Below, in pieces: positions 1 through 64,000 of a stretch of DNA of 64,000 bases. Origin of the DNA: a virus. The position numbers were made by a program, and so were the translations under genes. The notes below the pieces were generated by a model that was not told where the DNA came from, searched no databases, and saw only the letters and a program-made list of their open reading frames with translations. The stretch covers positions 1 through 64,000 of IMG/VR virus record IMGVR_UViG_3300008267_000072; one strand, given 5' to 3'. The stretch's first letter is position 1; each line of letters starts with the position of its first letter.

Positions 1-1
1 T

Positions 2-190
2 TTCTATTGCCCATACATTCCGTTGATGAGCAGTGGTGTTGTTCTTGATCCGTCAACATTCGAACCAGTAGTTAGCTTCATGACTCGTTACGGTTATGTA
101 GAACTAACTAACGCAGCGTCATCTCTTGGTAACGCAGCGGACTACCTAGGTGTTGTTGGTGTAACAACTGCTAACCTATCATTCAGCTAA
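2..190 (+). CDS. 23: Major capsid protein gp23, C-terminal end (partial)
   Basis: The window opens inside this gene; only the last 62 codons are present, ending in TAA at 188-190. The tail reads FYCPYIPLMSSG, then FEPVVSFMTRYGYVE. That matches the end of T4-type major capsid proteins, where a YxPYxPL segment is followed by a conserved (I/F)xTRYG block. The protein forms the hexameric lattice of the head. An intrinsic terminator follows directly, so this is the end of a head-gene transcript whose earlier genes (portal, protease and scaffold in T4-like phages) would lie upstream of the window. The identification rests on the C-terminal motif only. Confidence 0.85.
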   Translation, partial: FYCPYIPLMSSGVVLDPSTFEPVVSFMTRYGYVELTNAASSLGNAADYLGVVGVTTANLSFS

Positions 191-204
191 TAGTTGAAGA
201 AATA

Positions 205-236
205 GAAAAAATAGGCCCTACGGGGCCTATTTTTTT
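205..236 (+). terminator. Intrinsic terminator after gp23
   Basis: An 8-bp stem (211-218 ATAGGCCC with 223-230 GGGCCTAT) closes a 4-nt TACG loop. It is flanked by an A-run on the left and a run of T residues at 230-236. It lies 15-45 nt after the capsid stop codon and could work in both directions. Confidence 0.9.
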
Positions 237-237
237 G

Positions 238-245
238 GATAAATA
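238..245 (+). promoter_or_regulatory. T4-type late promoter motif GATAAATA
   Basis: GATAAATA differs from the T4 late consensus TATAAATA by one base. It lies directly after the gp23 terminator and 17 nt before the ATG at 263, so it fits the promoter for the small cold-shock-like gene. Confidence 0.65.
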
Positions 246-262
246 TTCTAAAGGAGAAAAGT

Positions 263-451
263 ATGTTCACTGGTACAATTTATAAATTTTCTAAAACTCA
301 TGGGTATATTAAACCGGATCGATATGGAAGTTTTGCAGGCGACATACTTTTTGATAAACGAGAATACGATTTTCTTTTATCTGATCGTGTAACCTACGAA
401 CAGTATGAAAAAAATAATAGAAAATACGCATACAATATAGAAAAAATTTAA
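263..451 (+). CDS. Small cold-shock-domain-like protein
   Basis: This 62-residue protein starts at an ATG preceded by AAGGAG. It begins FTGTIYKFSKTHGYIKPD and continues GDILFDKREYDFL. That resembles the first strands of cold-shock proteins, where GxVKxF is followed by KGYGFI and DVFxH, and it ends in an NIEKI strand like the last CSD strand. Cold-shock proteins are OB-fold binders of single-stranded RNA and DNA. The aromatic RNP1 motif is only partly kept (HGYIKPD), so binding is inferred. It stands alone between a late motif and a sigma70-like promoter, right after the capsid gene. A role in late mRNA handling is possible but unproven. Confidence 0.55.
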   Translation: MFTGTIYKFSKTHGYIKPDRYGSFAGDILFDKREYDFLLSDRVTYEQYEKNNRKYAYNIEKI

Positions 452-458
452 AAATTAC

Positions 459-487
459 TTGACAAAGACAAAAAAGAGTATTATAAA
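459..487 (+). promoter_or_regulatory. Sigma70-like promoter
   Basis: TTGACA at 459-464 and TATAAA at 482-487 are 17 nt apart, a near-consensus host-type promoter. Predicted transcription starts near 494, about 29 nt before the GTG at 523. Confidence 0.7.
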
Positions 488-522
488 CAGTATCTGCACC
501 AAACAGTAGAGTGAGGGCTACC

Positions 523-783
523 GTGGAACAAGATACGTTTTGGAATGATATCATTGATACTCTAAAACAATGGCGTCGTAAACATCGTAGTTACGCTCCG
601 CAAATTTACAAAGTTCAAAAAACTTTTGAAACTATGCATATTCAGTATCAAAAGAATATGCAACAACATTTTCAAAAACGATCTGTTGGCAGTCTTGCAC
701 GAGCAGAACAAATAAAGCAAGAGGCCGAGCAGATGTTTAAAAAAATATCAAAATTAGAGTTTTTAGCAACACTATCAAAATAA
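523..783 (+). CDS. Small basic protein of unknown function
   Basis: The frame is open from a GTG at 511, but I prefer the GTG at 523: GAGGG at 513-517 sits 5 nt before it, while 511 has no ribosome-binding site. This gives 86 residues. The protein is helical, rich in Lys, Gln and Arg, and has no Cys and no membrane segment. A central stretch (KTFETMHIQYQKNMQQHF) and the C-terminal part look amphipathic, so it may form a helical bundle or bind nucleic acid. I do not recognise a family. It has its own sigma70-like promoter and terminator, so it is probably an independently expressed early or middle gene. Confidence 0.6.
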   Translation: MEQDTFWNDIIDTLKQWRRKHRSYAPQIYKVQKTFETMHIQYQKNMQQHFQKRSVGSLARAEQIKQEAEQMFKKISKLEFLATLSK

Positions 784-806
784 TCCGCCTGGTGCGGATT
801 TTTTTA
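782..806 (+). terminator. Intrinsic terminator
   Basis: The stem AATCCGC (782-788) pairs with GCGGATT (794-800) around a 5-nt loop, followed by a T-run to 805. It overlaps the stop codon of the preceding small gene. A second weak hairpin (ATGGGT/ACCCAT, 806-822) follows. Confidence 0.85.
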
Positions 807-834
807 TGGGTATATAACCCATTTCTTCTTATTT

Positions 835-842
835 GATAAATA
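835..842 (+). promoter_or_regulatory. Late promoter motif GATAAATA with 80-nt leader
   Basis: GATAAATA lies 82 nt upstream of the 157-residue structural gene. The leader between them (843-923) is locally GC-rich (around 880-900) and ends in AAGGAG before the ATG at 924. No convincing gene is seen in the leader. Confidence 0.65.
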
Positions 843-923
843 CTATGTCAAGAGTGTGCCTTACAGCATACTTTATGCGGAAACCCGCCGCGTAGACCTA
901 GAACGTCAATTAAGGAGAAAACA

Positions 924-1397
924 ATGGGACGTCCACTACCAAGAAAATTATTCGGTCCTACAGATGCAACAACACCAGCATCGGGAGATACATGGTCAGC
1001 AGATGGTGCTGACCCACAGGGCCGTACACTAACATCACAAGCACAAAACTGGAACAAAGGTTATAACATTCCAGTTTACAAAGCACGTATTACTGGTCAA
1101 CCTATGGACAGTATGGGAACAGGATCTGGTCCGTACATTCTATCACAAAAAGGTTCTAGAAAATTTAAAGTAAGAACTGACAACGGCGACGGCATTTGTA
1201 AATTAGTCAACGACGACGACAGTTCGGTATTAGCAGAAGGCGAAATGGTACTACAAGGCTTTATTACTGCCGACGGTTCACCAATTTATTTACAAAGAAT
1301 TACTAAAAGAAGAGCATACGACTTTAGTGGAAATGCTTACTCATGGTATGTAGATAACGATTCAACTGCAAATATCATCATGTTGACTGCTATCTAA
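924..1397 (+). CDS. Putative virion structural protein
   Basis: This 157-residue protein starts at an ATG with AAGGAG 8 nt upstream and is the first gene after a late promoter motif. The N-terminus is a low-complexity, Gly/Thr/Pro-rich linker (FGPTDATTPASGDTWSAD). The C-terminal half (KFKVRTDNGDGICKLV onward) looks like a small beta-rich domain. No enzyme motif is seen. Position at the head of the fibre operon and composition suggest a small tail or capsid accessory protein. I cannot name a family. Confidence 0.6.
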   Translation: MGRPLPRKLFGPTDATTPASGDTWSADGADPQGRTLTSQAQNWNKGYNIPVYKARITGQPMDSMGTGSGPYILSQKGSRKFKVRTDNGDGICKLVNDDDSSVLAEGEMVLQGFITADGSPIYLQRITKRRAYDFSGNAYSWYVDNDSTANIIMLTAI

Positions 1398-1409
1398 TAG
1401 GAGTTTAAG

Positions 1410-2462
1410 ATGGCCAAGTCTAAAGTTAATAACTACGGTGTAGATCTATTAAGAAATTCAATCAACAGCGGCGGCGTAATTGAGTTTGACGTCGGCAGCG
1501 GTACGGTATTAATTAATGGTAATCTAAATGTAAGCGGCGAAACTTCATCATTTGAAGTTCAAGATTTATTAATAACAGACAAAACCATCACTGTAAACAA
1601 CGGCGAAACCGGAGGCGGCATAGGCGCCGCCTCTGTAACTCCGAGTGATAAAGAAGCCGGTATAATTTTTGATAGAGGAACTTTACCCAATGGAGAATTC
1701 TTCTTTCAGGAAACCAAAGGATTTTTAGATTCTCAAACCGGTACACATACCGACGGTGCATTTGTTTTACAAAAAGATACAAATGCACTAGTTGGGTTGT
1801 ACACAAACTATGTCGGTACAACTGGTAACAATGATCTTATATTATTAGGATATGGTCCAACTGTTGGCGGAACAAATAATGCCGTTGTTACTGTAACTGG
1901 AACCAATGAATACGAAAAGAACATTTATGCTTATACAGGAAGCAACATTACATTTAATGGATCGAATCCTGATAAGTTAGCAACACCCTCTGATGATGAT
2001 GCACTTCCTAACGTAAAACTTTTAGTTGACTATGTAAGAACTTATCATCTTTATAACTTTCAACAAAAAATATCCGAAGGTGATACAGAAGTTGAAGTGT
2101 TTGATACCAGTGCCGGCGATCCAGTTAGCAAGACTGCTATTAAGATTAACAATATCACAGTTGTTGAAGTTTTTGAAGATCAAACAAACATCGAAGATGT
2201 TGTAGTTTCTGACAACACAATTTCGGTACTATCAACAAACGAAGATCTAGTATTGTCTGGTAATGGAACAGGATCAGTGCAAATTCCTGAGACATTGCTT
2301 TTTACAAAAAGTTCCGATCCAATTGCTCCTGCAGACGGTGTTAAACTTTATTCTAAAGTTGAAGCAGATGGCGGAACAGGCTTATATTTTGTAAATGAAA
2401 ATTCTACTAGAGATGAAATCATAAGCAGAAACAAAGCATTATTGTATAGTATTATATTTTAA
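1410..2462 (+). CDS. Putative tail fibre/structural protein
   Basis: A 350-residue beta-rich protein dominated by Gly, Asn, Thr and Val. Near residue 30 it carries GTVLINGNLNVSGETS, a short motif that recurs as GTVLINGDLRVTGNATG in the 1598-residue protein downstream and as DVDGNLNVDG in the 2716-residue fibre, so these proteins share a fibre building block. It starts 12 nt after the previous gene with TAGGAG before the ATG. No catalytic motif is seen. It most likely belongs to the same tail-fibre or baseplate-attached assembly as its neighbours. Confidence 0.65.
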   Translation: MAKSKVNNYGVDLLRNSINSGGVIEFDVGSGTVLINGNLNVSGETSSFEVQDLLITDKTITVNNGETGGGIGAASVTPSDKEAGIIFDRGTLPNGEFFFQETKGFLDSQTGTHTDGAFVLQKDTNALVGLYTNYVGTTGNNDLILLGYGPTVGGTNNAVVTVTGTNEYEKNIYAYTGSNITFNGSNPDKLATPSDDDALPNVKLLVDYVRTYHLYNFQQKISEGDTEVEVFDTSAGDPVSKTAIKINNITVVEVFEDQTNIEDVVVSDNTISVLSTNEDLVLSGNGTGSVQIPETLLFTKSSDPIAPADGVKLYSKVEADGGTGLYFVNENSTRDEIISRNKALLYSIIF

Positions 2463-2474
2463 GGAAATAACAAG

Positions 2475-2804
2475 ATGGCAATTACAAGTGCATTAATTCA
2501 AGAAACAGATACAATAATACTAACTGTACCAGCAGGCGAAAAATATGCTATAACTACTTTGTTAGTATGCAACTACTCAACCAGTACAAACTCTATCTAC
2601 GATAGTTCGTTTGACATGCATGTTATACTTGGCAGCGGCACTAAAAGCAATGCTAATAAAATTCTTAACAATGTATCAATGCCTGCACAGGAAACATTTA
2701 CATTTAGTGTTGAAAGACTAATTCTAGAAGGCGGAGACAGAGTTCTCTTAATCAGCCCTGACTCAGACAAATTAAGTGCAACAATTAGCTACCTGGAAGT
2801 ATAA
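2475..2804 (+). CDS. Small putative structural protein
   Basis: A 109-residue beta-strand-rich protein. Segments such as TIILTVPAGEKYAITTLLV and FTFSVERLILEGGDRVLL alternate hydrophobic and polar residues, as in a compact beta-sandwich. It has no signal peptide, enzyme motif or Cys pattern beyond a single Cys. Its stop codon overlaps the start of the 1598-residue gene (TAATG at 2802-2806), which implies coupled translation. It is probably a fibre-associated or adaptor protein, inferred from context. Confidence 0.55.
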   Translation: MAITSALIQETDTIILTVPAGEKYAITTLLVCNYSTSTNSIYDSSFDMHVILGSGTKSNANKILNNVSMPAQETFTFSVERLILEGGDRVLLISPDSDKLSATISYLEV

Positions 2805-5800
2805 TGAAATATATTAAAGAACAAAACTTACACGAAAGAAAAGTCAAAGATCGTTCGCTGATTATCAAAGGCGACGGCTCTATTGAAATTACTCCAACAA
2901 ACGGAACTGTTTTAATTAACGGTGACCTGCGTGTAACAGGAAATGCAACTGGTCCTGCAAACAGTTTAACATATTATGTATCGCTAGAAGGCAATGATGC
3001 AAACGACGGACTTGGGTCAAGTTCTGATAGAGCAAAAAGAACTATTAAATCTGCTGTCGAAGCAGCACCGGTGGGTGCTACAATTCAACTAGCACCTGGC
3101 GATTACTATGAAAACAATCCTATAACATTAAAAGAGCGTCAAACTGTTAGAGGCGATAGTTTACGTAATACACAAATTTGGCCACTTAACAATCAAGATG
3201 ACATCTTCTTTGTAGATAATGCTTGCTATATTTTTCAAGTTACATTCAGAGGATTGAGAGATCCGGGTTGGTGTGTAAGAATTAAGCCTGGAGCATTAGT
3301 TACTACTTCGCCATATGTGCAAAACTGTTCTAACCTTAACGGACCTTGGCTAAACGACGGTACTGAGTTTGTTCCTTTTGAAACTGTTCAGATCGAAGGC
3401 GTTACTCCGGGTGCAAGACCAATTATCAATAATCCGGATGTTCCGCTAGGAAAGCGTGTAAACGAAACCGGTGGCGGCAATGGTATGCTTGTTGACGGTA
3501 ATGAATACGATCAACGATCACTGGTGTTCTCAATGGTATGTGATGCGTTTACACAAATTGCACAAGGCGGTATTGGTTTTCATATTACCAACTTTGGTTA
3601 TACACAGATTGTTAGTTGCTTTACAGTTTTTTGTCGTACGGGGTTCTTAACCACCAACGGTGGCTATCTATCAATTTCAAACTCAGTTAGCGACTTTGGT
3701 ACATTTGGACTTATTGCTGACGGATTATTTGAAGAAGTCTATACTACTGCTAGACCAGTACAAGATTATTTCTCAACAGTTGCTAGCGTTACAGTTACAA
3801 ATCAAGGAGCATCATATGTAAATGCTCCAACAGTGATAATTGATCTTCCTGAAACACCAGGTGGTGTTCAAGCAACTGCTACAGCAAGTATTGATCTTGC
3901 AACCGGAAAAGTTACATCAGTTTCTGTACAAAATGCTGGTAGCGGATATACTAGTGTTCCAAACATTGCGTTTGTTGGCGGCGGCTTTACTGTTCTAGCA
4001 GAAGCAACTGTTAACTTATCTACAAATAGAAGTATAACAGTAAACAGTTTACGAGATGTTCCTCAGGTTGGTAGTGTTATACAATTCGAAGGTGATGATA
4101 CAAAATATTATATTACCGAAACTATTACAAGTGTTCAACCGTTTATCTACGACGAATCTGTATGTCGCAGAGATGTAAGAAGAATAGTTGATGCAGTGGT
4201 TGGCGATATGGTAATGGGTACAAACTATCAAGCAATTGCTGCTGGTAGAAGTTATCTAAGATCAACATCGCAAAAAGTTTTACTAGAGCAACTAGAACCA
4301 ACAATCTACGGTATTGAAGCCGCTAGAGATGCAATGCTTGAAAGAATTCCTGATAGCGATCCTTCAAACGAAACTGCTCGTTACGAAATTATCGAACGCT
4401 TTGCAATTATTACTAATATAATACAACAAGGTGATAGTACCAGCGCACCTGATATTGTGTACAATGATTTAGTAACTATTGATTCGGGTGTTATTGCAGC
4501 AAAAGATAATATTGTTGCAAACAGAGACTTTATTATTGAAGAATTAACAAAGTACATTGCAGAACAATTTACAGATCTGTCTTACAATCAAGATAAGTGT
4601 GAAAGAGATGTTAGACTAATCACTGCCGCAGTAACTTATGACGTTGCACTAGGAACAAACTTTAATGCTGTAACTGCTGGAAAAGCCTATCTACGTGCAA
4701 ATGCTGCAAATGTTGAATTAAAACAAAAAACACAAACATTAGACAGTTTCACTTACTTAAAGAGTCAGATTGCAGGACTAAGTGCTGTCAATACTGTTGC
4801 TACTGCTCTTTCTCGAGCAAATGCTGCAATGGACGAAATACTTGAGATTATCGAACAGGGTGATAGTACTAGTGCAGACGATCTTGTGTTTGCTTCGCCT
4901 ACCGGCGGATTAGTATCAAGAACAAATGCAAAAGATCAATTAAGAGCCAACAGAGCATTTATTATTGCAGAAATTATTGCATATATTGCTGAAGAATTTC
5001 CGACACTAGTATATGATATTGATCGTTGTGCAAGAGATGTTGGTTACATAGTAGACGCATTATCATATGACATATTGTACGGTGGTAACAGTGGAACAAG
5101 AACCAGCGCAGACGCATATTTTGTAGGAACAATTAATCAATTAGGCGCTGGCGAAACTACAGCAACAGTTTCTGCTTATCAACGTCTACAAAACGTAGTA
5201 TTGAGTGTTGTGCAAGGTATTGCAGTAAGTGTTACAACAGGTAACACAGAATCACAGGACTTTTCCAGCGGCAATGGTACCAGTGTTGAAGGTGACACTG
5301 CAACAACATTAATTGGATATATTATCGAAGTATTAGAAGATGGGTCAACTGCAAATCTAGTTGAAATCGAATACCCCAGTTACGTATGGGCTGCTAGTAC
5401 AATACAAAGTGCTGCTAATGCAATATTTGCACAAAGAAATACTTTTGCTACAAACGTCACTGCCTACATATTAACAAATTACCCATCCTTTACATACGAT
5501 AGAGAAAAATGCAAACGTGACGTTGGATTAATTGTTGATGCAGTTGCAAGAGACATGCGTCTTGGAACGAATCACAACGGAATTGTTGCAGGTAATGCAT
5601 ATAGAAGAGCAACTGCTAGTGTAGTAGATGCAGAACAATTACCGGCAACAATACTAGCATTGAGATTCCTAAAATCAGAACTTGAAACTTTTGCAGCAAC
5701 AAACACAACTGCACTAACAAGAGTTAGAGATAGCATGGATGCACTTCTTAACATTGTTGAATACGATGTATTACCTAGCGAAGGAATGACATTTCCTGCA

Positions 5801-7600
5801 CCAGGAACAGCAAGTCAAGCAAGAATTGACGCTGCAAGACAACTACAAGACAACAGAACGTTCTTGGTTGAAGAAACAATAGCATTTACTAATGTAAATT
5901 ATCCTTCGTTATCGTATGACGAAGATAAGTGCCGAAGAGATGCTGGTTATATAATTGACGGTGTAACACACGATTTATTATACGGTGGTAACAGAAGTAC
6001 ACTAATTTCTGCTAGAGCATATTTTGATGATGGTGCTTCTACTATTCTTGGACAAGAAACTGAAACTGTTGATGCACTCGAAAGATTAAGAGATGTAGCA
6101 ACAGATGTTATAGAAGGTGCCGCAGTTATTAAAACTCCGGGCAACCCAGAAAGTCAGATTTTAACTCCAGGATTTGGTACATCAACTGAAAGTGCTGAAT
6201 CAGCAGATCTATTTAATATTGTAATTAATGCTATCACCGGTGGACTTGTAACAACTCCACAAAACGATGATCCTGACTATAGTTGGATTACTTCTGCTAT
6301 TACAATAATTGCATCGAACATGCTTACCGGCAGCGAAACCATACAACAGTCGGTAATTGATTATATTACAAATAACATTATTGGATTTTCGTATAACATC
6401 GAAAAGTGTGAAAGAGACACTGGTTATATTATTGATGCCGCAGTATACGACATGATGTATGGCGGAAATCTACAAACTAGACGTGCAATGGAAGCATATT
6501 ATAGCAATGCTGTTATTGTAGGTCAAGAAGATATAACTGAGTTTTCATATAAACATCTAGCAAGTGTAATGAGCAATGTTTCTAGAAACATTGCAATTAC
6601 ACCTAGCGAAGGTGTTACACTTACACAAACACTTATTACTCCTGGCGGCAGCACAAATGCAGCCAACACATTGTCAATATTAATTAATAAAATTGCAGAT
6701 GTTATAGGTGGTGCAGCATTACCAACTGAAATAGGTCATTCTTACGAAACATTAAATTCTGGAGATCTAAACAACAGACGAATAACGATACTTGCAGACT
6801 TAGACAACATCGAAGATGAAGCAATTTTTGATCTTAACTTAGAATACGGCGGCGTTTCTATTCTATCATTATTCCCGGGTGTAGTTTTTGTACTCGAAAA
6901 TACTCTTGCTAGTTTGCAAAATGTAAGCACTATTTCGACAGCAGGACATGCGTTTGAATATGTAGGTGCGGGTATTACCTATAACGCTTTACCATTCTTT
7001 GGTGGCACACCAATACAAGCAAACCAAGTTGTTGAAACTAATACAGGTAAAGTTTTCTGGACAAGTTCTGACCAAATTGGTAACTTTGAAGTAGGTAATT
7101 ACTTTAATGTTAACGCTCTTACTGGCGCTATTACACTAAATGCTAACCAACTTAACTTATCAGGTATTTCTAGTCTTGGACCATTCCAAAGAGACGGTAT
7201 TCCGGTTGGAGTTACTCTAAATGAAGTTAGTGACAGTACTGATCTTATAGCCAGTACAGGTGTTGCAGCAAGTGATACTGTTCCAACACAAAATGCAGTT
7301 GTAAATTATGTTGAAAACAGATATCTTAATAAAATAACCGGCGGAACAGTTAACGGTAACGTAACAGTAGACGGATCGTTGATACTAACAAACATTAACC
7401 TAGAAGTTCAATACGGTGGCACTGGTGCAAGTACATTTACCATCAACGGTATCGTTTATGGCGACGGCACAGATCCGTTACAAGTAACTGACGCAGCAGG
7501 TACCAGTGATGCTACAACTTCTTATCAAATATTAACTGTAACCAGTGATGTAGATGCAACTCCAATTTGGACAGATACAATAGACGGTGGCAGTTTCTAA
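2804..7600 (+). CDS. Giant modular virion adhesin with six YD-KCxRD repeats
   Basis: A 1598-residue protein. Residues ~20-45 carry the GTVLINGDLRVTG fibre motif. Residues ~60-330 look like a right-handed beta-helix (YYVSLEGNDANDG, then GDYYENNPI, then ETVQIEGVTPG), as in many phage adhesins. A helical module with the core Y(D/N)xxKCxRDxxxIxDA, then a GTN or GGN turn, recurs six times, at roughly residues 449, 593, 736, 898, 1038 and 1197. Near residue 1385 is a GHAFEYVGAGITYNALP module, followed by a Gly/Thr-rich C-terminal tail. Repeats and modules recur in the 2716-residue neighbour. It presumably forms part of the host-recognition apparatus. The function of the KCxRD module is unknown. Confidence 0.8.
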   Translation: MKYIKEQNLHERKVKDRSLIIKGDGSIEITPTNGTVLINGDLRVTGNATGPANSLTYYVSLEGNDANDGLGSSSDRAKRTIKSAVEAAPVGATIQLAPGDYYENNPITLKERQTVRGDSLRNTQIWPLNNQDDIFFVDNACYIFQVTFRGLRDPGWCVRIKPGALVTTSPYVQNCSNLNGPWLNDGTEFVPFETVQIEGVTPGARPIINNPDVPLGKRVNETGGGNGMLVDGNEYDQRSLVFSMVCDAFTQIAQGGIGFHITNFGYTQIVSCFTVFCRTGFLTTNGGYLSISNSVSDFGTFGLIADGLFEEVYTTARPVQDYFSTVASVTVTNQGASYVNAPTVIIDLPETPGGVQATATASIDLATGKVTSVSVQNAGSGYTSVPNIAFVGGGFTVLAEATVNLSTNRSITVNSLRDVPQVGSVIQFEGDDTKYYITETITSVQPFIYDESVCRRDVRRIVDAVVGDMVMGTNYQAIAAGRSYLRSTSQKVLLEQLEPTIYGIEAARDAMLERIPDSDPSNETARYEIIERFAIITNIIQQGDSTSAPDIVYNDLVTIDSGVIAAKDNIVANRDFIIEELTKYIAEQFTDLSYNQDKCERDVRLITAAVTYDVALGTNFNAVTAGKAYLRANAANVELKQKTQTLDSFTYLKSQIAGLSAVNTVATALSRANAAMDEILEIIEQGDSTSADDLVFASPTGGLVSRTNAKDQLRANRAFIIAEIIAYIAEEFPTLVYDIDRCARDVGYIVDALSYDILYGGNSGTRTSADAYFVGTINQLGAGETTATVSAYQRLQNVVLSVVQGIAVSVTTGNTESQDFSSGNGTSVEGDTATTLIGYIIEVLEDGSTANLVEIEYPSYVWAASTIQSAANAIFAQRNTFATNVTAYILTNYPSFTYDREKCKRDVGLIVDAVARDMRLGTNHNGIVAGNAYRRATASVVDAEQLPATILALRFLKSELETFAATNTTALTRVRDSMDALLNIVEYDVLPSEGMTFPAPGTASQARIDAARQLQDNRTFLVEETIAFTNVNYPSLSYDEDKCRRDAGYIIDGVTHDLLYGGNRSTLISARAYFDDGASTILGQETETVDALERLRDVATDVIEGAAVIKTPGNPESQILTPGFGTSTESAESADLFNIVINAITGGLVTTPQNDDPDYSWITSAITIIASNMLTGSETIQQSVIDYITNNIIGFSYNIEKCERDTGYIIDAAVYDMMYGGNLQTRRAMEAYYSNAVIVGQEDITEFSYKHLASVMSNVSRNIAITPSEGVTLTQTLITPGGSTNAANTLSILINKIADVIGGAALPTEIGHSYETLNSGDLNNRRITILADLDNIEDEAIFDLNLEYGGVSILSLFPGVVFVLENTLASLQNVSTISTAGHAFEYVGAGITYNALPFFGGTPIQANQVVETNTGKVFWTSSDQIGNFEVGNYFNVNALTGAITLNANQLNLSGISSLGPFQRDGIPVGVTLNEVSDSTDLIASTGVAASDTVPTQNAVVNYVENRYLNKITGGTVNGNVTVDGSLILTNINLEVQYGGTGASTFTINGIVYGDGTDPLQVTDAAGTSDATTSYQILTVTSDVDATPIWTDTIDGGSF

Positions 7601-7614
7601 AACGCTGCCACCGT
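7584..7614 (+). terminator. Hairpin spanning a stop codon (possible terminator)
   Basis: A 10-bp stem ACGGTGGCAG (7584-7593) pairs with CTGCCACCGT (7605-7614) around an 11-nt loop that contains the TAA stop. Only a weak pyrimidine tract follows, so it may terminate inefficiently or stabilise the 3' end. Confidence 0.6.
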
Positions 7615-7623
7615 ATTCTCTTT

Positions 7624-7631
7624 GATAAATA
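7624..7631 (+). promoter_or_regulatory. Late promoter motif GATAAATA with structured leader
   Basis: GATAAATA lies 77 nt before the 2716-residue fibre gene. The leader contains a small perfect hairpin (GACCG/CGGTC near 7657-7667) and ends in TAGGAGA before the ATG at 7709. Confidence 0.65.
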
Positions 7632-7708
7632 AATTTAACAATGATTACTATCATTTAACTCTGGGCGACCGTCGGTCCTGACCCGTACCTAAATAGGAGA
7701 CAGCCGTA

Positions 7709-10700
7709 ATGGCAACTAAAATCAAACATAAGCGTAGTTCTGTTCCTGGCAAAAAGCCAATTGTTTCTCAAATAGAGTCGGGTGAATTAGCACTTAACAC
7801 AGCAGACGGCAAAGTGTTTTTGCTAAAAGATGACAACACAGTACAAGATCTTACACAAAAAATCTTTGAAAACAATACAAGAGTTGAAGTAAACGATCCT
7901 GGCGACAGTCAAGGTACAATTACTGCTAATGTTGATGGCTCCGACAAAATGATCATCACTGATTCTACTATCAACGTTTACGAAGACGTTGACATGGAGA
8001 ATGCAACTGGTATTACATTTAGAGAACTAACTGCTTCAGGCGACGACGGTATTACACTTAAAGCACCAGACAACCTACCAAACAGTTATACATTAAAACT
8101 TCCATTTAACAACGGTACTGTTGGTCAGGTTATTAAAACCAACGGCTTAGGACAGTTAGAATTTTCCGATGCTGATACATTTGGCGGTAATACAATTTAT
8201 GTTAGTTCTGAGCAGGGAGACGACGTAAACAATGGACAAAGTGCTCCTGTTAAAACAGTTAAGCGTGCCTGCCAACTTGCTTCTGCATTGGTTTACAATG
8301 TAGATGGTACACCAAACGGCACTAGAATTAACGTTAAAGTTGCAGTTGGCGACTATACCGAACAAAACCCTATTATCGTTCCTGATAACGTTGTTATCAA
8401 AGGTGACGGTTTAAGAGGATGTATTATTCGTCCTGCAAATGCTAACCAAGATATTCTACGTGTTCGTAACGCATGTTATTTTGGTGAATTTACTTTCCGC
8501 GACGGCGTTGATGTAAACTTTGTTCCTCTAATAACAGCCGACTATGCTGTAGCATTTGATGACCCAGATGATATCTTTACAAGTCGTGTAGGATATACTA
8601 ATCTACCAACCACAAAGCCAACTATCACAACATCACCATACATTCAGAACTGCTCTATTATTTCGTTCTTGGGAATGAATGGCGCTAAAATTGATGGTAC
8701 TAAAGTTAACTCACCAAACGTTCCGGTAATTTCAATCGAGGCAGAAAATCCTGTAATCGGTGCAACACCTGAACAAGGTAAATCAATGGTTGCCAACGCA
8801 TATACTCACATTAGTTTTGGTGGTACTGGTTGGCGTTTAACAAATGATGCTTATGCTCAGTTGGTTAGTTGCTTCCAAATCTTCTTGCTTAACGGTGTTT
8901 ATTGTCAGTCAGGGGGTTATTGCTCTATCACCAACAGTGCTACTAACTTTGGTCTTTATGCTCTACGTGCTTCTGGTTTCTCTCCAAAAGCGTTCTTGTT
9001 CGATCGTGCATTTGTAGTAGGTACTGGCGTTAGTGAAGGACAACAAACATTAACTATCGTAGGTATTAATAGAGAGTCCCCTGTTGAACAATATATTATT
9101 AAATTCCGTGATCCTGAATATAGATTAGCTCATGATAGACTAATCGAAAATAAAATAGCTATTGCTCAGGATACAGTTGACTGGATCAATGCTCAAATTG
9201 CAGGAGCAACACCTGGAAGTTTGTGGGATGGATTTACATATAATGAGTCAAAGTGCTATAGAGATACACTATTAATTGTTGAAGCAGTCGCTAAAGACAC
9301 ATGGGATACTGGTAACAGATATACAAGAAGTGTTGGTCTTGCATACTATAATAAAAATCTTCAAGACAGTTCGGCGATCCTAATCAGTGGCCAAGAAGAT
9401 CAAACTATTGCAGCAATTGAACAGGCAAGTGTATATGCTGCTACATATATTTCAGATCTTGATAGTACTGTAAGATCGTTTGTCGACGAAAAGTTTGATA
9501 TTGTAAAAGATATTATTGGCAATCCTGACAACGCTCCGAACCCAACCGAAGTAAGTTCCGAAGGCGACGTTACAAATAGTTTCAAACCTGCTCCTACTGC
9601 TACTGAATTTGATGCTGCGGCAGATGTTAATGCAACAACTAATATCTTTACAATACTTGGGCACGGTTTTAGTAATGCTCAAAAAGTCATCTATGATCCC
9701 AACGGTAATTCACCTATACGAGGACTAGATGCTGAACAAACTTATTATGTTAAGATTGTTAATAACGACGAATTTACTTTAGCCTTTGACGAAAGTCTCG
9801 ACTTTAACGTAGATGTTATTGCTACTAGTACAGGCACTCATAAAATTCTAAGTAACGTACAAGAATTTTTTGTAAATGAAATTATAAGCAGTCACCAAAC
9901 TTATCAAACACTGATACTTGAATCAGGTGCTGAAAGTTATGAGTTTGTTCCAGGACGTGCTATTGTTGGTACTACTGGTGCAAACAACAACAGTGCATTT
10001 GTTTATAGTTGGGAGCCAACTGAGAGAAGACTGGTTGTTTCTGTAGAACTAGTTGCAGTAGGATCATCTACACAAAGAGTACAGTTTAACAATACCAGTA
10101 TAATCACAAGCGATCACGCAGATGTTCCAAATACTAGTATTACTGTTAACGAAGTTGCTGCGAGAACTGGGCTCGGTACTTCAACATTTTCAATAACAGG
10201 AACAGTTGACGGTGCTGCATTAACAAATCTAGTTAACCTACTTGAAAAGCAAGTTTGGTTCCACAGACCAAGTATTGTTAACAGTTCTGGACATACTTGG
10301 GAATACGCAGGTTCTGGTACAGACTATAACGCACTGCCGCAGAACGGTGGTAACACAAGAGTCGAATATGAACAGTTTTCGGAATTACCTGGAAGAGTTT
10401 ACTCATCGGGTACTAACGAACTTGGTGACTTTAAAGTTGGTAATTTTATTACAGCCTTTAACAGAACTGGTAACATTACATTCCGCAACAAAGTTACAGT
10501 AGACGAACTCGATGTACTACGTCTTGCATTTTCTGATATTGTTATCGAAGAAATTTCTCAAAGTGTCAATCTAGGCGACGACGAAATCGGTGGCCCAACT
10601 AATAATAGATTAACAACACAACTTGCTATAAGAAGTTTCCTAAGCAACAGACTAGGCGGGTTTATTGACAAAACTGTTAGTACTGCGGCTGTACCAGGCG

Positions 10701-13700
10701 CAATTGTTCAACTTAACACAAACGGGCAGTTAAACGCTGAATTAATTCCTGCAACACGTCAGTTTACAAACACCACAACGGATGGTTATCTGTCAAGACT
10801 TGGACAAATTGACGAAATACCAGCAGTCGATTTAAAAGCAGGTGACATTGCTACTGAAGAATATGAACAGATTGAATTAACCTTTGCTTCAGGTGTTACT
10901 GCCGCCGACGGTGATTTAATCCAACAAGCAGTAACTGGTGCTAGAGGTTATGCAAAAGGTTCCTATAGTTTAAGTCTTAACGTACTAGTTGCAAGTGTTG
11001 ATAGAGAATTTAAAGCAGGCGATGACTCAACTGGAACTGATTTTGACACAACAAATGTTATTAGTGTTAACGGAGTAAGCACAGGACAAGCGCCAACTGT
11101 GCTAGGATCAAGCAGTGCTATCACTGACAACTTCTTCTTAAAAAGTAGTAATACTAGTCAGTTCTTGATTCTTGATCCGGACGAAACTTATACATTCACA
11201 ACCGCAAGTATTTCTACTGTTGCTAGAAGTACTAACGTTGCAACTATTGTTACAACAACTAATCATAACTTAAATGCCGGTAATACTGTTCAAATTCTTT
11301 GCAACGACGATACTACCTTTAACATAAACGGAATTGTAATTTCTGCTCCAACCGGAACTAGTTTTACAATTGCAAACACTGGTTCAACTGTAACTACAAC
11401 TTCGGTAACTGGTACTGTAAGAACTATTGTAACAAGTGCAGATGGAAACGCACAAGGTGCTGTTACTGAAACACGTTATGGTGTTTTAACCAACGTAGAC
11501 AATGCAAACATCACAGGAGGCAGCGGATATGTTCCTGCACTTGGAACACAGGTTTATGAATTTATACCACTGATTAGTTTAACTGGTACAGGATCGGGTG
11601 CCATTGCAGATGTTACTGTAACCGCTGGTGCAGTTACCGACGTTGACATACGCAGAGGCGGTATTGGTTACTCTGTTGGCGACATGTTAACTATCGACAG
11701 TACCGATCTTACTGATGGTACTAGCACTGGAAGTAGTTTTGTTATTGATGTAAGTGCAATAGAAAATAGAGCATATGTTAACATTCTTGGCGGCGAATTG
11801 TTTGTTGCATCTCCGTCATCAGTTGACTTTGTTGAAGACAATACTGCAATTACAAGTAAAATTACTGTAACATTAACCGATACAATTAGCAATAACTTCT
11901 TAGCAGGTGACATCGGTTCTGGGGGTAACGTTGACTATGCTACCAGCAGAATTACAATCACTGCACACGGACTTACTTCAGGCAATCCAGTAACATACGA
12001 CACACTCAGCAACGTTGCAATCGGCGGCCTGCTAAACGGTAGTGTTTATTATGCTAAACGTATTAGCGATAACATCATTGAATTATACAATGACTATTCT
12101 TTACTAAGTAAGGTATCTTTCCTAAGTACACCAGCAAACAACAATCACAATCTTACAAGATTTCAAGTTAACATAACTGACAACAGTGTAATTGTGCCTG
12201 CACACGGTCTAGTCACTGGAGATGCTGTTAGAGTTGTAGGAAGCACACTCTTTGAAATCAACAGTGATGTAGTAACAAGTGGAAGTAGATTCTTTGTTGG
12301 ATCTGTAACTACTAACTCGTTCACTCTGCACGACCTACGTTCGAATGCATTAAGCAGCATCAATGGTCTTGTTACTAGTGCAAGAAACATAACTGCTACA
12401 GGATCTGGTTCTGCAGATTTTATTGCAAACAATGTTCGAGTTAGCAGTGTAGTAAACACAAGCTCAAGCGAAAAAACAAACTGGAACAGTCTTGCAGTAA
12501 CAAACATTGACGCAAGCAATATCATTTCTGGTACAGTTTCGCCAACAAGACTTGCGTCGAGCGGTACTGCAAACACCGACACATTCCTAAGAGGCGATAG
12601 CAGTTATCAAACTGTTGTTCAATCTATTAAAAAAGCAAATACCACAGACAATCCGATAACACTTACCGGTTCAAATGTTGCTGGAGAATTTTACGGAGAT
12701 CCAGTAAACATTGGAATCTCCAATGTTAATTTAGATGTAGGACAAACTTATTCTACACTAGGTGTTGTAAGATTCTTACAAACACAATTTGATGTTGATA
12801 GCAGCGGCACAGGACAGGTGTTTATCAAAGACGGAGTTGTTGATGCAGGAACACTAGATGGTCTTGATAGTTCTTATTTCTTAAACCCAGCAAACTTAAC
12901 TAGTGCTGTACCGGTTTCAAGAGGTGGTACAAACTTAACTACTTACGCAGTTGGCGATATGCTTTTTGCAACATCGTCTGGTACACTGAACACACTAAAC
13001 ATCGGTAGAAACAAAAATATTCTAAGGTCGAGCGGTACTGCACCGGAGTGGGTTAATGCTCTTGATATCTCTGAAGGACTTGATGTAGGCAGTGCAACAC
13101 TAGCATCGCTGAGTACTGGCACAGGGCAAATTTATAATGCTAATGTTACCACACTAGAACTTGGCAGTGATGCCGAAAATGTAAAAATTGGTAAGAGTAC
13201 AAGCACAAGAAGCATTACTTCTTTTGTTGCAAATTACAATGCAACAATCAGTCAAAACGTAGTAGTTAACCTAGAATCCTTTACTAAACTAACAAACAGC
13301 GGAGTACTAACTGGCGGCAAAGAAGTACCAATGGCCAACACCAGCGGCATAATTGCTGGTATGATTGTGACTGGAAGCGGCTCTATTCCTGTAAACACAA
13401 CTGTTAGTGGCGTAACTGATGAATACATTTATTTTAGTAATGTTACAACCGGTACAATAACCAGCGGTACAACTCTAACATTTACTTATACACCTCTTGC
13501 ATTGGGCATTCGTGCAGGCGACACTGTTAATATTGCTAGCAGTACTGTAACTAACCTAGATGGTAGTTGGCCAGTGATCGGTGCAACTGCGAATGCAACA
13601 TCGTTTACAATTCAAACTGATGCCAACGTAACTGCTAACCCAGCAACTCCAAAGTCGGGTACTATTACCAAAGACAACACCATGGTTATTAGAAATCGTA

Positions 13701-15859
13701 GAGTGATCTTTGGTAGTGCCGAAGGCAGTGCAGCCCCAGTAGATGCAACTCTAAGAGGAGAAGATGGTATTGGAACAAACGTTGCAGGCGGCGACATTAT
13801 TGTTCAGCCTGGACTAGGAACTGGTAATGCCGTCGGCGGCGACTTTGTTGTTAAGACTGGTACTAGCAGTACAAGCAGTGATTTTAAGCATACTTCTGCA
13901 ACTAGACTAACAATTGACACCAGTGGTAAATCAACATTCACTGGCGAAGTGGGTGTTGCTGGCACACTAAGCACTAGCGCAACAACAGTAAACGTTGTTA
14001 ACACTACTGCAACAACTGCAAACTTTGCAGGTGCAGCAACAGCACTTACAATCGGTGCAACCACTGGTACTGCAACTATTAGAAATGCCAGTGTTGTACT
14101 AAGTGGTGACCTTGAAGTACAAGGCGGCGACCTAACCACAAACCAAACAACATTTAACTTGTTAAATGCAACAGCCACAACTGTTAACACATTTGGTGCA
14201 GCAACAGCACTTACAATCGGTGCAACCACTGGTACTGCAACTATTAGAAATGCCAGTGTTGTACTAAGTGGTGACCTTGAAGTACAAGGTGGTGACCTAA
14301 CCACAAACCAAACAACATTCAACTTGTTAAATGCAACAGCCACAACTGTTAACGCATTTGGTGCTGCAACAACACTCACAATTGGTCAAACAAGCGGTAC
14401 CACAACTGTTAGAAATAACTTAACCACTACACTTGATTTAGCAGTTAACGGTGGTGATATAACCACAACTGCTACAACATTTAACTTAGTAAATGCTAAC
14501 GCAACAACTGTAAACTTTGCAGGCGGTGCATCTAGTGTGGTAATTGGTGCTGCAACTTCAGTAGTAAGATTTACTGACGATGTTGATGTTGATGGTAACT
14601 TAAATGTTGATGGACCATCAACATTTACAAACAGCACTGTGTCAACTAATACAACTAGTGGTGCTGTTGTTATCACTGGTGGTGTCGGTGTTGGCGGTAA
14701 CCTACACGTCGGTGGTACACTAAACGGTAACGGCAGTGGATTAACTACTCTTGATGCTAGTAACTTGTCCAGTGGTACTGTACCCAGTGCTAGAATGACT
14801 GGTAGTTATACTGGCATCACAGGAACTGGTGCTCTAGACGCAGGTCAAATTACCAGCGGATTTGGTAGTATTAATATTGGTACAGATATATTTACTGGTA
14901 ACGGTAGTGGATTAACCAACGTAGATGCTGCAACATTAGACGGTATCGACAGTGCAAGTTTTGTAAGAAGCGACGCAACCGATACAGTCACTGGATTGAT
15001 TACTACAAGTCTAAGCGGCGAACAAATGCGATTTGGTGATAGCGGTGCAACTGGCAGTCCGTTTATTAGCTTGTATCAAACTACTACACGTAGAGGTTAC
15101 ATACAATATGTAAACGGCGGAACTTTCCGTATAAGAAACGAAGGAAGTGCAAGCGGTATTGACTTCTCAACTGGCACAACCGGTCTTCAATTCTTTGACG
15201 GTACTAACACCAGCACTGTATGGCACGCTGCAAACGACGGATCGGGTTCCGGACTAGATGCTGACACAGTCGATGGAATTGATTCGGGTAGTTTCTTACG
15301 CAGTGATGCAAATGATACATTTAGCGGCACACTAAGCGGCACAGGTAGCATTAACATCAGTGGCACTATTGCAGCTACATCATACACAGGTGACGGTAGT
15401 GGGCTGACTGGCGTAGTTGGCACCGATAGCACAAAGTTACCTTTAGCAGGCGGCACATTAACCGGTCGACTTATTTCAACCCTTGCAAATAGCACAGCAA
15501 CAGGTGGCGGCCAAATATACTTAAACGGAGCAACTGGTAATAGAATTGATTGGAATGTCAATGGCATTGCTGCACCTGCATTTACAACTCGAAGTGCAGG
15601 TACTAAGTTAGTATTGTATCCAAACGTGGGTGCTGCATCAGTAGATTTTGCAATAGGTATCGAAGCATCTAATATGTGGTTGGGTGTAGTTGCACAAGAA
15701 ATAGAACAATACGTTCCAGAAGTTGTTACTACACTAGAAGACGGCACTAAGACTGTTAACTACGGTGCAATGGCCGGCTTGTTCATTGAAGTGTTTAAAG
15801 AGCAACAAAAGCAAATTGATGAACTACGTGCAATGGTTCAAAAACTTGCCGATAAATAA
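7709..15859 (+). CDS. Giant tail fibre with partial S74-type chaperone end
   Basis: A 2716-residue protein. The N-terminus (KIKHKRSSVPGKKP, then ESGELALNTADGKVFL) is the short attachment motif common on phage fibres. Residues ~165-440 resemble a beta-helix like that of the 1598-residue neighbour. One YNESKCYRD module lies near 511 and a GHTWEYAGSGTDYNALP module near 865. A long Gly/Ser/Thr-rich shaft follows, including a near-exact 55-residue tandem repeat. The last ~60 residues (GVVAQEIEQYVPEVV, VNYGAMAGLFIEVFKE) match the C-terminal half of peptidase S74 intramolecular chaperones, but the preceding SDxRLK half is absent. It is probably a host-recognition fibre. Confidence 0.85.
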   Translation: MATKIKHKRSSVPGKKPIVSQIESGELALNTADGKVFLLKDDNTVQDLTQKIFENNTRVEVNDPGDSQGTITANVDGSDKMIITDSTINVYEDVDMENATGITFRELTASGDDGITLKAPDNLPNSYTLKLPFNNGTVGQVIKTNGLGQLEFSDADTFGGNTIYVSSEQGDDVNNGQSAPVKTVKRACQLASALVYNVDGTPNGTRINVKVAVGDYTEQNPIIVPDNVVIKGDGLRGCIIRPANANQDILRVRNACYFGEFTFRDGVDVNFVPLITADYAVAFDDPDDIFTSRVGYTNLPTTKPTITTSPYIQNCSIISFLGMNGAKIDGTKVNSPNVPVISIEAENPVIGATPEQGKSMVANAYTHISFGGTGWRLTNDAYAQLVSCFQIFLLNGVYCQSGGYCSITNSATNFGLYALRASGFSPKAFLFDRAFVVGTGVSEGQQTLTIVGINRESPVEQYIIKFRDPEYRLAHDRLIENKIAIAQDTVDWINAQIAGATPGSLWDGFTYNESKCYRDTLLIVEAVAKDTWDTGNRYTRSVGLAYYNKNLQDSSAILISGQEDQTIAAIEQASVYAATYISDLDSTVRSFVDEKFDIVKDIIGNPDNAPNPTEVSSEGDVTNSFKPAPTATEFDAAADVNATTNIFTILGHGFSNAQKVIYDPNGNSPIRGLDAEQTYYVKIVNNDEFTLAFDESLDFNVDVIATSTGTHKILSNVQEFFVNEIISSHQTYQTLILESGAESYEFVPGRAIVGTTGANNNSAFVYSWEPTERRLVVSVELVAVGSSTQRVQFNNTSIITSDHADVPNTSITVNEVAARTGLGTSTFSITGTVDGAALTNLVNLLEKQVWFHRPSIVNSSGHTWEYAGSGTDYNALPQNGGNTRVEYEQFSELPGRVYSSGTNELGDFKVGNFITAFNRTGNITFRNKVTVDELDVLRLAFSDIVIEEISQSVNLGDDEIGGPTNNRLTTQLAIRSFLSNRLGGFIDKTVSTAAVPGAIVQLNTNGQLNAELIPATRQFTNTTTDGYLSRLGQIDEIPAVDLKAGDIATEEYEQIELTFASGVTAADGDLIQQAVTGARGYAKGSYSLSLNVLVASVDREFKAGDDSTGTDFDTTNVISVNGVSTGQAPTVLGSSSAITDNFFLKSSNTSQFLILDPDETYTFTTASISTVARSTNVATIVTTTNHNLNAGNTVQILCNDDTTFNINGIVISAPTGTSFTIANTGSTVTTTSVTGTVRTIVTSADGNAQGAVTETRYGVLTNVDNANITGGSGYVPALGTQVYEFIPLISLTGTGSGAIADVTVTAGAVTDVDIRRGGIGYSVGDMLTIDSTDLTDGTSTGSSFVIDVSAIENRAYVNILGGELFVASPSSVDFVEDNTAITSKITVTLTDTISNNFLAGDIGSGGNVDYATSRITITAHGLTSGNPVTYDTLSNVAIGGLLNGSVYYAKRISDNIIELYNDYSLLSKVSFLSTPANNNHNLTRFQVNITDNSVIVPAHGLVTGDAVRVVGSTLFEINSDVVTSGSRFFVGSVTTNSFTLHDLRSNALSSINGLVTSARNITATGSGSADFIANNVRVSSVVNTSSSEKTNWNSLAVTNIDASNIISGTVSPTRLASSGTANTDTFLRGDSSYQTVVQSIKKANTTDNPITLTGSNVAGEFYGDPVNIGISNVNLDVGQTYSTLGVVRFLQTQFDVDSSGTGQVFIKDGVVDAGTLDGLDSSYFLNPANLTSAVPVSRGGTNLTTYAVGDMLFATSSGTLNTLNIGRNKNILRSSGTAPEWVNALDISEGLDVGSATLASLSTGTGQIYNANVTTLELGSDAENVKIGKSTSTRSITSFVANYNATISQNVVVNLESFTKLTNSGVLTGGKEVPMANTSGIIAGMIVTGSGSIPVNTTVSGVTDEYIYFSNVTTGTITSGTTLTFTYTPLALGIRAGDTVNIASSTVTNLDGSWPVIGATANATSFTIQTDANVTANPATPKSGTITKDNTMVIRNRRVIFGSAEGSAAPVDATLRGEDGIGTNVAGGDIIVQPGLGTGNAVGGDFVVKTGTSSTSSDFKHTSATRLTIDTSGKSTFTGEVGVAGTLSTSATTVNVVNTTATTANFAGAATALTIGATTGTATIRNASVVLSGDLEVQGGDLTTNQTTFNLLNATATTVNTFGAATALTIGATTGTATIRNASVVLSGDLEVQGGDLTTNQTTFNLLNATATTVNAFGAATTLTIGQTSGTTTVRNNLTTTLDLAVNGGDITTTATTFNLVNANATTVNFAGGASSVVIGAATSVVRFTDDVDVDGNLNVDGPSTFTNSTVSTNTTSGAVVITGGVGVGGNLHVGGTLNGNGSGLTTLDASNLSSGTVPSARMTGSYTGITGTGALDAGQITSGFGSINIGTDIFTGNGSGLTNVDAATLDGIDSASFVRSDATDTVTGLITTSLSGEQMRFGDSGATGSPFISLYQTTTRRGYIQYVNGGTFRIRNEGSASGIDFSTGTTGLQFFDGTNTSTVWHAANDGSGSGLDADTVDGIDSGSFLRSDANDTFSGTLSGTGSINISGTIAATSYTGDGSGLTGVVGTDSTKLPLAGGTLTGRLISTLANSTATGGGQIYLNGATGNRIDWNVNGIAAPAFTTRSAGTKLVLYPNVGAASVDFAIGIEASNMWLGVVAQEIEQYVPEVVTTLEDGTKTVNYGAMAGLFIEVFKEQQKQIDELRAMVQKLADK
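14030..14359 (+). repeat. Two 165-bp direct repeats in the fibre shaft
   Basis: Copies at 14030-14194 and 14195-14359 are nearly identical, differing by a few bases. Each encodes 55 residues containing AATALTIGATTGTATIRNAS. A third, diverged copy starts at 14360. The repeat is in frame, so unequal recombination would lengthen or shorten the shaft without breaking the gene. Confidence 0.9.
15851..15858 (+). promoter_or_regulatory. Late promoter motif inside the fibre stop region
   Basis: GATAAATA is formed by the last codons and stop of the fibre gene (GAT AAA TAA). It would serve the small gene at 15938, although a hairpin lies between them. Confidence 0.4.
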
Positions 15860-15860
15860 T

Positions 15861-15886
15861 GAGTAGCCGGTTTTTACCGGCTACTC
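15861..15886 (+). terminator. Perfect 10-bp hairpin after the giant fibre
   Basis: GAGTAGCCGG (15861-15870) pairs with CCGGCTACTC (15877-15886) around a 6-nt loop. There is no T-run after it, so it may act as an mRNA 3'-end stabiliser or a weak terminator. Confidence 0.65.
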
Positions 15887-15889
15887 TAC

Positions 15890-15917
15890 TTGACAAAAGT
15901 AAATAATGTGCTAATAT
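15890..15917 (+). promoter_or_regulatory. Sigma70-like promoter
   Basis: TTGACA (15890-15895) and TAATAT (15912-15917) are separated by 16 nt. The promoter lies just upstream of the 55-codon gene at 15938. Confidence 0.65.
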
Positions 15918-15937
15918 TAAATAAGCAGAGAAGTTAA

Positions 15938-16105
15938 ATGGCGTTACCTCCAACAGGCAGTACAATTACTATGTTAGAAATCCGAAACTATTTCGGAGGA
16001 TCCACTACACCTATTACAATGAGTAATCTAGGAACATTCCTTGGAATCAGTGTCGGAACTACCATAGCAATGAGTGCTACCTTTGGCGGTCAAGGTACAA
16101 TTTAA
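15938..16105 (+). CDS. 55-residue tail-tip-like small protein
   Basis: A complete 55-codon frame from ATG to TAA. It begins MALPPTGSTITMLEIRNYFG and later has IAMSATFGGQG. Many phage tail or fibre proteins carry a similar short module (LPxSGxISMxxIxxEFG followed by Gly/Ser-rich strands), so this may be a stand-alone version of a fibre-tip module. It fills the gap between the giant fibre and the next gene and has a sigma70-like promoter upstream. Its stop is followed by AAGGAG for the next gene. No strong ribosome-binding site is seen (AGAGAAG about 7 nt upstream). Its compact fit and module-like sequence support it, but homology is from memory. Confidence 0.6.
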   Translation: MALPPTGSTITMLEIRNYFGGSTTPITMSNLGTFLGISVGTTIAMSATFGGQGTI

Positions 16106-16115
16106 GGAGCACATA

Positions 16116-16514
16116 ATGTACACAAAATATCAAATTTTCAATGTCGTTCTAGCAAACGAATACAGCAAGGCTAGAAAACTTACTAAACTTAATTCGCTTG
16201 AACTAGCAGACGAAGATCTAAAACTATATGAAACAGAAGTCCTTGATGGCGAAGAAAAAAGTGCTGTTATGGCAAGAGCAGAAGCAGATGATAGATTGCA
16301 TTGGATTACTGCTATTGGTAAAAAAGCCGCAGTAGATTTGCTAACTCTTGGCAAAGTTCAACCAGAACACATGCTTGAAATGTCAGCACTTCCAATTGAT
16401 GATTTTAGAGAAGCAGTAAAGATTGCCACAGGCACAGCAAGAAAACTAAATGACGTTACTGCCGAAGCAGAACGTGAATTAAACTTGGACATGGTTGCTA
16501 ACGAACTAATCTAA
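16116..16514 (+). CDS. Protein of unknown function
   Basis: A 132-residue protein starting at the ATG at 16116, with AAGGAG 8 nt upstream. A longer frame from GTG 16074 would overlap the preceding small gene and lacks a site. It is acidic and mostly helical, with no Cys, no membrane segment and no motif I recognise. Its stop overlaps the start of the following glycosyltransferase (TAATG), so the two are probably translated together. It may be a chaperone or accessory factor for the adjacent genes, but nothing in the sequence proves this. Confidence 0.6.
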   Translation: MYTKYQIFNVVLANEYSKARKLTKLNSLELADEDLKLYETEVLDGEEKSAVMARAEADDRLHWITAIGKKAAVDLLTLGKVQPEHMLEMSALPIDDFREAVKIATGTARKLNDVTAEAERELNLDMVANELI

Positions 16515-17128
16515 TGAAACTAGCAATATGTGTTCCTGCTAGAGATACTGTGCAGGTAGGATTTGCTAAATGTCTGGCAAATCTTACTGCACGTTTAGCA
16601 AAAGATAATGTAGATTACGAACTTATTTTTAATTTAGGTTCGGTAATTCCTCAACAACGAAACACATTAACAGAAACAGCATTAGAAAAAAAAGCAGACT
16701 ATATACTGTGGCTAGATAGCGATATGCATTTTCCTGCAACTGTTTTTGAACGTTTAAAAAAACACAATCAAGAAATATGTGCAGCAACGTACAGCACAAG
16801 AATAAAGCCGCAACGCAGTGTTGCATTTTTAGACAACAACAATCTAGATAAACGTCTTGCTGCAAAAACAGGTTTACATCAAGTATTTGCTGTTGGAATG
16901 GGATGTATGTTAGTCTCTCGAGTTGTATTTGAAAATCTACCAAAGCCGTGGTTTCAATATATATGGAACGAAGATACCAAAGACTTGAGTGGCGAAGATA
17001 TCTACTTTTGTAGCCAAGCAAACAATACTGGATTTGAAATTTACGTAGATGCAGATTTAAGCAATGAAGTTGCACACTACGGAACCAAAGCCTATTTGAT
17101 AGAAGAAACAAATGAGAGCAATAGATAA
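16514..17128 (+). CDS. GT-A type glycosyltransferase
   Basis: A 204-residue protein. The N-terminus (MKLAICVPARDTVQVGFAK) is the first beta-strand of a GT-A nucleotide-sugar fold. DYILWLDSDMHFP at about residues 62-74 contains the metal-binding DxD motif (DSD). A later GEDIYFC (about 156-162) resembles the acidic acceptor-side motif. The enzyme would transfer a sugar from an NDP-sugar donor; the acceptor is unknown. It overlaps the next gene by 17 nt, a large protein with degenerate copies of the same kind of fold, so the pair probably works on one glycan or protein target. Confidence 0.75.
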   Translation: MKLAICVPARDTVQVGFAKCLANLTARLAKDNVDYELIFNLGSVIPQQRNTLTETALEKKADYILWLDSDMHFPATVFERLKKHNQEICAATYSTRIKPQRSVAFLDNNNLDKRLAAKTGLHQVFAVGMGCMLVSRVVFENLPKPWFQYIWNEDTKDLSGEDIYFCSQANNTGFEIYVDADLSNEVAHYGTKAYLIEETNESNR

Positions 17129-20100
17129 ATTTCAACGTTTTGGCCAAACAATTTATAACAGTCAAGATGTACTAAAAAATCATATTTTATACAAATATCC
17201 TATACATCTGACCGATAATACCAATGACTTGTCTGTTGTTGAGCAATACAAACATGAACATGATTATGTGTGGATAGTTGATCAAACCATTAACACACTA
17301 AGAGAATTTCCTTGGTGGTTTAAGCCAACTGAAGACGCAATCTATCTATTTCCATATGTATATAAATCTAGCAAGCGAGTAAAAAGTTGGAACAAAGTAA
17401 AACTTGTACCGACAAAAATTAAAACAGAATATAAAATTACAAAAAACTTTATCTGTGGCATCTATGATGTATTACAAGGCAAAGATAACTTTGATATATT
17501 CTTCGGCGGCAACACCGATACCGAAGCATGGAAAAAATTAAAAAGTAGATTTCCAAATACTATTGCGGTTGATTGCTTAGACGATGCACAAAAACTCAGT
17601 TCAACTGACATGTTCTGGATTGTTCCTGATGATGTTATAGTTTCTGACTTTTTTAAATTTTCATATATTCCAGACGACTGGAGTCATAAGTTCACTCATG
17701 TACTTGGCAATGGCAACAAAGAAACTAGAGATGGTATTGCACTCTTTCCAAAAAGTTATCAGCCTACAGAAAAAGAAAAGCAGTATAGGTATTATGCTAA
17801 CAAAAAAGAACTTAACATTATTGCCAGCAACCCTGCACCGTATGATCAATTTTATTTAAAAACGTATCAAGATTACCTTGATGCAATACAAACTTCAAAA
17901 ACAGACCTATTCTGGTTTATTCCAGACGACGTGGTTGTAAGTGAAGATTTTAAGTTTGACGTTTACTTTAGTCATCAAAATCAGTATGATAGAAATATAA
18001 ATCACGTTTGGTTAAACGGAACTGATTACGATGGCATTGCACTGTTTAGTAAAAATTCTCCAATTACAGAAAAAGAATTCAGTCATAGATTTTATGCAAA
18101 TAAAAAAGAATGGGATATGATTGCTAGTATTCCTAAATCTTTTGACTACTTTGAGATAGATTCTTTTGATGAATATTTAGATGCTGTAAATAAATCTACT
18201 ACAGATTTATTTTGGGCAAGCAGTAAAAATATCGATACTGATCAAAAATTAATCAAAGCGTTTTACATATCACATCACAATTCTGTTGATAGAAATCAAA
18301 ATCATGCGTTTGTTCATGATGTTGTTGACAGTAAATTGTATAATGGTTTATTTTTATTAAGTAAAAATAAATTATTATCTGAACGTGAAATAGAACATAG
18401 ATTTCCTGCTGAACGCAAAGAATGGGACATTGTAGGCAGTAAAAAAAAGAAATACAATCAGTTTATAATTAACAATTATCAAGACTATCTAAATGCAAAA
18501 CAAAATAGTTCAACCGAAATGTTTTGGGGAATTCCATCTGACGTAGAAATCAATTACGACTTTGATTTATATTTTGAACATCAAAATTTTTATGATAGAA
18601 ATATTACACACGTATTTTTAAATAACGATACCTACGATGGCATTGTGTTGTTTAGTAAACACGTTGAATTAACTGAAAAAGAAATCGATTATAGATTTTA
18701 TATAACTAAAAAAGAATGGAATATAGTTGCTAGTACTCCTAAATCTTTTGATTACTTTAACATCGAATCCTACAGCGATTATCTTATAGCATTAGAAAAA
18801 TCCTCTACAGATCTGTTTTGGGCAGGCAGCAAAAACATATCTGTTAATCAAGAACTAATTAAAACATTTTATATATCTCATCACGACACTGTTGATAGAA
18901 ACCAGAATCATGCTTTTGAACATAAAGTCGATGCTGACCTCCTATATAATGGGTTGTTATTGTTAAGCAAGAAAAAAATATTAACAGAACGTGAAATAGA
19001 ACATAGATTCCCAGCCGAACGTAAAGAATGGAATATTGTAGGCAGTAGTCTTGTAAAGTATGATGTATTTGAAATAGATTCTTATAACGACTATCTTTTT
19101 GCTCTTGAAAATTCTACTACAGAAATGTTTTGGATGAGCAGTAGAAATATCTCTGCTACTGTACCCAACATCTACTTTACACATGATAACGAATATGACC
19201 GTAAACAAAATCATGTGTTTGTTCATCTAGTCGATGATGTAAAATACTACAATGGCCTGTTCTTATGCAGTAAACATGTTCCTCTTACCGAAAGAGAAAT
19301 TGAATATAGACATATAGTTAATAGAAAAGAATGGGACATTGTTGCTAGCACTAAAAAACAATACAATTGTTTTGTAATCAACAACTACGTTGATTATTTT
19401 AAAGCATTTGAAGAATCCTCTACAGAAATGTTTTGGGGAATACCCAATGATGTTGAACTAACATTTGATTTTGATTTATATTTTACTCACGATAATGAAT
19501 ATGATAGAAAAATAAATCATGTTATGCTTAACGGCGAACATCGTGACGGAATTGTGTTGTTCAGTAAACACTCGCCAGTAACTGAAAGAGAAATTGAAAA
19601 CAGGTTTTACATTAATAAAAAAGACTGGGATATTGTTGCATCTACGCCTCGCCAATATGAAAAGTTTAGTGTTGATACATATCAAGATTATATCGATGCA
19701 GTTGAAAAATCTAAAACAAACATGTTTTGGATGATTCCTCCAGAAGTAAATGTAAAATCGGACTTTGCTTTTGATTTATATTTTCCACATTATGAAAAAT
19801 TTGAAAGAGAAATCAATCATGTGTACATGAATGGAACTGCCTATGACGGTGTATCATTGATTTCTAAAAAGACATTTGTTACAGAAAAAGAAATTAAGAT
19901 GCGTTTCTTTGCTAATAAAAAACAATACGATGTTATTGCCAGCGAACCTGCACCTTACGACATTGTGTTTATTAGCAACGACGAAGAAGATGCAGACGAA
20001 AATTATGCAAAGTTGTTGGAACGTTTTTCGAGAGCAAAGCGTGTGCATGGAGTCAAAGGTGTACACAACGCACATATTGCGGCAGCAAAATTATGCTCTA

Positions 20101-20651
20101 CTGATATGATTTGGATCGTTGACGCTGACGCAGAAATTATTCCCAAGTTTAATTTTGATTATTATGTTCCTGCATACGATCCAGACAGTCGCAAAACTGT
20201 ACACGTATGGAAAGCACAAAATCCTATAAACAGTCTTGTTTACGGTTACGGTGCTGTAAAACTACTACCAAGAGAACTAACTCTAAATATGGATACCTCA
20301 AAGCCGGACATGACTACAAGTATTTCACCTTACTTTAAAAGTATTAATAGAATTAGCAACATTACTAAATTTAACACAGACCCGTTTAGCACTTGGCGCA
20401 GTGCTTTTAGAGAAACAGTTAAACTTGCTAGTAAGTCTATCAACGGACAACTCGACGAAGAAACTGATTTTAGATTAAACGTTTGGTGTACCAGAGGTCA
20501 AGATAAACCGTTTGGTGAATACTGCATTGCAGGTGCAAATGCAGGAAAACTTTACGGATTGGCAAATACAGGCAATCTTGAAGCACTCAAAATGATCAAC
20601 AACTTTGACTGGCTTAAAGAACAGTTTGATCAAACATGCCTATTAGTTTAA
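17112..20651 (+). CDS. Tandem-repeat glycosyltransferase-like protein
   Basis: A 1179-residue protein built from modules of about 100 residues. Nine copies of an S(S/T)T(D/E)MFW core start near residues 165, 264, 364, 469, 566, 670, 772, 869 and 997, with a looser copy (YVWIVD) near residue 54. Most modules continue with YDR..NHV, a YDGI or YNGL strand, SKxxxxTEREI and KKEWDIVAS. Two versions mix: one with IPxDV and one with SSKNI. The last module has a full IWIVDADAEI, resembling a GT-A DxD site, and a longer C-terminal domain follows. Earlier modules have lost the DxD pair and may be binding repeats. It overlaps the preceding glycosyltransferase and converges with the Nudix gene, overlapping it by 38 nt. 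Function is inferred. Confidence 0.7.
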   Translation: MRAIDKFQRFGQTIYNSQDVLKNHILYKYPIHLTDNTNDLSVVEQYKHEHDYVWIVDQTINTLREFPWWFKPTEDAIYLFPYVYKSSKRVKSWNKVKLVPTKIKTEYKITKNFICGIYDVLQGKDNFDIFFGGNTDTEAWKKLKSRFPNTIAVDCLDDAQKLSSTDMFWIVPDDVIVSDFFKFSYIPDDWSHKFTHVLGNGNKETRDGIALFPKSYQPTEKEKQYRYYANKKELNIIASNPAPYDQFYLKTYQDYLDAIQTSKTDLFWFIPDDVVVSEDFKFDVYFSHQNQYDRNINHVWLNGTDYDGIALFSKNSPITEKEFSHRFYANKKEWDMIASIPKSFDYFEIDSFDEYLDAVNKSTTDLFWASSKNIDTDQKLIKAFYISHHNSVDRNQNHAFVHDVVDSKLYNGLFLLSKNKLLSEREIEHRFPAERKEWDIVGSKKKKYNQFIINNYQDYLNAKQNSSTEMFWGIPSDVEINYDFDLYFEHQNFYDRNITHVFLNNDTYDGIVLFSKHVELTEKEIDYRFYITKKEWNIVASTPKSFDYFNIESYSDYLIALEKSSTDLFWAGSKNISVNQELIKTFYISHHDTVDRNQNHAFEHKVDADLLYNGLLLLSKKKILTEREIEHRFPAERKEWNIVGSSLVKYDVFEIDSYNDYLFALENSTTEMFWMSSRNISATVPNIYFTHDNEYDRKQNHVFVHLVDDVKYYNGLFLCSKHVPLTEREIEYRHIVNRKEWDIVASTKKQYNCFVINNYVDYFKAFEESSTEMFWGIPNDVELTFDFDLYFTHDNEYDRKINHVMLNGEHRDGIVLFSKHSPVTEREIENRFYINKKDWDIVASTPRQYEKFSVDTYQDYIDAVEKSKTNMFWMIPPEVNVKSDFAFDLYFPHYEKFEREINHVYMNGTAYDGVSLISKKTFVTEKEIKMRFFANKKQYDVIASEPAPYDIVFISNDEEDADENYAKLLERFSRAKRVHGVKGVHNAHIAAAKLCSTDMIWIVDADAEIIPKFNFDYYVPAYDPDSRKTVHVWKAQNPINSLVYGYGAVKLLPRELTLNMDTSKPDMTTSISPYFKSINRISNITKFNTDPFSTWRSAFRETVKLASKSINGQLDEETDFRLNVWCTRGQDKPFGEYCIAGANAGKLYGLANTGNLEALKMINNFDWLKEQFDQTCLLV

Positions 20652-21060
20652 AAACTGTTTCTAATTTTTGCTGATTGGTTTTTGATCTTAAAGTATTGGC
20701 CAAGCCTGTGTGTAAAGGTTTTGGCCATTTACCAAAACTAACCCAAGCATAGCCATCATGCTCGCTGTTTAATTGTGGAATAAATTCACTGTCAACTACA
20801 CACAAATACGTATGAAATAAAAATTGCTCATCGTTACTAACAAAAGTTTCTAAGGGTATTGCTTTTTTTATTTCGGGTATAATACCAATTTCTTCTTGGA
20901 TTTCACGTTTTAATCCTTCCCAAGGAGTTTCGGTAGTTTCGTTGGTGCCACCAACCAGTCCCCAAACGTTGTTTTGTTTACTTTGAGTTCTGTGTAACAA
21001 TAAAAAACGATTAGTGGTCAGCGTATAGAAAAGAGCACCGGAGCAAATTATTTTCTTCAT
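20614..21060 (-). CDS. Nudix hydrolase
   Basis: A 148-residue protein with a perfect Nudix box (Gx5Ex7REUxEExGU) at about residues 38-60, ending REIQEEIGI. Nudix enzymes cleave nucleoside diphosphates linked to another group, such as oxidised nucleotides, NDP-sugars, NADH or mRNA caps. The substrate cannot be told from sequence. I chose the Met that begins MKKIICSGALFYT because it falls 8 nt after the gp15 stop; the frame extends further upstream to 21108 but would then run into gp15. It is the last gene of a gp14-gp15-Nudix minus-strand operon, so it would be made late with neck proteins. Confidence 0.85.
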   Translation of the reverse strand: MKKIICSGALFYTLTTNRFLLLHRTQSKQNNVWGLVGGTNETTETPWEGLKREIQEEIGIIPEIKKAIPLETFVSNDEQFLFHTYLCVVDSEFIPQLNSEHDGYAWVSFGKWPKPLHTGLANTLRSKTNQQKLETVFKLIGMFDQTVL

Positions 21061-21068
21061 ACAAATAA

Positions 21069-22574
21069 TTAGCCTTCGGGGAACAGCATCCATGCTCCTT
21101 GTGACCACTCACCCTCGTAACTCTTGGTCCAAAACTCACCGGTCCATCTGTATTGAGAATTTGTTGCTAAGTTAATAATATAGATTTCTTCAGTTGCTGT
21201 ACTAGCATCAAAAATTATATGCCATTCTTCGCCGTCGTACTCTATGATGTCATTTTCACCTGCAACTAAATCACCAAACGGACTGGTTTGATCTTTCCAC
21301 CCATCTGCACCGTCGTCGTTTGCATCGTTGCCTATTTTTCCGAGTGTAAGAAGTCTTAGTCCTGATACAAGTCGTGTTTCTGGGTTCCAGCGCAGTGGAT
21401 CAATAATATAATCAATACTTGTATAACTATTTGGGTTTCTTGCTGGGCCTGTAAGAACAGTGTTGCTCGGAAGGGTGTCTTCGTCCCAGTCTACAAAGAG
21501 TTCTGTTTGATTTAACGGATTAACAGTTATATAACCTACAATATATGTTCCATCGGATTTTAATAATCTAATTTGACTAATACCAGGCTTGTAACAACCC
21601 GGATATGCTTCTGCTAGTGCAGTCCAATTAAATGTACCGATGGACCCTTTGTCGATAATATATGCTTTATTATTAATAACATACAATCCTAAACTAAGGT
21701 ATGTTGTATTACTTGATGATGCACCTGCTTGGATGGGTCTAAGAGTTCTTTTAACATTAATATCAATTTCGCCTGTACCAACATTAGGAAACTGTCCATA
21801 GTCAACCAATCTCTCAGTATTACCGTCAGCATCAGTTAATTCTCTAGTTTCAACGACTTCGAGATTATTCCCATCGTTGATTCCTAGTTCTATATTTCCA
21901 TCTGAATCTGTAAAAATACTAGTAATGATATTTGTGATAACACCCAAACGTTTAACCTTTGCAGGCGGCGAAATATATATAGGAGTTGCAAAAGTTAAAG
22001 AAAATACATCATAGGTAGATTCAGTACCAACTGGAATAGTTCTATTTGAAAATGTTATATTTTCTAGATTAACAGTGGTTAAACTAGTCCAGTCAACAAA
22101 GTTATCTGTTGTTTGAATCTCAAGACTAGGATTAAACAGCATTAGTATTTGTTCCATAATCTGTAGTTTTTGGTCAAAGTTACTTGTAATAATATCTGTT
22201 TGTACAGTTAACGTATATGGTGTTGGCATTAAACGTTCAACTGTATAGTTACGTCCTTGAGTATTTAAATATTCGTTTCCTGCTTCGTCGTATGCACGTT
22301 CTCTAATGTGTACTTTAGAAACAAAACTTGAATCACTGGTTCTATTTCTGTCCATTTCAAGATTGGTAACATATACAGCCATACGAGGAATTGACGGCAT
22401 TTTATTTTCACTGTTTTCTTGAATTAGTGCAGCAACTTGTTTAGATATATCACCATACAACACTGGCACTCTTTTTAGTGTGCCATCGCTTTGTTGATAA
22501 CTGAAATTACTTAACAGTCTAATAATTTGTGTTATATATCTTCTTATTTGGCCGTCGTAAAAATGTAAACTCAT
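21069..22574 (-). CDS. 15: Tail sheath stabiliser / tail terminator gp15
   Basis: A 501-residue protein. Its N-terminal ~230 residues follow T4 gp15: FYDGQIRRYITQIIRLLSNF, RVPVLYGD, PSIPRMAVYVTNLEMD, MPTPYTLTVQTDI, and QIMEQILMLFNPSL. In T4 gp15 caps the tail tube and sheath and joins the neck. T4 gp15 is about 272 residues, so this version has a C-terminal extension of over 200 residues ending in short Trp/Tyr-rich segments (YRWTGEFWTKSYEGEWSQG). Its start overlaps the gp14 stop by one base, so the two are coupled. It is encoded on the minus strand, opposite gp13 and the tail genes. Confidence 0.85.
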   Translation of the reverse strand: MSLHFYDGQIRRYITQIIRLLSNFSYQQSDGTLKRVPVLYGDISKQVAALIQENSENKMPSIPRMAVYVTNLEMDRNRTSDSSFVSKVHIRERAYDEAGNEYLNTQGRNYTVERLMPTPYTLTVQTDIITSNFDQKLQIMEQILMLFNPSLEIQTTDNFVDWTSLTTVNLENITFSNRTIPVGTESTYDVFSLTFATPIYISPPAKVKRLGVITNIITSIFTDSDGNIELGINDGNNLEVVETRELTDADGNTERLVDYGQFPNVGTGEIDINVKRTLRPIQAGASSSNTTYLSLGLYVINNKAYIIDKGSIGTFNWTALAEAYPGCYKPGISQIRLLKSDGTYIVGYITVNPLNQTELFVDWDEDTLPSNTVLTGPARNPNSYTSIDYIIDPLRWNPETRLVSGLRLLTLGKIGNDANDDGADGWKDQTSPFGDLVAGENDIIEYDGEEWHIIFDASTATEEIYIINLATNSQYRWTGEFWTKSYEGEWSQGAWMLFPEG

Positions 22575-23731
22575 TAGTTATCTGCCCTAGGTCTCAATGC
22601 CTTACTTAGGCTTTGTCTTTCGTCTATGGTATCGCCGCAGATTGTATCTGTGTTTGTATTATTAATAAATGTACCTTTTTGAGTTCTTCTTATTGCACTA
22701 TTTGTAAGTGTATGTCTTACATTGTCTTCAACCTTCACCCATCTGCTCCCGTCAAATCTAAATAGTCTATTAGGCATAAAATCTGTTCTTAAGAAGTAAT
22801 CTCCTTTGATTGCCGCCTGAGGAAATGTAATGCCGCTTCCAAACGCTTCACCATTGGGAGCAAAACCGTCTCCTAGTAAGTATCCCGAATATCCTTCTCT
22901 TACCGGAGTTTGATTTATTCTATCTGCAAACTCACTGGAAGCACTAGCATCTAGATTGGTTAAATCGGCTGTGACTAATTCTGCTTTTCCGTTTTCATCA
23001 ACTTGTAATGTATAGAAATGACTAGTGTTGTAACCACTCAATCCTGCATCTGCTTCTGCTTGAGCAATAACAGCATCGTTGATTTCAATCTCTTTATTAT
23101 AGGTGCTTAGTAAGTCACCAATGGTTGTACCTGTATTTTCTCCAGCGGGCTTATCCAGTATGTCTTGGTATTCTTGACTTGGAACAAGTTGTTTTAACTT
23201 TAATCTATACAAGTGTGGGTACCAAGTTTGACTAAAACCTTCAGACGCACGGGTGACTTCTTCAACAACATAAAATCGTTTAAGTGCAAGGTCGTACCCG
23301 TTGAGAGCATATTCGTCAGCCAAGTGTGGTAGTTCAATAACATCACCTGAAATAATTTTTCTACTCAGTGTCTTAACAGTTGAATTAATGTGGACAGTCA
23401 TAAAAACAATATCGTTACTTAAAAACAATCCAAACTGACTTAGATTAAAATCGTTGTCTTGTAAATTATAAATGCCTCTTATTCTATAGATATCTTGGTC
23501 ATATTCTCTATCTCTATTTTCTAAAAATAACAAGTCTTGTATATTAAGAGGATCCAGTGTATCGTAGGTTGGTTGATCCGCAGTACCTTGGCCTGTTTGA
23601 GGATTCTTTGGACCTAAATACTTGTGTAAGTAAATGTCAGTACCGCCAATAGAAAATTGTTCCAAGATAACTTTATCTAAGAATTCATAATCATTGCTTT
23701 TTTCGGGTCTATAAAGAGATAGTCTTGGCAT
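22574..23731 (-). CDS. 14: Neck protein gp14
   Basis: A 385-residue protein. The first ~185 residues (QFSIGGTDIYLHKYLGP, FLSNDIVFMTVHIN, SGDVIELPHLADEY, LKRFYVVEEV) follow the T4 gp14 neck family, which with gp13 connects the packaged head to the tail. T4 gp14 is about 256 residues. Here the C-terminal part is longer and contains a GDYFLRTDFMPNRLFRFDGSRWVKV module, a pattern seen on other phage structural proteins. It is the first gene of a minus-strand operon. A GCTAAATA late motif ends 4 nt before its ATG. Confidence 0.85.
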   Translation of the reverse strand: MPRLSLYRPEKSNDYEFLDKVILEQFSIGGTDIYLHKYLGPKNPQTGQGTADQPTYDTLDPLNIQDLLFLENRDREYDQDIYRIRGIYNLQDNDFNLSQFGLFLSNDIVFMTVHINSTVKTLSRKIISGDVIELPHLADEYALNGYDLALKRFYVVEEVTRASEGFSQTWYPHLYRLKLKQLVPSQEYQDILDKPAGENTGTTIGDLLSTYNKEIEINDAVIAQAEADAGLSGYNTSHFYTLQVDENGKAELVTADLTNLDASASSEFADRINQTPVREGYSGYLLGDGFAPNGEAFGSGITFPQAAIKGDYFLRTDFMPNRLFRFDGSRWVKVEDNVRHTLTNSAIRRTQKGTFINNTNTDTICGDTIDERQSLSKALRPRADN

Positions 23732-23735
23732 ACAA

Positions 23736-23743
23736 TATTTAGC
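23736..23743 (-). promoter_or_regulatory. Late promoter motif GCTAAATA for gp14
   Basis: On the minus strand GCTAAATA is followed by 4 nt and then the gp14 ATG, the same layout as gp17. T4-type late initiation would fall at the start codon, giving a leaderless message. Confidence 0.6.
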
Positions 23744-23754
23744 CTAATATAAAC

Positions 23755-23762
23755 GATAAATA
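23755..23762 (+). promoter_or_regulatory. Late promoter motif GATAAATA for gp13
   Basis: GATAAATA lies 16 nt before the gp13 ATG at 23779, with AGGAGA between them. It is divergent from the gp14 motif 11 nt away. Confidence 0.7.
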
Positions 23763-23778
23763 GTTTAGGAGAATCACA

Positions 23779-24543
23779 ATGGCTGATAATAATTTAGTAA
23801 CATTAAAGCAAGAAGTATTTGATTATGTTCATACATTCCTTGGCGGCGGAATGGTTGATGTAGAACTAGATCCAATACACTATAATACTGCATTAACAAA
23901 AGCACTTACTAGATATAGACAGCGTGGCGGAAACTCAGTAGAAGAAAGTTATATAACGCTCAAACTAGTTGAAGATCAAAACGAATACATTTTACCACAT
24001 GAAATTGTAGAAGTTCGTCAATGCTTTAGACGTAGTGTAGGATCACGCAGTGGTGGCGGCGATGGCAGTAGTTTGTTTGAACCGTTTAACTTGGCTTACA
24101 CAAATACATACTTGCTTGCAGGGTCTGGAATGGGCGGCTTGTTATCTTACGAACTTTTTGCACAGCAACAAGAATTGGTAGGACGTATGTTTGGAAGTTT
24201 TATTGAATTTACCTGGAACCCAGCAACTAGAAAAATGACGTTGTTGCAACGTCCCAGAGCCGGTGAAGAAATTCTATTGTTCTGCTATAATCATAGACCG
24301 GACAGTGAATTGTTAGTAGATTATCTATCAAAACAGTGGATCAAAGATTACACACTTGCAAGTTGTAAGTATATGCTAGGGGAAGCACGTGAAAAGTTTG
24401 CTACTATTGCTGGCCCGCAAGGTGGTACTTCGCTTAATGGTGCGAGTCTTAAAGCAGAAGCACAAGCAGAAATGGAAAAGTTAGATAACGAAGTAGCACT
24501 AGGCCTTGCTGGCGGCTACGGATATGGATTTTTAATTGGCTAA
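23779..24543 (+). CDS. 13: Neck protein gp13
   Basis: A 254-residue protein matching T4-type neck protein gp13 of marine phages. The N-terminus (TLKQEVFDYVHTFLGGGMVDVELDP, YNTALTKALTRYRQRG) and the late block (YLSKQWIKDYTLASCKYMLGEAREKF, GPQGGTSLNGASLKAEAQ) are characteristic. The protein closes the head after packaging, between portal and tail. T4 gp13 is about 309 residues, so this is a shorter form. It has AGGAGA before the ATG and a late motif upstream. Its stop overlaps the start of the methyltransferase gene. Confidence 0.85.
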   Translation: MADNNLVTLKQEVFDYVHTFLGGGMVDVELDPIHYNTALTKALTRYRQRGGNSVEESYITLKLVEDQNEYILPHEIVEVRQCFRRSVGSRSGGGDGSSLFEPFNLAYTNTYLLAGSGMGGLLSYELFAQQQELVGRMFGSFIEFTWNPATRKMTLLQRPRAGEEILLFCYNHRPDSELLVDYLSKQWIKDYTLASCKYMLGEAREKFATIAGPQGGTSLNGASLKAEAQAEMEKLDNEVALGLAGGYGYGFLIG

Positions 24544-25036
24544 AGGACCTCGTATAGCAGTTGATATAACTGTACCCTGGACAGGTAAAAGCAATAGACG
24601 TTATTTTCTTGATTGGTTAATAAAAAAACACAATGTTAAAACAATGGCAGAAGTGGGTGTTCGAGACGGCCGCACTACCTTTCATCTGCTAGACCAAAAT
24701 CTTGATTTAACAATCTATGCTGTTGACAAAAGTATTGCAGGTTTTTATAATAACAAAATTAAAGAAAAGTACGGTAGAAGATTAATACCTGTTGAAGCAT
24801 TAAGTGTTGAGGGTGCTAACAGTATGTCCAATAACAGTTTAGATTTAGTTTTTATAGATGCTGACCACAGTTACGAATGGGTTAAAAAAGACATAGCAGC
24901 ATACGCACCTAAACTCAAAAACGGCGGCCTGTTAACCGGACATGATATCGACTTTCCTGGTGTTAATCGTGCTGTAAATGAAGTTATAAAAAAATATGAT
25001 GTAGGACCTAATAACGTTTGGTTGACAAATATCTAA
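24536..25036 (+). CDS. Class I SAM-dependent methyltransferase
   Basis: A 166-residue protein. TMAEVGVRDGRTTFHLL (about residues 36-52) is the SAM-binding first strand and glycine loop of a Rossmann-fold methyltransferase. DLVFIDADHSYEWVKKDI (about 103-120) and LKNGGLLTGHDI are the later motifs, typical of the Methyltransf_24 group that often acts on sugars. The start is a TTG at 24536 overlapping gp13 by 8 nt; no good ATG lies upstream and the next ATG would remove the SAM site. It probably works on a glycan or small molecule. Confidence 0.8.
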   Translation: MAKGPRIAVDITVPWTGKSNRRYFLDWLIKKHNVKTMAEVGVRDGRTTFHLLDQNLDLTIYAVDKSIAGFYNNKIKEKYGRRLIPVEALSVEGANSMSNNSLDLVFIDADHSYEWVKKDIAAYAPKLKNGGLLTGHDIDFPGVNRAVNEVIKKYDVGPNNVWLTNI

Positions 25037-25055
25037 AATTATTTTAATATACATT

Positions 25056-25553
25056 ATGAGAAAAAAATTACTAGTAATCGGACACGGCAGACATGGTAAA
25101 GACACAGTCTGCGAAATTTTAAAAGAAAAATACAAATTTAACTTTGAATCTTCTAGTCGTTTTTGTAGTAAGCGATTTATCTTTGATCGTCTAAAAAACG
25201 TTTATGGATATTATAACGAAGAAGAATGCTACGCAGATCGTCATAATCATCGCCAAGAATGGTATGAAATGATTCGTGATTATTGTCGTCCTGACGCAGC
25301 ACGACTGGGTAGAGAAATATTCGAAGAACATGATATCTATTGCGGATTACGTAACAAAGCAGAATTTCATGCAATGCGTAACACAGGCGTATTTGATTAT
25401 GCAATTTGGGTTGATAGGTCAGATTATTTGCCTCCAGAACCTCCAACTTCTATGAGTCTTGAAATTTGGATGGCAAATTATGTAATTGATAACAACGGTT
25501 CTTTAGCAGAATTAGAACGTAATATAGATCAGTTGGTTAATCACATATTATAA
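25056..25553 (+). CDS. Deoxynucleotide monophosphate kinase-like protein
   Basis: A 165-residue P-loop protein. LLVIGHGRHGKDTVCEIL contains the Walker A motif (GHGRHGKDT, residues 9-17). RLGREIF and IWVDRSDYLPPEP match features of T4 gene 1-type dNMP kinases, which raise dNMPs to dNDPs for phage DNA synthesis. No ribosome-binding site is strong before the ATG at 25056. It sits alone among structural genes, between a methyltransferase and gp18, as nucleotide kinases sometimes do in marine T4-like phages. Substrate range cannot be read from the sequence. Confidence 0.7.
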   Translation: MRKKLLVIGHGRHGKDTVCEILKEKYKFNFESSSRFCSKRFIFDRLKNVYGYYNEEECYADRHNHRQEWYEMIRDYCRPDAARLGREIFEEHDIYCGLRNKAEFHAMRNTGVFDYAIWVDRSDYLPPEPPTSMSLEIWMANYVIDNNGSLAELERNIDQLVNHIL

Positions 25554-25599
25554 ACTACGCTTTTTTTGGTGTTGTAACGAGTATTTTCTCGATGGATAT

Positions 25600-25607
25600 G
25601 CTAAATA
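25600..25607 (+). promoter_or_regulatory. Late promoter motif GCTAAATA for gp18
   Basis: GCTAAATA lies 33 nt before the gp18 ATG at 25641, which has AAGGAGA upstream. A small hairpin (CGAG/CTCG) lies just before the motif. Confidence 0.65.
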
Positions 25608-25640
25608 ATATTAAGCAAAGATCCACAAGGAGAATAGACA

Positions 25641-28600
25641 ATGGCATTGGTATCACCAGGCGTACAGGTTAGCGTTATCGACGAGAGTTTTTATACTCCG
25701 GCCGAACCGGGTACTGTACCTCTTATTTTTATCGCAACTCAAACAAATAAACCGAATCCAGGAGGCACTGGTATTGCACCCGGTACACTAGCATCAAACG
25801 CTGGTAAAGTTTACTTGGTTTCATCACAGAGAGAACTTTCTGAAACATTTGGCGATGCACTGTTTTATACAGATGCTAATAACAATCCAATACACGGCGG
25901 CGAACAAAACGAATATGGTCTTCAAGCAGCGTACTCATTCCTTGGTGTTTCAAACAGAGCATATGTTGTAAGAGCAAATCTAGACCTTTCTGCACTTACT
26001 GCTAGTGCAACAGAAACTGCCGGCAAGCCAACTAATGGTGCATACTGGTTTGACACCAATGACTCGCTATACGGTGTATTTGAGTGGAACGGCAATGCTG
26101 CAAACGTTACTGGTGGACAAACATTTGTAAATAAAGTTCCGTTGGTTATCACAGACACAACCAAAGTAGTTAACTTCAGTGGTGCAAATTATACACCAAA
26201 AGGTAGTGTAGGTGCAATTGGTGACTATGCTGTTGTTGCTGTTACAAATACTAATAAACTATGGTATAAGAATTCTGCAGGTACTTGGGTTGCAGTTGGA
26301 AGCGCAGCGTGGAAAGCAAGTTTTCCATTTGTAACTGCGTCTATTGCTAATCCAACACTAACCACTGGAAAAGTTTTTGGAATCAGTCTAACAGCAGATA
26401 GTAGTGGTGCAACACTTTATGAAATCATAACAACAGGTACAACTGTAGCACAACTAGCAGCAGACATAAATGCAAACAGCGCACTAGTAGCAGATGGTAT
26501 TACTGCTAGTGTTACAAACGGTAGACTAAATCTTTTCTATAACGGTTCAAATGGCGATGTAATTGAACTATTTGGTGATGATGCAACATTTTCTGCACTG
26601 GGCATTACACAGCCTAGATTATATTATCCACCATCAATTCAAGTATCACCTCACACACAAGTTCCTGCGTTTAAAACAGCAGACGTTTCGCCACGTCCAA
26701 CAGGTTCTATTTGGGTTAAGATTACAACTCCAAATCTAGGTGCAAATTGGGATGTTAAGCGTTACAGTTCCGATACAGATTCGTGGACAAAAATTAACTC
26801 TCCAATCTACGCAACTAATCACTCAGCCATTTATGGATTAGACAGCACTGGTGGCGGCGCAAACATTGCCGAAGGATCTCTATACATACAGTATAATTCT
26901 TCAGAGGCTACTAATACTCTAGCAGATTTTAAAATCTTTAGAAAAAATGGTTCAGGTGCAACTACTATTACTAGTAGCAGAGTTGCAGTAGGTTCTTTCC
27001 CAATTGGTACTTTCACATTTGATATGTCAGAAAGTACAACAGGGGTTAGTACGCTAACTACTAAAACTATCTCGTTTACTTCAGGAAACGTAGGAACAGA
27101 CGCAGATACATTAGCAAATGCTATTAACAGTGCAGGATTTACAAATATTACAGCAACAGTTGATAGTCAAAACAGAGTTGTAATTTCACATGCAACTGGC
27201 GGAGAAATTAGAATAGTTGATACTACTGGCGGTTTTGATAATATCTTTACACCATTTGATGCAACAATCTCAACAACAACTACAAATCTATACTTTGTAC
27301 CAGGCACTGATGTTAGTACTTCGCCAAAGCAGTTTGTAGCAACACTTTGGAAGGCGTTGGTTTATGACGCACAAGATACTGCACCTACTACTATTCCTGC
27401 AGATGGTGCTCTATGGTATAGCAGTGTTAATGACGAAGTTGACATCATGGTACACAACGGCACTATTTGGAAGGGATATAGAGAAGTTTATCCTCTAACT
27501 GACCCAGCCGGACCTATTGTTGGCGCATCAGAACCTATAAACGGCGACCGTTCAGATCTCAGCAACTTAGTTGACGGTGATCTATGGATCTCTACCGCAG
27601 ACATACAAAACTATCCGCAAATTTATCGTTATAGCAGTGTAACCAGCAAATGGGTACTAATTGATAAAACTGATCAAACAACTGAAAACGGTGTATTATT
27701 TGCTGATGCACGTTATAACACTGCTGGCGCAAACAGCGATGTTGCTGGCGAAATCACAGAACTACTTGAGAGTGATTATCTCGATCCTGATGCACCAGAT
27801 CCGTCACTATACCCACGCGGTATGTTGCTATGGAACCTACGTCGCAGCGGATTTAACGTGAAGCGTTTTGAGCGTAACTACATCGATATTGATGGTGAAA
27901 ATACTAGAGTCGGTGACGAATCAATGAGTGGTTACTATCCACACCGTTGGGTTACTGAATCACAAAACAATGACGACGGTTCAGGATCGTTTGGATTAAA
28001 TGCACAACGCAAAGTAGTTGTACGTTCTCTACAAGCAAGTGTAAACAGCAATCAGGATGTTAGAGATGATGAATCAAGAATATTCAACCTAATTGCTTGC
28101 CCTGGATATCCAGAACTAATTGGTGAATTGATTAGTCTAAATAATGACAGAGGCCTAACAGCGTTTGTTGTTGGTGATAGTCCTGCAAGATTGCAACCGA
28201 CTACAACTGCAATTAGCAACTGGGCAACCAACGTTAACAGCGCCGTAGAGGATAACGACTCCGGACTAGTAAGCAGAGACGAATATCTAGGTGTTTACTA
28301 TCCATGGGGCTTTAGTAGCGATAATGCAGGCAACAACATTGTTGTACCGCCAAGTCACATGGTATTGCGTGTTATTGCACTCAATGACCAAGTTGCATAT
28401 CCATGGTTTGCTCCTGCTGGTACACGTCGCGGTGGTGTAACTAACGCAACTGCAACAGGTTACTTAAACAGTGAAGGTGAATTTATAAGCACTGCTCTTA
28501 ACACTGGACAAAGAGACACATTGTACCAAAACAACGTTAACCCAATCACGTTCCTTAACGGTGCAGGTCTTGTAGTTTATGGTCAAAAGACTCGTGCAAG

Positions 28601-28934
28601 AAATGCAAGTGCTCTAGATAGAGTTAACGTAGCACGTCTTGTAATTTATCTACGCAGCCAATTAAAAACACTTGCAAAGCCTTATATATTTGAACCAAAC
28701 GACAAAATTACACGCGATGAAATCAAACAGCAGGTAGAAAGTCTATTGGTTGAACTTGTAGGCTTAAGAGCACTTTACGACTATCTAGTTGTGTGTGATG
28801 AAACAAACAACACACCAAGTAGAATTGATAGAAACGAACTGTATGTAGATATTGCAATTGAACCAGTTAAGGCAATTGAATTTATTTATATTCCGCTACG
28901 TCTTAAGAACACAGGAGAAATTGCAGGTCTTTAA
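25641..28934 (+). CDS. 18: Tail sheath protein gp18
   Basis: A 1097-residue contractile sheath subunit. The N-terminus (SPGVQVSVIDESFYTPAEPGTVPLIFIATQ) and C-terminus (RVNVARLVIYLRSQL, KPYIFEPNDKITRDEIK, YDYLVVCDETNN) are hallmarks of phage sheath proteins, the C-terminal domain forming the inner layer that contacts the tube. T4 gp18 is 659 residues. The extra ~440 residues lie in the middle and include short modules with GALW or GDLW, a YRY strand and a KWV strand. They probably decorate the outer surface of the tail. It has its own late motif, AAGGAGA ribosome-binding site and terminator hairpin. Confidence 0.95.
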   Translation: MALVSPGVQVSVIDESFYTPAEPGTVPLIFIATQTNKPNPGGTGIAPGTLASNAGKVYLVSSQRELSETFGDALFYTDANNNPIHGGEQNEYGLQAAYSFLGVSNRAYVVRANLDLSALTASATETAGKPTNGAYWFDTNDSLYGVFEWNGNAANVTGGQTFVNKVPLVITDTTKVVNFSGANYTPKGSVGAIGDYAVVAVTNTNKLWYKNSAGTWVAVGSAAWKASFPFVTASIANPTLTTGKVFGISLTADSSGATLYEIITTGTTVAQLAADINANSALVADGITASVTNGRLNLFYNGSNGDVIELFGDDATFSALGITQPRLYYPPSIQVSPHTQVPAFKTADVSPRPTGSIWVKITTPNLGANWDVKRYSSDTDSWTKINSPIYATNHSAIYGLDSTGGGANIAEGSLYIQYNSSEATNTLADFKIFRKNGSGATTITSSRVAVGSFPIGTFTFDMSESTTGVSTLTTKTISFTSGNVGTDADTLANAINSAGFTNITATVDSQNRVVISHATGGEIRIVDTTGGFDNIFTPFDATISTTTTNLYFVPGTDVSTSPKQFVATLWKALVYDAQDTAPTTIPADGALWYSSVNDEVDIMVHNGTIWKGYREVYPLTDPAGPIVGASEPINGDRSDLSNLVDGDLWISTADIQNYPQIYRYSSVTSKWVLIDKTDQTTENGVLFADARYNTAGANSDVAGEITELLESDYLDPDAPDPSLYPRGMLLWNLRRSGFNVKRFERNYIDIDGENTRVGDESMSGYYPHRWVTESQNNDDGSGSFGLNAQRKVVVRSLQASVNSNQDVRDDESRIFNLIACPGYPELIGELISLNNDRGLTAFVVGDSPARLQPTTTAISNWATNVNSAVEDNDSGLVSRDEYLGVYYPWGFSSDNAGNNIVVPPSHMVLRVIALNDQVAYPWFAPAGTRRGGVTNATATGYLNSEGEFISTALNTGQRDTLYQNNVNPITFLNGAGLVVYGQKTRARNASALDRVNVARLVIYLRSQLKTLAKPYIFEPNDKITRDEIKQQVESLLVELVGLRALYDYLVVCDETNNTPSRIDRNELYVDIAIEPVKAIEFIYIPLRLKNTGEIAGL

Positions 28935-28939
28935 GATTA

Positions 28940-28963
28940 TAGGGGGTTGAAAGATACCCCCTA
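28940..28963 (+). terminator. Hairpin after gp18
   Basis: TAGGGGGT (28940-28947) pairs with ACCCCCTA (28956-28963) around an 8-nt loop, 5 nt after the sheath stop. No T-run follows, so it may only partly terminate and may stabilise the sheath mRNA. Confidence 0.65.
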
Positions 28964-28968
28964 CAATT

Positions 28969-28976
28969 GATAAATA
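28969..28976 (+). promoter_or_regulatory. Late promoter motif GATAAATA for gp19
   Basis: GATAAATA lies 24 nt before the gp19 ATG at 29001, with AAGGAG between them. It would allow the tube gene to be made in excess of the sheath gene. Confidence 0.7.
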
Positions 28977-29000
28977 CTTGTAATAAGGAGTTAATAATAT

Positions 29001-29627
29001 ATGGCAATCTCATCATTAACAAAACTAACTGTTCCACTAGCAACCAACGACAGCGCAAGCAGTCAAGGTTTGCTAATGCCAAAACTTCAATACCGCTTTC
29101 GTGTTACGCTTGAAAACTTTGGTGTCAGTACTCCAACAACTGAACTTACAAAGCAGGTTATGGATGTAACAAGACCAAACTTAACATTTGAAAACATGGA
29201 AGTTCATGTTTACAACTCAAAAGTAAACCTAGCAGGTAAGCATACTTGGAACCCACTAACACTTAACTTACGTGAAGATGTTAACAACAACGTTCAAAAA
29301 CTTGTTGGTGAACAACTACAAAAGCAATTTGATTTCATGGAACAAGCAAGTGCTGCATCAGGTATTGACTACAAGTTCTTAACTCGTATCGAAATTCTAG
29401 ATGGCGGCAACGGTGCATTTACACCTACTGTTCTTGAAACTTGGGAGTGCTATGGTTGCTACATTAGTGAAGCAAACTATAATACACTAAACTATGCAAC
29501 AAGCGAACCAGTAACAATTGCATTAACTATGCAATACGACAACGCTGTACAAACTCCAACTGGCACTGGCCTAGGCACAACAGTCGGACGTAATGTAAGC
29601 ACTGCCGCAACTGGCGCTGGCCGCTAA
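29001..29627 (+). CDS. 19: Tail tube protein gp19
   Basis: A 208-residue tail tube protein. PKLQYRFRVTLENFG, TKQVMDVTRPNLTFENMEVHVYNSKV, and YNTLNYATSEPVTIALTMQYDNA follow the T4 gp19 family, whose stacked hexamers form the rigid tube inside the sheath. T4 gp19 is 163 residues; the extra length is mostly a Gly/Thr/Ala-rich C-terminal tail. It has an AAGGAG site, its own late motif, and a strong hairpin after the stop. Confidence 0.9.
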   Translation: MAISSLTKLTVPLATNDSASSQGLLMPKLQYRFRVTLENFGVSTPTTELTKQVMDVTRPNLTFENMEVHVYNSKVNLAGKHTWNPLTLNLREDVNNNVQKLVGEQLQKQFDFMEQASAASGIDYKFLTRIEILDGGNGAFTPTVLETWECYGCYISEANYNTLNYATSEPVTIALTMQYDNAVQTPTGTGLGTTVGRNVSTAATGAGR

Positions 29628-29650
29628 TAACAAATAAAATGATTGCCATG

Positions 29651-29680
29651 AAAAGGAGGATATTATTCCTCCTTTTCTAT
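29651..29680 (+). terminator. Terminator after gp19
   Basis: AAAAGGAGGA (29651-29660) pairs perfectly with TCCTCCTTTT (29667-29676) around a 6-nt loop, followed by a T-rich stretch. The stem also hides a perfect anti-16S sequence. Confidence 0.75.
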
Positions 29681-29702
29681 TATCTATGCACTTAATCGAA
29701 TA

Positions 29703-29710
29703 GATAAATA
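29703..29710 (+). promoter_or_regulatory. Late promoter motif GATAAATA, 4 nt before a start codon
   Basis: GATAAATA is followed by CAGT and the ATG at 29715. There is no space for a ribosome-binding site, so transcription from it should be leaderless. Confidence 0.6.
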
Positions 29711-29714
29711 CAGT

Positions 29715-30791
29715 ATGTCGATATTCAACGGTTTTTTTGATAACTTTTTTAACTCTGTACAAAATCCTAAAGGCAACTTAGGAGACTACCAACATGCGGC
29801 AAGACTTTATGTTGACAACAACATGCGTCTTGCTCCAAAGTTTAAACATCTCTATCATGTTGTATTAAATATTAATCCTTATGCAATCAGTGATACGTTA
29901 TATCCTTACCGAAGTGAAATTAACATTTTAGCAAGAAGTTCAGACTTGCCAAAATATCGTATGCAAACACAAACAGTTAACCAATACAACAGAAAAAAGA
30001 TTATTCAAACCGGTGTGCAATATCAACCAGTAACTATAGAATTTCATGACGACAACGCAGGATTAACATCTTTACTCTGGGAAAGTTATTTTAGATATTA
30101 CTACAATGACAGTAATTATACTAGAAGAGAAACCGACGGAACTCCGTCAACTACTGTTCCTGCATACTTAAAGGGTGTTAATGGTATAAATCCAATATAT
30201 TGGAATACAGATTCACAGCGATATAGATTTGGCCTAGACAAACCAAACAAACGTTATACGTTCTTTAATAGCATACAAATTTATCAATTGCATCCAAGAA
30301 ATGCAAGAGCATCCTATACTTGTTTTACACTGATTAATCCGTATATTGACAACTTTGAGCATGATGCAGTAAGTCAGGAAAATTCCGAATTTAGTATTAA
30401 TAGATTGAGTGTTTCATACGAATCGGTACAATACTCAAGAGGTTATGTTGAAGTAGGAAATGTTCCACAAAATTTTGCTCAAGAACACTACGATAAAACA
30501 CCTAGTCCTCTATCTACAATAGGCGGCGGCACCACAAGTATATTTGGTCGCGGCGGTGTTATTGCAGGATTAAACAATACCATAGACAGTTTTTCACAAG
30601 GCAACATACTTGCTGGAATTATTAACGGTGCAAACACACTCAACAATTATCAAAATTTATCTAAAGCAGGTGTCAAGCAAGAAGCAAGCGGAATACTTGA
30701 ATCTGTATTAAGTAATTCAATAGGTAATTTATTGTTTCCTAAAAAACCTGCGTCAACAGCAGTTACCGAAACAAAACGAAAATCATTTTAA
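29715..30791 (+). CDS. Tail tube/baseplate tube-like protein
   Basis: A 358-residue protein. HLYHVVLNINPYA, then ARSSDLPKYRMQTQTVNQYNRKK and QPVTIEFHDDNAGL, follow the layout of tail tube and T4 gp54-like baseplate tube proteins: a strand, a short loop describing axial contacts, then a symmetric beta-barrel. The C-terminal ~80 residues are Gly/Asn/Ser-rich and helical (GLNNTIDSFSQGN), comparable to the end of T4 gp54 (about 320 residues). It would start the tail tube on the baseplate. The gp54 link is by pattern only. The late motif sits 4 nt before its ATG. Confidence 0.55.
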   Translation: MSIFNGFFDNFFNSVQNPKGNLGDYQHAARLYVDNNMRLAPKFKHLYHVVLNINPYAISDTLYPYRSEINILARSSDLPKYRMQTQTVNQYNRKKIIQTGVQYQPVTIEFHDDNAGLTSLLWESYFRYYYNDSNYTRRETDGTPSTTVPAYLKGVNGINPIYWNTDSQRYRFGLDKPNKRYTFFNSIQIYQLHPRNARASYTCFTLINPYIDNFEHDAVSQENSEFSINRLSVSYESVQYSRGYVEVGNVPQNFAQEHYDKTPSPLSTIGGGTTSIFGRGGVIAGLNNTIDSFSQGNILAGIINGANTLNNYQNLSKAGVKQEASGILESVLSNSIGNLLFPKKPASTAVTETKRKSF

Positions 30792-30800
30792 GAGATAGCA

Positions 30801-31169
30801 ATGTCAAGTATTACAAATATACAAGAAAACAACGATAGTTCTAAAGCAACAAGATTGTTGTTCAATAGATATTTCTCAAGCGAAATTGCTTATTCCAGTA
30901 GTCAAGTTGATTCAGTGATTGGCTTTTTTAGAAAAAGAGGATTCGACGAATTAGCAGCAATTAGTGTATCTACTATATTATTACAACAGGCAAAGGCTGA
31001 CGGAGTTAATGTTAATTCTTTATTAGATACTCTAGAAGGGTTTGACAAAGTTAAACTAAGCACTTTGGTTACTGCTATCTTAAATGCAAACAGATCTAAA
31101 CTTAGCAAACTTGGTTACAAAGCAGAAGTTAACTACGACAAAGTAGAAGCAAGAAATATACTATACTAA
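30801..31169 (+). CDS. Protein of unknown function
   Basis: A 122-residue, mostly helical protein starting with a Ser/Asn-rich stretch (SSITNIQENNDSS), followed by a compact domain (YSSSQVDSVIGFFRKRGFDELAAISVSTILL). It has no Cys and no enzyme motif. It lies between a tube-like gene and the head completion gene, and its stop overlaps the next start (TAATGG), so it is probably virion-associated or an assembly factor. I do not recognise a family. Confidence 0.6.
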   Translation: MSSITNIQENNDSSKATRLLFNRYFSSEIAYSSSQVDSVIGFFRKRGFDELAAISVSTILLQQAKADGVNVNSLLDTLEGFDKVKLSTLVTAILNANRSKLSKLGYKAEVNYDKVEARNILY

Positions 31170-31606
31170 TGGCTAAGTGGGCGCAAGGAAAATACACTGT
31201 TAAGAATCCTGACAAATATGTTGGTAAAAGAAATCCAACATATCGCAGTAGTTGGGAATTTGCGTTTATGCAATTCTGTGATAACAATCCAAGCATTAAC
31301 AAATGGGCAAGTGAAGCAATTAAGATTCCTTACAAAAATCCTTTTACTGGAAAAAATACAATTTATGTTCCAGACTTTTTTATTGCATATACTGATGCTG
31401 ACGGTAAACAACAGGCTGAACTGATTGAAGTCAAACCGATGAACCAAACTAGTTTAGCAGAAGCCAAAAAAAATAAAACAAATCAAGCACACGCAATACT
31501 CAATTCTATTAAATGGGATGCTGCAAGATCCTGGTGCAGACAAAATGGCATTAACTTTAGAATTATAAATGAAAATGATCTATTCCACAACGGATCTAGA
31601 CGATAA
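31169..31606 (+). CDS. 4: Head completion protein gp4-like
   Basis: A 145-residue protein matching T4 gp4 (also called 50 or 65), about 150 residues. NPDKYVGKRNPTYRSSWEFAFMQFCDNNPSINKW, then WASEAIKIPY and YVPDFFIAYTD, and LIEVKPMNQTS are the characteristic blocks. The order E, PDF, then E-K is that of a TnsA/endonuclease-like fold: Glu in RSSWE, Asp in PDFF, and EVK. The protein completes the head after DNA packaging and may trim DNA ends. Its stop codon region carries the next late motif. Confidence 0.8.
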   Translation: MAKWAQGKYTVKNPDKYVGKRNPTYRSSWEFAFMQFCDNNPSINKWASEAIKIPYKNPFTGKNTIYVPDFFIAYTDADGKQQAELIEVKPMNQTSLAEAKKNKTNQAHAILNSIKWDAARSWCRQNGINFRIINENDLFHNGSRR

Positions 31607-31609
31607 ATA
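31602..31609 (+). promoter_or_regulatory. Late promoter motif GATAAATA overlapping the gp4 stop
   Basis: GATAAATA begins inside the last codon and stop of gp4 and lies 26 nt before the gp16 ATG at 31636. TAATGGGATA lies between them but no strong ribosome-binding site. Confidence 0.6.
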
Positions 31610-31635
31610 ATAGTAGTACTTAATGGGATACTATT

Positions 31636-32133
31636 ATGAAAAAATTAGAAGACTTACTTAACCTTCCTGAATCAAAAGAATTGATCAAAGAAGAAAAAGT
31701 TAAAGAAAAGAAATCAGACCCCGACGCTCTACGAGCACAAGACAAAGCCTTTAGGGAAATTGCTGAGTTTGATAAGATTGCGGCTGCACTTCCCGCAGTT
31801 GACGGCCTTGGACAAATGGCCGATATTGAACTAAACGAGGTGTCTGACAAAGCAATGCAAGCATATGAAGACCTAATGGATCTAGGTATGAATGTGGAAG
31901 CACGTTACAGCGGCAGAGTTTTTGAAGTTGCTAACTCTATGTTGCAAACCAGTTTAAATGCTAAGATTGCAAAACTAGATAAAAAACTTAAAATGGTTGA
32001 ATTACAACTTAAAAAAGACAAGCAAGACAAAGATTCAATCAATGATGGCAATTTTACAGAAGGTGAAGGCTATGTTGTTTCTGACAGAAACAGTTTGCTA
32101 GAACGCCTTAAAGGAATAAACAAAGATAAATAA
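31636..32133 (+). CDS. 16: Small terminase subunit gp16
   Basis: A 165-residue protein, the same size as T4 gp16 (164). The N-terminus is charged (KKLEDLLNLPESKELI), the centre is helical (DKAMQAYEDLMDLGMNVEARYSGRVFEVANSMLQTSLNAKIAKLDKKLKMVEL), and the C-terminus is short and acidic. The central coiled-coil arrangement and the place two genes before gp17 fit the small terminase, which recognises DNA and regulates the large subunit. Two small conserved genes separate it from gp17 here. The last codons GAT AAA TAA form the next late motif. Confidence 0.75.
   Translation: MKKLEDLLNLPESKELIKEEKVKEKKSDPDALRAQDKAFREIAEFDKIAAALPAVDGLGQMADIELNEVSDKAMQAYEDLMDLGMNVEARYSGRVFEVANSMLQTSLNAKIAKLDKKLKMVELQLKKDKQDKDSINDGNFTEGEGYVVSDRNSLLERLKGINKDK
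32125..32132 (+). promoter_or_regulatory. Late promoter motif GATAAATA overlapping the gp16 stop
   Basis: Formed by the last two codons and stop of gp16. It lies 21 nt before the next ATG at 32154. Confidence 0.6.
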
Positions 32134-32153
32134 GTTATAATAGGATCCTAACA

Positions 32154-32702
32154 ATGAAAAAATTTCAAGATTTTTTAGTCGAATCTAAAAAAACATATAG
32201 TTTTAAAATAGGGCTTGCTGGAGAACTTCCAGAAGGCATCAATGATCGTTTAAAGACAATGTTAGAAAAGTTCGGTGTAGAAACATTTTCAGCAGGCAAA
32301 AAAACACCAATACAAGAACGTCCGCTAGATTTTCCAAACTTAGAAAATACAGAAGTTACATACTTTGATGTAGATCTTGTGTATCCAACGACAGAAGCAA
32401 TACTACAAGAATACATCGGTCATTCTTGCAGCGTGCCACGTAGTCATGTTATAGTTAGAAATCCAGACAGTCCGGTAGAAAGACATCAAAGTGTAGAAGA
32501 AAATACCGAATATGAAACTCTTTTAACCAAAGAGGATATGGGCGGTGTTTCGGCACAAGGCAGTGTAGGTACTACTCGTGTAATGGATCTATTAAAAGAA
32601 TTAGAAACTGCTCGTAAGGAAAGCAGTGAAAAAAGTGGCTTCAAAGTAGAATCTAACAATGATCCACAAAACTCCAAAAGTGTATTAGGAAACAAAAAAT
32701 GA
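32154..32702 (+). CDS. Virion-associated protein with T4-like capsid-targeting leader
   Basis: A 182-residue protein that looks conserved in marine T4-like phages. Its first residues, MKKFQDFLVES, align without gaps to the T4 internal protein IPI leader (MKTYQEFIAEA), and residues 8-11 (LVE|S) fit the gp21 prohead protease site. This predicts targeting into the prohead and trimming of the leader. The rest (FKIGLAGELPEGINDRL, PIQERPLDFPNLENTEVTYFDVDL, MDLLKELETARKES) has no enzyme motif. It lies between the terminase genes, the right place for a head protein. Its end overlaps the next gene by 4 nt. Confidence 0.65.
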   Translation: MKKFQDFLVESKKTYSFKIGLAGELPEGINDRLKTMLEKFGVETFSAGKKTPIQERPLDFPNLENTEVTYFDVDLVYPTTEAILQEYIGHSCSVPRSHVIVRNPDSPVERHQSVEENTEYETLLTKEDMGGVSAQGSVGTTRVMDLLKELETARKESSEKSGFKVESNNDPQNSKSVLGNKK

Positions 32703-33505
32703 GCAATATGTTAGACATTTTGAAAAAACTTGACGCTGTCGAGAATAAATCTAAAGTAACTGAGTGTGGTCCTATGCCGTCGTCTGCACCGTCTACTCCA
32801 GTTAGCGTAAACTTATCTGCACCAACAGCACACGACATGGCACAGATGCTTCGTGCATTGGCAAACATCGAATCCGGTGAAGCAAGACCTGCAATGGCAG
32901 CAATGCCAATGGCAATGGCTGCGGATGCAATGGAAGCAGAATACGAAACTGATGAAGAATTTATCAACGAGCCAGACGAAGAATATGCTGACCATAAGTT
33001 TATGACCAAAGATTTGAGCGGCGGTATTAATCGTGAAAAGAATATGTATAAACCAGCAGCAAAAGGTGATAACCCAATGTCTGTTGAATCGATCAAAGAT
33101 CGTTTGTATCGTGCATTGAACGAAAAGAACGCAAAGCCAGATTTCTTAGACATGGACAAAGATGGCAACAAAAAAGAGCCAATGAAAAAAGCAGTTGCTG
33201 ACAAGAAGAAAGCACCTGTTAAAGAAGTATCAAGTAAAACTAGACAATCGTATACTAAGGCAGCAAATGCCAGCCTTGATAAAGCCCTAGACAGTGGAGA
33301 CAAAAAAACTGTAAAAAAGAGAGATAGCGGTCTCGATCTAGCCTATGATAAAAAAATACGCGATATGAAGAAAGACAGTGAAGCACGTTCCAAAGCCAAC
33401 GAAGCAGCAAAACCAGACTTCCTTGATATGGACAAAGATGGCAACAAAAAAGAGCCGATGAAAAAGGCTGTTGCTGATAAGAAAAAAGCACCATTTAAAA
33501 AGTAA
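32699..33505 (+). CDS. Conserved protein with duplicated EF-hand-like loop
   Basis: A 268-residue protein that looks conserved in marine T4-like phages. The N-terminal third is Ala/Met/Pro-rich with a segment HKFMTKDLSGGINREK. Near the end a 29-residue unit occurs twice, with the core FLDMDKDGNKKEPMKKAVAD. DMDKDGNKKEPM has the D-x-D-x-D-G spacing of an EF-hand or dockerin calcium loop, though position 12 is Met instead of Glu. Copies are separated by a Lys-rich, charged stretch. Its C-terminus is basic. A scaffold or core protein role, or calcium binding, is inference. It ends at an intrinsic terminator. Confidence 0.65.
   Translation: MSNMLDILKKLDAVENKSKVTECGPMPSSAPSTPVSVNLSAPTAHDMAQMLRALANIESGEARPAMAAMPMAMAADAMEAEYETDEEFINEPDEEYADHKFMTKDLSGGINREKNMYKPAAKGDNPMSVESIKDRLYRALNEKNAKPDFLDMDKDGNKKEPMKKAVADKKKAPVKEVSSKTRQSYTKAANASLDKALDSGDKKTVKKRDSGLDLAYDKKIRDMKKDSEARSKANEAAKPDFLDMDKDGNKKEPMKKAVADKKKAPFKK
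33131..33493 (+). repeat. 87-bp direct repeat pair
   Basis: Copies at 33131-33217 and 33407-33493 are 276 nt apart, in frame, and differ mostly at third codon positions. Each encodes the DMDKDGNKKEP loop. Confidence 0.85.
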
Positions 33506-33506
33506 C

Positions 33507-33533
33507 AAAAAGCGCCAAGAGGCGCTTTTTTTA
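33507..33533 (+). terminator. Intrinsic terminator before gp17
   Basis: AGCGCC (33511-33516) pairs with GGCGCT (33521-33526) around AAGA, with A and T runs on both sides. Confidence 0.85.
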
Positions 33534-33535
33534 TT

Positions 33536-33543
33536 GCTAAATA
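33536..33543 (+). promoter_or_regulatory. Late promoter motif GCTAAATA, 4 nt before gp17
   Basis: GCTAAATA, then TTTT, then the gp17 ATG at 33548. No ribosome-binding site fits between them, so the message should be leaderless, as for gp14. Confidence 0.65.
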
Positions 33544-33547
33544 TTTT

Positions 33548-35131
33548 ATGGGAAAAAGTTTAGACGGGGTCTTAGTTAAGAAGGCCAACCAAAAAGAAAC
33601 ATATACAGAAAATCAAATTGAGGATTTACTCAAATGTATGGATCCTGAAGAAGGTTATTTGCACTTTGCAAAACACTTTGCTTACATTCAGCATCCTGTT
33701 AAAGGTAAGTTGCTGTTTGAACCTTATGAATATCAGTTAAGATTATTGCACAGTTATCATAGTTTTCGTTTTAACATTAACATGATGCCTCGACAAACAG
33801 GAAAAACAACTTGTGCTGCAATTTATCTTTGCTGGTATGCAATGTTTCACCCAGATCAAACCATTCTTATTGCAGCACACAAATATACCGGCGCACAAGA
33901 AATCATGCAACGTGTTCGTTATGTTTACGAAACTTGTCCGGATCACATTCGTGCAGGTGCAACTGGTTATGCCAAAGGCTTTATTGAATTTGAAAACGGG
34001 TCACGTATTGTAAGCCAAACAACTACTGGTAACACAGGACGTGGTATGAGTATTTCATTGCTATACTGTGACGAATTTGCGTTCGTGCAGCCCAACATTG
34101 CAGAAGAGTTTTGGACCTCAATTTCGCCTACACTTGCAACAGGTGGCCGAGCAATTATCACTAGTACACCAAACAGCGACGAAGATACATTTGCTACAAT
34201 TTGGAAACAAGCAGAACTAAAATTTGACGAATATGGCAACGAAAGTGAAGTAGGTGTAAACGGATTTCATGCATTTAGAGCATACTGGGACGAACATCCA
34301 GACCGCGACGAAGAATGGAAAAAAGCCGAACTTGGTCGTATCGGTGAAGAAAAGTTTCGTCGTGAATATGGCTGTGAATTCTTAATCTATGACGAAACAC
34401 TAGTTAACAGTATTAAACTTGCTGAAATGGAGGGCGTTAGTCCTATAATAAACATGGGGCAAACTCGTTGGTATAAAAAACCTAATCCAAAATACAGTTA
34501 TGTTGTAGCATTAGACCCTGCTATGGGTACCGGCGGAAACTACGCAGCAATACAGGTTATCGAATTACCGACCTACGAACAAGTTGCAGAATGGCAACAT
34601 AACACCACTGCAATTCCTGGCCAAATTAGAGTGCTAAAAGATATTTGTCAATATATTGCTGACGAAACAAAATCCGGAGGTTCTAACATATACTGGAGTG
34701 TAGAAAACAACGGACTAGGAGAAGCCGCGCTAATTGTTATCAACGACTTTGGTGAAGAAAATATTCCTGGGCTTTTTATTAGCGAGCCAATAAGAAAAGG
34801 TCATGTTAGAAAGTTTAGAAAAGGCTTTAACACAACACATAGTTCAAAAGTAACTGTATGTGCTAGATTAAAAACAATGATTGAAAACGATCAACTGTTG
34901 GTTAGAAGTAAACCTCTTATCTCCGAACTTAAAAACTTTATTGCCACAGGCAGTAGTTTTCAAGCCAAGCAAGGACAAACAGACGATCTTGTAAGTGCAA
35001 TGATGTTGTCTTTAAGAATGATTACAATTATCAAAGATTGGGACCCAACAATATATAATACATTTGTCCAAATCGAAACCGAAGACGACTATGAAATGCC
35101 AATGCCGATCTTTATAAGCAGTAGTTTTTGA
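33548..35131 (+). CDS. 17: Large terminase subunit gp17
   Basis: A 527-residue DNA packaging motor. PRQTGKTT (residues 81-88) is the Walker A motif of terminase ATPases, LLYCDEFAF (171-179) is Walker B with the catalytic Glu, and TSTPNS follows as the coupling motif. The C-terminal nuclease has VVALDPAMGTGG with D323, WSVENNG with E386, and QTDDLVSAM as the third acidic motif, the RNase H-like arrangement. T4 gp17 is 610 residues, so this is a compact form. It cuts concatemers and drives DNA into the prohead. It starts right after a terminator and a late motif. Confidence 0.95.
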   Translation: MGKSLDGVLVKKANQKETYTENQIEDLLKCMDPEEGYLHFAKHFAYIQHPVKGKLLFEPYEYQLRLLHSYHSFRFNINMMPRQTGKTTCAAIYLCWYAMFHPDQTILIAAHKYTGAQEIMQRVRYVYETCPDHIRAGATGYAKGFIEFENGSRIVSQTTTGNTGRGMSISLLYCDEFAFVQPNIAEEFWTSISPTLATGGRAIITSTPNSDEDTFATIWKQAELKFDEYGNESEVGVNGFHAFRAYWDEHPDRDEEWKKAELGRIGEEKFRREYGCEFLIYDETLVNSIKLAEMEGVSPIINMGQTRWYKKPNPKYSYVVALDPAMGTGGNYAAIQVIELPTYEQVAEWQHNTTAIPGQIRVLKDICQYIADETKSGGSNIYWSVENNGLGEAALIVINDFGEENIPGLFISEPIRKGHVRKFRKGFNTTHSSKVTVCARLKTMIENDQLLVRSKPLISELKNFIATGSSFQAKQGQTDDLVSAMMLSLRMITIIKDWDPTIYNTFVQIETEDDYEMPMPIFISSSF

Positions 35132-35137
35132 TAAATA
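35130..35137 (+). promoter_or_regulatory. Late promoter motif GATAAATA overlapping the gp17 stop
   Basis: Formed at the gp17 stop codon (TGA TAA ATA). It ends 7 nt before the ATG at 35145, too near for a normal leader. Confidence 0.6.
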
Positions 35138-35144
35138 ACATATA

Positions 35145-37487
35145 ATGAAGAACCTTAGTAGTGTAGCAAATGATCTATTTCAAAAGATTCGCGGAAGATT
35201 TCCTAGCGTAACTATCGGCGACCGAGATGGAAATATTACAAATGTTCCATCTGATGCACGTTTCTTTGATTTTGCATTTACCGATTCCGGCAATGAACTT
35301 GGTAAAGTAAATGTTAGTTTAGATGAAAAAAACGGTGTTGTTGTAGTAGTAGGAAAAGATCTAGTACAAGGTAAGGACGAAGTAGTACAAGGCAACTGGT
35401 ATAATTTTCTTAAAGAGTTGAGAATCTTTGCTAAGAAAAGAATGATGCCATTTGATGTACGAGATATTAATAAGTCAAATCTAAACAGAAGAGACTATCA
35501 ATTTTTAGCAACAAATCGCCCCGGAGAAGAACCAATGGCCGAGTCAAGAATGTATGGCACAAACAAAACAAGTTATCAGCGTATCGGAAACGCACGCCTA
35601 GCAATTAAGCATACTCAACCAATCAACGTTGAATCAGTAGGTAGCCGTTCACAAAAAATCGGTGCAATTTATATTGAATCTCCAGAAGGTGAACGTTTTA
35701 AATATCCATTCCGTCACCTAGCAGGTGCTAGAGCAATGGCTCGTCACGTTAGTGAAGGCGGTAATGCTTATGACGATTTCGGCAAGTACGTTGCAGGCCT
35801 CAGTGAAGAAGCAGTAAAATTACAAAAGTTCAAAACATACATGGGTAGAAGCACAGTGATGGCTGAAACACTTGCAGGTTATATGGACACAGTTAATGAA
35901 CGCATCCAGGCTGTTAAAAAAGAAATTCATCACCTACAAAAAGAAGCATATTATCGAGAAGCAGCCGCAAACTTTACAGTACAGGTTGTAGAAGAAGTAC
36001 CCAATGACGTTTCTGAGAATTGGATAGATCAACTTACTATCAAGCAGTTTAACGAAGAACTCAAAGACGTATTTCCGTACATTTACAAATTAGTAGGCGA
36101 AGCAACAAAGGCCAAAGAACTTGGCCCAGAAGATCTAGTAGCAGAAGAAGTAGATGATCTCGATGAAATATCAGGTGCTGCCCGTGCGGCTGTGGCATTA
36201 AGTGCTGCTCGTAGGTTGGATCGCAGGTCTGACCGTAGAACTTCTGCCGATAACAAAGAACCCGAAGCAGACGTATTTAAGCCATCTCCTAAGAAAGACA
36301 AAGGATACAGTCCTATGAGTGGTAGGGTGCCAAGACCTCACACTACTAGAGAAGAGTTTGAACTAGAGCAAGCGTTTGAAGATACAATGGGTCAGTTTAG
36401 TGATCACGTGTGCGAAGATTGTGGCAATCCGAGTTGGCGTACACTCAGCGAAGAAAAGCAAAAAGGCGTAGACGGCAAAGTATGCTGGAAAGGCTACAAG
36501 CGTATGGGCACCAAAATGAAAGGTGGCAAACGTGTAGACAACTGCGTAAAAGTTAGCGAAGCAGAAGATGATAACTTTACAGCCGACGATCTAAGACAAC
36601 TACAAAAGATGAATAACGTAGATGATGTTAAGCGTAGAGCAATAGAACTTATCACTACTAAATCTCGTAGACCAATGAAACCAGAAAAAGTAGCATGGTT
36701 TAAAAGAACAATAGCAAGCAAAAGAACTCCTATGGATGTAATCAAACTGATGTACGATCTTATGCTGTCAGGCGACGGTAATGCAGTTATAGGCTCAAAA
36801 GGTTCGATGGCTAGTAATTCATATCGTAGAACTTTTGGTGAAGCATACATCAACACAAACAAAGATGCTATATCAGTTTTAGGCAACTTGCGTAAAATCA
36901 GTAAGTCAATTGAATTAGGCCAAAGCAGTTATGAAGGCAATTTAGCCGGTGAATATGCTAATGATGTATGGGAAGTATACAACTTCATTGAAGCCAAGAC
37001 CAAAGGATTTCAAAACATCGACAACAATGCAAAGGACGCTATTAAGGCAATGATGGAATTGCGTAAAGTTGCCAAAGGCATGGAACGTGAGCCAGGTTCA
37101 AGTAGCAACGCACAATTTGCAAATCAAATTGTAAACACATTGTATCCGGTGATGCAGTATCTTGACTCAATAAGAGACGAAGCAGAAACAGAATACTCAC
37201 CACCCACAGACTCAACTATGTCGCCAATGAGCATGACTCCAAAAAAACCCGAAATACCACTAAGTGAATTTATTCTAAGTTATTTTGATAGAGAATCAGG
37301 TAAATTCCCCAAAGGCGAAACAGCGGTATTGACCGCGGTGCAAAAAGATTACGGCGACCAATTTGTGAAACCCGCCGCACAATTCATGAAAAAAATTGAA
37401 AGCACTGTAATGGCTAAACAGGCCGAAGAACTTCAAAATTCACCATATCCACAAATGGAAATCATTAAAAAGTTAGCAGGTTATTAA
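35145..37487 (+). CDS. Conserved large protein of marine T4-like phages, function unknown
   Basis: A 780-residue protein. The first ~370 residues (RFFDFAFTDSGNELGKV, LRIFAKKRMMPFDVRDINKS, ARAMARHVSEGG, WIDQLTIKQFNEELKDVFPYIYKLVGEA) look like a conserved block I associate with marine T4-like phages. A short Cys segment follows (CEDCGNPSWRTL, then GKVCWKGYKRMGTK and DNCVKV), possibly a zinc or DNA-binding site. The C-terminal ~300 residues are helical and end PLSEFILSYFDRESGKFPKGETAV. It lies directly after gp17 and may be a packaged or head-core protein. No enzyme motif is clear. Confidence 0.65.
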   Translation: MKNLSSVANDLFQKIRGRFPSVTIGDRDGNITNVPSDARFFDFAFTDSGNELGKVNVSLDEKNGVVVVVGKDLVQGKDEVVQGNWYNFLKELRIFAKKRMMPFDVRDINKSNLNRRDYQFLATNRPGEEPMAESRMYGTNKTSYQRIGNARLAIKHTQPINVESVGSRSQKIGAIYIESPEGERFKYPFRHLAGARAMARHVSEGGNAYDDFGKYVAGLSEEAVKLQKFKTYMGRSTVMAETLAGYMDTVNERIQAVKKEIHHLQKEAYYREAAANFTVQVVEEVPNDVSENWIDQLTIKQFNEELKDVFPYIYKLVGEATKAKELGPEDLVAEEVDDLDEISGAARAAVALSAARRLDRRSDRRTSADNKEPEADVFKPSPKKDKGYSPMSGRVPRPHTTREEFELEQAFEDTMGQFSDHVCEDCGNPSWRTLSEEKQKGVDGKVCWKGYKRMGTKMKGGKRVDNCVKVSEAEDDNFTADDLRQLQKMNNVDDVKRRAIELITTKSRRPMKPEKVAWFKRTIASKRTPMDVIKLMYDLMLSGDGNAVIGSKGSMASNSYRRTFGEAYINTNKDAISVLGNLRKISKSIELGQSSYEGNLAGEYANDVWEVYNFIEAKTKGFQNIDNNAKDAIKAMMELRKVAKGMEREPGSSSNAQFANQIVNTLYPVMQYLDSIRDEAETEYSPPTDSTMSPMSMTPKKPEIPLSEFILSYFDRESGKFPKGETAVLTAVQKDYGDQFVKPAAQFMKKIESTVMAKQAEELQNSPYPQMEIIKKLAGY

Positions 37488-37510
37488 TCTGCTAACTTAT
37501 TCATTTTTTT
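37470..37510 (+). terminator. Terminator spanning the stop of the 780-residue gene
   Basis: AAGTTAGCAG (37470-37479) pairs with CTGCTAACTT (37489-37498), a 10-bp stem around a loop holding the stop codon, followed by a T-run at 37504-37510. Confidence 0.8.
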
Positions 37511-37537
37511 GACATTTTTCAGTAGACAAGATAAATA
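37509..37537 (+). promoter_or_regulatory. Combined sigma70-like and late promoter for gp32
   Basis: TTGACA (37509-37514) lies 17 nt before TAAATA (37532-37537), which is also the end of a GATAAATA late motif (37530-37537). The same -10 position could be read by host-type and late-type polymerase, fitting a protein needed throughout infection. Confidence 0.55.
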
Positions 37538-37541
37538 AAAC

Positions 37542-37568
37542 TGTGTAGTATTAACAATGTGCTACACA
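37542..37568 (+). promoter_or_regulatory. Hairpin in the gp32 leader
   Basis: TGTGTAG (37542-37548) pairs with CTACACA (37562-37568) around a 13-nt loop. It lies near the 5' end of the predicted gp32 transcript. T4 gp32 represses its own translation through its structured leader, so this is a candidate operator. AGGAGG at 37602-37607 provides the ribosome-binding site. Confidence 0.45.
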
Positions 37569-37614
37569 TTATAGGCACTAAGCACATAGGCAACATTTAT
37601 AGGAGGCAAAAACT

Positions 37615-38601
37615 ATGGCATCATTAGCAGAAATTCGCGCAAAACTTAAAGAACAAGAAACACGTTCGGCAGGCAATTCTAATACAGGTGGCGATAACGC
37701 AATTTACCCGTTTTGGAATATGCAAGAAGGTCAAACAGCAACATTGCGTTTCCTTCCAGACGGTAATACCAACAACACATTCTTCTGGGCAGAACGCCTT
37801 ATGATTAAACTCCCATTTGCTGGAGTTAAAGGAGAAACGGATTCGCGTCCGGTACAAGTACAGGTTCCTTGCATGGAAATGTATGGCGAAAACTGCCCTA
37901 TTCTGGCAGACGTTCGCGGTTGGTTCAAAGATACGGCACTTGAAGAACTAGGACGCAAGTACTGGAAAAAGCGTAGTTATATCTTCCAAGGTTTTGTTAC
38001 AGACAATCCGCTAAAAGAAGATTCGGTTGCGGAAAATCCGATTCGTCGCTTTATTATCGGCCCACAAATTTTCCAACTAATCAAAGCAGCATTGATGGAT
38101 CCTGATTTGGAAGATCTTCCAACAGACTATACCGGTGGTGTTGATTTCCGTCTAAGCAAAGGAAGCAAAGGTGGCTATGCAGACTACGGTGCAAGTAATT
38201 GGGCACGTCGTACTCGTCCGCTAACTGATGCAGAGATGAAAGCAATTAATAACAACGGTCTATTTAATCTTTCTGATTTCCTTCCTAAGAAGCCAACCGA
38301 AGTAGAACTAAAAGTTCTTACTGAAATGTTTGAGGCTAGCGTAGATGGAGAACCTTACGATCCAGATCGTTGGAGCCAATATTTCCGTCCAGCAGGTCTT
38401 GCAGCAAAGACTGGCGATCCTATGAACAGCAGTGCAAGCAGTGCAAGCAAAGCATCACGTGACGACGATATCCCTTTTGAAGATGAGCCTGCTCCGGCTC
38501 CAGTAAAAATGGAAGCACCTAAGCCAGAAGCAGCAATGCCATCCGCTAGCGGCGCACAAGACATTCTTGCAAAGATTAGAGCACGTCAAAATCAAGGTTA
38601 A
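37615..38601 (+). CDS. 32: Single-stranded DNA-binding protein gp32
   Basis: A 328-residue protein. A short basic N-terminus (SLAEIRAKLKEQETR) precedes the binding core (IYPFWNMQEGQTATLRFLPDGNTNNTFFW, VQVPCMEMYGENCPIL, RRFIIGPQIFQLI) and an acidic, Pro/Ala-rich C-terminal tail (DDDIPFEDEPAPAP) for partner binding. T4 gp32 is 301 residues. Only two Cys are seen in the zinc region (VPCMEMYGENC), whereas T4 uses three Cys and a His, so zinc binding may differ. It coats ssDNA in replication and recombination. It has a strong AGGAGG site, a mixed promoter and a GNRA-loop terminator. Confidence 0.9.
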   Translation: MASLAEIRAKLKEQETRSAGNSNTGGDNAIYPFWNMQEGQTATLRFLPDGNTNNTFFWAERLMIKLPFAGVKGETDSRPVQVQVPCMEMYGENCPILADVRGWFKDTALEELGRKYWKKRSYIFQGFVTDNPLKEDSVAENPIRRFIIGPQIFQLIKAALMDPDLEDLPTDYTGGVDFRLSKGSKGGYADYGASNWARRTRPLTDAEMKAINNNGLFNLSDFLPKKPTEVELKVLTEMFEASVDGEPYDPDRWSQYFRPAGLAAKTGDPMNSSASSASKASRDDDIPFEDEPAPAPVKMEAPKPEAAMPSASGAQDILAKIRARQNQG

Positions 38602-38603
38602 TC

Positions 38604-38633
38604 AGTAGGGGAGAAATCCCCTACTACTTTTTC
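38604..38633 (+). terminator. Intrinsic terminator after gp32
   Basis: AGTAGGGGA (38604-38612) pairs with TCCCCTACT (38617-38625) around a GAAA tetraloop, followed by a T-run. Confidence 0.9.
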
Positions 38634-38646
38634 ATAGGAGATAATT

Positions 38647-38850
38647 ATGGCTAAAATTACAAAAATCAGTGACAAACTCAATAAAATAGGCGAAACGTTT
38701 ATTATAAGTATGTACGACAACGGCTTCATGATTGAAGCAACAGGTAGAGACAGCGAAGACGAGTGGTCTACAGCAAAAATTCTTTGTTCAACCGAAGACG
38801 ACCTTGTTGACTTAATTCGCGATACGTTAACCATCAAGAGAGATAGTTAA
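38647..38850 (+). CDS. Small protein of unknown function upstream of uvsX
   Basis: A 67-residue protein with a TAGGAG site about 7 nt before its ATG. The sequence alternates strands and helices (ETFIISMYDNGFMIEATGRDSEDEW, LVDLIRDTLTI) and looks like a compact alpha/beta fold. It starts after the gp32 terminator and its stop overlaps the uvsX ATG (TAATGG), so it is in the recombination operon. I do not recognise a family. Confidence 0.65.
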   Translation: MAKITKISDKLNKIGETFIISMYDNGFMIEATGRDSEDEWSTAKILCSTEDDLVDLIRDTLTIKRDS

Positions 38851-39923
38851 TGGCAACCAAAACATTTGACCCAACAAAATTTCGCAATAGTCTAACAAAG
38901 TCTATTGACGGAATGAGTGCAGGATTTCACGATCCTACAGACTGGATTTCAACAGGCAGTTATGCACTTAACTACTTGATCAGTGGAGACTTTAAAAAAG
39001 GTATTCCACTAGGAAAGGTTAGTGTGTTTGCAGGTGAATCAGGCTCGGGCAAGAGTTATTTCTGTTCTGGTAACATTGTAAAAAATGCACAAGAGCAAGG
39101 TATCTTTGTTGTTCTAATTGACAGCGAAAACGCACTCGACGAAACATGGCTACACGCTCTAGGTGTAGATACCAGCGAAGATAAATTGCTAAAACTTAAC
39201 ATGGCAATGATTGACGATGTTGCTAAAACTATTTCGCTGTTTATGAAAGATTACAAAACAATGGACGAAAAAGATCGTCCAAAAGTATTGTTTGTAATCG
39301 ACAGTTTGGGTATGCTTATGTCGCCTACAGAACTTAACCAGTTCGAAGCAGGTGACATGAAAGGTGACATGGGTCGTAAGGCCAAAGCACTTAAAGCATT
39401 GGTTACAAACTGTGTTAACATGTTTGGCAGTTATAACGTAGGCATGGTTGTTACCAATCACACTTATGCAAGTCAAGACATGTTTGATCCGGATGACAAG
39501 ATTTCCGGCGGTGCAGGTTTTATCTATGCAAGTAGTATTGTTGTAGCAATGAAAAAACTCAAACTCAAAGAAGACGAAGATGGCAACAAAACATCAACAG
39601 TCAACGGTATTAGAGCAGCCTGTAAGATTATGAAAACAAGATATGCTAAACCGTTTGAAAGTGTACAGGTTAAAATTCCATACGAAACAGGAATGGACCC
39701 TTACAGCGGATTGTTTGACATGTTTGAAACAAAAGGTTTGCTGGAGAAAATTGGAAACCGTTATCAGTATGTTACCAGTGACGGCGAAGTGTTTCTTGAA
39801 TATCGCAAAAATTGGTCAGGTGATTTACTAGACCGCGTTATGGACGATATGCCTAATAAAAAAGCAATTTCGGTAAATATCGAAGATGCTGACAAAGAAG
39901 CAGTTGTTGATAACGAGGAGTAA
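38850..39923 (+). CDS. uvsX: UvsX, RecA-like recombinase
   Basis: A 357-residue RecA-family protein. GESGSGKS (62-69) is Walker A; VLIDSENALDETWL carries the catalytic acidic residues after strand 3; VLFVIDSLGML is Walker B; VVTNHTY is the loop before strand 5. T4 UvsX is 391 residues and lacks some C-terminal acidic residues seen here (EDADKEAVVDNEE). It forms filaments on gp32-coated ssDNA and drives strand exchange for recombination-dependent replication. It overlaps the preceding small gene by one base and is followed closely by an acidic small gene and the UvsY-like gene. Confidence 0.95.
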   Translation: MATKTFDPTKFRNSLTKSIDGMSAGFHDPTDWISTGSYALNYLISGDFKKGIPLGKVSVFAGESGSGKSYFCSGNIVKNAQEQGIFVVLIDSENALDETWLHALGVDTSEDKLLKLNMAMIDDVAKTISLFMKDYKTMDEKDRPKVLFVIDSLGMLMSPTELNQFEAGDMKGDMGRKAKALKALVTNCVNMFGSYNVGMVVTNHTYASQDMFDPDDKISGGAGFIYASSIVVAMKKLKLKEDEDGNKTSTVNGIRAACKIMKTRYAKPFESVQVKIPYETGMDPYSGLFDMFETKGLLEKIGNRYQYVTSDGEVFLEYRKNWSGDLLDRVMDDMPNKKAISVNIEDADKEAVVDNEE

Positions 39924-39929
39924 TTAACT

Positions 39930-40148
39930 ATGAACGAAGCCCAAATTGCTGATATTTGGAGTTTATTTAAAGAATATCTTGATAAAAAACAAATAGATAT
40001 AGCAGCAGAAAAGTTTGTAGACTTGCTTGCTGATTATGGTATTGATGACATTACTTTTAAAGAACTTTTAGGTAATGACAAATATCTAGATTATGCTATA
40101 AACTATTATTTAGATCTTGACGCAGACGACGACGAAGAGGATGAATAA
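39930..40148 (+). CDS. Small acidic protein after uvsX
   Basis: A 72-residue, strongly acidic protein ending in DADDDEEDE. The first half is a helix pair (IADIWSLFKEYLDKKQIDIAAEKFVDLL). An acidic tail like this can mimic DNA or bind an ssDNA-binding or recombinase partner. It sits 6 nt after uvsX and its stop overlaps the next start (TAATGG). The role is inferred from position; no known family is recognised. Confidence 0.65.
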   Translation: MNEAQIADIWSLFKEYLDKKQIDIAAEKFVDLLADYGIDDITFKELLGNDKYLDYAINYYLDLDADDDEEDE

Positions 40149-40603
40149 TGGGCTGGTACAGCAAAGTATCTCGAGACATCGGAGAGATACCGAATGCTAT
40201 CATATATTTCGAAGACGAGTTGGCAACAGCTCGTCTCGAAGTTAAACTAAAAGGCAATATAGAACGAGCAGCCGCAGAAATGCCTGGTATTGTCGAACAC
40301 AGATTTAATCAACTACAAGAAATTGAAGCAATACTAGAATATCTTAATATTGAACTAAGACGTCTTCGTAGTAGTTTCTTTAAAAAATATCTTGAAAACT
40401 ATCAACGTGCATTAAGCAGTCGAGACGTAGAAAAGTATGTCGACGGCGAAGCAGACGTAGTTGATTACGAAAAAGTTATTAACGAATTTGCACTTATTAG
40501 AAACAAATGGTTAGGTGTTTTAAAAGCGTTAGACCAAAAACAGTGGCAGATAACTAATGTAGTAAAGTTAAGAGTAGCCGGCATGGAAGATGCTACCTTA
40601 TAA
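40148..40603 (+). CDS. UvsY-like recombination mediator (tentative)
   Basis: A 151-residue helical, charged protein. The first part (YFEDELATARLEVKLKGNIERAAAEMPGIVEHRF) is a long amphipathic helix. The C-terminal half (LSSRDVEKYVDGEADVV, NKWLGVLKALDQKQWQITNVVKLRVAGMED) parallels the layout of T4 UvsY, where an acid/basic loop is followed by a compact helix with a conserved Arg-x-Ala/Phe-Gly end. T4 UvsY is 137 residues and loads UvsX on gp32-coated DNA. The place just after uvsX supports the call, but homology is weak. It could be an unrelated helical protein. Confidence 0.4.
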   Translation: MGWYSKVSRDIGEIPNAIIYFEDELATARLEVKLKGNIERAAAEMPGIVEHRFNQLQEIEAILEYLNIELRRLRSSFFKKYLENYQRALSSRDVEKYVDGEADVVDYEKVINEFALIRNKWLGVLKALDQKQWQITNVVKLRVAGMEDATL

Positions 40604-40612
40604 GGGGTTATT

Positions 40613-40885
40613 ATGGCAGGATTTAAAACTGATAAAACGCAAAAGTTTAGAACTATATGCGAAGTGCATAGAGAACTTTATGATTTAATATACGATAATT
40701 TGCCAGATACTCAAGTTAAACAAGACATAGAAAACAAACTTGAAGAAGCATTTTTAATGGCAAAAAAAATGAATGCAAAACTCCGCCAGTATAAACACAA
40801 CTACGACGACGGGTGGTGGGAAAAAGAAAGCAAAGAAATACGTCAAGAGAAACACATGCTTCGAAATGAAAGAAATAAAAAATAA
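40613..40885 (+). CDS. Small basic coiled-coil protein
   Basis: A 90-residue, Lys-rich helical protein (TKFRTICEVHRELYDLIYDN, KQDIENKLEEAFLMAKKMNAKLRQYKHNYDDGWWEKES). It ends basic (RNERNKK). It lies 9 nt after the UvsY-like gene, with AAGGGG upstream, and is the last gene of the recombination group before the glycan island. It may bind nucleic acid or a recombination partner. No family is recognised. Confidence 0.6.
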   Translation: MAGFKTDKTQKFRTICEVHRELYDLIYDNLPDTQVKQDIENKLEEAFLMAKKMNAKLRQYKHNYDDGWWEKESKEIRQEKHMLRNERNKK

Positions 40886-40896
40886 AGGAAACAACA

Positions 40897-41559
40897 TTGG
40901 AAATTGATATTTTTCAAGAATGGAGTGTTTTAAAAGGAGATAACACTTTATCAAGAGCCATTGACAGAGTCGGATTAAAAGATGTTTTAGAATACCAAAA
41001 AGATCATCTAGAAACTGCATTTAAGTATTGCGGAAAAGGAAAAACTCGTCATGCAATTGATATTGGAGCAAATTACGGTTTAATGACCTATAATATGTCA
41101 AAATATTTCGATCATGTTTCGAGTTTTGAAATTGTACCTGAAGTTAATGAATGTTTTAAGTTAAATGCAAAAAAGTTCAAATTAAATAATGTCAGTATCT
41201 ATGATTGTGGATTAGGAAATAAAGAAGAAACTGTTGCTCTTAACTTTGATTCTAATAAAACATTTAGTACACATGTTGATCCTACATCGCATGGAAATAT
41301 TAAAGTAAAGACACTAGACTCCTTTGAGTTTAAAAATGTAGATTTTATAAAAATAGATGTTGAAGGATACGAAACATTTATTATACAAGGTGCTATTGAT
41401 ACTATCAAAAAATATAAACCTGTTATTTTGTACGAAAGAAAAGGTCATTCACTGAGATATAATCAAGAAAAAAATTCTGTTTTTGATATATTAAAAAACT
41501 ATGGGTATCGAGAATTAGAAAATGTAGGCAGTAAAAATGCATTAATAGGTGTAGTATGA
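40897..41559 (+). CDS. FkbM-type SAM methyltransferase 1
   Basis: A 220-residue protein starting with TTG at 40897, 7 nt after AAAGGA; no better ATG exists. AIDIGANYGLMTYNMSKYFDHVSSFEIVPEV (about residues 53-83) is the SAM-binding site, and TLDSFEFKNVDFIKIDVEGYE (about 134-154) is the FkbM signature (LD, then IDVEGxE). FkbM enzymes methylate sugar hydroxyls or related small molecules. Its last codons overlap the next methyltransferase by 4 nt (ATGA). It begins the glycan island between the recombination genes and uvsW. Confidence 0.8.
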   Translation: MEIDIFQEWSVLKGDNTLSRAIDRVGLKDVLEYQKDHLETAFKYCGKGKTRHAIDIGANYGLMTYNMSKYFDHVSSFEIVPEVNECFKLNAKKFKLNNVSIYDCGLGNKEETVALNFDSNKTFSTHVDPTSHGNIKVKTLDSFEFKNVDFIKIDVEGYETFIIQGAIDTIKKYKPVILYERKGHSLRYNQEKNSVFDILKNYGYRELENVGSKNALIGVV

Positions 41560-42179
41560 AAAAAGTTTATGATTATTGGATGCCAGACAGCGACAATCAT
41601 TTTGAAAGACTAATCGCTAAACGTATTAAAAATGGCGGGCCACCCGAGTATCAAGATGACGTTAGAGATGAAGCATATAAGTATGTAACTGATTTTAACA
41701 TAGCAGTTGATGTAGGAGCCAATGTTGGATTATGGTCAAAACCTTTAACAAAAGTGTTCAATCACGTAGTTGCATTTGAGCCATTAGAACAAGTATATAG
41801 TTGTTTGGATCGTAACGTAGCAGGACTAAACATTGAAATACACAAATATGCATTGGGCAACGTAACCAATAAAGTAGAAATGATTTACGATGCAGAAAAC
41901 ACTGGTAGTAGTTATGTTAGCGAAACAGGCCAGGGTTCTATTGATATTAAACGTTTAGATGACTTAAATTTACCCAAGTTCGGCCTTCTTAAAATCGATT
42001 GTGAACGATACGAATTAGAAGTATTAAAAGGTGGTATTGAAACCATTCTAAAATACAAACCCATCATTGTTGTTGAGCAGCATCCTGATACAGAGTATTG
42101 TGCAGGTACTTATTTAAAAAACCATGGCGCAAAAGAAATCACCAATATCAGAAAAGACTACATATTCGGGTGGAGTTGA
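41556..42179 (+). CDS. FkbM-type SAM methyltransferase 2
   Basis: A 207-residue protein with the same layout: AVDVGANVGLWSKPLTKVFNHVVAFEPLEQV (about 50-80) for SAM and RLDDLNLPKFGLLKIDCERYELEVLKG (about 132-158) as the FkbM motif, with C in place of V and R in place of G in IDVEGYE. The active-site acid (E) is kept. It is distinct from the gene before it, so this is a pair, not a tandem copy. It probably modifies a second position of the same glycan. It overlaps the first by 4 nt. Confidence 0.8.
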   Translation: MKKVYDYWMPDSDNHFERLIAKRIKNGGPPEYQDDVRDEAYKYVTDFNIAVDVGANVGLWSKPLTKVFNHVVAFEPLEQVYSCLDRNVAGLNIEIHKYALGNVTNKVEMIYDAENTGSSYVSETGQGSIDIKRLDDLNLPKFGLLKIDCERYELEVLKGGIETILKYKPIIVVEQHPDTEYCAGTYLKNHGAKEITNIRKDYIFGWS

Positions 42180-42186
42180 TTAAATA
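42179..42186 (+). promoter_or_regulatory. Possible late-like motif ATTAAATA
   Basis: ATTAAATA matches the late consensus at six of eight positions. It ends 5 nt before the ATG at 42192, the same close layout as gp17 and gp14, and overlaps the TGA stop of the preceding gene. Confidence 0.35.
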
Positions 42187-42191
42187 TTTTT

Positions 42192-42965
42192 ATGAAAACA
42201 ATAGTATTAGTTTCAGGCGGCTTTGACCCTTTACACAGCGGACATGTTTCTTATTTTGAAGAAGCTAAAAAATTAGGTGACGAATTATGGGTTGGTGTAA
42301 ATTCTGACGCATGGTTAGTTAGAAAAAAAGGCAGACCATTTATGCCTTTTGCAGAAAGAACAAACATTATTCGAAATCTTAGAATGGTTGATCAAGTTTT
42401 AGGTTTTGAAGATGATGAAATTGGCAGCAGTAATCATTGTATAGAAAAAATTCTTGACTTGACAGGAATGGACACAAAGATAATTGTAGCCAATGGCGGC
42501 GACAGAAATCCAGGAAATATACCTGAAGTAATCAAATACGGAAATCATCCAAGGGTAGAATTTGCATGGAGCGTGGGCGGCGACGACAAAAAGAATAGCA
42601 GCAGTTGGATTCTAGAAGAATGGAAAAATCCAAAGACAGTGCGTAATTGGGGTTGGTATAGAGTGCTTGACGACAAGCCTGGCTATAAAGTAAAAGAACT
42701 AGTTATCGAACCTGGAAAGAGTCTTTCAATGCAAAGACATTTTTTAAGATCTGAACATTGGTATGTTCTCAAAGGCAAATGTATTTTAGAAACAGAATAC
42801 AATAATATCAGTCAAAAAATTACATTGTCAGAATTAAGTTCGGGCTACATAATAGAAAATAAAGTATGGCACAAGGCCTATAATTGTACAGATGAATTAT
42901 GCCACATTTTAGAAGTGCAATACGGCGAAGAGTGTGTGGAGAGTGATATTGAACGTAGAAGTTAA
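42192..42965 (+). CDS. Nucleotidyltransferase-cupin fusion
   Basis: A 257-residue two-domain protein. Residues 1-140 form a cytidylyltransferase-type nucleotidyltransferase (VSGGFDPLHSGHVSYFEEAKKLGDELWVGVNSD, with the HSGH catalytic motif at 15-18). From about 155 a cupin follows (GWYRVLDDKPGYKVKELVIEPGKSLSMQRHFLRSEHWYVLKGK), resembling type II mannose-6-phosphate isomerase/cupins. It would activate a sugar or polyol phosphate and possibly epimerise or isomerise its product. Both domain types are common alone; the fusion is less so. It overlaps the next gene by 32 nt. Confidence 0.75.
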   Translation: MKTIVLVSGGFDPLHSGHVSYFEEAKKLGDELWVGVNSDAWLVRKKGRPFMPFAERTNIIRNLRMVDQVLGFEDDEIGSSNHCIEKILDLTGMDTKIIVANGGDRNPGNIPEVIKYGNHPRVEFAWSVGGDDKKNSSSWILEEWKNPKTVRNWGWYRVLDDKPGYKVKELVIEPGKSLSMQRHFLRSEHWYVLKGKCILETEYNNISQKITLSELSSGYIIENKVWHKAYNCTDELCHILEVQYGEECVESDIERRS

Positions 42966-43689
42966 TCCGTTAAGAGTTTACATAGGTTGGGACAGCAGAG
43001 AAGATATTGCATATCAAGTTGCTAAGTTAAGTATAGAAAATCTTGCAAGTGTTCCAGTTGAAGTTATTCCATTAAAGCAAAAGATACTTAGAAAAGACGG
43101 ATTGTATTGGAGAGATGTAGATGCTCTTGCTGCAACCGAATTTACCTTTACTAGATTTTTAATTCCAGAACTAAACAACTTTGACGGATGGGCATTGTTT
43201 ATCGATTGTGATTTTGTATTTCTTGACGATGTAAAAAATATATTCGATCAAGCTGACGACAAATACGCCATCATGTGTGCCCAGCACGATTATACACCCG
43301 AAGAAGGTGTTAAGATGGATGGACAGAAACAAACTCAATATCCAAGAAAAAATTGGTCAAGCATGATGCTTATAAACTGCGGACATCCTAGTAATAAACA
43401 GGTTACAAAGGATTTTGTAAATGATCCTCATAAAACCGGTGCCTTCTTGCATAGATTTAGTTGGCTCGACAATGAAGAAATTGGAAAACTAAGTCACGAA
43501 TACAATTGGCTTGTAGGATGGTATAAAGAACCCAAAGACGGATCACCTAAAGCATTACATTATACAGAAGGTGGCCCATGGTTTAAACAATACGAAAACT
43601 GCGAATATGCTAACGAATGGTATCGTGTTGAAAGACTATACTTAAGAAACGAATTAGAAGTTCAAAAAAAAAATTTACAAAAGAGTTAG
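42934..43689 (+). CDS. GT-A glycosyltransferase (GT8-like)
   Basis: A 251-residue protein. LRVYIGWDSREDIAYQVAKLSI is the first GT-A strand, RFLIPELNNFDGWALFIDCDFVFLDDVKN contains the DxD metal site (DCD), and KALHYTEGGPWFKQYENCE is the acceptor end typical of GT8-like proteins. It transfers a sugar from a nucleotide-sugar. The start is a GTG at 42934, with a second GTG at 42943; both lie inside the preceding gene. A run of ten A residues (43664-43673) near its end could slip the ribosome by -1 into the next frame. Confidence 0.75.
   Translation: MWRVILNVEVNPLRVYIGWDSREDIAYQVAKLSIENLASVPVEVIPLKQKILRKDGLYWRDVDALAATEFTFTRFLIPELNNFDGWALFIDCDFVFLDDVKNIFDQADDKYAIMCAQHDYTPEEGVKMDGQKQTQYPRKNWSSMMLINCGHPSNKQVTKDFVNDPHKTGAFLHRFSWLDNEEIGKLSHEYNWLVGWYKEPKDGSPKALHYTEGGPWFKQYENCEYANEWYRVERLYLRNELEVQKKNLQKS
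43664..43673 (+). other. A10 homopolymer, possible slippery site
   Basis: Ten consecutive A residues. A -1 shift here joins the GT8-like frame to an open frame that continues without a stop into the following capsule-type transferase gene. Confidence 0.4.
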
Positions 43690-43826
43690 AGAGACCTAAG
43701 ACAATTGACGATTTAACATTTACAAAAACTGTTAAATCTATTTTAAAGTCATATTTAAATACGTTGGTCGATCCTGAACATGAGATTTATGATGACACAG
43801 ATTTTAAGAAGGAGGTTGATGCGTTT

Positions 43827-44639
43827 ATGGGAATAAAAGTTGCAGCAATTGCATCCGATGGATTTAACTACGAAGCCAAGGGATTACAATATGACCCTTA
43901 TCTTCAATCATTTATAATGGGGTCGGGTGGACGTATATGTAATTTTGAATTAAAAAAAGGCACCGGCAACACCCTGGTAATTCGTGGACTAGGCGGCAGT
44001 GGCCAGAAAGCTATAAAATATTGTTTAGAAAATAAAATAGATTTTTATGCTGTTGATTCTGGCTATATTCAACCTAGTACAAAAAAAGACTATCATCGTA
44101 TTACTAAAAATGCATTACAAAACTTAGGACCTATAAAAGACAGAGATCTCGACAGACTAAGAAAGTTAAACTGGAAATACAAAAACAGAAACAGTCAGAC
44201 TGGCAATAAAATTTTAATATGTCCGCCATCTGACAAAGTAATGAAATACTACAAAAAAGATCTTGACGATTGGTTAAAGGAAACAATTGATGAGATCAAG
44301 ACATATACCGATCGTCCAATTGAAGTTAGAATTAAACCTGATCGTTCTGAAAGAGTTACGACTAATACAATTTGGGATGCATTAGATGATGCATACTGCT
44401 TGGTTACATTTAACAGCATTGCAGCAACAGAAGCATTACTTTACAGTGTACCGGCTATTGCATTAGCACCAAACGCTGCTTCTGTATTATGTAATACTGC
44501 ACTCAAAGATATTAACAGTTTATATTTGCCTACTAAAGAAGAAACTGTTCGATTTGCAGCACACTTGTCTTATTGCCAGTTTAATTCTACTGAAATGCAG
44601 AATGGATTTGCATGGAGCATATTAAATGAAGATAGTTAG
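43827..44639 (+). CDS. Capsule-type glycosyltransferase paralogue 1
   Basis: I place the start at ATG 43827, with AAGGAGG at 43809-43815 (11 nt). The frame is open upstream to 43632, and TTG 43764 would give 291 residues. The 271-residue protein has NTLVIRGLGGSGQKAIKYCL, IDFYAVDSGYIQ, then a second domain with ILICPPSDKVMKYY, TIDEIKTYTDRPIEVRIKPD, and LVTFNSIAATEALLYSVPAIAL. That resembles capsular polysaccharide (KpsC/LipB-like, GT-B-type) transferases, where an E-A pair near the Asn-Ser loop binds the donor. It shares this layout with the genes at 44626 and 46418. Confidence 0.65.
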   Translation: MGIKVAAIASDGFNYEAKGLQYDPYLQSFIMGSGGRICNFELKKGTGNTLVIRGLGGSGQKAIKYCLENKIDFYAVDSGYIQPSTKKDYHRITKNALQNLGPIKDRDLDRLRKLNWKYKNRNSQTGNKILICPPSDKVMKYYKKDLDDWLKETIDEIKTYTDRPIEVRIKPDRSERVTTNTIWDALDDAYCLVTFNSIAATEALLYSVPAIALAPNAASVLCNTALKDINSLYLPTKEETVRFAAHLSYCQFNSTEMQNGFAWSILNEDS

Positions 44640-45555
44640 TTATCTTAAAACTGTTCCAGCAAAAAATACCAATCAACAAAAAACAGAACTTTTATTAAAA
44701 TTTATTACCGGTGTTGTAAAAAACAGCGACGAAGGAATAATAGAAAATAACGGCGAAGTATTACCTGCAGATGTAGGTGTAATACAAGGGTGGGTCTATG
44801 ACGATATTTCCTCGCCGCATTTAAAGTTAAGAAAACAAATAATCGATACTCAGATAAAAAACAAAAAGTATGTGGTGGTTGCTGATGCAAATTTGTTTTT
44901 GTATTCAAACAAAATCAATCCTCACGGATATCTACGATATAGTTTCAACGGAGTTTTTCCTAATACAGGAATCTATTGCGACGATAAAGTAAATCCTGCT
45001 AGATGGCAACAAATATCTAAAGATTGTAACATCAACATAGAAAACGTAAAAACACAAGGCAAACATATACTGCTGATGTTACAAAGAAACGGCGGGTGGA
45101 GCATGAGTGGTATAGACACACAACAATGGGCTCTAAACACAATTAAAAAAATTAGACAATATTCAAACAGACCAATTTTAATAAGATCTCATCCCGGAGA
45201 TAAGCAGTCTAAAACTTATTTAGATCCTAAAAAAACTTTAATAAAAAACTTGCCGAATGTATCAATCAGTAATTTTAACAATTCTTTAGAAACCGATTTA
45301 TCAAATGCCTGGGCAGTGGTTAATCATAATAGCAGTGCAATTGTAGGACCTATTATCAAGGGATATCGTGGATTTATAACCGACCCAGAGAACAGTCAGT
45401 GTAAAGATGTTGCTAATACAGACTTTAGTAAAATAGAAAATCCAGAAGATTTTGATAGACAACAATGGCTAGAAAGAATATCGATGTTTCATTGGAAGTT
45501 TAGTGAACTCGAGGACGGCTCAGCCTGGCGTCATATGAGAAATTATTGCCAGTAA
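44626..45555 (+). CDS. Capsule-type glycosyltransferase paralogue 2
   Basis: A 309-residue protein. ILLMLQRNGGWSMSGIDTQQWALNTIKKIRQYSNRPILIRSHPGD and NAWAVVNHNSSAIVGPIIKGYRGFITDPENSQCKD match the second domain of the neighbouring paralogue: the RPxxxRxHPGD and NSSAIVGPIxxG blocks resemble capsule and LPS Kdo-type transferases. The start overlaps the previous gene by 14 nt and its end overlaps the convergent minus-strand gene by 13 nt. The N-terminal domain is less conserved between copies, as expected for acceptor-side change. Confidence 0.65.
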   Translation: MKIVSYLKTVPAKNTNQQKTELLLKFITGVVKNSDEGIIENNGEVLPADVGVIQGWVYDDISSPHLKLRKQIIDTQIKNKKYVVVADANLFLYSNKINPHGYLRYSFNGVFPNTGIYCDDKVNPARWQQISKDCNINIENVKTQGKHILLMLQRNGGWSMSGIDTQQWALNTIKKIRQYSNRPILIRSHPGDKQSKTYLDPKKTLIKNLPNVSISNFNNSLETDLSNAWAVVNHNSSAIVGPIIKGYRGFITDPENSQCKDVANTDFSKIENPEDFDRQQWLERISMFHWKFSELEDGSAWRHMRNYCQ

Positions 45556-46379
45556 CCTTCTTTTCTTTTAACCATAATATCTGAAGATTTGCTTTTTCCT
45601 AATGTTTTTCGATCGCCCTTCATGTGATCTATCCATTGACCTAATTTGGTATTAATCAACGGATGACCACCACCGCCTGTTTTTGCTTGTGTTAGATACA
45701 TTTCAGCACTGTAATCAAGTACATTAGGATGACGATTTTTCATCTGATTTAAAATTGTTCCAAACACAAAACTATCATGCCATTCATCTAATAAAAATAT
45801 TCCGTTGTCAGCATCTTCGTAAGAACGTTCGAATTCAACAAGAAATTCTTGACATACACCATTTTTTAAATTTAACCCATAAAATCCACACTCTGGCCAA
45901 GTTTGCGAACCCTTTCCACGCCCTACATATGTAATCCAACTTGTGTCTGGAAGAAGACTCTTAAATTCTTCATAACTCCAATCTGAATGTACAAATGTAT
46001 CAGCATCCATCCATACACACCAATCGCTGCTTCGGTTACATGCATCAAATACTGCATAAACTTTGTTGGCAAATCTTACAGCATTCCACTTAAACTCTTT
46101 ATTCCAATCTCTTGGTCTACGCTCCGGCCACGGACATTTTCCATTTGCTTTGGGCACATCTCTCCAACGTGATTTAAACGCATTTAATTTAGTCAACGAG
46201 TCAGCAGCATTTAAAATAATAACTTGATCGGGATCGGGATTAACTGGGTTACAATTTTCAGTGTAAACCAATAACTTGATACGTTTGTCAACTCGCTTGG
46301 CAAAACTATCTAAGAATCGTTGACCGTATAACTCCAAGCCGGCTTGGTGAAATGTTGTAACCACAGTGATATTTGTCAT
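45543..46379 (-). CDS. Glycosyltransferase, GT-A-like, on the minus strand
   Basis: A 278-residue protein. MTNITVVTTFHQAGLELYGQRFLDSF starts the fold, WCVWMDADTFVHSDW carries the DxD metal motif (DAD), and LDEWHDSFVFGTILNQM with GGGGHPLINT is the acceptor half. It converges with the preceding gene and diverges from the next one, sitting alone on the minus strand inside an otherwise plus-strand island. It probably was inserted separately. Acceptor and donor are unknown. Confidence 0.7.
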   Translation of the reverse strand: MTNITVVTTFHQAGLELYGQRFLDSFAKRVDKRIKLLVYTENCNPVNPDPDQVIILNAADSLTKLNAFKSRWRDVPKANGKCPWPERRPRDWNKEFKWNAVRFANKVYAVFDACNRSSDWCVWMDADTFVHSDWSYEEFKSLLPDTSWITYVGRGKGSQTWPECGFYGLNLKNGVCQEFLVEFERSYEDADNGIFLLDEWHDSFVFGTILNQMKNRHPNVLDYSAEMYLTQAKTGGGGHPLINTKLGQWIDHMKGDRKTLGKSKSSDIMVKRKEGYWQ

Positions 46380-46390
46380 ATTAAATCCTT

Positions 46391-46398
46391 GTTAAATA
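46391..46398 (+). promoter_or_regulatory. Late-like motif GTTAAATA (rightward)
   Basis: GTTAAATA lies 19 nt before the ATG at 46418. It forms one half of an inverted repeat with the leftward motif, in the gap between divergent genes. Confidence 0.45.
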
Positions 46399-46407
46399 AT
46401 ACTGGAG

Positions 46408-46415
46408 TATTTAAC
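46408..46415 (-). promoter_or_regulatory. Late-like motif GTTAAATA (leftward)
   Basis: On the minus strand GTTAAATA lies 28 nt before the start of the glycosyltransferase at 46379. It overlaps the rightward promoter region, so the two may compete. Confidence 0.4.
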
Positions 46416-46417
46416 CA

Positions 46418-47278
46418 ATGAAATTTAGTCTATTCAAAGAATATGGCGCACTAAACAGTAAACCTGTATTTGAAGCATTTGAACAAAGTTTAGTAGCAGC
46501 AGGGCATACAGTTTGTGAAAGCGACATGCACTGCGATGTTGCTGTTATATGGAGTGTTCTTTGGAATGGGCGTATGTCGGGAAATAAACCTGTGTGGGAT
46601 TATTATCGTAAAACAGGAAGAAACGTAGTAGTATTAGAAATAGGTGGTATACATAGAGGAACAACTTGGAAAGTAGGCATCAACGGAATCAATCGTAATG
46701 CTTATTTTGGGCCCACTAACAACAACGAAAATCGTGCTACTCGCTTGGGTTTAAAATTGTCTAATTGGAAAGACAACGGCGAATTTGTATTACTTTGCGG
46801 ACAACATAACAAAAGTTTACAATGGCAAGATATGCCTATTATAAGCAACTGGGTAATTGAAACCATCGACACTATTAGACAATATACCGAACGTCCAATA
46901 ATTTTTAGACCACATCCTCGTTGTCCATTGCCGCATATCGAACGCGGATTAAAAAATGTGTATAGACAAGATCCTGTACAGATTTCTGGATCTTATGATA
47001 ATTTTGATTTGGCATTCTCGAGAGTTTGGACAACAGTTAGTTGGAGTTCAAATCCTGGCCCACAAAGCGTTATTGCAGGAATACCTGCAATCGTAGGACC
47101 CGGTAGTCTAGCATGGGATGTTGCAACGCAAGATTTTGCTGATATTGAAAACCCTGCAAAGCCAGACAGAGCACAATGGCTCAACGATTACGCATACACT
47201 GAATGGACAGTAGATGAAATACGTCAAGGATTGCCGTTAAAGAGATTGACACCCAAACTTGAAAATGTTACAATTTAG
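46418..47278 (+). CDS. Capsule-type glycosyltransferase paralogue 3
   Basis: A 286-residue protein and the third member of the family. EFVLLCGQHNKSLQWQD, ETIDTIRQYTERPIIFRPHPRCPL and TVSWSSNPGPQSVIAGIPAIVGPGSLAWDV carry the same two-block second domain (RPIIFRPHP, then a Ser-Asn-Pro loop before GIPAIVGPG). The N-terminal domain is distinct (CDVAVIWSVLWNGRMSG, VVVLEIGGIHRGTTW). The three copies probably add different sugars to one polymer. It follows the minus-strand glycosyltransferase and ends 2 nt before the next gene. Confidence 0.65.
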   Translation: MKFSLFKEYGALNSKPVFEAFEQSLVAAGHTVCESDMHCDVAVIWSVLWNGRMSGNKPVWDYYRKTGRNVVVLEIGGIHRGTTWKVGINGINRNAYFGPTNNNENRATRLGLKLSNWKDNGEFVLLCGQHNKSLQWQDMPIISNWVIETIDTIRQYTERPIIFRPHPRCPLPHIERGLKNVYRQDPVQISGSYDNFDLAFSRVWTTVSWSSNPGPQSVIAGIPAIVGPGSLAWDVATQDFADIENPAKPDRAQWLNDYAYTEWTVDEIRQGLPLKRLTPKLENVTI

Positions 47279-47280
47279 GT

Positions 47281-48462
47281 ATGCTAAAAAACATCGAAGA
47301 CATCATTGAGTTTATAAAACTATCTGACATTGCCTCTGTCTCTGATAAAGGTATTCTTTATAGTATTGCACGACAAATTGCTCGTAATACTGCATTAACT
47401 GATCTTCAGTTCGAACTTGCAAAAAATAAGATACGTGCATATCAAGAACAGATAGTGTTGGAGTTTGAAACACCTGCCGATTTTGAATCAGCACTCGACA
47501 CACTGCGTCAGCCTCTACGTTCAGTTGACAGAACAAAAACTGTCACTGTTAACAGCAACGGAATGATATCTGTTCGGTTTCCGTTTAACAAAAAAACTAT
47601 TGTGTTGATTGAAGAACTTGCATCAAAGTTACGACGTTTTTACAAACACGAAAAAGGTTCTCACGAGCATTATTTTAAATTCAACGAACTAACTGCGGAA
47701 GCAGTAGTAGAAAAATTTAAAGAAAAAAGTTTTTACATTGAGCCCGATTTACTCGAACACTACGAAAAAATCAAAGAAGTTCGTGCAGAGAGTGCAAATC
47801 TTATTCCGGGTGTATACAACAACGAACTGCGTAACTTTAGATCATCTGCAATCGAGTTAATGGAATCAGAACTGGGCCCGTTAAACAGCAGCAATCTTAT
47901 GATGTATTTTGACCGTAGAGAACGTTACGGTATTGCTCGTTTTGAGTTTGATCAACCCAACGGACTGCTTGGCGAAATGTTGTATAGACAAGATGGACAG
48001 ATTGCTGTTAGCCCAACAAAATACAAACTACACGAAGTGGTTGAAGTATTGTATCAACTGCAACGCTTTCCTTTGCTGGTGCTGGTGGACGAGGAAAACT
48101 CATTGACCCAAGTTTCTGCAATATATAACGCTGTGTCCAATGTTTATTCCAGCGCAGAGCAGACTGTGTTGTTTAGAATTGAAAATGACAAAAAGACAGA
48201 GTACAATCTAAATAATTTCATTAAAGACAATAACTTAAACAATTGGCTTGACAAAAGTACTAAAGTTGTGTATATTAGTAAGAATAAACTGCCAAAACTG
48301 CTACTGCGTAGCGATTGGCAGCCAATGGCTGTTTTAGGGTTATCTAGTTTGAGATCAAACAATTCTGTACAAACTTATACTCTTGATGCAACTGATTTAG
48401 TTGTGTTTTACGACGAGGATCTCAGCCTAATTAGAAAAACAAGAACAAATGGGCACTACTAA
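47281..48462 (+). CDS. Large unknown protein coupled to uvsW
   Basis: A 393-residue protein with no Cys-based or Walker motifs. It has a charged N-terminal region with LRQPLRSVDRTKTVTVNSNGMISVRFPFNKKTIVL, a middle helical segment, and a C-terminal third (FPLLVLVDEENSLTQVSAIYNAV, DLVVFYDEDLSLIRKTRT) that looks like an alpha/beta domain. It overlaps uvsW by 14 nt, so translation is coupled. The overlap suggests a partner or regulator of the UvsW helicase. I do not recognise the family. Confidence 0.6.
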   Translation: MLKNIEDIIEFIKLSDIASVSDKGILYSIARQIARNTALTDLQFELAKNKIRAYQEQIVLEFETPADFESALDTLRQPLRSVDRTKTVTVNSNGMISVRFPFNKKTIVLIEELASKLRRFYKHEKGSHEHYFKFNELTAEAVVEKFKEKSFYIEPDLLEHYEKIKEVRAESANLIPGVYNNELRNFRSSAIELMESELGPLNSSNLMMYFDRRERYGIARFEFDQPNGLLGEMLYRQDGQIAVSPTKYKLHEVVEVLYQLQRFPLLVLVDEENSLTQVSAIYNAVSNVYSSAEQTVLFRIENDKKTEYNLNNFIKDNNLNNWLDKSTKVVYISKNKLPKLLLRSDWQPMAVLGLSSLRSNNSVQTYTLDATDLVVFYDEDLSLIRKTRTNGHY

Positions 48463-49906
48463 GTTAATTATTGAAGACGAAGTTAATATTAAGTTTGAAG
48501 GACTCGACGTTGATGTTCGACGCAAACTTTCTAACACATTAAAATTTGATGTCCCGTATGCACGCCATATGCCTCAGTTTAAACTAGGCAGATGGGACGG
48601 TAAGGTTGGCTTTTTTGGTATTGGAGGATCGGGCTATCTAAATCATTTAGATGTGTTGCTGCCAATACTTGAACAAAATGGTATTTCAATTTCTGAAATT
48701 GAAGATCGTCGAAATCCAATCAATATAAATTTTACACCAGTGACTGAAGAATTTTGGGGAGACGTATGTTGGCCAAAAGGACACAGATTTGAAGGCGAAC
48801 CTGTTAGGCTAAGAGATGACCAAGTAGAAGTTATCAATCGGTTCTTGGAGAATCCACAAAGTTTACAAGAAGTGTCAACTGGTGCTGGTAAAACAATTAC
48901 CACAGCAACATTATCAAAAGTTTGTGAACCATACGGACGTACACTGATAATTGTTCCTAACAAAAGTCTAGTAGAACAAACCGAAGATGACTACAAAAAT
49001 TGTAGACTAGATGTTGGTGTATATTACGGTGACAGAAAAGACTTTGGCAAGACACACACTATATGCACATGGCAAAGTCTTAACATTCTCGAAAAACGTC
49101 ATAAGAATGGCGAAAGCACATTTGGATTGGACGAGTTTTTAGATGGTGTAAGTGCAGTTATTGTTGACGAAGTACACCAAGCAAAAGCAGAAGTATTAAA
49201 AGCAATACTAACACAGAACTTGAACAACTGCCCGATACGTTGGGGAGTGACTGGAACTATTCCAAAAGAGGATTATGAATTCCAAAGTATACTAGCAAGT
49301 CTTGGTCCAGTAATAGGATCTGTGACTGCAAAAGAATTACAAGACAAGGGTATCTTGTCTGCATGTCATGTTAACATATGTCAGTTGATTGACACCAAAG
49401 AATTTAGAGATTATCAGGCAGAATTAAAGTATCTTGTAACAGACGAAAAACGTTTAGATTACATCAGCAAACTTTTATTAAAAATTAAAGATTCAGGCAA
49501 CACACTTATTTTAGTAGACAGAATTACAGCAGGCGTAGAGTTACAAAAACTTATTCCTGGCTCTGTGTTTATCAACGGTGCAGTAAAAACCAAAGACCGT
49601 AAAGAAACATACAACGAAGTACAAGACGCTACCAACATGGTTATTATTGCTACCTATGGCGTGGCAGCAGTTGGTATTAACATACCACGCATATTTAATC
49701 TTGTACTGTTTGAGCCGGGCAAAAGTTTTGTACGTGTTATTCAATCAATAGGCAGAGGCGTTAGAAAGGCAAAAGATAAAGACTTCGTACAGATATGGGA
49801 TCTTACAAGTACTTGTAAGTTTGCGAAGCGGCATCTGGCTCAACGTAAAAAGTATTACGCAGAAGCTCAATACCCGTTTACTCTCGAAAAGATTGATTGG
49901 AATTAA
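48449..49906 (+). CDS. uvsW: UvsW, DNA/RNA helicase
   Basis: A 485-residue superfamily 2 helicase. The N-terminus (KIIEDEVNIKFEGLD-like block, then RHMPQFKLGRWDGKVGFFG) is the UvsW DNA-binding domain. VSTGAGKTITTATL (Walker A, about 141-154), VIVDEVHQAKAE (DEVH box, about 237-248), GVTGTIPKEDYE (motif III) and VIQSIGRGVRKA (motif VI, about 429-440) give the full helicase set. T4 UvsW, about 500 residues, unwinds branched DNA and R-loops and switches replication from origin to recombination mode. It is the last recognisable recombination gene here. Confidence 0.9.
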   Translation: MGTTKLIIEDEVNIKFEGLDVDVRRKLSNTLKFDVPYARHMPQFKLGRWDGKVGFFGIGGSGYLNHLDVLLPILEQNGISISEIEDRRNPININFTPVTEEFWGDVCWPKGHRFEGEPVRLRDDQVEVINRFLENPQSLQEVSTGAGKTITTATLSKVCEPYGRTLIIVPNKSLVEQTEDDYKNCRLDVGVYYGDRKDFGKTHTICTWQSLNILEKRHKNGESTFGLDEFLDGVSAVIVDEVHQAKAEVLKAILTQNLNNCPIRWGVTGTIPKEDYEFQSILASLGPVIGSVTAKELQDKGILSACHVNICQLIDTKEFRDYQAELKYLVTDEKRLDYISKLLLKIKDSGNTLILVDRITAGVELQKLIPGSVFINGAVKTKDRKETYNEVQDATNMVIIATYGVAAVGINIPRIFNLVLFEPGKSFVRVIQSIGRGVRKAKDKDFVQIWDLTSTCKFAKRHLAQRKKYYAEAQYPFTLEKIDWN

Positions 49907-49915
49907 TAACTAAAA

Positions 49916-50422
49916 ATGAGAATTTTAACACTTGAGAACAAAACATTTTCACTAAATCGTTTACCCGAATCCGTAGAAGAAACAGTAAGATTTGCAGTAT
50001 TAGATAACAGTAATCCTTTGGATCCGGATTTCTTTTTTAACCCACTAATTTTTCTAGAAAGTTTTAACAGTCCTGCAATAGTATTAGAAATTAACGGTCA
50101 CGAAATTACCATGCCTCTAGACTGGTGTATTGCTGTAGGATGCAGTGACGCAGGATCAGATTTAGAAGTATTACCCTTAACGAGTTTAAATGATAGAGGG
50201 TTTGAAGCATTTCTTTTTAACCCACTAACCGGAAGTTATCCACAGTTTGGTAGAATAGAAATACTTAATTTTTACAATGATGTAAAATGGTATTTTCCAA
50301 AAATGCGTAACGGACAACTGTTAAGTATACCTATTACCAACGGTGACAATCCGTTGTGTGCATTTTTTGTAAAAGACATCAACAGACAGAGCGAAATTAT
50401 TGATTTTGGGAGATTACTATAA
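49916..50422 (+). CDS. Conserved protein of unknown function after uvsW
   Basis: A 168-residue protein beginning ATGAGA at 49916. It has blocks I associate with conserved hypothetical genes of marine T4-like phages: ITMPLDWCIAVGCSDAGSDLEVLPLTSLNDRGFEAFLFNPLTGSYP, then NFYNDVKWYFPKMRNGQLLSIPI and CAFFVKDINRQSEIIDFG. No enzyme motif is apparent, and the pattern resembles a small all-beta fold. It lies 9 nt after uvsW and its stop overlaps the cupin start (TAATGG). Confidence 0.65.
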   Translation: MRILTLENKTFSLNRLPESVEETVRFAVLDNSNPLDPDFFFNPLIFLESFNSPAIVLEINGHEITMPLDWCIAVGCSDAGSDLEVLPLTSLNDRGFEAFLFNPLTGSYPQFGRIEILNFYNDVKWYFPKMRNGQLLSIPITNGDNPLCAFFVKDINRQSEIIDFGRLL

Positions 50423-50778
50423 TGGGAATTAAAGCAGGAAAGATTTGGGGTAATACCGAACTTATCCACGCCAACGGTGTACTGGAATTTCACCGTATAG
50501 AATTTCGAGCAGGATACAAATGCAGCGAACACGAACACAGATTTAAATGGAACGGATTCTTTGTTGAATCAGGCAAAATGCTAATCCGTGTTTGGCAAGA
50601 CGCAGACCAGCAAGGTCTAGTTGATGAGACTATACTCGGCGCCGGAGACTTTACGCAAGTCAAGCCCGGCAAGATACATCAGTTTGAAGGTTTAGAAGAC
50701 GGTGTCGCCTTTGAACTATATTGGGCCGAGTTTAACCACGATGACATTGTTCGTCGTACAATAGGCACCAAAATATAA
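50422..50778 (+). CDS. Cupin-domain protein
   Basis: A 118-residue cupin. The first motif contains FRAGYKCSEHEHRFKWNGFFVESGKMLIRV, with the HEHxxx pattern and a Glu that bind a metal; the second contains GAGDFTQVKPGKIHQFEGL with the closing His. Cupins in sugar operons are often isomerases, epimerases or sugar binding proteins. It starts one base into the previous gene's stop and precedes the transporter and sugar genes. The reaction is not determined. Confidence 0.75.
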   Translation: MGIKAGKIWGNTELIHANGVLEFHRIEFRAGYKCSEHEHRFKWNGFFVESGKMLIRVWQDADQQGLVDETILGAGDFTQVKPGKIHQFEGLEDGVAFELYWAEFNHDDIVRRTIGTKI

Positions 50779-50785
50779 AGGAAAC

Positions 50786-51409
50786 ATGATGTTTGGATTA
50801 TTACAAAACATTGATAGGTCAATGTTAATTAAATTAGTACTATTACATGTTGCTATTATTACAATTTCGAACGCAATTGTTAGTAGCACATTTACACTAG
50901 CAGGCTTTGTTATTAGTTGGTCGGCACTTACATTCCCTCTAGTAGTTCTTGCAACAGACTTGACTGTTAGACTACTAGGAAAAGAAACAGCAAGAGCAAC
51001 TATTGCGTTTGCTTACCCATTTGCGATTATCGCTTCTATCGCAGTTGTGTTAGCAAGTGGTGCTCCTGAAAGTGTTGCACTACGTATCGGCTTTGCCAGT
51101 GCTACTGCTTATGCAGTTGGTACACTACTTGACGTTTATGTGTTCCAACACATTAGAGAACGTTGGACTGACAATTGGTGGGCTGCTCCTGCAATATCAA
51201 CTGTTGCAGCAACCATCATTGATACATACACATTCTTCTCAGTAGCCTTCCATGGTTCAGCAGATGCATTTATGTCTGAAAACTGGGTTTCAGTTGCACA
51301 CTCACAAGTGGGTATTAAAATTGCAATTGGATTCTTAGTGTTCCTACCGTTGTATGGTCTCTTCTTAAACTACCTAAAGAAAAAACTAAACGTAACCACT
51401 ATAGGTTAA
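50786..51409 (+). CDS. YhhQ/VUT-family queuosine-precursor transporter-like protein
   Basis: A 207-residue membrane protein with AAAGGAA before the first of two adjacent ATGs. About six hydrophobic segments are visible, with LTFPLVVLATDLTVRLLGKETARATI near the second and third, the FPL-D-LxGxxxAR pattern of the YhhQ (DUF165, VUT) family. These import preQ0/preQ1, the 7-deazaguanine precursors used to make queuosine in tRNA or, in some phages, modified guanines in DNA. Conserved membrane features are clear; the substrate is inferred. No other que genes are in the window. It ends 2 nt before the epimerase. Confidence 0.75.
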   Translation: MMFGLLQNIDRSMLIKLVLLHVAIITISNAIVSSTFTLAGFVISWSALTFPLVVLATDLTVRLLGKETARATIAFAYPFAIIASIAVVLASGAPESVALRIGFASATAYAVGTLLDVYVFQHIRERWTDNWWAAPAISTVAATIIDTYTFFSVAFHGSADAFMSENWVSVAHSQVGIKIAIGFLVFLPLYGLFLNYLKKKLNVTTIG

Positions 51410-51410
51410 C

Positions 51411-52262
51411 ATGAAATATCTTGTTACCGGTCACCAAGGTTTCATCGGAAGTTATTATTATAATAGAGTATACCCTGATGCAATAGGCTGCGATCTTCAA
51501 AGTCATCAAGATTTAAAAGATTGCAACTTTGTGCAGACTTTGCCAGATGTTGACGTAGTTGTACATCTGGCAGCAACTAACGGAACCAAACTGTTTTATG
51601 AACAGCCCGTAGAAGTTGCATTTAATAATACATTGCCAACATTTAATCTTGTTGACCGGTACAGGAATACCAACACTAAATTTGTGTTTGCCAGCACCTG
51701 CGAAATTTTTAATGGTGCAGTAGACACGGGGATTTATCCTGTACCCACTGACGAGCGTGTTCCTATATTATTTCAGGACATCGAAAATCCAAGATGGAGT
51801 TACAGTATCCCAAAAGCACTAGGAGAAAATCTTGTTATTAACTCCGGCATGCCTTGGTTGGTTATTCGTTACTTCAATATCTACGGACCTGGTCAAAAAG
51901 ATCATTTTGTATCAGAATTTGTCCAGCGTGTAAAAAAACAAGAGTATTATATCAACGGTAATGATACTAGAAGTTTTTGCTATATCGACGACGCAATTGA
52001 AATGACTCATCAATTGATTTTAAATCATAGCAATCGTATTGTCAACGTAGGACACCAGGATGAAATTGAAATAAGTACTGTTGCAAAAATTATCATGGAA
52101 ATCATGGGTGTTGATCCTAATTTGTTAACTGTGCATCCTTCGCCAAAAGGCAGTGTAACAAGACGTTGTCCGGACACTGCACTGGTTCAAAAGTTAACAG
52201 GATTTACAAAGTATACAACACTGTATAATGGGTTAAAAAAAACAATAGAAAGTTTATTATGA
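51411..52262 (+). CDS. NAD-dependent sugar epimerase/dehydratase
   Basis: A 283-residue extended SDR. GHQGFIGSYY (about 7-16) is the dinucleotide-binding GxxGxxG loop, DVVVHLAATNG follows, FASTCEIFNG holds the catalytic Ser/Thr, and WSYSIPKALGE is the YxxxK pair. The last third (RYFNIYGPGQKDHFVSEF) is the substrate side. Enzymes of this type interconvert nucleotide sugars, such as UDP-glucose to UDP-galactose or dehydrate them. It begins a sugar cassette that ends in kdsB. It overlaps the next gene by 4 nt. Confidence 0.85.
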   Translation: MKYLVTGHQGFIGSYYYNRVYPDAIGCDLQSHQDLKDCNFVQTLPDVDVVVHLAATNGTKLFYEQPVEVAFNNTLPTFNLVDRYRNTNTKFVFASTCEIFNGAVDTGIYPVPTDERVPILFQDIENPRWSYSIPKALGENLVINSGMPWLVIRYFNIYGPGQKDHFVSEFVQRVKKQEYYINGNDTRSFCYIDDAIEMTHQLILNHSNRIVNVGHQDEIEISTVAKIIMEIMGVDPNLLTVHPSPKGSVTRRCPDTALVQKLTGFTKYTTLYNGLKKTIESLL

Positions 52263-53053
52263 AAATTGGAATAGTTGGTATGGGTATTGTAGGCAGTGCA
52301 AATGCCGCAGGATTTACACTATTGGGTCATCAGGTTAAGAGCCATGACATTAAATTTGATACAACTCTCAATAACGTACTAGATACTGAGATTATATTTT
52401 TATGTGTTCCAACTCCCACAGACGATTCTAACAAATGCAATACATCGATTGTTGAAGAAGTTATTTTCGAATTGAATAAAAAAGAATACAGCGGTATTAT
52501 TGCAATAAGAAGTACTGTAACTCCTGGATTTACTGAAAAAGTAATTGAAAAATATCCAAATTTAATAATTTGCTTTGTTCCAGAATTTTTAAGAGAACGT
52601 TGTGCAGCAGACGACTTTATTAATAATCATCAACTGTTGGCTGTTGGAACAAATGACGTTTATGTTTATCAAAAGATTATTTCTGCTCACGGACATTTAC
52701 CAAAAAATTCTAAACAACTAACACCAACAGAAGCAGAGATTTTAAAATACTTTAACAATGTATATGCAGCACTTAGAATTACATTTGCAAATATCATGTA
52801 CGAAGTTTGTGAAAAATTTAATTGCGATTATAGTTTGGTTAAAAATTCCTATATACTTACTGGAAAATCAAACGACTTATATCTAGATGTAAATAATAAT
52901 CTTAGAGGTTACGGTGGAATGTGTTTGCCAAAAGACGTCAAAGCATTAATATCAATACTCAACGATCATAATTTAAATTTTAACTTGATTAACAGTATCG
53001 ACCAAGATAACGAAAAAGTTAAAACAACTGTGTTTAATGGTATGCGAAAATGA
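52259..53053 (+). CDS. Nucleotide-sugar dehydrogenase-like protein, truncated
   Basis: A 264-residue protein of the UDP-glucose/GDP-mannose dehydrogenase family. KIGIVGMGIVGSANAAG is the NAD-binding loop, IIFLCVPTPTDD and IIAIRSTVTPGFTE follow, PEFLRERCAADDF and LKYFNNVYAALRITFANIMYEVC form the second domain, and GYGGMCLPKD contains the catalytic Cys222. Known members are about 390-450 residues; this one ends soon after the Cys, so the C-terminal sugar-nucleotide-binding domain is absent. It might need a partner or may use a different substrate. Overlaps both neighbours by 4 nt. Confidence 0.8.
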   Translation: MKIGIVGMGIVGSANAAGFTLLGHQVKSHDIKFDTTLNNVLDTEIIFLCVPTPTDDSNKCNTSIVEEVIFELNKKEYSGIIAIRSTVTPGFTEKVIEKYPNLIICFVPEFLRERCAADDFINNHQLLAVGTNDVYVYQKIISAHGHLPKNSKQLTPTEAEILKYFNNVYAALRITFANIMYEVCEKFNCDYSLVKNSYILTGKSNDLYLDVNNNLRGYGGMCLPKDVKALISILNDHNLNFNLINSIDQDNEKVKTTVFNGMRK

Positions 53054-53307
53054 CAAAATTAATTCCGGGTGCAGCACTTATTTACGAACGAGTAAACGGT
53101 ACAGTATATGCTAGATACAGAGATCCGCCGCACAATACAATACCAAGATGGGTAATAGGTGGTACAGCAGACTCGCTTGCAATGGAAAATATATTTTCAT
53201 TTTCTGAATGGCAAGAGATGATACAACTAGCAAAAAAACATCAGACACTTAAAAACGAACTTGACAAATTAAAAATGATTTACTACATTTGTAGAGAAAG
53301 TAAATAA
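53050..53307 (+). CDS. Small conserved protein of unknown function
   Basis: An 85-residue protein. LIPGAALIYERVNGTVYARYRDPPHNTIPRWVIGG is a block I associate with small hypothetical proteins of marine T4-like phages, followed by a helical C-terminus with a charged segment (KKHQTLKNELDKLK). It starts 4 nt inside the preceding gene and precedes kdsA by one base after its stop. No function is recognised. Confidence 0.65.
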   Translation: MTKLIPGAALIYERVNGTVYARYRDPPHNTIPRWVIGGTADSLAMENIFSFSEWQEMIQLAKKHQTLKNELDKLKMIYYICRESK

Positions 53308-53308
53308 T

Positions 53309-54094
53309 ATGAAAATAATTGCCGGCCCATGCCAACACGAATCATACGCTCAAAGTTTAGAAATTGCACAACATTGTAAAGCAGTTTGCGATGACTACGG
53401 TATTGAATATATTTTCAAAGCCAGTTTTGATAAAGCAAATAGAACACACATCAACGGAATTCGTGGACAAGGTTTACATTCCACTATGCGAGATTTTGAA
53501 GAATTAAAATCTCGCATATCCAACTTGAAAACATTGACAGATGTTCATTCACCTGCTAATATTATGATGATCACCGAGGGGTATGACGATGCAGTTGACG
53601 TACTACAAATACCTGCTTTTTTATGTAGACAAACTGATTTAATTCATGCAGCATGTAAGAGTAAAAAAATTGTTAATATTAAAAAAGGACAGTTTCTTGC
53701 ACCTTGGGATGTGGCAGGAATTTTAAGTAAGACTGAACCTGCAAAAGAAGTTTGGATAACAGAACGAGGAACTAGCTTCGGATATAATACTTTAGTGGTT
53801 GACTTTACTGGGATGCAGTATATACTTGATAATTATAACGTACCGTTGATATTCGATGCGACACACGCTGTTCAAAAACCCGGCGGCCAAGGAAACTCCA
53901 GTGGTGGGAATCGTGCTTATGTACAGCCTCTGTGTCGTGCAGCCAGTGCTATGGGTGTTAGTAACTTCTTCTTAGAAGTACACCCTGATCCTGACAATGC
54001 ACCCAGCGATGGTCCAAACATGATAAAACTAAACGACTTTGATAAAATAGTAAAAGAAATTTACGACTTTAATTACAACAGGAGAACACAATGA
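53309..54094 (+). CDS. kdsA: Kdo-8-phosphate synthase
   Basis: A 261-residue DAHP/Kdo8P synthase family TIM barrel that condenses PEP and arabinose-5-phosphate to Kdo-8-phosphate. KIIAGPC, KASFDKANRTHINGIRGQG, DVHSP, QIPAFLCRQTDL, NIKKGQFLAPWD, ERGTSFGYNTLVVDF, FDATHAVQKPGGQGN and EVHPDPDNAPSDGPN match Aquifex/E. coli KdsA throughout. The Cys in IAGPC is that of the metal-dependent class (E. coli has Asn). Kdo is the inner sugar of Gram-negative LPS. It overlaps the Pal-like gene by 4 nt. Confidence 0.9.
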   Translation: MKIIAGPCQHESYAQSLEIAQHCKAVCDDYGIEYIFKASFDKANRTHINGIRGQGLHSTMRDFEELKSRISNLKTLTDVHSPANIMMITEGYDDAVDVLQIPAFLCRQTDLIHAACKSKKIVNIKKGQFLAPWDVAGILSKTEPAKEVWITERGTSFGYNTLVVDFTGMQYILDNYNVPLIFDATHAVQKPGGQGNSSGGNRAYVQPLCRAASAMGVSNFFLEVHPDPDNAPSDGPNMIKLNDFDKIVKEIYDFNYNRRTQ

Positions 54095-54657
54095 AAAAAC
54101 TTACACTTGTCGCTGCTATGCTTGTAGGCACCGCAGCAATTGCACAAACTGCACCACCAGAAGATATTAAGACTTATGTTAACGATCAAATCACCGATGC
54201 TGTAACACAACTAAACAATTCCATTACTGGCCACAAGTCAGAACTTCAAACACAGATTGAAGTTTTAGAAAAACAAATGGTTGAACTACAGTCGGTTATT
54301 GATGAAATGACACGCAGAGATGACATTGGGCATTCTCGTGCATTCTTCAATTATGATGGATATATTGCTACTACTGAAAGTAATACACTTATTGACGAAG
54401 TAGCAAAGTTTATGAAGGATTACCCTGCATATACTGTGACTATCGAAGGTCATGCAGATGAGCGCGGAACAAGAGAATATAACTTGTACCTAGGAGAAAA
54501 ACGTGCATCGGCACTCAAAGATAGTCTTGTTGCTAAAGGTATTGATGCTAATAGGATCCAAACAGTTAGTTTTGGAAAAGAACGGCCGGCGGTACTAGGT
54601 TCAAATGAAGTTGCATGGTCACAGAATCGCCGTGGCGTATTTGTGTTATATAAATGA
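54091..54657 (+). CDS. Secreted Pal/OmpA-like peptidoglycan-binding protein
   Basis: A 188-residue protein. MKKLTLVAAMLVGTAAIA, cut before QTAPPED, is a typical signal peptide with an AxA site; there is no lipobox Cys, unlike bacterial Pal lipoproteins. A coiled coil follows at about 30-75. The OmpA/Pal domain (about 80-188) has VTIEGHADERGTREYNLYLGEKRA and VSFGKERPAVLGSNEVAWSQNRR, and keeps the Asp and Arg used to bind diaminopimelate in peptidoglycan. It would sit in the periplasm. It lies between kdsA and kdsB, overlapping both. It may compete with host Pal at lysis, or help alter the envelope. Confidence 0.8.
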   Translation: MKKLTLVAAMLVGTAAIAQTAPPEDIKTYVNDQITDAVTQLNNSITGHKSELQTQIEVLEKQMVELQSVIDEMTRRDDIGHSRAFFNYDGYIATTESNTLIDEVAKFMKDYPAYTVTIEGHADERGTREYNLYLGEKRASALKDSLVAKGIDANRIQTVSFGKERPAVLGSNEVAWSQNRRGVFVLYK

Positions 54658-55328
54658 CCACAGCAGTTTTAATTCCGGCTAGATTAGCCAGTACTAGGTT
54701 TCCAAAAAAAATGTTGGCCAATCTTAATGGCCAACCATTGATTCATCACGTGTTTAATAAATGTTGGAACTTTGGATATGAAACCTACGTGCTTACTGAT
54801 AGCCAAGAAATTGCCGACATTCTTCCAAAAAAGCGAGTAATAATGACCAGTACTGATCACGAAAACGGTACTAGTCGTTGTATGGAAGTTATTGACGAAG
54901 TATTGCAATATGATCGATACATTAACGTACAGGGCGACATGCCCGATGTTACTGCTGAAATGTTAATGAAAATTGACATAGAACTAAAAACATTTTCGGA
55001 TGTTGCAACAGCATATTCTACTATGGATGTTAACGATCGTCAAAATCCAAACGTTGTTAAAATGATTCACAACAGAAGCAGAGCCCATTGGTTTTTAAGA
55101 GCACCGTTGTCATATGGTGATAGACATTTAGGAATTTACGGTTATAATAGAATTGCTAAGTCATACTATAATGTAAGTAAAAAGTTTGTAGAAGAAGACA
55201 CTGAGAAACTTGAGCAATTGCGCTGGATTCAAAACGGTATCAAAATTGGTGTTGTTGAAGTTGAATTTGATGGAATTGAGATTAACACACCGGAGGACTT
55301 GAAATTATGGGAAAAAACAAATACATAG
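54654..55328 (+). CDS. kdsB: CMP-Kdo synthetase
   Basis: A 224-residue CMP-Kdo synthetase that activates Kdo with CTP. IPARLASTRFPKKML is the nucleotide loop, TSTDHENGTSRCMEVIDEV matches the T-xxDHxxGTxR signature, YINVQGDMPDV has the metal-binding QGD (E to M change after the D), HLGIYGYN is the dimer/sugar strand and EINTPEDLKLWE is the C-terminal helix. E. coli KdsB is 248 residues. With kdsA it supplies CMP-Kdo; no Kdo8P phosphatase or WaaA-like transferase is recognisable, so the host or unidentified genes complete the route. It overlaps the next gene by 22 nt. Confidence 0.9.
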   Translation: MTTAVLIPARLASTRFPKKMLANLNGQPLIHHVFNKCWNFGYETYVLTDSQEIADILPKKRVIMTSTDHENGTSRCMEVIDEVLQYDRYINVQGDMPDVTAEMLMKIDIELKTFSDVATAYSTMDVNDRQNPNVVKMIHNRSRAHWFLRAPLSYGDRHLGIYGYNRIAKSYYNVSKKFVEEDTEKLEQLRWIQNGIKIGVVEVEFDGIEINTPEDLKLWEKTNT

Positions 55329-55777
55329 ATCTCTTCGACGACATGATGCCAGCAATTGACTTGGGCATCAAAGAGTTGTGGGATGCCTCTGACGAAAACG
55401 GACAAAAAGATATCAAAGGCGACCTTTGGAATCTCAATAGATATGTTAGTAGTGTTAAAGGTAGTAGAGACAAACAAGAACTAGCAGTCTTTAAAGTTAA
55501 TGAATATTACAATAAGAACTGGGCAGTGCTGGGAGCAAATCATCCAAAACTGCAATGGCAATTACTATGCATTTCGGGCAATACAGGAAAAAAAGAATTT
55601 CATCCATGGATTAAACTAGATAGAAAAGCAGATTCCAGTTCGAAGACTGTACAATTTTTAATGAAACTTTACCCTGACAAAAAACTAGACGAGGTTGAAC
55701 TAATTGCTAGAATATCTACAAAAGAAGAAATCAAACAACTTGCCAAAGAACACGGCTACGAAAAAATTGACATCTAA
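55307..55777 (+). CDS. Conserved protein, possibly gp62-like clamp-loader subunit
   Basis: A 156-residue protein. DLFDDMMPAIDLGIKELWDA, KGDLWNLNRYVSSVKGSRDKQELAVFKVNEYYNKNW and CISGNTGKKEFHPWIKLDR resemble a protein conserved in marine T4-like phages. The order of a hydrophobic block, a WIKL-like strand and a C-terminal helical tail (FLMKLYPDKKLDEVELIARISTKEEIKQLAKEHG) parallels T4 gp62, the small clamp-loader subunit. That link is a pattern judgement only. gp44, gp45 and gp43 are not in the window. The start overlaps kdsB by 22 nt. Confidence 0.45.
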   Translation: MGKNKYIDLFDDMMPAIDLGIKELWDASDENGQKDIKGDLWNLNRYVSSVKGSRDKQELAVFKVNEYYNKNWAVLGANHPKLQWQLLCISGNTGKKEFHPWIKLDRKADSSSKTVQFLMKLYPDKKLDEVELIARISTKEEIKQLAKEHGYEKIDI

Positions 55778-56450
55778 GCCCTATGTATGCGAATACTGCG
55801 GCACAGGCTACAGCAAGGAGCAAACTCTCCTTGTACATATGTGTGAACAAAAGCGTAGACATTTACAAAAAGACGAAAAGCGTGTTCAACTGGGCTATCA
55901 AACATTTGTAAGATTCTATCAACTGAGTGCAGGCTACAAAGGCATCAAAACCTACGAAGAATTTTGTAAAAGTTCTTTCTACAATGCGTTTGTAAAGTTT
56001 GGTAGTTTCTTATCCAATGTTAGACCATTATACCCCGAAAAGTACATAGACCATGTTGTAACCAGTGGCGTTAAACTCGACCATTGGTGCAGAGAAGAAA
56101 TGTATGAAAAATACGCTGTTGAACTAATCATGAAAGAAGGTGTTGAAACTGCACTTGAGCGTAGCGTTAATACCATGGTTGATTGGGCAGAAACACACAA
56201 CAACTCTTGGAATAATTATTTCAACAACGTTTCGTTAAACAGAGCAACATACGATATCAAAGACGGTAAGATATCGCCGTGGCTGATATTAAACTGCAAG
56301 TCAGGAAAAGAAATGCTTGCAAAATTTAACGACGAACAACTAACCATGGTATACTATATTATGAATCCAGAACACTGGTCTTTGCGTTTTAAACGACAAC
56401 CCAAAGATGTTGAACTGGTCAAGCAGATTGCAGGAGAAGCAAAACTATAA
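55767..56450 (+). CDS. Zinc-finger-containing conserved protein
   Basis: About 227 residues. The start is uncertain: the frame runs back to 55704, and TTG 55740 or TTG 55767 are candidates without good ribosome-binding sites. The protein begins near KPYVCEYCGTGYSKEQTLLVHMCEQKRRH, a C2H2-like zinc finger (CxxC, then H-x-C or H-x(5)-H). The rest (LGYQTFVRFYQLSAGYKGIKTYEEFC, WLILNCKSGKEML, MVYYIMNPEHWSLRFKRQP) looks like a conserved family with no known fold. It lies between the possible clamp-loader gene and the mini-polymerase gene, so a replication role is likely. Confidence 0.55.
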   Translation: MTSKPYVCEYCGTGYSKEQTLLVHMCEQKRRHLQKDEKRVQLGYQTFVRFYQLSAGYKGIKTYEEFCKSSFYNAFVKFGSFLSNVRPLYPEKYIDHVVTSGVKLDHWCREEMYEKYAVELIMKEGVETALERSVNTMVDWAETHNNSWNNYFNNVSLNRATYDIKDGKISPWLILNCKSGKEMLAKFNDEQLTMVYYIMNPEHWSLRFKRQPKDVELVKQIAGEAKL

Positions 56451-57004
56451 TGGATATCGATATTGACTTTCCAAACCGCGATATAATTTTGTCAAAACTC
56501 ACACATCACGTGGCTGCACTAGAAACTGGTAAAAAACACAACACCGGAATCTATGTTACTCCGGTGCCACACAATCCATTGGATAACGTTGCAACTATTG
56601 ATTATAAAACTGCTGATCAACGTGGGTACTTTAAACTAGACTTTCTAAACGTTAATATCTACAAGGATGTTAAAGACGAAGAACACCTAACTGAATTGCT
56701 GAACCGTGAACCACTTTGGGAATTGTTACAACACAATGAAATGGTAGATCAACTGTTTCATGTATCTGGTCATGGTGATATTCTACGAACGTTAAAGCCC
56801 ACTAACATTGAAGAATTGGCATGTGCGTTGGCTATTATTAGACCGGCTAAAAGATATTTGCTAAATGAAAGTTGGGCAAAGATCAAAAGCGAAGTTTGGA
56901 CAAAGCCAGCGAATGATCAGTACTACTTTAAAAAGGCCCATGCTGTGTCTTACGCGGCAGCAGTTGTAGTACATTTAAATTTATTATGCGAAAATATTAT
57001 CTAA
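56450..57004 (+). CDS. Miniature DNA polymerase III alpha-like protein
   Basis: A 184-residue protein that looks like a compressed DnaE palm. DIDIDFPNRD (residues 2-11) matches the DxDxDF motif with two catalytic Asp. TGIYVTPVPHNPLDN, then QRGYFKLDFLNVNIY (about 58-71), match GGVVIxP...VKFDFLGLxxLT; D64 is the third catalytic Asp. LWELLQHNEMVDQLFHVSGHGDILRTLKPTNIEELACALAIIRPA matches the LLxxxxTxxVFQxES...LKxxxPxxFEDxIALxALxRPG block, and FKKAHAVSYAAAVVVHLNLL matches FNKSHSAAYAL. PHP, most of the fingers and the clamp-binding region are absent. A polymerase, inhibitor or repurposed fold is possible. It converges with the next gene. Confidence 0.7.
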   Translation: MDIDIDFPNRDIILSKLTHHVAALETGKKHNTGIYVTPVPHNPLDNVATIDYKTADQRGYFKLDFLNVNIYKDVKDEEHLTELLNREPLWELLQHNEMVDQLFHVSGHGDILRTLKPTNIEELACALAIIRPAKRYLLNESWAKIKSEVWTKPANDQYYFKKAHAVSYAAAVVVHLNLLCENII

Positions 57005-57365
57005 GTTTTTTAATTAATTGAACACTTTTACGTTTTACTCGTTTCAGTGCTAGATTGTTAAGATTAACGCAATGCCCTATGACTAACTTAACATCTTTGC
57101 TGTTCATGGTCATCATACAATAACGCAAAGGTTCAATTTCTCTTCTGAGAAATGTGTTAATAGGAATCAATCTATTTGACTCCCACCACCATACTTCGCC
57201 TAGATCCAACAGCAACTTTTTGTGATCATCTGATTTCAAATTTGTATAAACAAACATTGTTGTAACGTACTGATCTTGATTTGATATGATTCCAACATAT
57301 TCGCCGCCGCCATAAGCAACAACACTAACGTAAGGAAATTGTTCTTCTATTTCTTTTAATAACAT
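56997..57365 (-). CDS. Conserved small protein of unknown function
   Basis: I start at the ATG at 57365 (122 residues), MLLKEIEEQFPYVSVVAYGGGEYVGII, because the frame's upstream part would overlap the divergent gene at 57400. YVTTMFVYTNLKSDDHKKLLLDLGEVWWWESNRLIPINTFLRREIEPLRYCMMTMNSKDVKLVIG and a basic C-terminus (RVKRKSVQLIKKLR) look like a family I associate with marine T4-like phages. It resembles a translational or nucleic-acid-binding protein, but no fold is identified. Its 3' end overlaps the mini-polymerase gene by 8 nt. Confidence 0.6.
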   Translation of the reverse strand: MLLKEIEEQFPYVSVVAYGGGEYVGIISNQDQYVTTMFVYTNLKSDDHKKLLLDLGEVWWWESNRLIPINTFLRREIEPLRYCMMTMNSKDVKLVIGHCVNLNNLALKRVKRKSVQLIKKLR

Positions 57366-57370
57366 TTTAC

Positions 57371-57378
57371 CATAAATA
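57371..57378 (+). promoter_or_regulatory. Late promoter motif CATAAATA
   Basis: CATAAATA lies 21 nt before the ATG at 57400, with GAGG (57389-57392) as ribosome-binding site. It is also close to the start of the minus-strand gene. Confidence 0.5.
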
Positions 57379-57399
57379 TATCTGTAATGAGGAATCGGT

Positions 57400-58185
57400 A
57401 TGCAGTTAATCCCTAGATATTTATTTAACGATAGAATAATTCTAGTATCTAATGAAGCCGGATTCGTAGTGGAGTATAGACCTGTGTATACTAGAAACTT
57501 AAAAGTATATAGAAATATTGATAATACCATACAATTTAAACTGTTAAATGCTGATCAAAAAAGTGTATCACTTGCAGGCTACAGTGTATGGATAGTATTG
57601 TTTGACGAAAATCAAAGCATGGTACTGGAAAAAGAATGCACAGTAACTGACGACTACTCAACTGCATCTCCACTAAAAGGCACATTCCAAGTTACCCTCA
57701 CAGACAACGAGTTGCGAGATGTTAAACAACAATACCTACACTACAACGTATATCTCAAAGATTTAAACAACAACACCAGTTTAACATATTCAAACAGAAA
57801 TTTTGAAACTTCGGGTATCATGTATATCAATGCAGGTGCGTATCCCGGACCTCGTGCTACAACAGAAGTTACAAACTTTTTTGCAGAAAGCACCTATTGG
57901 GTAGGCAGCAGTGACAACGAAGATGCTATTGCATTATCAGAATATTCAACACTACATACTGCGGCTGTATACTCAAACGGTTATACTGGTACTGTCATTG
58001 TACAAGCAACATTGGACAATCAACTGTCAAACGCCAACAACTGGTCGGATGTTGATACACTAACATTCGTTGGCAGCGAAACAGAACCTGTGCCGGTAAA
58101 TTTCAACGGCATTTACTCGTATGTTAGATTTAAGTTTAATGCAGACCCAACTGCAACTGTAGACAAGATACTGCTAAGAAACTGA
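57400..58185 (+). CDS. Putative virion structural protein
   Basis: A 261-residue beta-rich protein. The first half (KVYRNIDNTIQFKLLNADQKSVSLAGYSVWIVLFDENQSMVLEKECTVTDDYSTA, YNVYLKDLNNNTSLTYSNRNFETSG) has the layout of Ig-like domains seen at the N-termini of tail-tip proteins. The second half (YWVGSSDNEDAIALSEYSTLHTAAVYSNGYTGTVIVQATLD) resembles a carbohydrate-binding-type sandwich. With a late motif upstream, it is likely a tail or baseplate decoration protein. It lies far from the tail genes, just before the primase. Confidence 0.6.
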   Translation: MQLIPRYLFNDRIILVSNEAGFVVEYRPVYTRNLKVYRNIDNTIQFKLLNADQKSVSLAGYSVWIVLFDENQSMVLEKECTVTDDYSTASPLKGTFQVTLTDNELRDVKQQYLHYNVYLKDLNNNTSLTYSNRNFETSGIMYINAGAYPGPRATTEVTNFFAESTYWVGSSDNEDAIALSEYSTLHTAAVYSNGYTGTVIVQATLDNQLSNANNWSDVDTLTFVGSETEPVPVNFNGIYSYVRFKFNADPTATVDKILLRN

Positions 58186-58213
58186 TTGACTTTTAGATAG
58201 GTCGTGTTATTAT
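58186..58213 (+). promoter_or_regulatory. Sigma70-like promoter for gp61, possibly leaderless
   Basis: TTGACT (58186-58191) and TATTAT (58208-58213) are 16 nt apart. Transcription should begin about 58220, exactly at the gp61 ATG, and no ribosome-binding site exists upstream. Confidence 0.6.
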
Positions 58214-58219
58214 TGTAGC

Positions 58220-59203
58220 ATGAGCATCGTGTCCGAAACACTAATGACCTTCATGCCTGCAAAGCGTAAAACCACGCCCAGCGGATGGACATCGATCAAT
58301 GCTCCGTGCTGTGTACACAATGGTACGTCTGCTGATACACGTATGCGTGGTGGTGTTAGAGAAGAAGGCGACACGTTTTCCTATCATTGTTTCAACTGCG
58401 GATTCAAGGCCAGTTGGCAACCTGGAAGAAATGTTTCTTATAAGTTTAAACAATTGATGAGTTGGTTAAACGTTCCTGACGATGTTATTAACCGGTTATC
58501 GCTGGAAGTGTTAAAACTCAACGAAGGCATTGAAGTACAACAACGCTTTGTAGACTTGCCTGTCTTTGAAGAAGTTCAACTTCCACCAAACAGCATCAAG
58601 ATCACAGATATCACTGACAATCAAAAACTTGAACCTATAAAAGAATATCTAGCAAAACGTCAATTGCATTTGGATGCTGATTACAATTTTTATTGGAGTT
58701 CAGAACTTGGATACAGAGATAGATTTGTAATTCCTTTTTACTATGAAGGTAAAACCGTAGGATGGACTGCTAGAACTATTACCCCTGATAAGAAACCCAA
58801 ATACATTACAGAATCACAGCCGGGGTTTGTGTTTAATCTAGATGAACAACGCCCACAAAAAATATTCTGTATTGTTGTGGAAGGTCCTATTGATGCACTG
58901 CACATTGACGGAGTTGCTGTTATGCGAGCAGAGATAAATGATCAACAGGCAATGCTGATTGATCGTTTGAACAAAGACACAATAGTTTTACCCGACAGAG
59001 ACGAAACCGGTGCTGGAATGGTTGAACAGGCTATTGCCAGAGGGTGGAGTGTTAGTATGCCTGAATGGTCACCGGAGATCAAAGACGTAAATGACGCCGT
59101 GATAAAATACGGAAGACTATATACACTGTACAGTATTGTAGCGGCAGCAGAGTCGTCGCCACTTAAAATTAGATTGAGAGCAAAAAAATGGTACGCAAAA
59201 TAA
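58220..59203 (+). CDS. 61: DNA primase gp61
   Basis: A 327-residue primase. Residues 30-60 form a zinc finger (C30, C31/H33, then CFNC at 57-60) that recognises the priming site. FVIPFYYEGKTVGWTAR begins the catalytic half; VVEGPIDALHIDG (about 218-230) is the Toprim Glu-Asp motif, and TIVLPDRDETGAGM (about 254-267) supplies the second acidic pair. T4 gp61 is 342 residues. It makes RNA primers with the gp41 helicase, encoded 1.7 kb downstream. Confidence 0.9.
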   Translation: MSIVSETLMTFMPAKRKTTPSGWTSINAPCCVHNGTSADTRMRGGVREEGDTFSYHCFNCGFKASWQPGRNVSYKFKQLMSWLNVPDDVINRLSLEVLKLNEGIEVQQRFVDLPVFEEVQLPPNSIKITDITDNQKLEPIKEYLAKRQLHLDADYNFYWSSELGYRDRFVIPFYYEGKTVGWTARTITPDKKPKYITESQPGFVFNLDEQRPQKIFCIVVEGPIDALHIDGVAVMRAEINDQQAMLIDRLNKDTIVLPDRDETGAGMVEQAIARGWSVSMPEWSPEIKDVNDAVIKYGRLYTLYSIVAAAESSPLKIRLRAKKWYAK

Positions 59204-59304
59204 TCAACATTATACTATGGCCCATTACGTGGACTGTAGATGAAATTCGTTTTCGCAAAAAACTAAAAGAACTACGTAAGAAAGATCCGTTTATTTACAA
59301 ATGA
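59188..59304 (+). CDS. 38-residue basic protein between gp61 and the carbamoyltransferase
   Basis: ATG 59188 to TGA 59304. It overlaps the gp61 end by 16 nt and the carbamoyltransferase ATG by 4 nt (ATGA). The product begins MVRKIINIILWPITWTVDEI, followed by RFRKKLKELRKKDPFIYK. The first ~18 residues are a hydrophobic, Trp-rich segment and the rest is a basic helix, an arrangement of a membrane-anchored or membrane-associated small protein. Its compact fit with both neighbours supports that it is real, and I recall similar DPFIYK-ending small proteins in T4-like phages. Confidence 0.6.
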   Translation: MVRKIINIILWPITWTVDEIRFRKKLKELRKKDPFIYK

Positions 59305-60803
59305 AAATTTGGGGAATTAGTGCTAACAGTCACGATGCTGCACTAGCAGTGTTTGATAAAGATGCAAACAAATTAAAATTAGAATTTGCAAGTCACAGTG
59401 AAAGATTTAGTGGTATAAAAAACGACCCTAATCTGCATTGTAGTCATTCGATATTTCGAGATGGATTGATTGAATATGCCGTCAATAATTTTGGCAAACC
59501 TGACGAAGTTGTCTGGTATGAAAAACCATACAAAAAAACAATTCGACAACTTCTGGCAGGGCAAGGGTGGCAGGCTAAAGAAAACAATATTCGCAATTAT
59601 CTGCTTGACTATGGCATCCACGCTCCTGTATCATTTGTTGACCATCATTGTAGCCATGCTAGTGCTGGATATTTTACAAGTGGTTTTGATTCTGCCACTG
59701 TCGTTGTTCTAGACAGTATTGGTGAATTCGAAACTCTCAGCATTTGGGAAGGCAAGGGCACGGATCTAAAACGAATTTATACACAACGTTATCCACACAG
59801 TCTTGGTCTGTGGTACAGTGCTATGACTGACCGTATAGGACTCAAAGCCAACGAGGATGAATATATCCTTATGGGTATGGCAGCATACGGCAACCCCCAC
59901 AGACTGTTCAACGACATCATGCAAGACTTTGTTCAACATATTGATCCGGATAACAGTCCTAGGATTGTTTTTAAAAACAATCTTCATCGGGGGTGCAGAG
60001 GTTGGCGACTGGATCTCAACACAGAACAAGACCTCTTTGACATTGCTGCCGCTACCCAGGCAGTTTATCAGTACTTTCTTAAAATAATCAGTAACTGGGC
60101 TAGGTGGAAATCTACTTCGGGTAATCTAGTTTTAATGGGCGGCTGTGCCCTAAACTGTGCTGCTAACAGCACTATCTATAAAGATTGGAACAGGGTATGG
60201 ATCATGCCCAATCCAGGCGACTCTGGGTCCAGTGTGGGTGCAGTGTTGGCCAAGTATCAACAGCCAATTGAGTGGCAGGGTCCATATCTAGGGTTCACAA
60301 TCAACCGACCCTACCCTGTAAAAGAATTGATCCAAGAACTCAAAACTGTGGGCATTGCAGGTGTGGCCAATGGTGCTGCTGAGTTTGGACCTAGAGCCTT
60401 GGGCAATCGCAGTCTACTGGCTGACCCACGTGGCGCAGATATCAAGTCCAGGGTCAATGACATCAAGCAGCGTCAACAGTTTAGACCATTTGCACCTGCT
60501 ATACTTGAAGAACACGCAGAAGAATATTTCGACGGACCCGTGGGCCCTTACATGCAATACACTGCACATTGCAGATACCCGGAAGAATTTCCAGCAATTG
60601 TACACCACGACGGTACCAGCAGAGTGCAAACAGTGGGCAAAGCAGACAACCCGGGTTTTAGACGTTTACTGGAACAGTGGTATGCAGAGACCGGTTGCCC
60701 TATGCTGTTGAACACAAGTCTCAACATCAAAGGTCGGCCGATGGTCAATACCTGGAGAGAGGCTAGAGATTTTGCACAACACTACGGAGTACGTGTGTTT
60801 TGA
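59301..60803 (+). CDS. Carbamoyltransferase (NodU/CmcH family)
   Basis: A 500-residue carbamoyltransferase. MKIWGISANSHDAALAVF is the first ATPase-like motif, VDHHCSHASAGYF (HHxxHA, about 112-124) is the metal-binding triad, LDSIGEFETLSIWEGKG and AYGNP follow, and VLMGGCALNCAANS with FGPRALGNRSLLADPRG are the carbamoyl-adenylate motifs. The last block (LNTSLNIKGRPMVNT) is also standard. The family adds a carbamoyl group from carbamoyl phosphate and ATP to a sugar or other hydroxyl; in phages it probably decorates a glycan or modified nucleotide. It overlaps neighbours by 4 nt and 1 nt. Confidence 0.85.
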   Translation: MKIWGISANSHDAALAVFDKDANKLKLEFASHSERFSGIKNDPNLHCSHSIFRDGLIEYAVNNFGKPDEVVWYEKPYKKTIRQLLAGQGWQAKENNIRNYLLDYGIHAPVSFVDHHCSHASAGYFTSGFDSATVVVLDSIGEFETLSIWEGKGTDLKRIYTQRYPHSLGLWYSAMTDRIGLKANEDEYILMGMAAYGNPHRLFNDIMQDFVQHIDPDNSPRIVFKNNLHRGCRGWRLDLNTEQDLFDIAAATQAVYQYFLKIISNWARWKSTSGNLVLMGGCALNCAANSTIYKDWNRVWIMPNPGDSGSSVGAVLAKYQQPIEWQGPYLGFTINRPYPVKELIQELKTVGIAGVANGAAEFGPRALGNRSLLADPRGADIKSRVNDIKQRQQFRPFAPAILEEHAEEYFDGPVGPYMQYTAHCRYPEEFPAIVHHDGTSRVQTVGKADNPGFRRLLEQWYAETGCPMLLNTSLNIKGRPMVNTWREARDFAQHYGVRVF

Positions 60804-60898
60804 TGGGTTGCTGTCCTAGAAACATAATCAAACACTTGCTGTTGACAATTACAAATACTGTATTACAATTTGTTATTGTAGCAACTGCGGTAGCCTAA
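60803..60898 (+). CDS. 31-residue hydrophobic peptide
   Basis: ATG 60803 (sharing the A of the preceding TGA) to TAA 60898. The product begins MGCCPRNIIKHLLLTITNTV and ends VATAVA, a single hydrophobic span with two Cys and a basic start. It fits a small membrane protein. The gp41 promoter lies inside it, which argues either that it is a chance frame or that the region is dual-use. No ribosome-binding site is seen. Confidence 0.35.
   Translation: MGCCPRNIIKHLLLTITNTVLQFVIVATAVA
60842..60869 (+). promoter_or_regulatory. Sigma70-like promoter for gp41
   Basis: TTGACA (60842-60847) and TACAAT (60864-60869) with 16 nt between them. It lies 59 nt before the helicase ATG at 60929. Confidence 0.65.
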
Positions 60899-60928
60899 AA
60901 GCCACTTCCAATATAAAAGAAATAAAAG

Positions 60929-62359
60929 ATGACAACCAGACAAAACACTGACTACGGATACGATATACAAAAACTATATCTTGAAATGATGCTCACAGAC
61001 GCAGAAACGTTTGTGCGCTGTCAAAGTGTTTTTGATGACAAGAGTTTTGATCGCAAACTACAACCAGCAGCAAAGTTCATCAATGACTACGTTACTGATC
61101 ACAATGCCATGCCCACGTTTGAAATGGTCAATGCTACCACAAAGTCTGGACTGATCAATCCAGGCGAACTGCAAATAGAACACTATGATTGGTTGCTTGC
61201 TGAGTTCGAAACCTTTGCACGTCACAAAGCATTGGAAGCAGCCATCTTAAAGAGTGCCGACCTGCTGGAAAAAGGCGAATACGGTCCAGTAGAAGATCTA
61301 GTTAAGCGAGCAGTACAGATCGGACTGCAAAAAGATCTAGGCACAGACTACTTCCGCGATCCTCGAAAAAGATTGGAAGCCATCAAAGACAAAAACGGAC
61401 AGGTAAGCACAGGCTGGCCCAGTCTTGATAAGAAACTGTTTGGTGGATTCAACAGAGGTGAACTCAACATCTTTGCAGGCGGTTCGGGTGCAGGCAAAAG
61501 TTTATTCTTGGCTAATCTGGGCGTTAACTGGGCGCTCAACGGTATGAACGTACTGTATCTAACTTTCGAACTGTCAGAAAATCTAGTTAGTATGCGTATT
61601 GATAGTATGGTTACAGATATTCCAACACGTGATGTTTTCAAGAGCATTGACGACGTCGAAATGAAAGTCCGGATGATCGGCAAGAAGTCGGGTGCTATGC
61701 AGGTCAAGTACATGCCCACCGGTAAGACTGCAAACGATCTACGCAGTTATATCAAAGAATATGAAATCAAAACCAAGAAGCGTTTGGACGCAATACTGGT
61801 GGACTACTTGGATCTTATGATGCCAATTTCAGTTAAGGTCAGTGCTGAAAATCTATTCGTCAAGGACAAGTATGTCAGTGAAGAACTGCGTAACCTAGCA
61901 ATGGAATTGAACTGTGTGTTTGTAACAGCAAGCCAACTCAACAGAGGCGCAGTAGAAGAGATTGAATTTGACCACAGCCACATTTCGGGTGGTATCTCAA
62001 AGATCAACACTGCGGATAACCTGTTTGGTATCTTTACCAGCAGAGCAATGCGTGAACGCGGTCGCTATCAACTGCAACTTATGAAGACACGTAGCAGTTC
62101 GGGTGTGGGCACAAAGATAGATCTAGACTTCAATGTTGAAACACTGCGTATCACAGATTGTGAACAGGAAGATGACGGATCGGGTGCAGGGCCGCAGCAG
62201 AAAAGTTCTGTGTATGAACAACTAAAACGTTCAGCAGCAAAACCAAAAGCCCCAGATGAACCAGCAGATCCAGGTCGCGGCACACCAGCAGGTCGAGTCA
62301 ATGCAGAAGTTGACAGCACCAAACTACGACAGTTCTTGAGCAACCTCGGAGACAGTTGA
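60929..62359 (+). CDS. 41: Replicative helicase gp41
   Basis: A 476-residue hexameric DnaB-type helicase, matching T4 gp41 (475). The N-terminal ~150 residues bind primase. GGSGAGKS (about 184-191) is Walker A, NVLYLTFELSENLVSMRID (H1a), LDAILVDYLDLMMP (Walker B), VTASQLNRGA (H3) and SGGISKINTADN (H4) follow. The C-terminus is Pro/Lys-rich (AAKPKAPDEPADPGRGTP). It unwinds the replication fork and pairs with gp61. A weak AAAGAAATAAAAG ribosome-binding region precedes the ATG. Confidence 0.95.
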   Translation: MTTRQNTDYGYDIQKLYLEMMLTDAETFVRCQSVFDDKSFDRKLQPAAKFINDYVTDHNAMPTFEMVNATTKSGLINPGELQIEHYDWLLAEFETFARHKALEAAILKSADLLEKGEYGPVEDLVKRAVQIGLQKDLGTDYFRDPRKRLEAIKDKNGQVSTGWPSLDKKLFGGFNRGELNIFAGGSGAGKSLFLANLGVNWALNGMNVLYLTFELSENLVSMRIDSMVTDIPTRDVFKSIDDVEMKVRMIGKKSGAMQVKYMPTGKTANDLRSYIKEYEIKTKKRLDAILVDYLDLMMPISVKVSAENLFVKDKYVSEELRNLAMELNCVFVTASQLNRGAVEEIEFDHSHISGGISKINTADNLFGIFTSRAMRERGRYQLQLMKTRSSSGVGTKIDLDFNVETLRITDCEQEDDGSGAGPQQKSSVYEQLKRSAAKPKAPDEPADPGRGTPAGRVNAEVDSTKLRQFLSNLGDS

Positions 62360-62362
62360 GTC

Positions 62363-62370
62363 TATAAATA
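62363..62370 (+). promoter_or_regulatory. Perfect T4 late promoter motif TATAAATA
   Basis: The only exact TATAAATA found in an intergenic position. It ends 8 nt before the ATG at 62379, again close enough for a near-leaderless message. Confidence 0.7.
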
Positions 62371-62378
62371 TAGTTTGA

Positions 62379-63509
62379 ATGAACTCAATCTCAATAGACC
62401 CTGGCGATAGACTTTACAAACTGTTTAATGTAACCAAATCCACAGATGACTTCCAGTGGATTTTTATAAGTGAACATGCACTAACTCAGATAATAAACGG
62501 CCACAGTACATTGGACAGTTGTGTTGTCGAACGTCTAAACACAGACCGCGCCAGTAGATTGATTGTAAGCAGTATACTGGAAATTGTAGGATCTGAATAT
62601 CCATCGGAATGTAAAACACTGTTTGAAAATTTAAACATTGATCTACAACAGATACACATTGTAGTAGCCACAGAACCACAACAGCAGATGTTCAACGCAG
62701 CCGTGCCAGAATTCAAAGTCAGTGTATTCAACTATTGGGAACACGCTACACAGTTGATTGTTAGATCGTGGCCGTTCCAACGCAGCAATGCACTACCACA
62801 AAAACGTTTTCTCTATCTCAACAGAAGATGCTCGCCGGATCGTGCATTGATCTTTTATAGACTGTGGAAGGACTTGGAATTTCAAAACAACTCACATGCC
62901 AGTATGCACAGAGGAGCATACTGGGATAGAAGAATCGATGAAGAACAGTATTTTCAAATTTGTATGAATGGATTGAAACATCTACCATACTTTGAAAAAA
63001 TAAAAAAATTTTACAATAGAATCACACTGCCGGTTTTGCAAAACAATCAAGAAGCCTACGACTACGATTTTTTCGGAGACCGGAATAATCAACTGCTGAG
63101 TTTTTATAAAAATTCATCTGTTAGTGTGATAGTGGAAAGTCATCCTAATCACCCTGCCGCAGCATTCATGCCCACTGAAAAACTCTATAGGTCCTTGGCC
63201 ACAGGTCAACCGTTTGTGGTATTTGGTGTACAACACTACTATCGAAATCTACAAGCACAAGGCTATAAATTCTCCAGTATACCCGAATTCGACAGTGTGG
63301 AGGATCTCTGCACTAGAGCAGAACAGTTTGCAGATTATGTAAAGAAACTGGCCCGCAGTTCTGAGTCGGATTGGAACAGATTTCTCTCCAGAGAACTTGT
63401 CTATGCAAAACACAATCTCAAGGTTTTAAAACAGCGCAAACACCAAAGAAGCCAACAGTTTCACCCGGAATTGAGTCAGTGGTTAAAACCAGCACCGGGA
63501 AGAATATAA
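62379..63509 (+). CDS. Glycosyltransferase-like protein (paralogue A)
   Basis: A 376-residue protein. APEFKVSVFNYWEHATQLIV is close to VPEFKVSVFNYWE in the next gene. KRFLYLNRRCSPDRALIFYRLW resembles the start of exostosin/GT-B-like proteins, and MPTEKLYRSLATGQPFVVFGVQHYYRNLQAQGYKFSSIPEFDSVEDL is the characteristic second block (E-K-x-x-R-S-LxxGxPFVxxG, then LxxLxxxGYKF). That suggests a sugar transferase with a nucleotide-sugar pocket. It starts 8 nt after a perfect late motif and overlaps its tandem paralogue by one base. Donor and acceptor are unknown. Confidence 0.65.
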   Translation: MNSISIDPGDRLYKLFNVTKSTDDFQWIFISEHALTQIINGHSTLDSCVVERLNTDRASRLIVSSILEIVGSEYPSECKTLFENLNIDLQQIHIVVATEPQQQMFNAAVPEFKVSVFNYWEHATQLIVRSWPFQRSNALPQKRFLYLNRRCSPDRALIFYRLWKDLEFQNNSHASMHRGAYWDRRIDEEQYFQICMNGLKHLPYFEKIKKFYNRITLPVLQNNQEAYDYDFFGDRNNQLLSFYKNSSVSVIVESHPNHPAAAFMPTEKLYRSLATGQPFVVFGVQHYYRNLQAQGYKFSSIPEFDSVEDLCTRAEQFADYVKKLARSSESDWNRFLSRELVYAKHNLKVLKQRKHQRSQQFHPELSQWLKPAPGRI

Positions 63510-64000
63510 TGAACTATTATTCAGAAATACATAATTTGTTAACTTGTTTTTTTAATATAGAATATTCCCAAGATCAATTTGCTTGGGCATTTGTTTCTGA
63601 ACACGAAATTGAAAACAAAACACGCAACAATCTAGAACTTTTTAAACCAAAGATCCTGGAACGATTGCGCGAAAACAATCAAACAAGATTGATCATAACT
63701 TTTGCAACAGAACTCACCTCCGCAGGCGCTGTGGAAAACTATAAAAAACTGTTGACGCAGAACCGTATACCGTTGGAACGTGTGCATTTTATTGCAATAA
63801 CCGAACCACAAAAAATCATGGTGCAAAACACAGCCCCGGAATTCAAAGTCAGCGTATTCAACTATTGGGAATATGTAACAGCGTCAATGGTGAAGGCATG
63901 GCCTGCCACAGTGGAAACTGATCTAGAACACAAACGTTTCTTGTATCTCAACAGAAGATTCACAGAGACACGAGCATTGATCTATTATAGACTGTGCAAA
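63509..64000 (+). CDS. Glycosyltransferase-like protein (paralogue B), cut by the window end
   Basis: The first 164 codons are present, starting at ATG 63509 (TAATG overlap with the previous gene). The frame is open to the end of the window. APEFKVSVFNYWEYVTASMVKAW and KRFLYLNRRFTETRALIYYRL repeat the paralogue just before it, so this is a tandem duplication with divergence. The C-terminal block is beyond the window. Confidence 0.65.
   Translation, partial: MNYYSEIHNLLTCFFNIEYSQDQFAWAFVSEHEIENKTRNNLELFKPKILERLRENNQTRLIITFATELTSAGAVENYKKLLTQNRIPLERVHFIAITEPQKIMVQNTAPEFKVSVFNYWEYVTASMVKAWPATVETDLEHKRFLYLNRRFTETRALIYYRLCK

Follow-up and report, generated by a model that had tools for sequence, protein, structure and literature searches.

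What is a 184-residue protein that carries the palm and fingers blocks of a bacterial DNA polymerase III (Pol III) alpha subunit: a small enzyme, the remnant of a large one, a protein that acts on other polymerases, or one part of an enzyme whose other part is encoded elsewhere? This question is raised by an ORF in a viral sequence (IMG/VR record IMGVR_UViG_3300008267_000072). The window, that is, the whole stretch of DNA that was analysed, comprised positions 1 to 64,000 of this record. A first-pass annotation had described the product as a shrunken Pol III alpha palm/fingers piece, either a small catalytic remnant or a protein that interacts with host replication. The ORF is the following:

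56450-57004, plus strand: probable C-terminal half of a split minimal DNA polymerase III alpha, 184 aa, PHROG_11778 (based on sequence, profile, and fold)

The ORF starts with an ATG, which overlaps by one base with the stop codon of the upstream ORF, and its 184-aa product is called the C-half below.

The C-half belongs to a family of phage proteins

All sequence blocks that had been quoted for the product were found in the ORF, i.e. DIDIDF, FKLDFL, LFHVSGHGDILRTLKP, AIIRPA, and FKKAHAVSYAA. Their DnaE-type order is real and far beyond chance, as shown by many phage relatives and by a match to PHROG_11778 ("DNA polymerase") that spanned residues 1-183 with an E-value of 2.9e-62. The Pfam finger domain scored 14.7 bits and was below its cut-off of 22, and NCBIfam returned DnaE matches exclusively below threshold. 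A match to the T3SS protein YopR in Pfam and NCBIfam was far below the cut-offs in both and was taken as chance.

At E<=0.01, a tblastn search with the 184-aa protein retrieved 76 phage records, the best at 3e-50, and at least 80% of the query was covered in 59 of them. The 60 best of these 76 records include jumbo phages similar to RaK2 and PA5oct as well as large phages of other kinds. Full-length DnaE was considered as the source of the matches and was rejected; 13 of the 76 records carry Streptomyces names, and the one that was opened, Celeste, encodes a DnaE of 1159 aa. A search of IMG/VR yielded 46 loci with relatives. The idea of a cellular family was also discarded, as the ten loci on genome contigs (L173-L182) were all situated in metagenome-assembled genomes of unrelated phyla and look like phage contigs that were binned with their hosts or by error.

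By sequence alone, the similarity to solved Pol III structures is weak. The single 184-aa sequence had no phmmer match among the PDB chains, and therefore a family profile was needed, which reached a best E-value of 9.3e-4 with solved Pol III. A global hhalign comparison of the C-half family with the single E. coli DnaE sequence produced no alignment.

The catalytic aspartates are in register with those of DnaE

Residue conservation was quantified with 60 sequences, 48 of which remained after removal of identical ones; at three loci (L041, L044, L046) the sequence is truncated by the end of the contig. The following residues were invariant and were placed in register with E. coli DnaE:

56453-56461, plus strand: D2 and D4 (codons 2-4), register of E. 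coli D401 and D403, 47 of 47 rows with letters
56633-56641, plus strand: K62 and D64 (codons 62-64), register of E. coli K553 and D555, 48 of 48 rows
56840-56845, plus strand: R131-P132 of the fingers block, register of E. coli RPG 639-641, 48 of 48 rows
56939-56941, plus strand: H164 of KKAH, register of E. coli KSH 758-760, 46 of 46 rows

Among the 48 distinct relatives, D6 was invariant alongside D2 and D4 (47 of 47 rows with letters), and so was Y168 (46 of 46 rows). The first-pass annotation had proposed that three catalytic Asp are kept and had placed them at D4, D6, and D64. The third position stood, D64 being invariant, whereas the register gave D2/D4 instead of D4/D6 for the pair. In E. 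coli DnaE, the letters at these places are P400-D401-F-D403-V-D405 and F554-D555, and HMMER aligned profile positions 2-12 (DIDIDF...) with DIDIDFDDRRR of M. tuberculosis DnaE1. Because of this alignment and the E. coli motif register, the three catalytic palm Asp of Pol III alpha correspond by register to D2, D4, and D64, and not to D4, D6, and D64; D401, D403, and D555 are presumed to be the catalytic Asp of E. coli DnaE. Structural comparison with VIA introduced a doubt of one residue, as model residue 1 was put on E. coli 401, which would set D2 on 402, whereas its counterpart was residue 462 in T. aquaticus and residue 420 in M. tuberculosis. The motif and M. tuberculosis D421 (7pu7 numbering) support D2/D4 as the predicted pair.

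The fold is that of Pol III, with several parts missing

AlphaFold2 modelling of the 184-aa protein with 20 family members resulted in a pLDDT of 90.7 and a pTM of 0.76; the alignment drew on 20 of the 60 C-half sequences, and isolate-phage sequences were left out. The first 16 Foldseek rows for this model were Pol III-type polymerases (query TM 0.31-0.48), and just five matches were found at E<=0.001. With VIA, Pol III-type polymerases filled the top 14 rows (Z 6.3-9.8, 168-183 residues aligned, rmsd 3.2-4.5), and the next row had a Z of 3.7. In seven of the 14 rows Z was at least 8, and in the other half it was below 8. The VIA rows 9qrn, 9qpc, and 9qrl, which are titled "DNA polymerase" only, are presumably PolC. 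Together, PHROG_11778, the VIA superposition, and the conserved Asp bear out the description as a shrunken Pol III alpha palm/fingers piece. For the predicted clustering of the three Asp in space, the indication is this superposition on solved Pol III.

Model residues 1-184 superposed on E. coli DnaE 401-780, i.e. 380 residues have shrunk to 184. The C-half shares with bacterial DnaE and PolC the palm Asp and the FDFL-type, RP, and KSH-type blocks in the same order, as well as the fold over E. coli 401-780. In contrast to these enzymes, it has 184 instead of 380 residues and is devoid of the PHP domain, the thumb, the RRAMGKK stretch, the clamp-binding part, and the OB domain. The thumb of Pol III alpha sits between the DxD motif and the third Asp. 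The D4/D6/D64 spacing had been singled out for verification; by register the pair is D2/D4, and the distance from D4 to D64 is 60 residues, compared with 152 from D403 to D555 in E. coli. This spacing leaves no room for a thumb, and none was found between DxD and the third Asp in the 184-aa protein, where the model shows short strands and helices. The interval between the RP and KSH blocks comprises about 22 profile positions, whereas E. coli and M. tuberculosis have about 110 there, and E. coli RRAMGKK (709-715) falls inside the absent stretch. The PHP, clamp-binding, and OB domains had no Pfam match, and a chain of 184 aa that matches 401-780 has no room for them. The GRGS motif is also absent from the chain, which begins with MDIDID, after the motif position. 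The thumb and the RRAMGKK stretch are needed for binding of dNTP and duplex; because both are missing, polymerase activity of the C-half system is not assured.

The C-half is short in comparison with the 1160-aa E. coli DnaE, as would be expected of a decaying remnant of a full-length DnaE taken from the host. We regard this explanation as extremely improbable. The 48 distinct sequences are conserved with invariant catalytic residues, neighbouring genes are conserved (see below), and the boundaries are similar in many lineages. The dN/dS values of the C-half were 0.03-0.58 over 67 pairs (dS 0.05-1.5), and, judged by these values, the C-half is under purifying selection. Conservation and purifying selection thus argue against decay.

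The other half of the palm is encoded separately in relatives

A Pfam palm search (PF07733) of nine C-half records revealed a second, separate locus in eight of the nine, and it detected no such N-terminal half (N-half) in the window's own 66,109-base record. In relatives, the N-half is encoded by an ORF of its own, which is about 170-193 aa long and includes a GRGSS motif, and the four proteins that were scanned all belonged to PHROG_11127. A profile of five N-half proteins aligned to E. coli DnaE 270-393. One N-half was modelled with AlphaFold (pLDDT 89.8, pTM 0.63) from an alignment that drew on 26 of 80 N-half loci. VIA superposed its residues 79-173 on E. coli residues of about 279-393, and the top 14 rows were again Pol III-type (Z 7.6-12.2, next row 2.6). 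Foldseek found no match for this model at E<=0.001, the best being 4.5e-3. Residues 1-78 of the N-half (L084:4001-4234) fall outside the Pol III-matched region.

The boundary of the N-half was determined for 78 of the 80 loci; L083 and L149 lacked an ORF of the motif pattern. From the W of WGxGRGSS to the chain end exactly 36 residues were counted in 66 of the 78 ORFs, and the other 12 were 1-9 residues longer past the motif. The usual end, EFL[KR] or similar, corresponds to FLN393 of E. coli, and the C-half begins at D401. With these boundaries, the two halves together cover the DnaE palm; they do not overlap, and nothing but residues of about 394-400 is lost. The available passages of the CBB genome paper (PMC5259590) note a truncated alpha-like protein of 172 aa, which is probably the N-half because record KU574722 carries the label "DNA polymerase III alpha" at the N-half place; at the C-half place, the label is "putative membrane protein".

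A break at the same junction was found in Tenacibaculum phage Larrie (ON950054), the DnaE of which is divided into two ORFs between the FLN block and PDIDxDF. Unlike the halves of the jumbo phages, the Larrie ORFs are large and adjacent, have PHP, finger, and HHH matches, and occur in a genome that has no family B polymerase match; Larrie matches the N-half profile through this full-size DnaE. The hhalign probability between the C-half family and the C-terminal Larrie ORF was 5.7; nevertheless, the stretch from FKLDFL to RP was in register. The first Larrie ORF (L156:3146-6726) extends into an additional tail of about 55 residues, for which Pfam showed no match.

Because the GRGSS palm half is a separate protein in relatives, the C-half is better described as one of two parts of a divided enzyme than as a complete enzyme of small size, so that the earlier notion of a small catalytic remnant is only partly supported. 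In this respect the C-half system also differs from DnaE and PolC.

The two halves mostly lie in different replication gene clusters

The neighbourhoods of 51 C-half loci, which include the window and query genomes, were compared. The conserved neighbours in the window are as follows:

55704-56450, plus strand: upstream gene, PHROG_11058, with a sub-threshold C2H2 zinc-finger match; relatives in 47 of 51 C-half loci
56997-57530, minus strand: opposite-strand neighbour, PHROG_11637; relatives in 46 of 51
58220-59203, plus strand: DNA primase, PHROG_47, with sub-threshold Pfam Toprim matches; relatives in 42 of 51
60929-62359, plus strand: DnaB-like replicative helicase, PHROG_19; relatives in 40 of 51
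48449-49906, plus strand: DNA helicase, PHROG_16, pooled with RaK2 uvsW; relatives in 39 of 51

Many of the misses are due to short loci, yet three loci of 20 kb each (L047, L048, L049) also lacked most of the conserved neighbours. Both ends of the PHROG_11637 ORF overlap with a neighbour, one with the polymerase half and the other with the ORF of the next gene. An epsilon-type exonuclease beside uvsW (RaK2 ORF117) was considered as a conserved unit and dismissed, as it occurred in one of the 51 loci, namely RaK2 itself.

Downstream of the N-half gene and on its strand, 62 of 78 loci contain a clamp loader gene of the gp44/RFC type, at a distance of 716-3753 bases. Of the 16 loci without it, 13 have less than 3.2 kb of downstream sequence and three have 4 kb (L086, L118, L126). 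A gp44-type gene was present in one of the 51 C-half loci. Based on their respective neighbours, the two halves lie mostly in two different replication clusters; an exception is phage Slicko01, in which an RFC-type clamp loader precedes the C-half by about 1.4 kb.

Several further observations were made in the window. A carbamoyltransferase gene (PF02543/PF16861, 59301-60803) lies between the primase and DnaB helicase genes, which are adjacent in Sinorhizobium phage Phosso and RaK2. Sugar-nucleotide genes surround the replication genes (42192-42965 and 51411-55328); they are heptose kinase/adenylyltransferase-like, nucleotide-sugar epimerase, UDP-glucose dehydrogenase-like, and cytidylyltransferase genes.

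The main rival explanation concerns the reaction catalysed. The halves could form a nucleotidyltransferase that acts in end-tailing or in nick or primer processing, instead of a templated polymerase. The loss of the thumb and the RRAMGKK stretch would be compatible with such an enzyme, as would the retention of the catalytic Asp and GRGSS. However, the invariant R131-P132, H164, and Y168 suggest that contacts to template and dNTP are still needed, and the genomic neighbours encode primase, helicase, and clamp loader. We therefore consider a non-templated enzyme unlikely.

The halves co-occur with each other and with a family B polymerase

A profile search revealed the N-half in 15 of 15 isolate phages that carry the C-half, and the same 15 genomes with both halves all had a family B polymerase match. 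As near relatives are included (CM1/RAS14; CBB/BF), these are not 15 independent cases. The 15 include 12 isolate genomes that were searched after the nine C-half records, with an N-half in 12 of 12; 11 of them had been chosen for the C-half and one, RAS14, for the N-half, and the RAS14 C-half was then found. The earlier assignment to a phage group with a family B polymerase is thus in accordance with the 15 isolate relatives. In one set of 18 records, 17 had a family B polymerase, the exception being Larrie, so that it was present in 17 of 17 split-pair records. Among nine C-half records it was found in six, and the misses were contigs of 118 and 175 kb and the window's own record, a 66-kb fragment without a family B polymerase match.

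The best 60 of 76 tblastn records for the C-half and the best 60 of 146 for the N-half had 57 records in common. Two of the records solely on the C-half list (MG592671, OR228459) were later found to contain the N-half, and the third was PP728206. Solely on the N-half list were RAS14, which holds a C-half, Larrie, which does not, and OR844993. The converse check covered 12 of the 80 N-half contigs and two isolates. The C-half was present in five of six N-selected contigs of more than 200 kb and in none of six contigs of 74-132 kb; the contigs may be incomplete. The Alishewanella phage Slicko01 (L071), which with 141 kb is under the 200-kb jumbo limit, has both halves and a family B match.

The sequence distances of the N-halves and C-halves were correlated (Mantel r 0.861, 17 genomes, 0 of 9999 permutations as high). 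Seventeen of 18 genomes were used, because the Atu_ph07 N-half was missed by the motif pattern. At the level of sequence, this correlation shows co-inheritance of the halves, which shared ancestry alone would produce.

These results also bear on a role of the C-half alone, or as a non-catalytic DnaE mimic that modulates the host replisome or the family B polymerase. The C-half gene does stand alone, and its palm is incomplete without the N-half. However, a non-catalytic mimic would not need the invariant metal-binding Asp and K62, and the N-half is co-encoded in all 15 isolate genomes. The DnaE parts that bind tau, epsilon, and beta are, moreover, among those absent from the C-half. We judge such a role to be quite improbable.

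A probable split, minimal family C polymerase

We consider it likely, taking all lines of evidence together, that the 184-aa protein is one half, for catalytic metal and template, of a minimal family C polymerase made up of two proteins. The GRGSS nucleotide-binding palm half would come from a second protein of about 173 aa, the gene of which lies at a different place in the complete phage genome; the phage from which the window derives presumably has this N-half as well. The two halves would associate across the point of a short loop in DnaE (about 394-400) and would thereby rebuild one active site of the Pol-beta type with D2, D4, and D64. The split enzyme may be a distributive polymerase that carries out short synthesis alongside the family B replicase, for instance to extend primers or to fill gaps. 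Distributive short synthesis appears most likely because a thumb and PHP, clamp-binding, and OB parts are not present, and high processivity appears unlikely because the thumb, the clamp-binding parts, and the RRAMGKK stretch are missing. We infer the mutual binding of the halves, DNA polymerisation by the complex, and its role at the fork from this evidence.

The earlier statement that no equivalent had been described turned out to be incorrect. The available passages of Iyer et al. (2021, PMC7824862) describe, based on genome comparison, a minimal Pol III alpha that is split into two standalone proteins and that group 2.2 jumbo phages have in addition to a family B polymerase. They suggest that the split enzyme cooperates in the synthesis of one strand or in repair, and they take it to model the ancestral enzyme. 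The 184-aa protein is a member of this published family and not a new kind. It is the same standalone C-terminal half for Mg2+ and template, its relatives have a distant gene for the NTP-binding N-half and a family B polymerase, and no essential difference was seen, the window stemming from a 66-kb fragment. No mention was found in these passages of the junction position, the register of D2/D4/D64, the loss of the finger stretch, or the linkage of the halves to clamp-loader and primase/helicase genes.

Parts of the family have also been recognized elsewhere. The available text of the Atu_ph07 paper (PMC6102473) mentions a predicted subunit alpha of Pol III that most RaK2-like phages have conserved, a PolB-type polymerase is named in that of the RaK2 paper (PMC3622015), and a note in the fENko-Kae01 record already ties the C-half to E. 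coli alpha by HHpred. A term search of the main text of a 2026 jumbo phage review retrieved neither "polymerase III" nor "DNA polymerase", and the titles and abstract beginnings of later open-licence literature contained no biochemical study of the split family.

The gene order, which ties the halves to primase/helicase and to the clamp loader, leads to a further reading that we regard as doubtful but conceivable. At a fork with two polymerases, the thumbless two-subunit family C polymerase of about 360 aa would extend primers and hand them to the family B replicase. Such handovers take place from DnaE to PolC in B. subtilis and from Pol alpha to Pol delta. If this applied, the split enzyme would be, to our knowledge, the smallest family C replicase, and the ancestral core could be modelled on it. 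A palm of family C that works as two chains and consists of the catalytic core only would define the minimal bacterial replicase needed for catalysis. It would also raise the question of why a second polymerase, of the bacterial type, is kept by a phage that already encodes one of family B.
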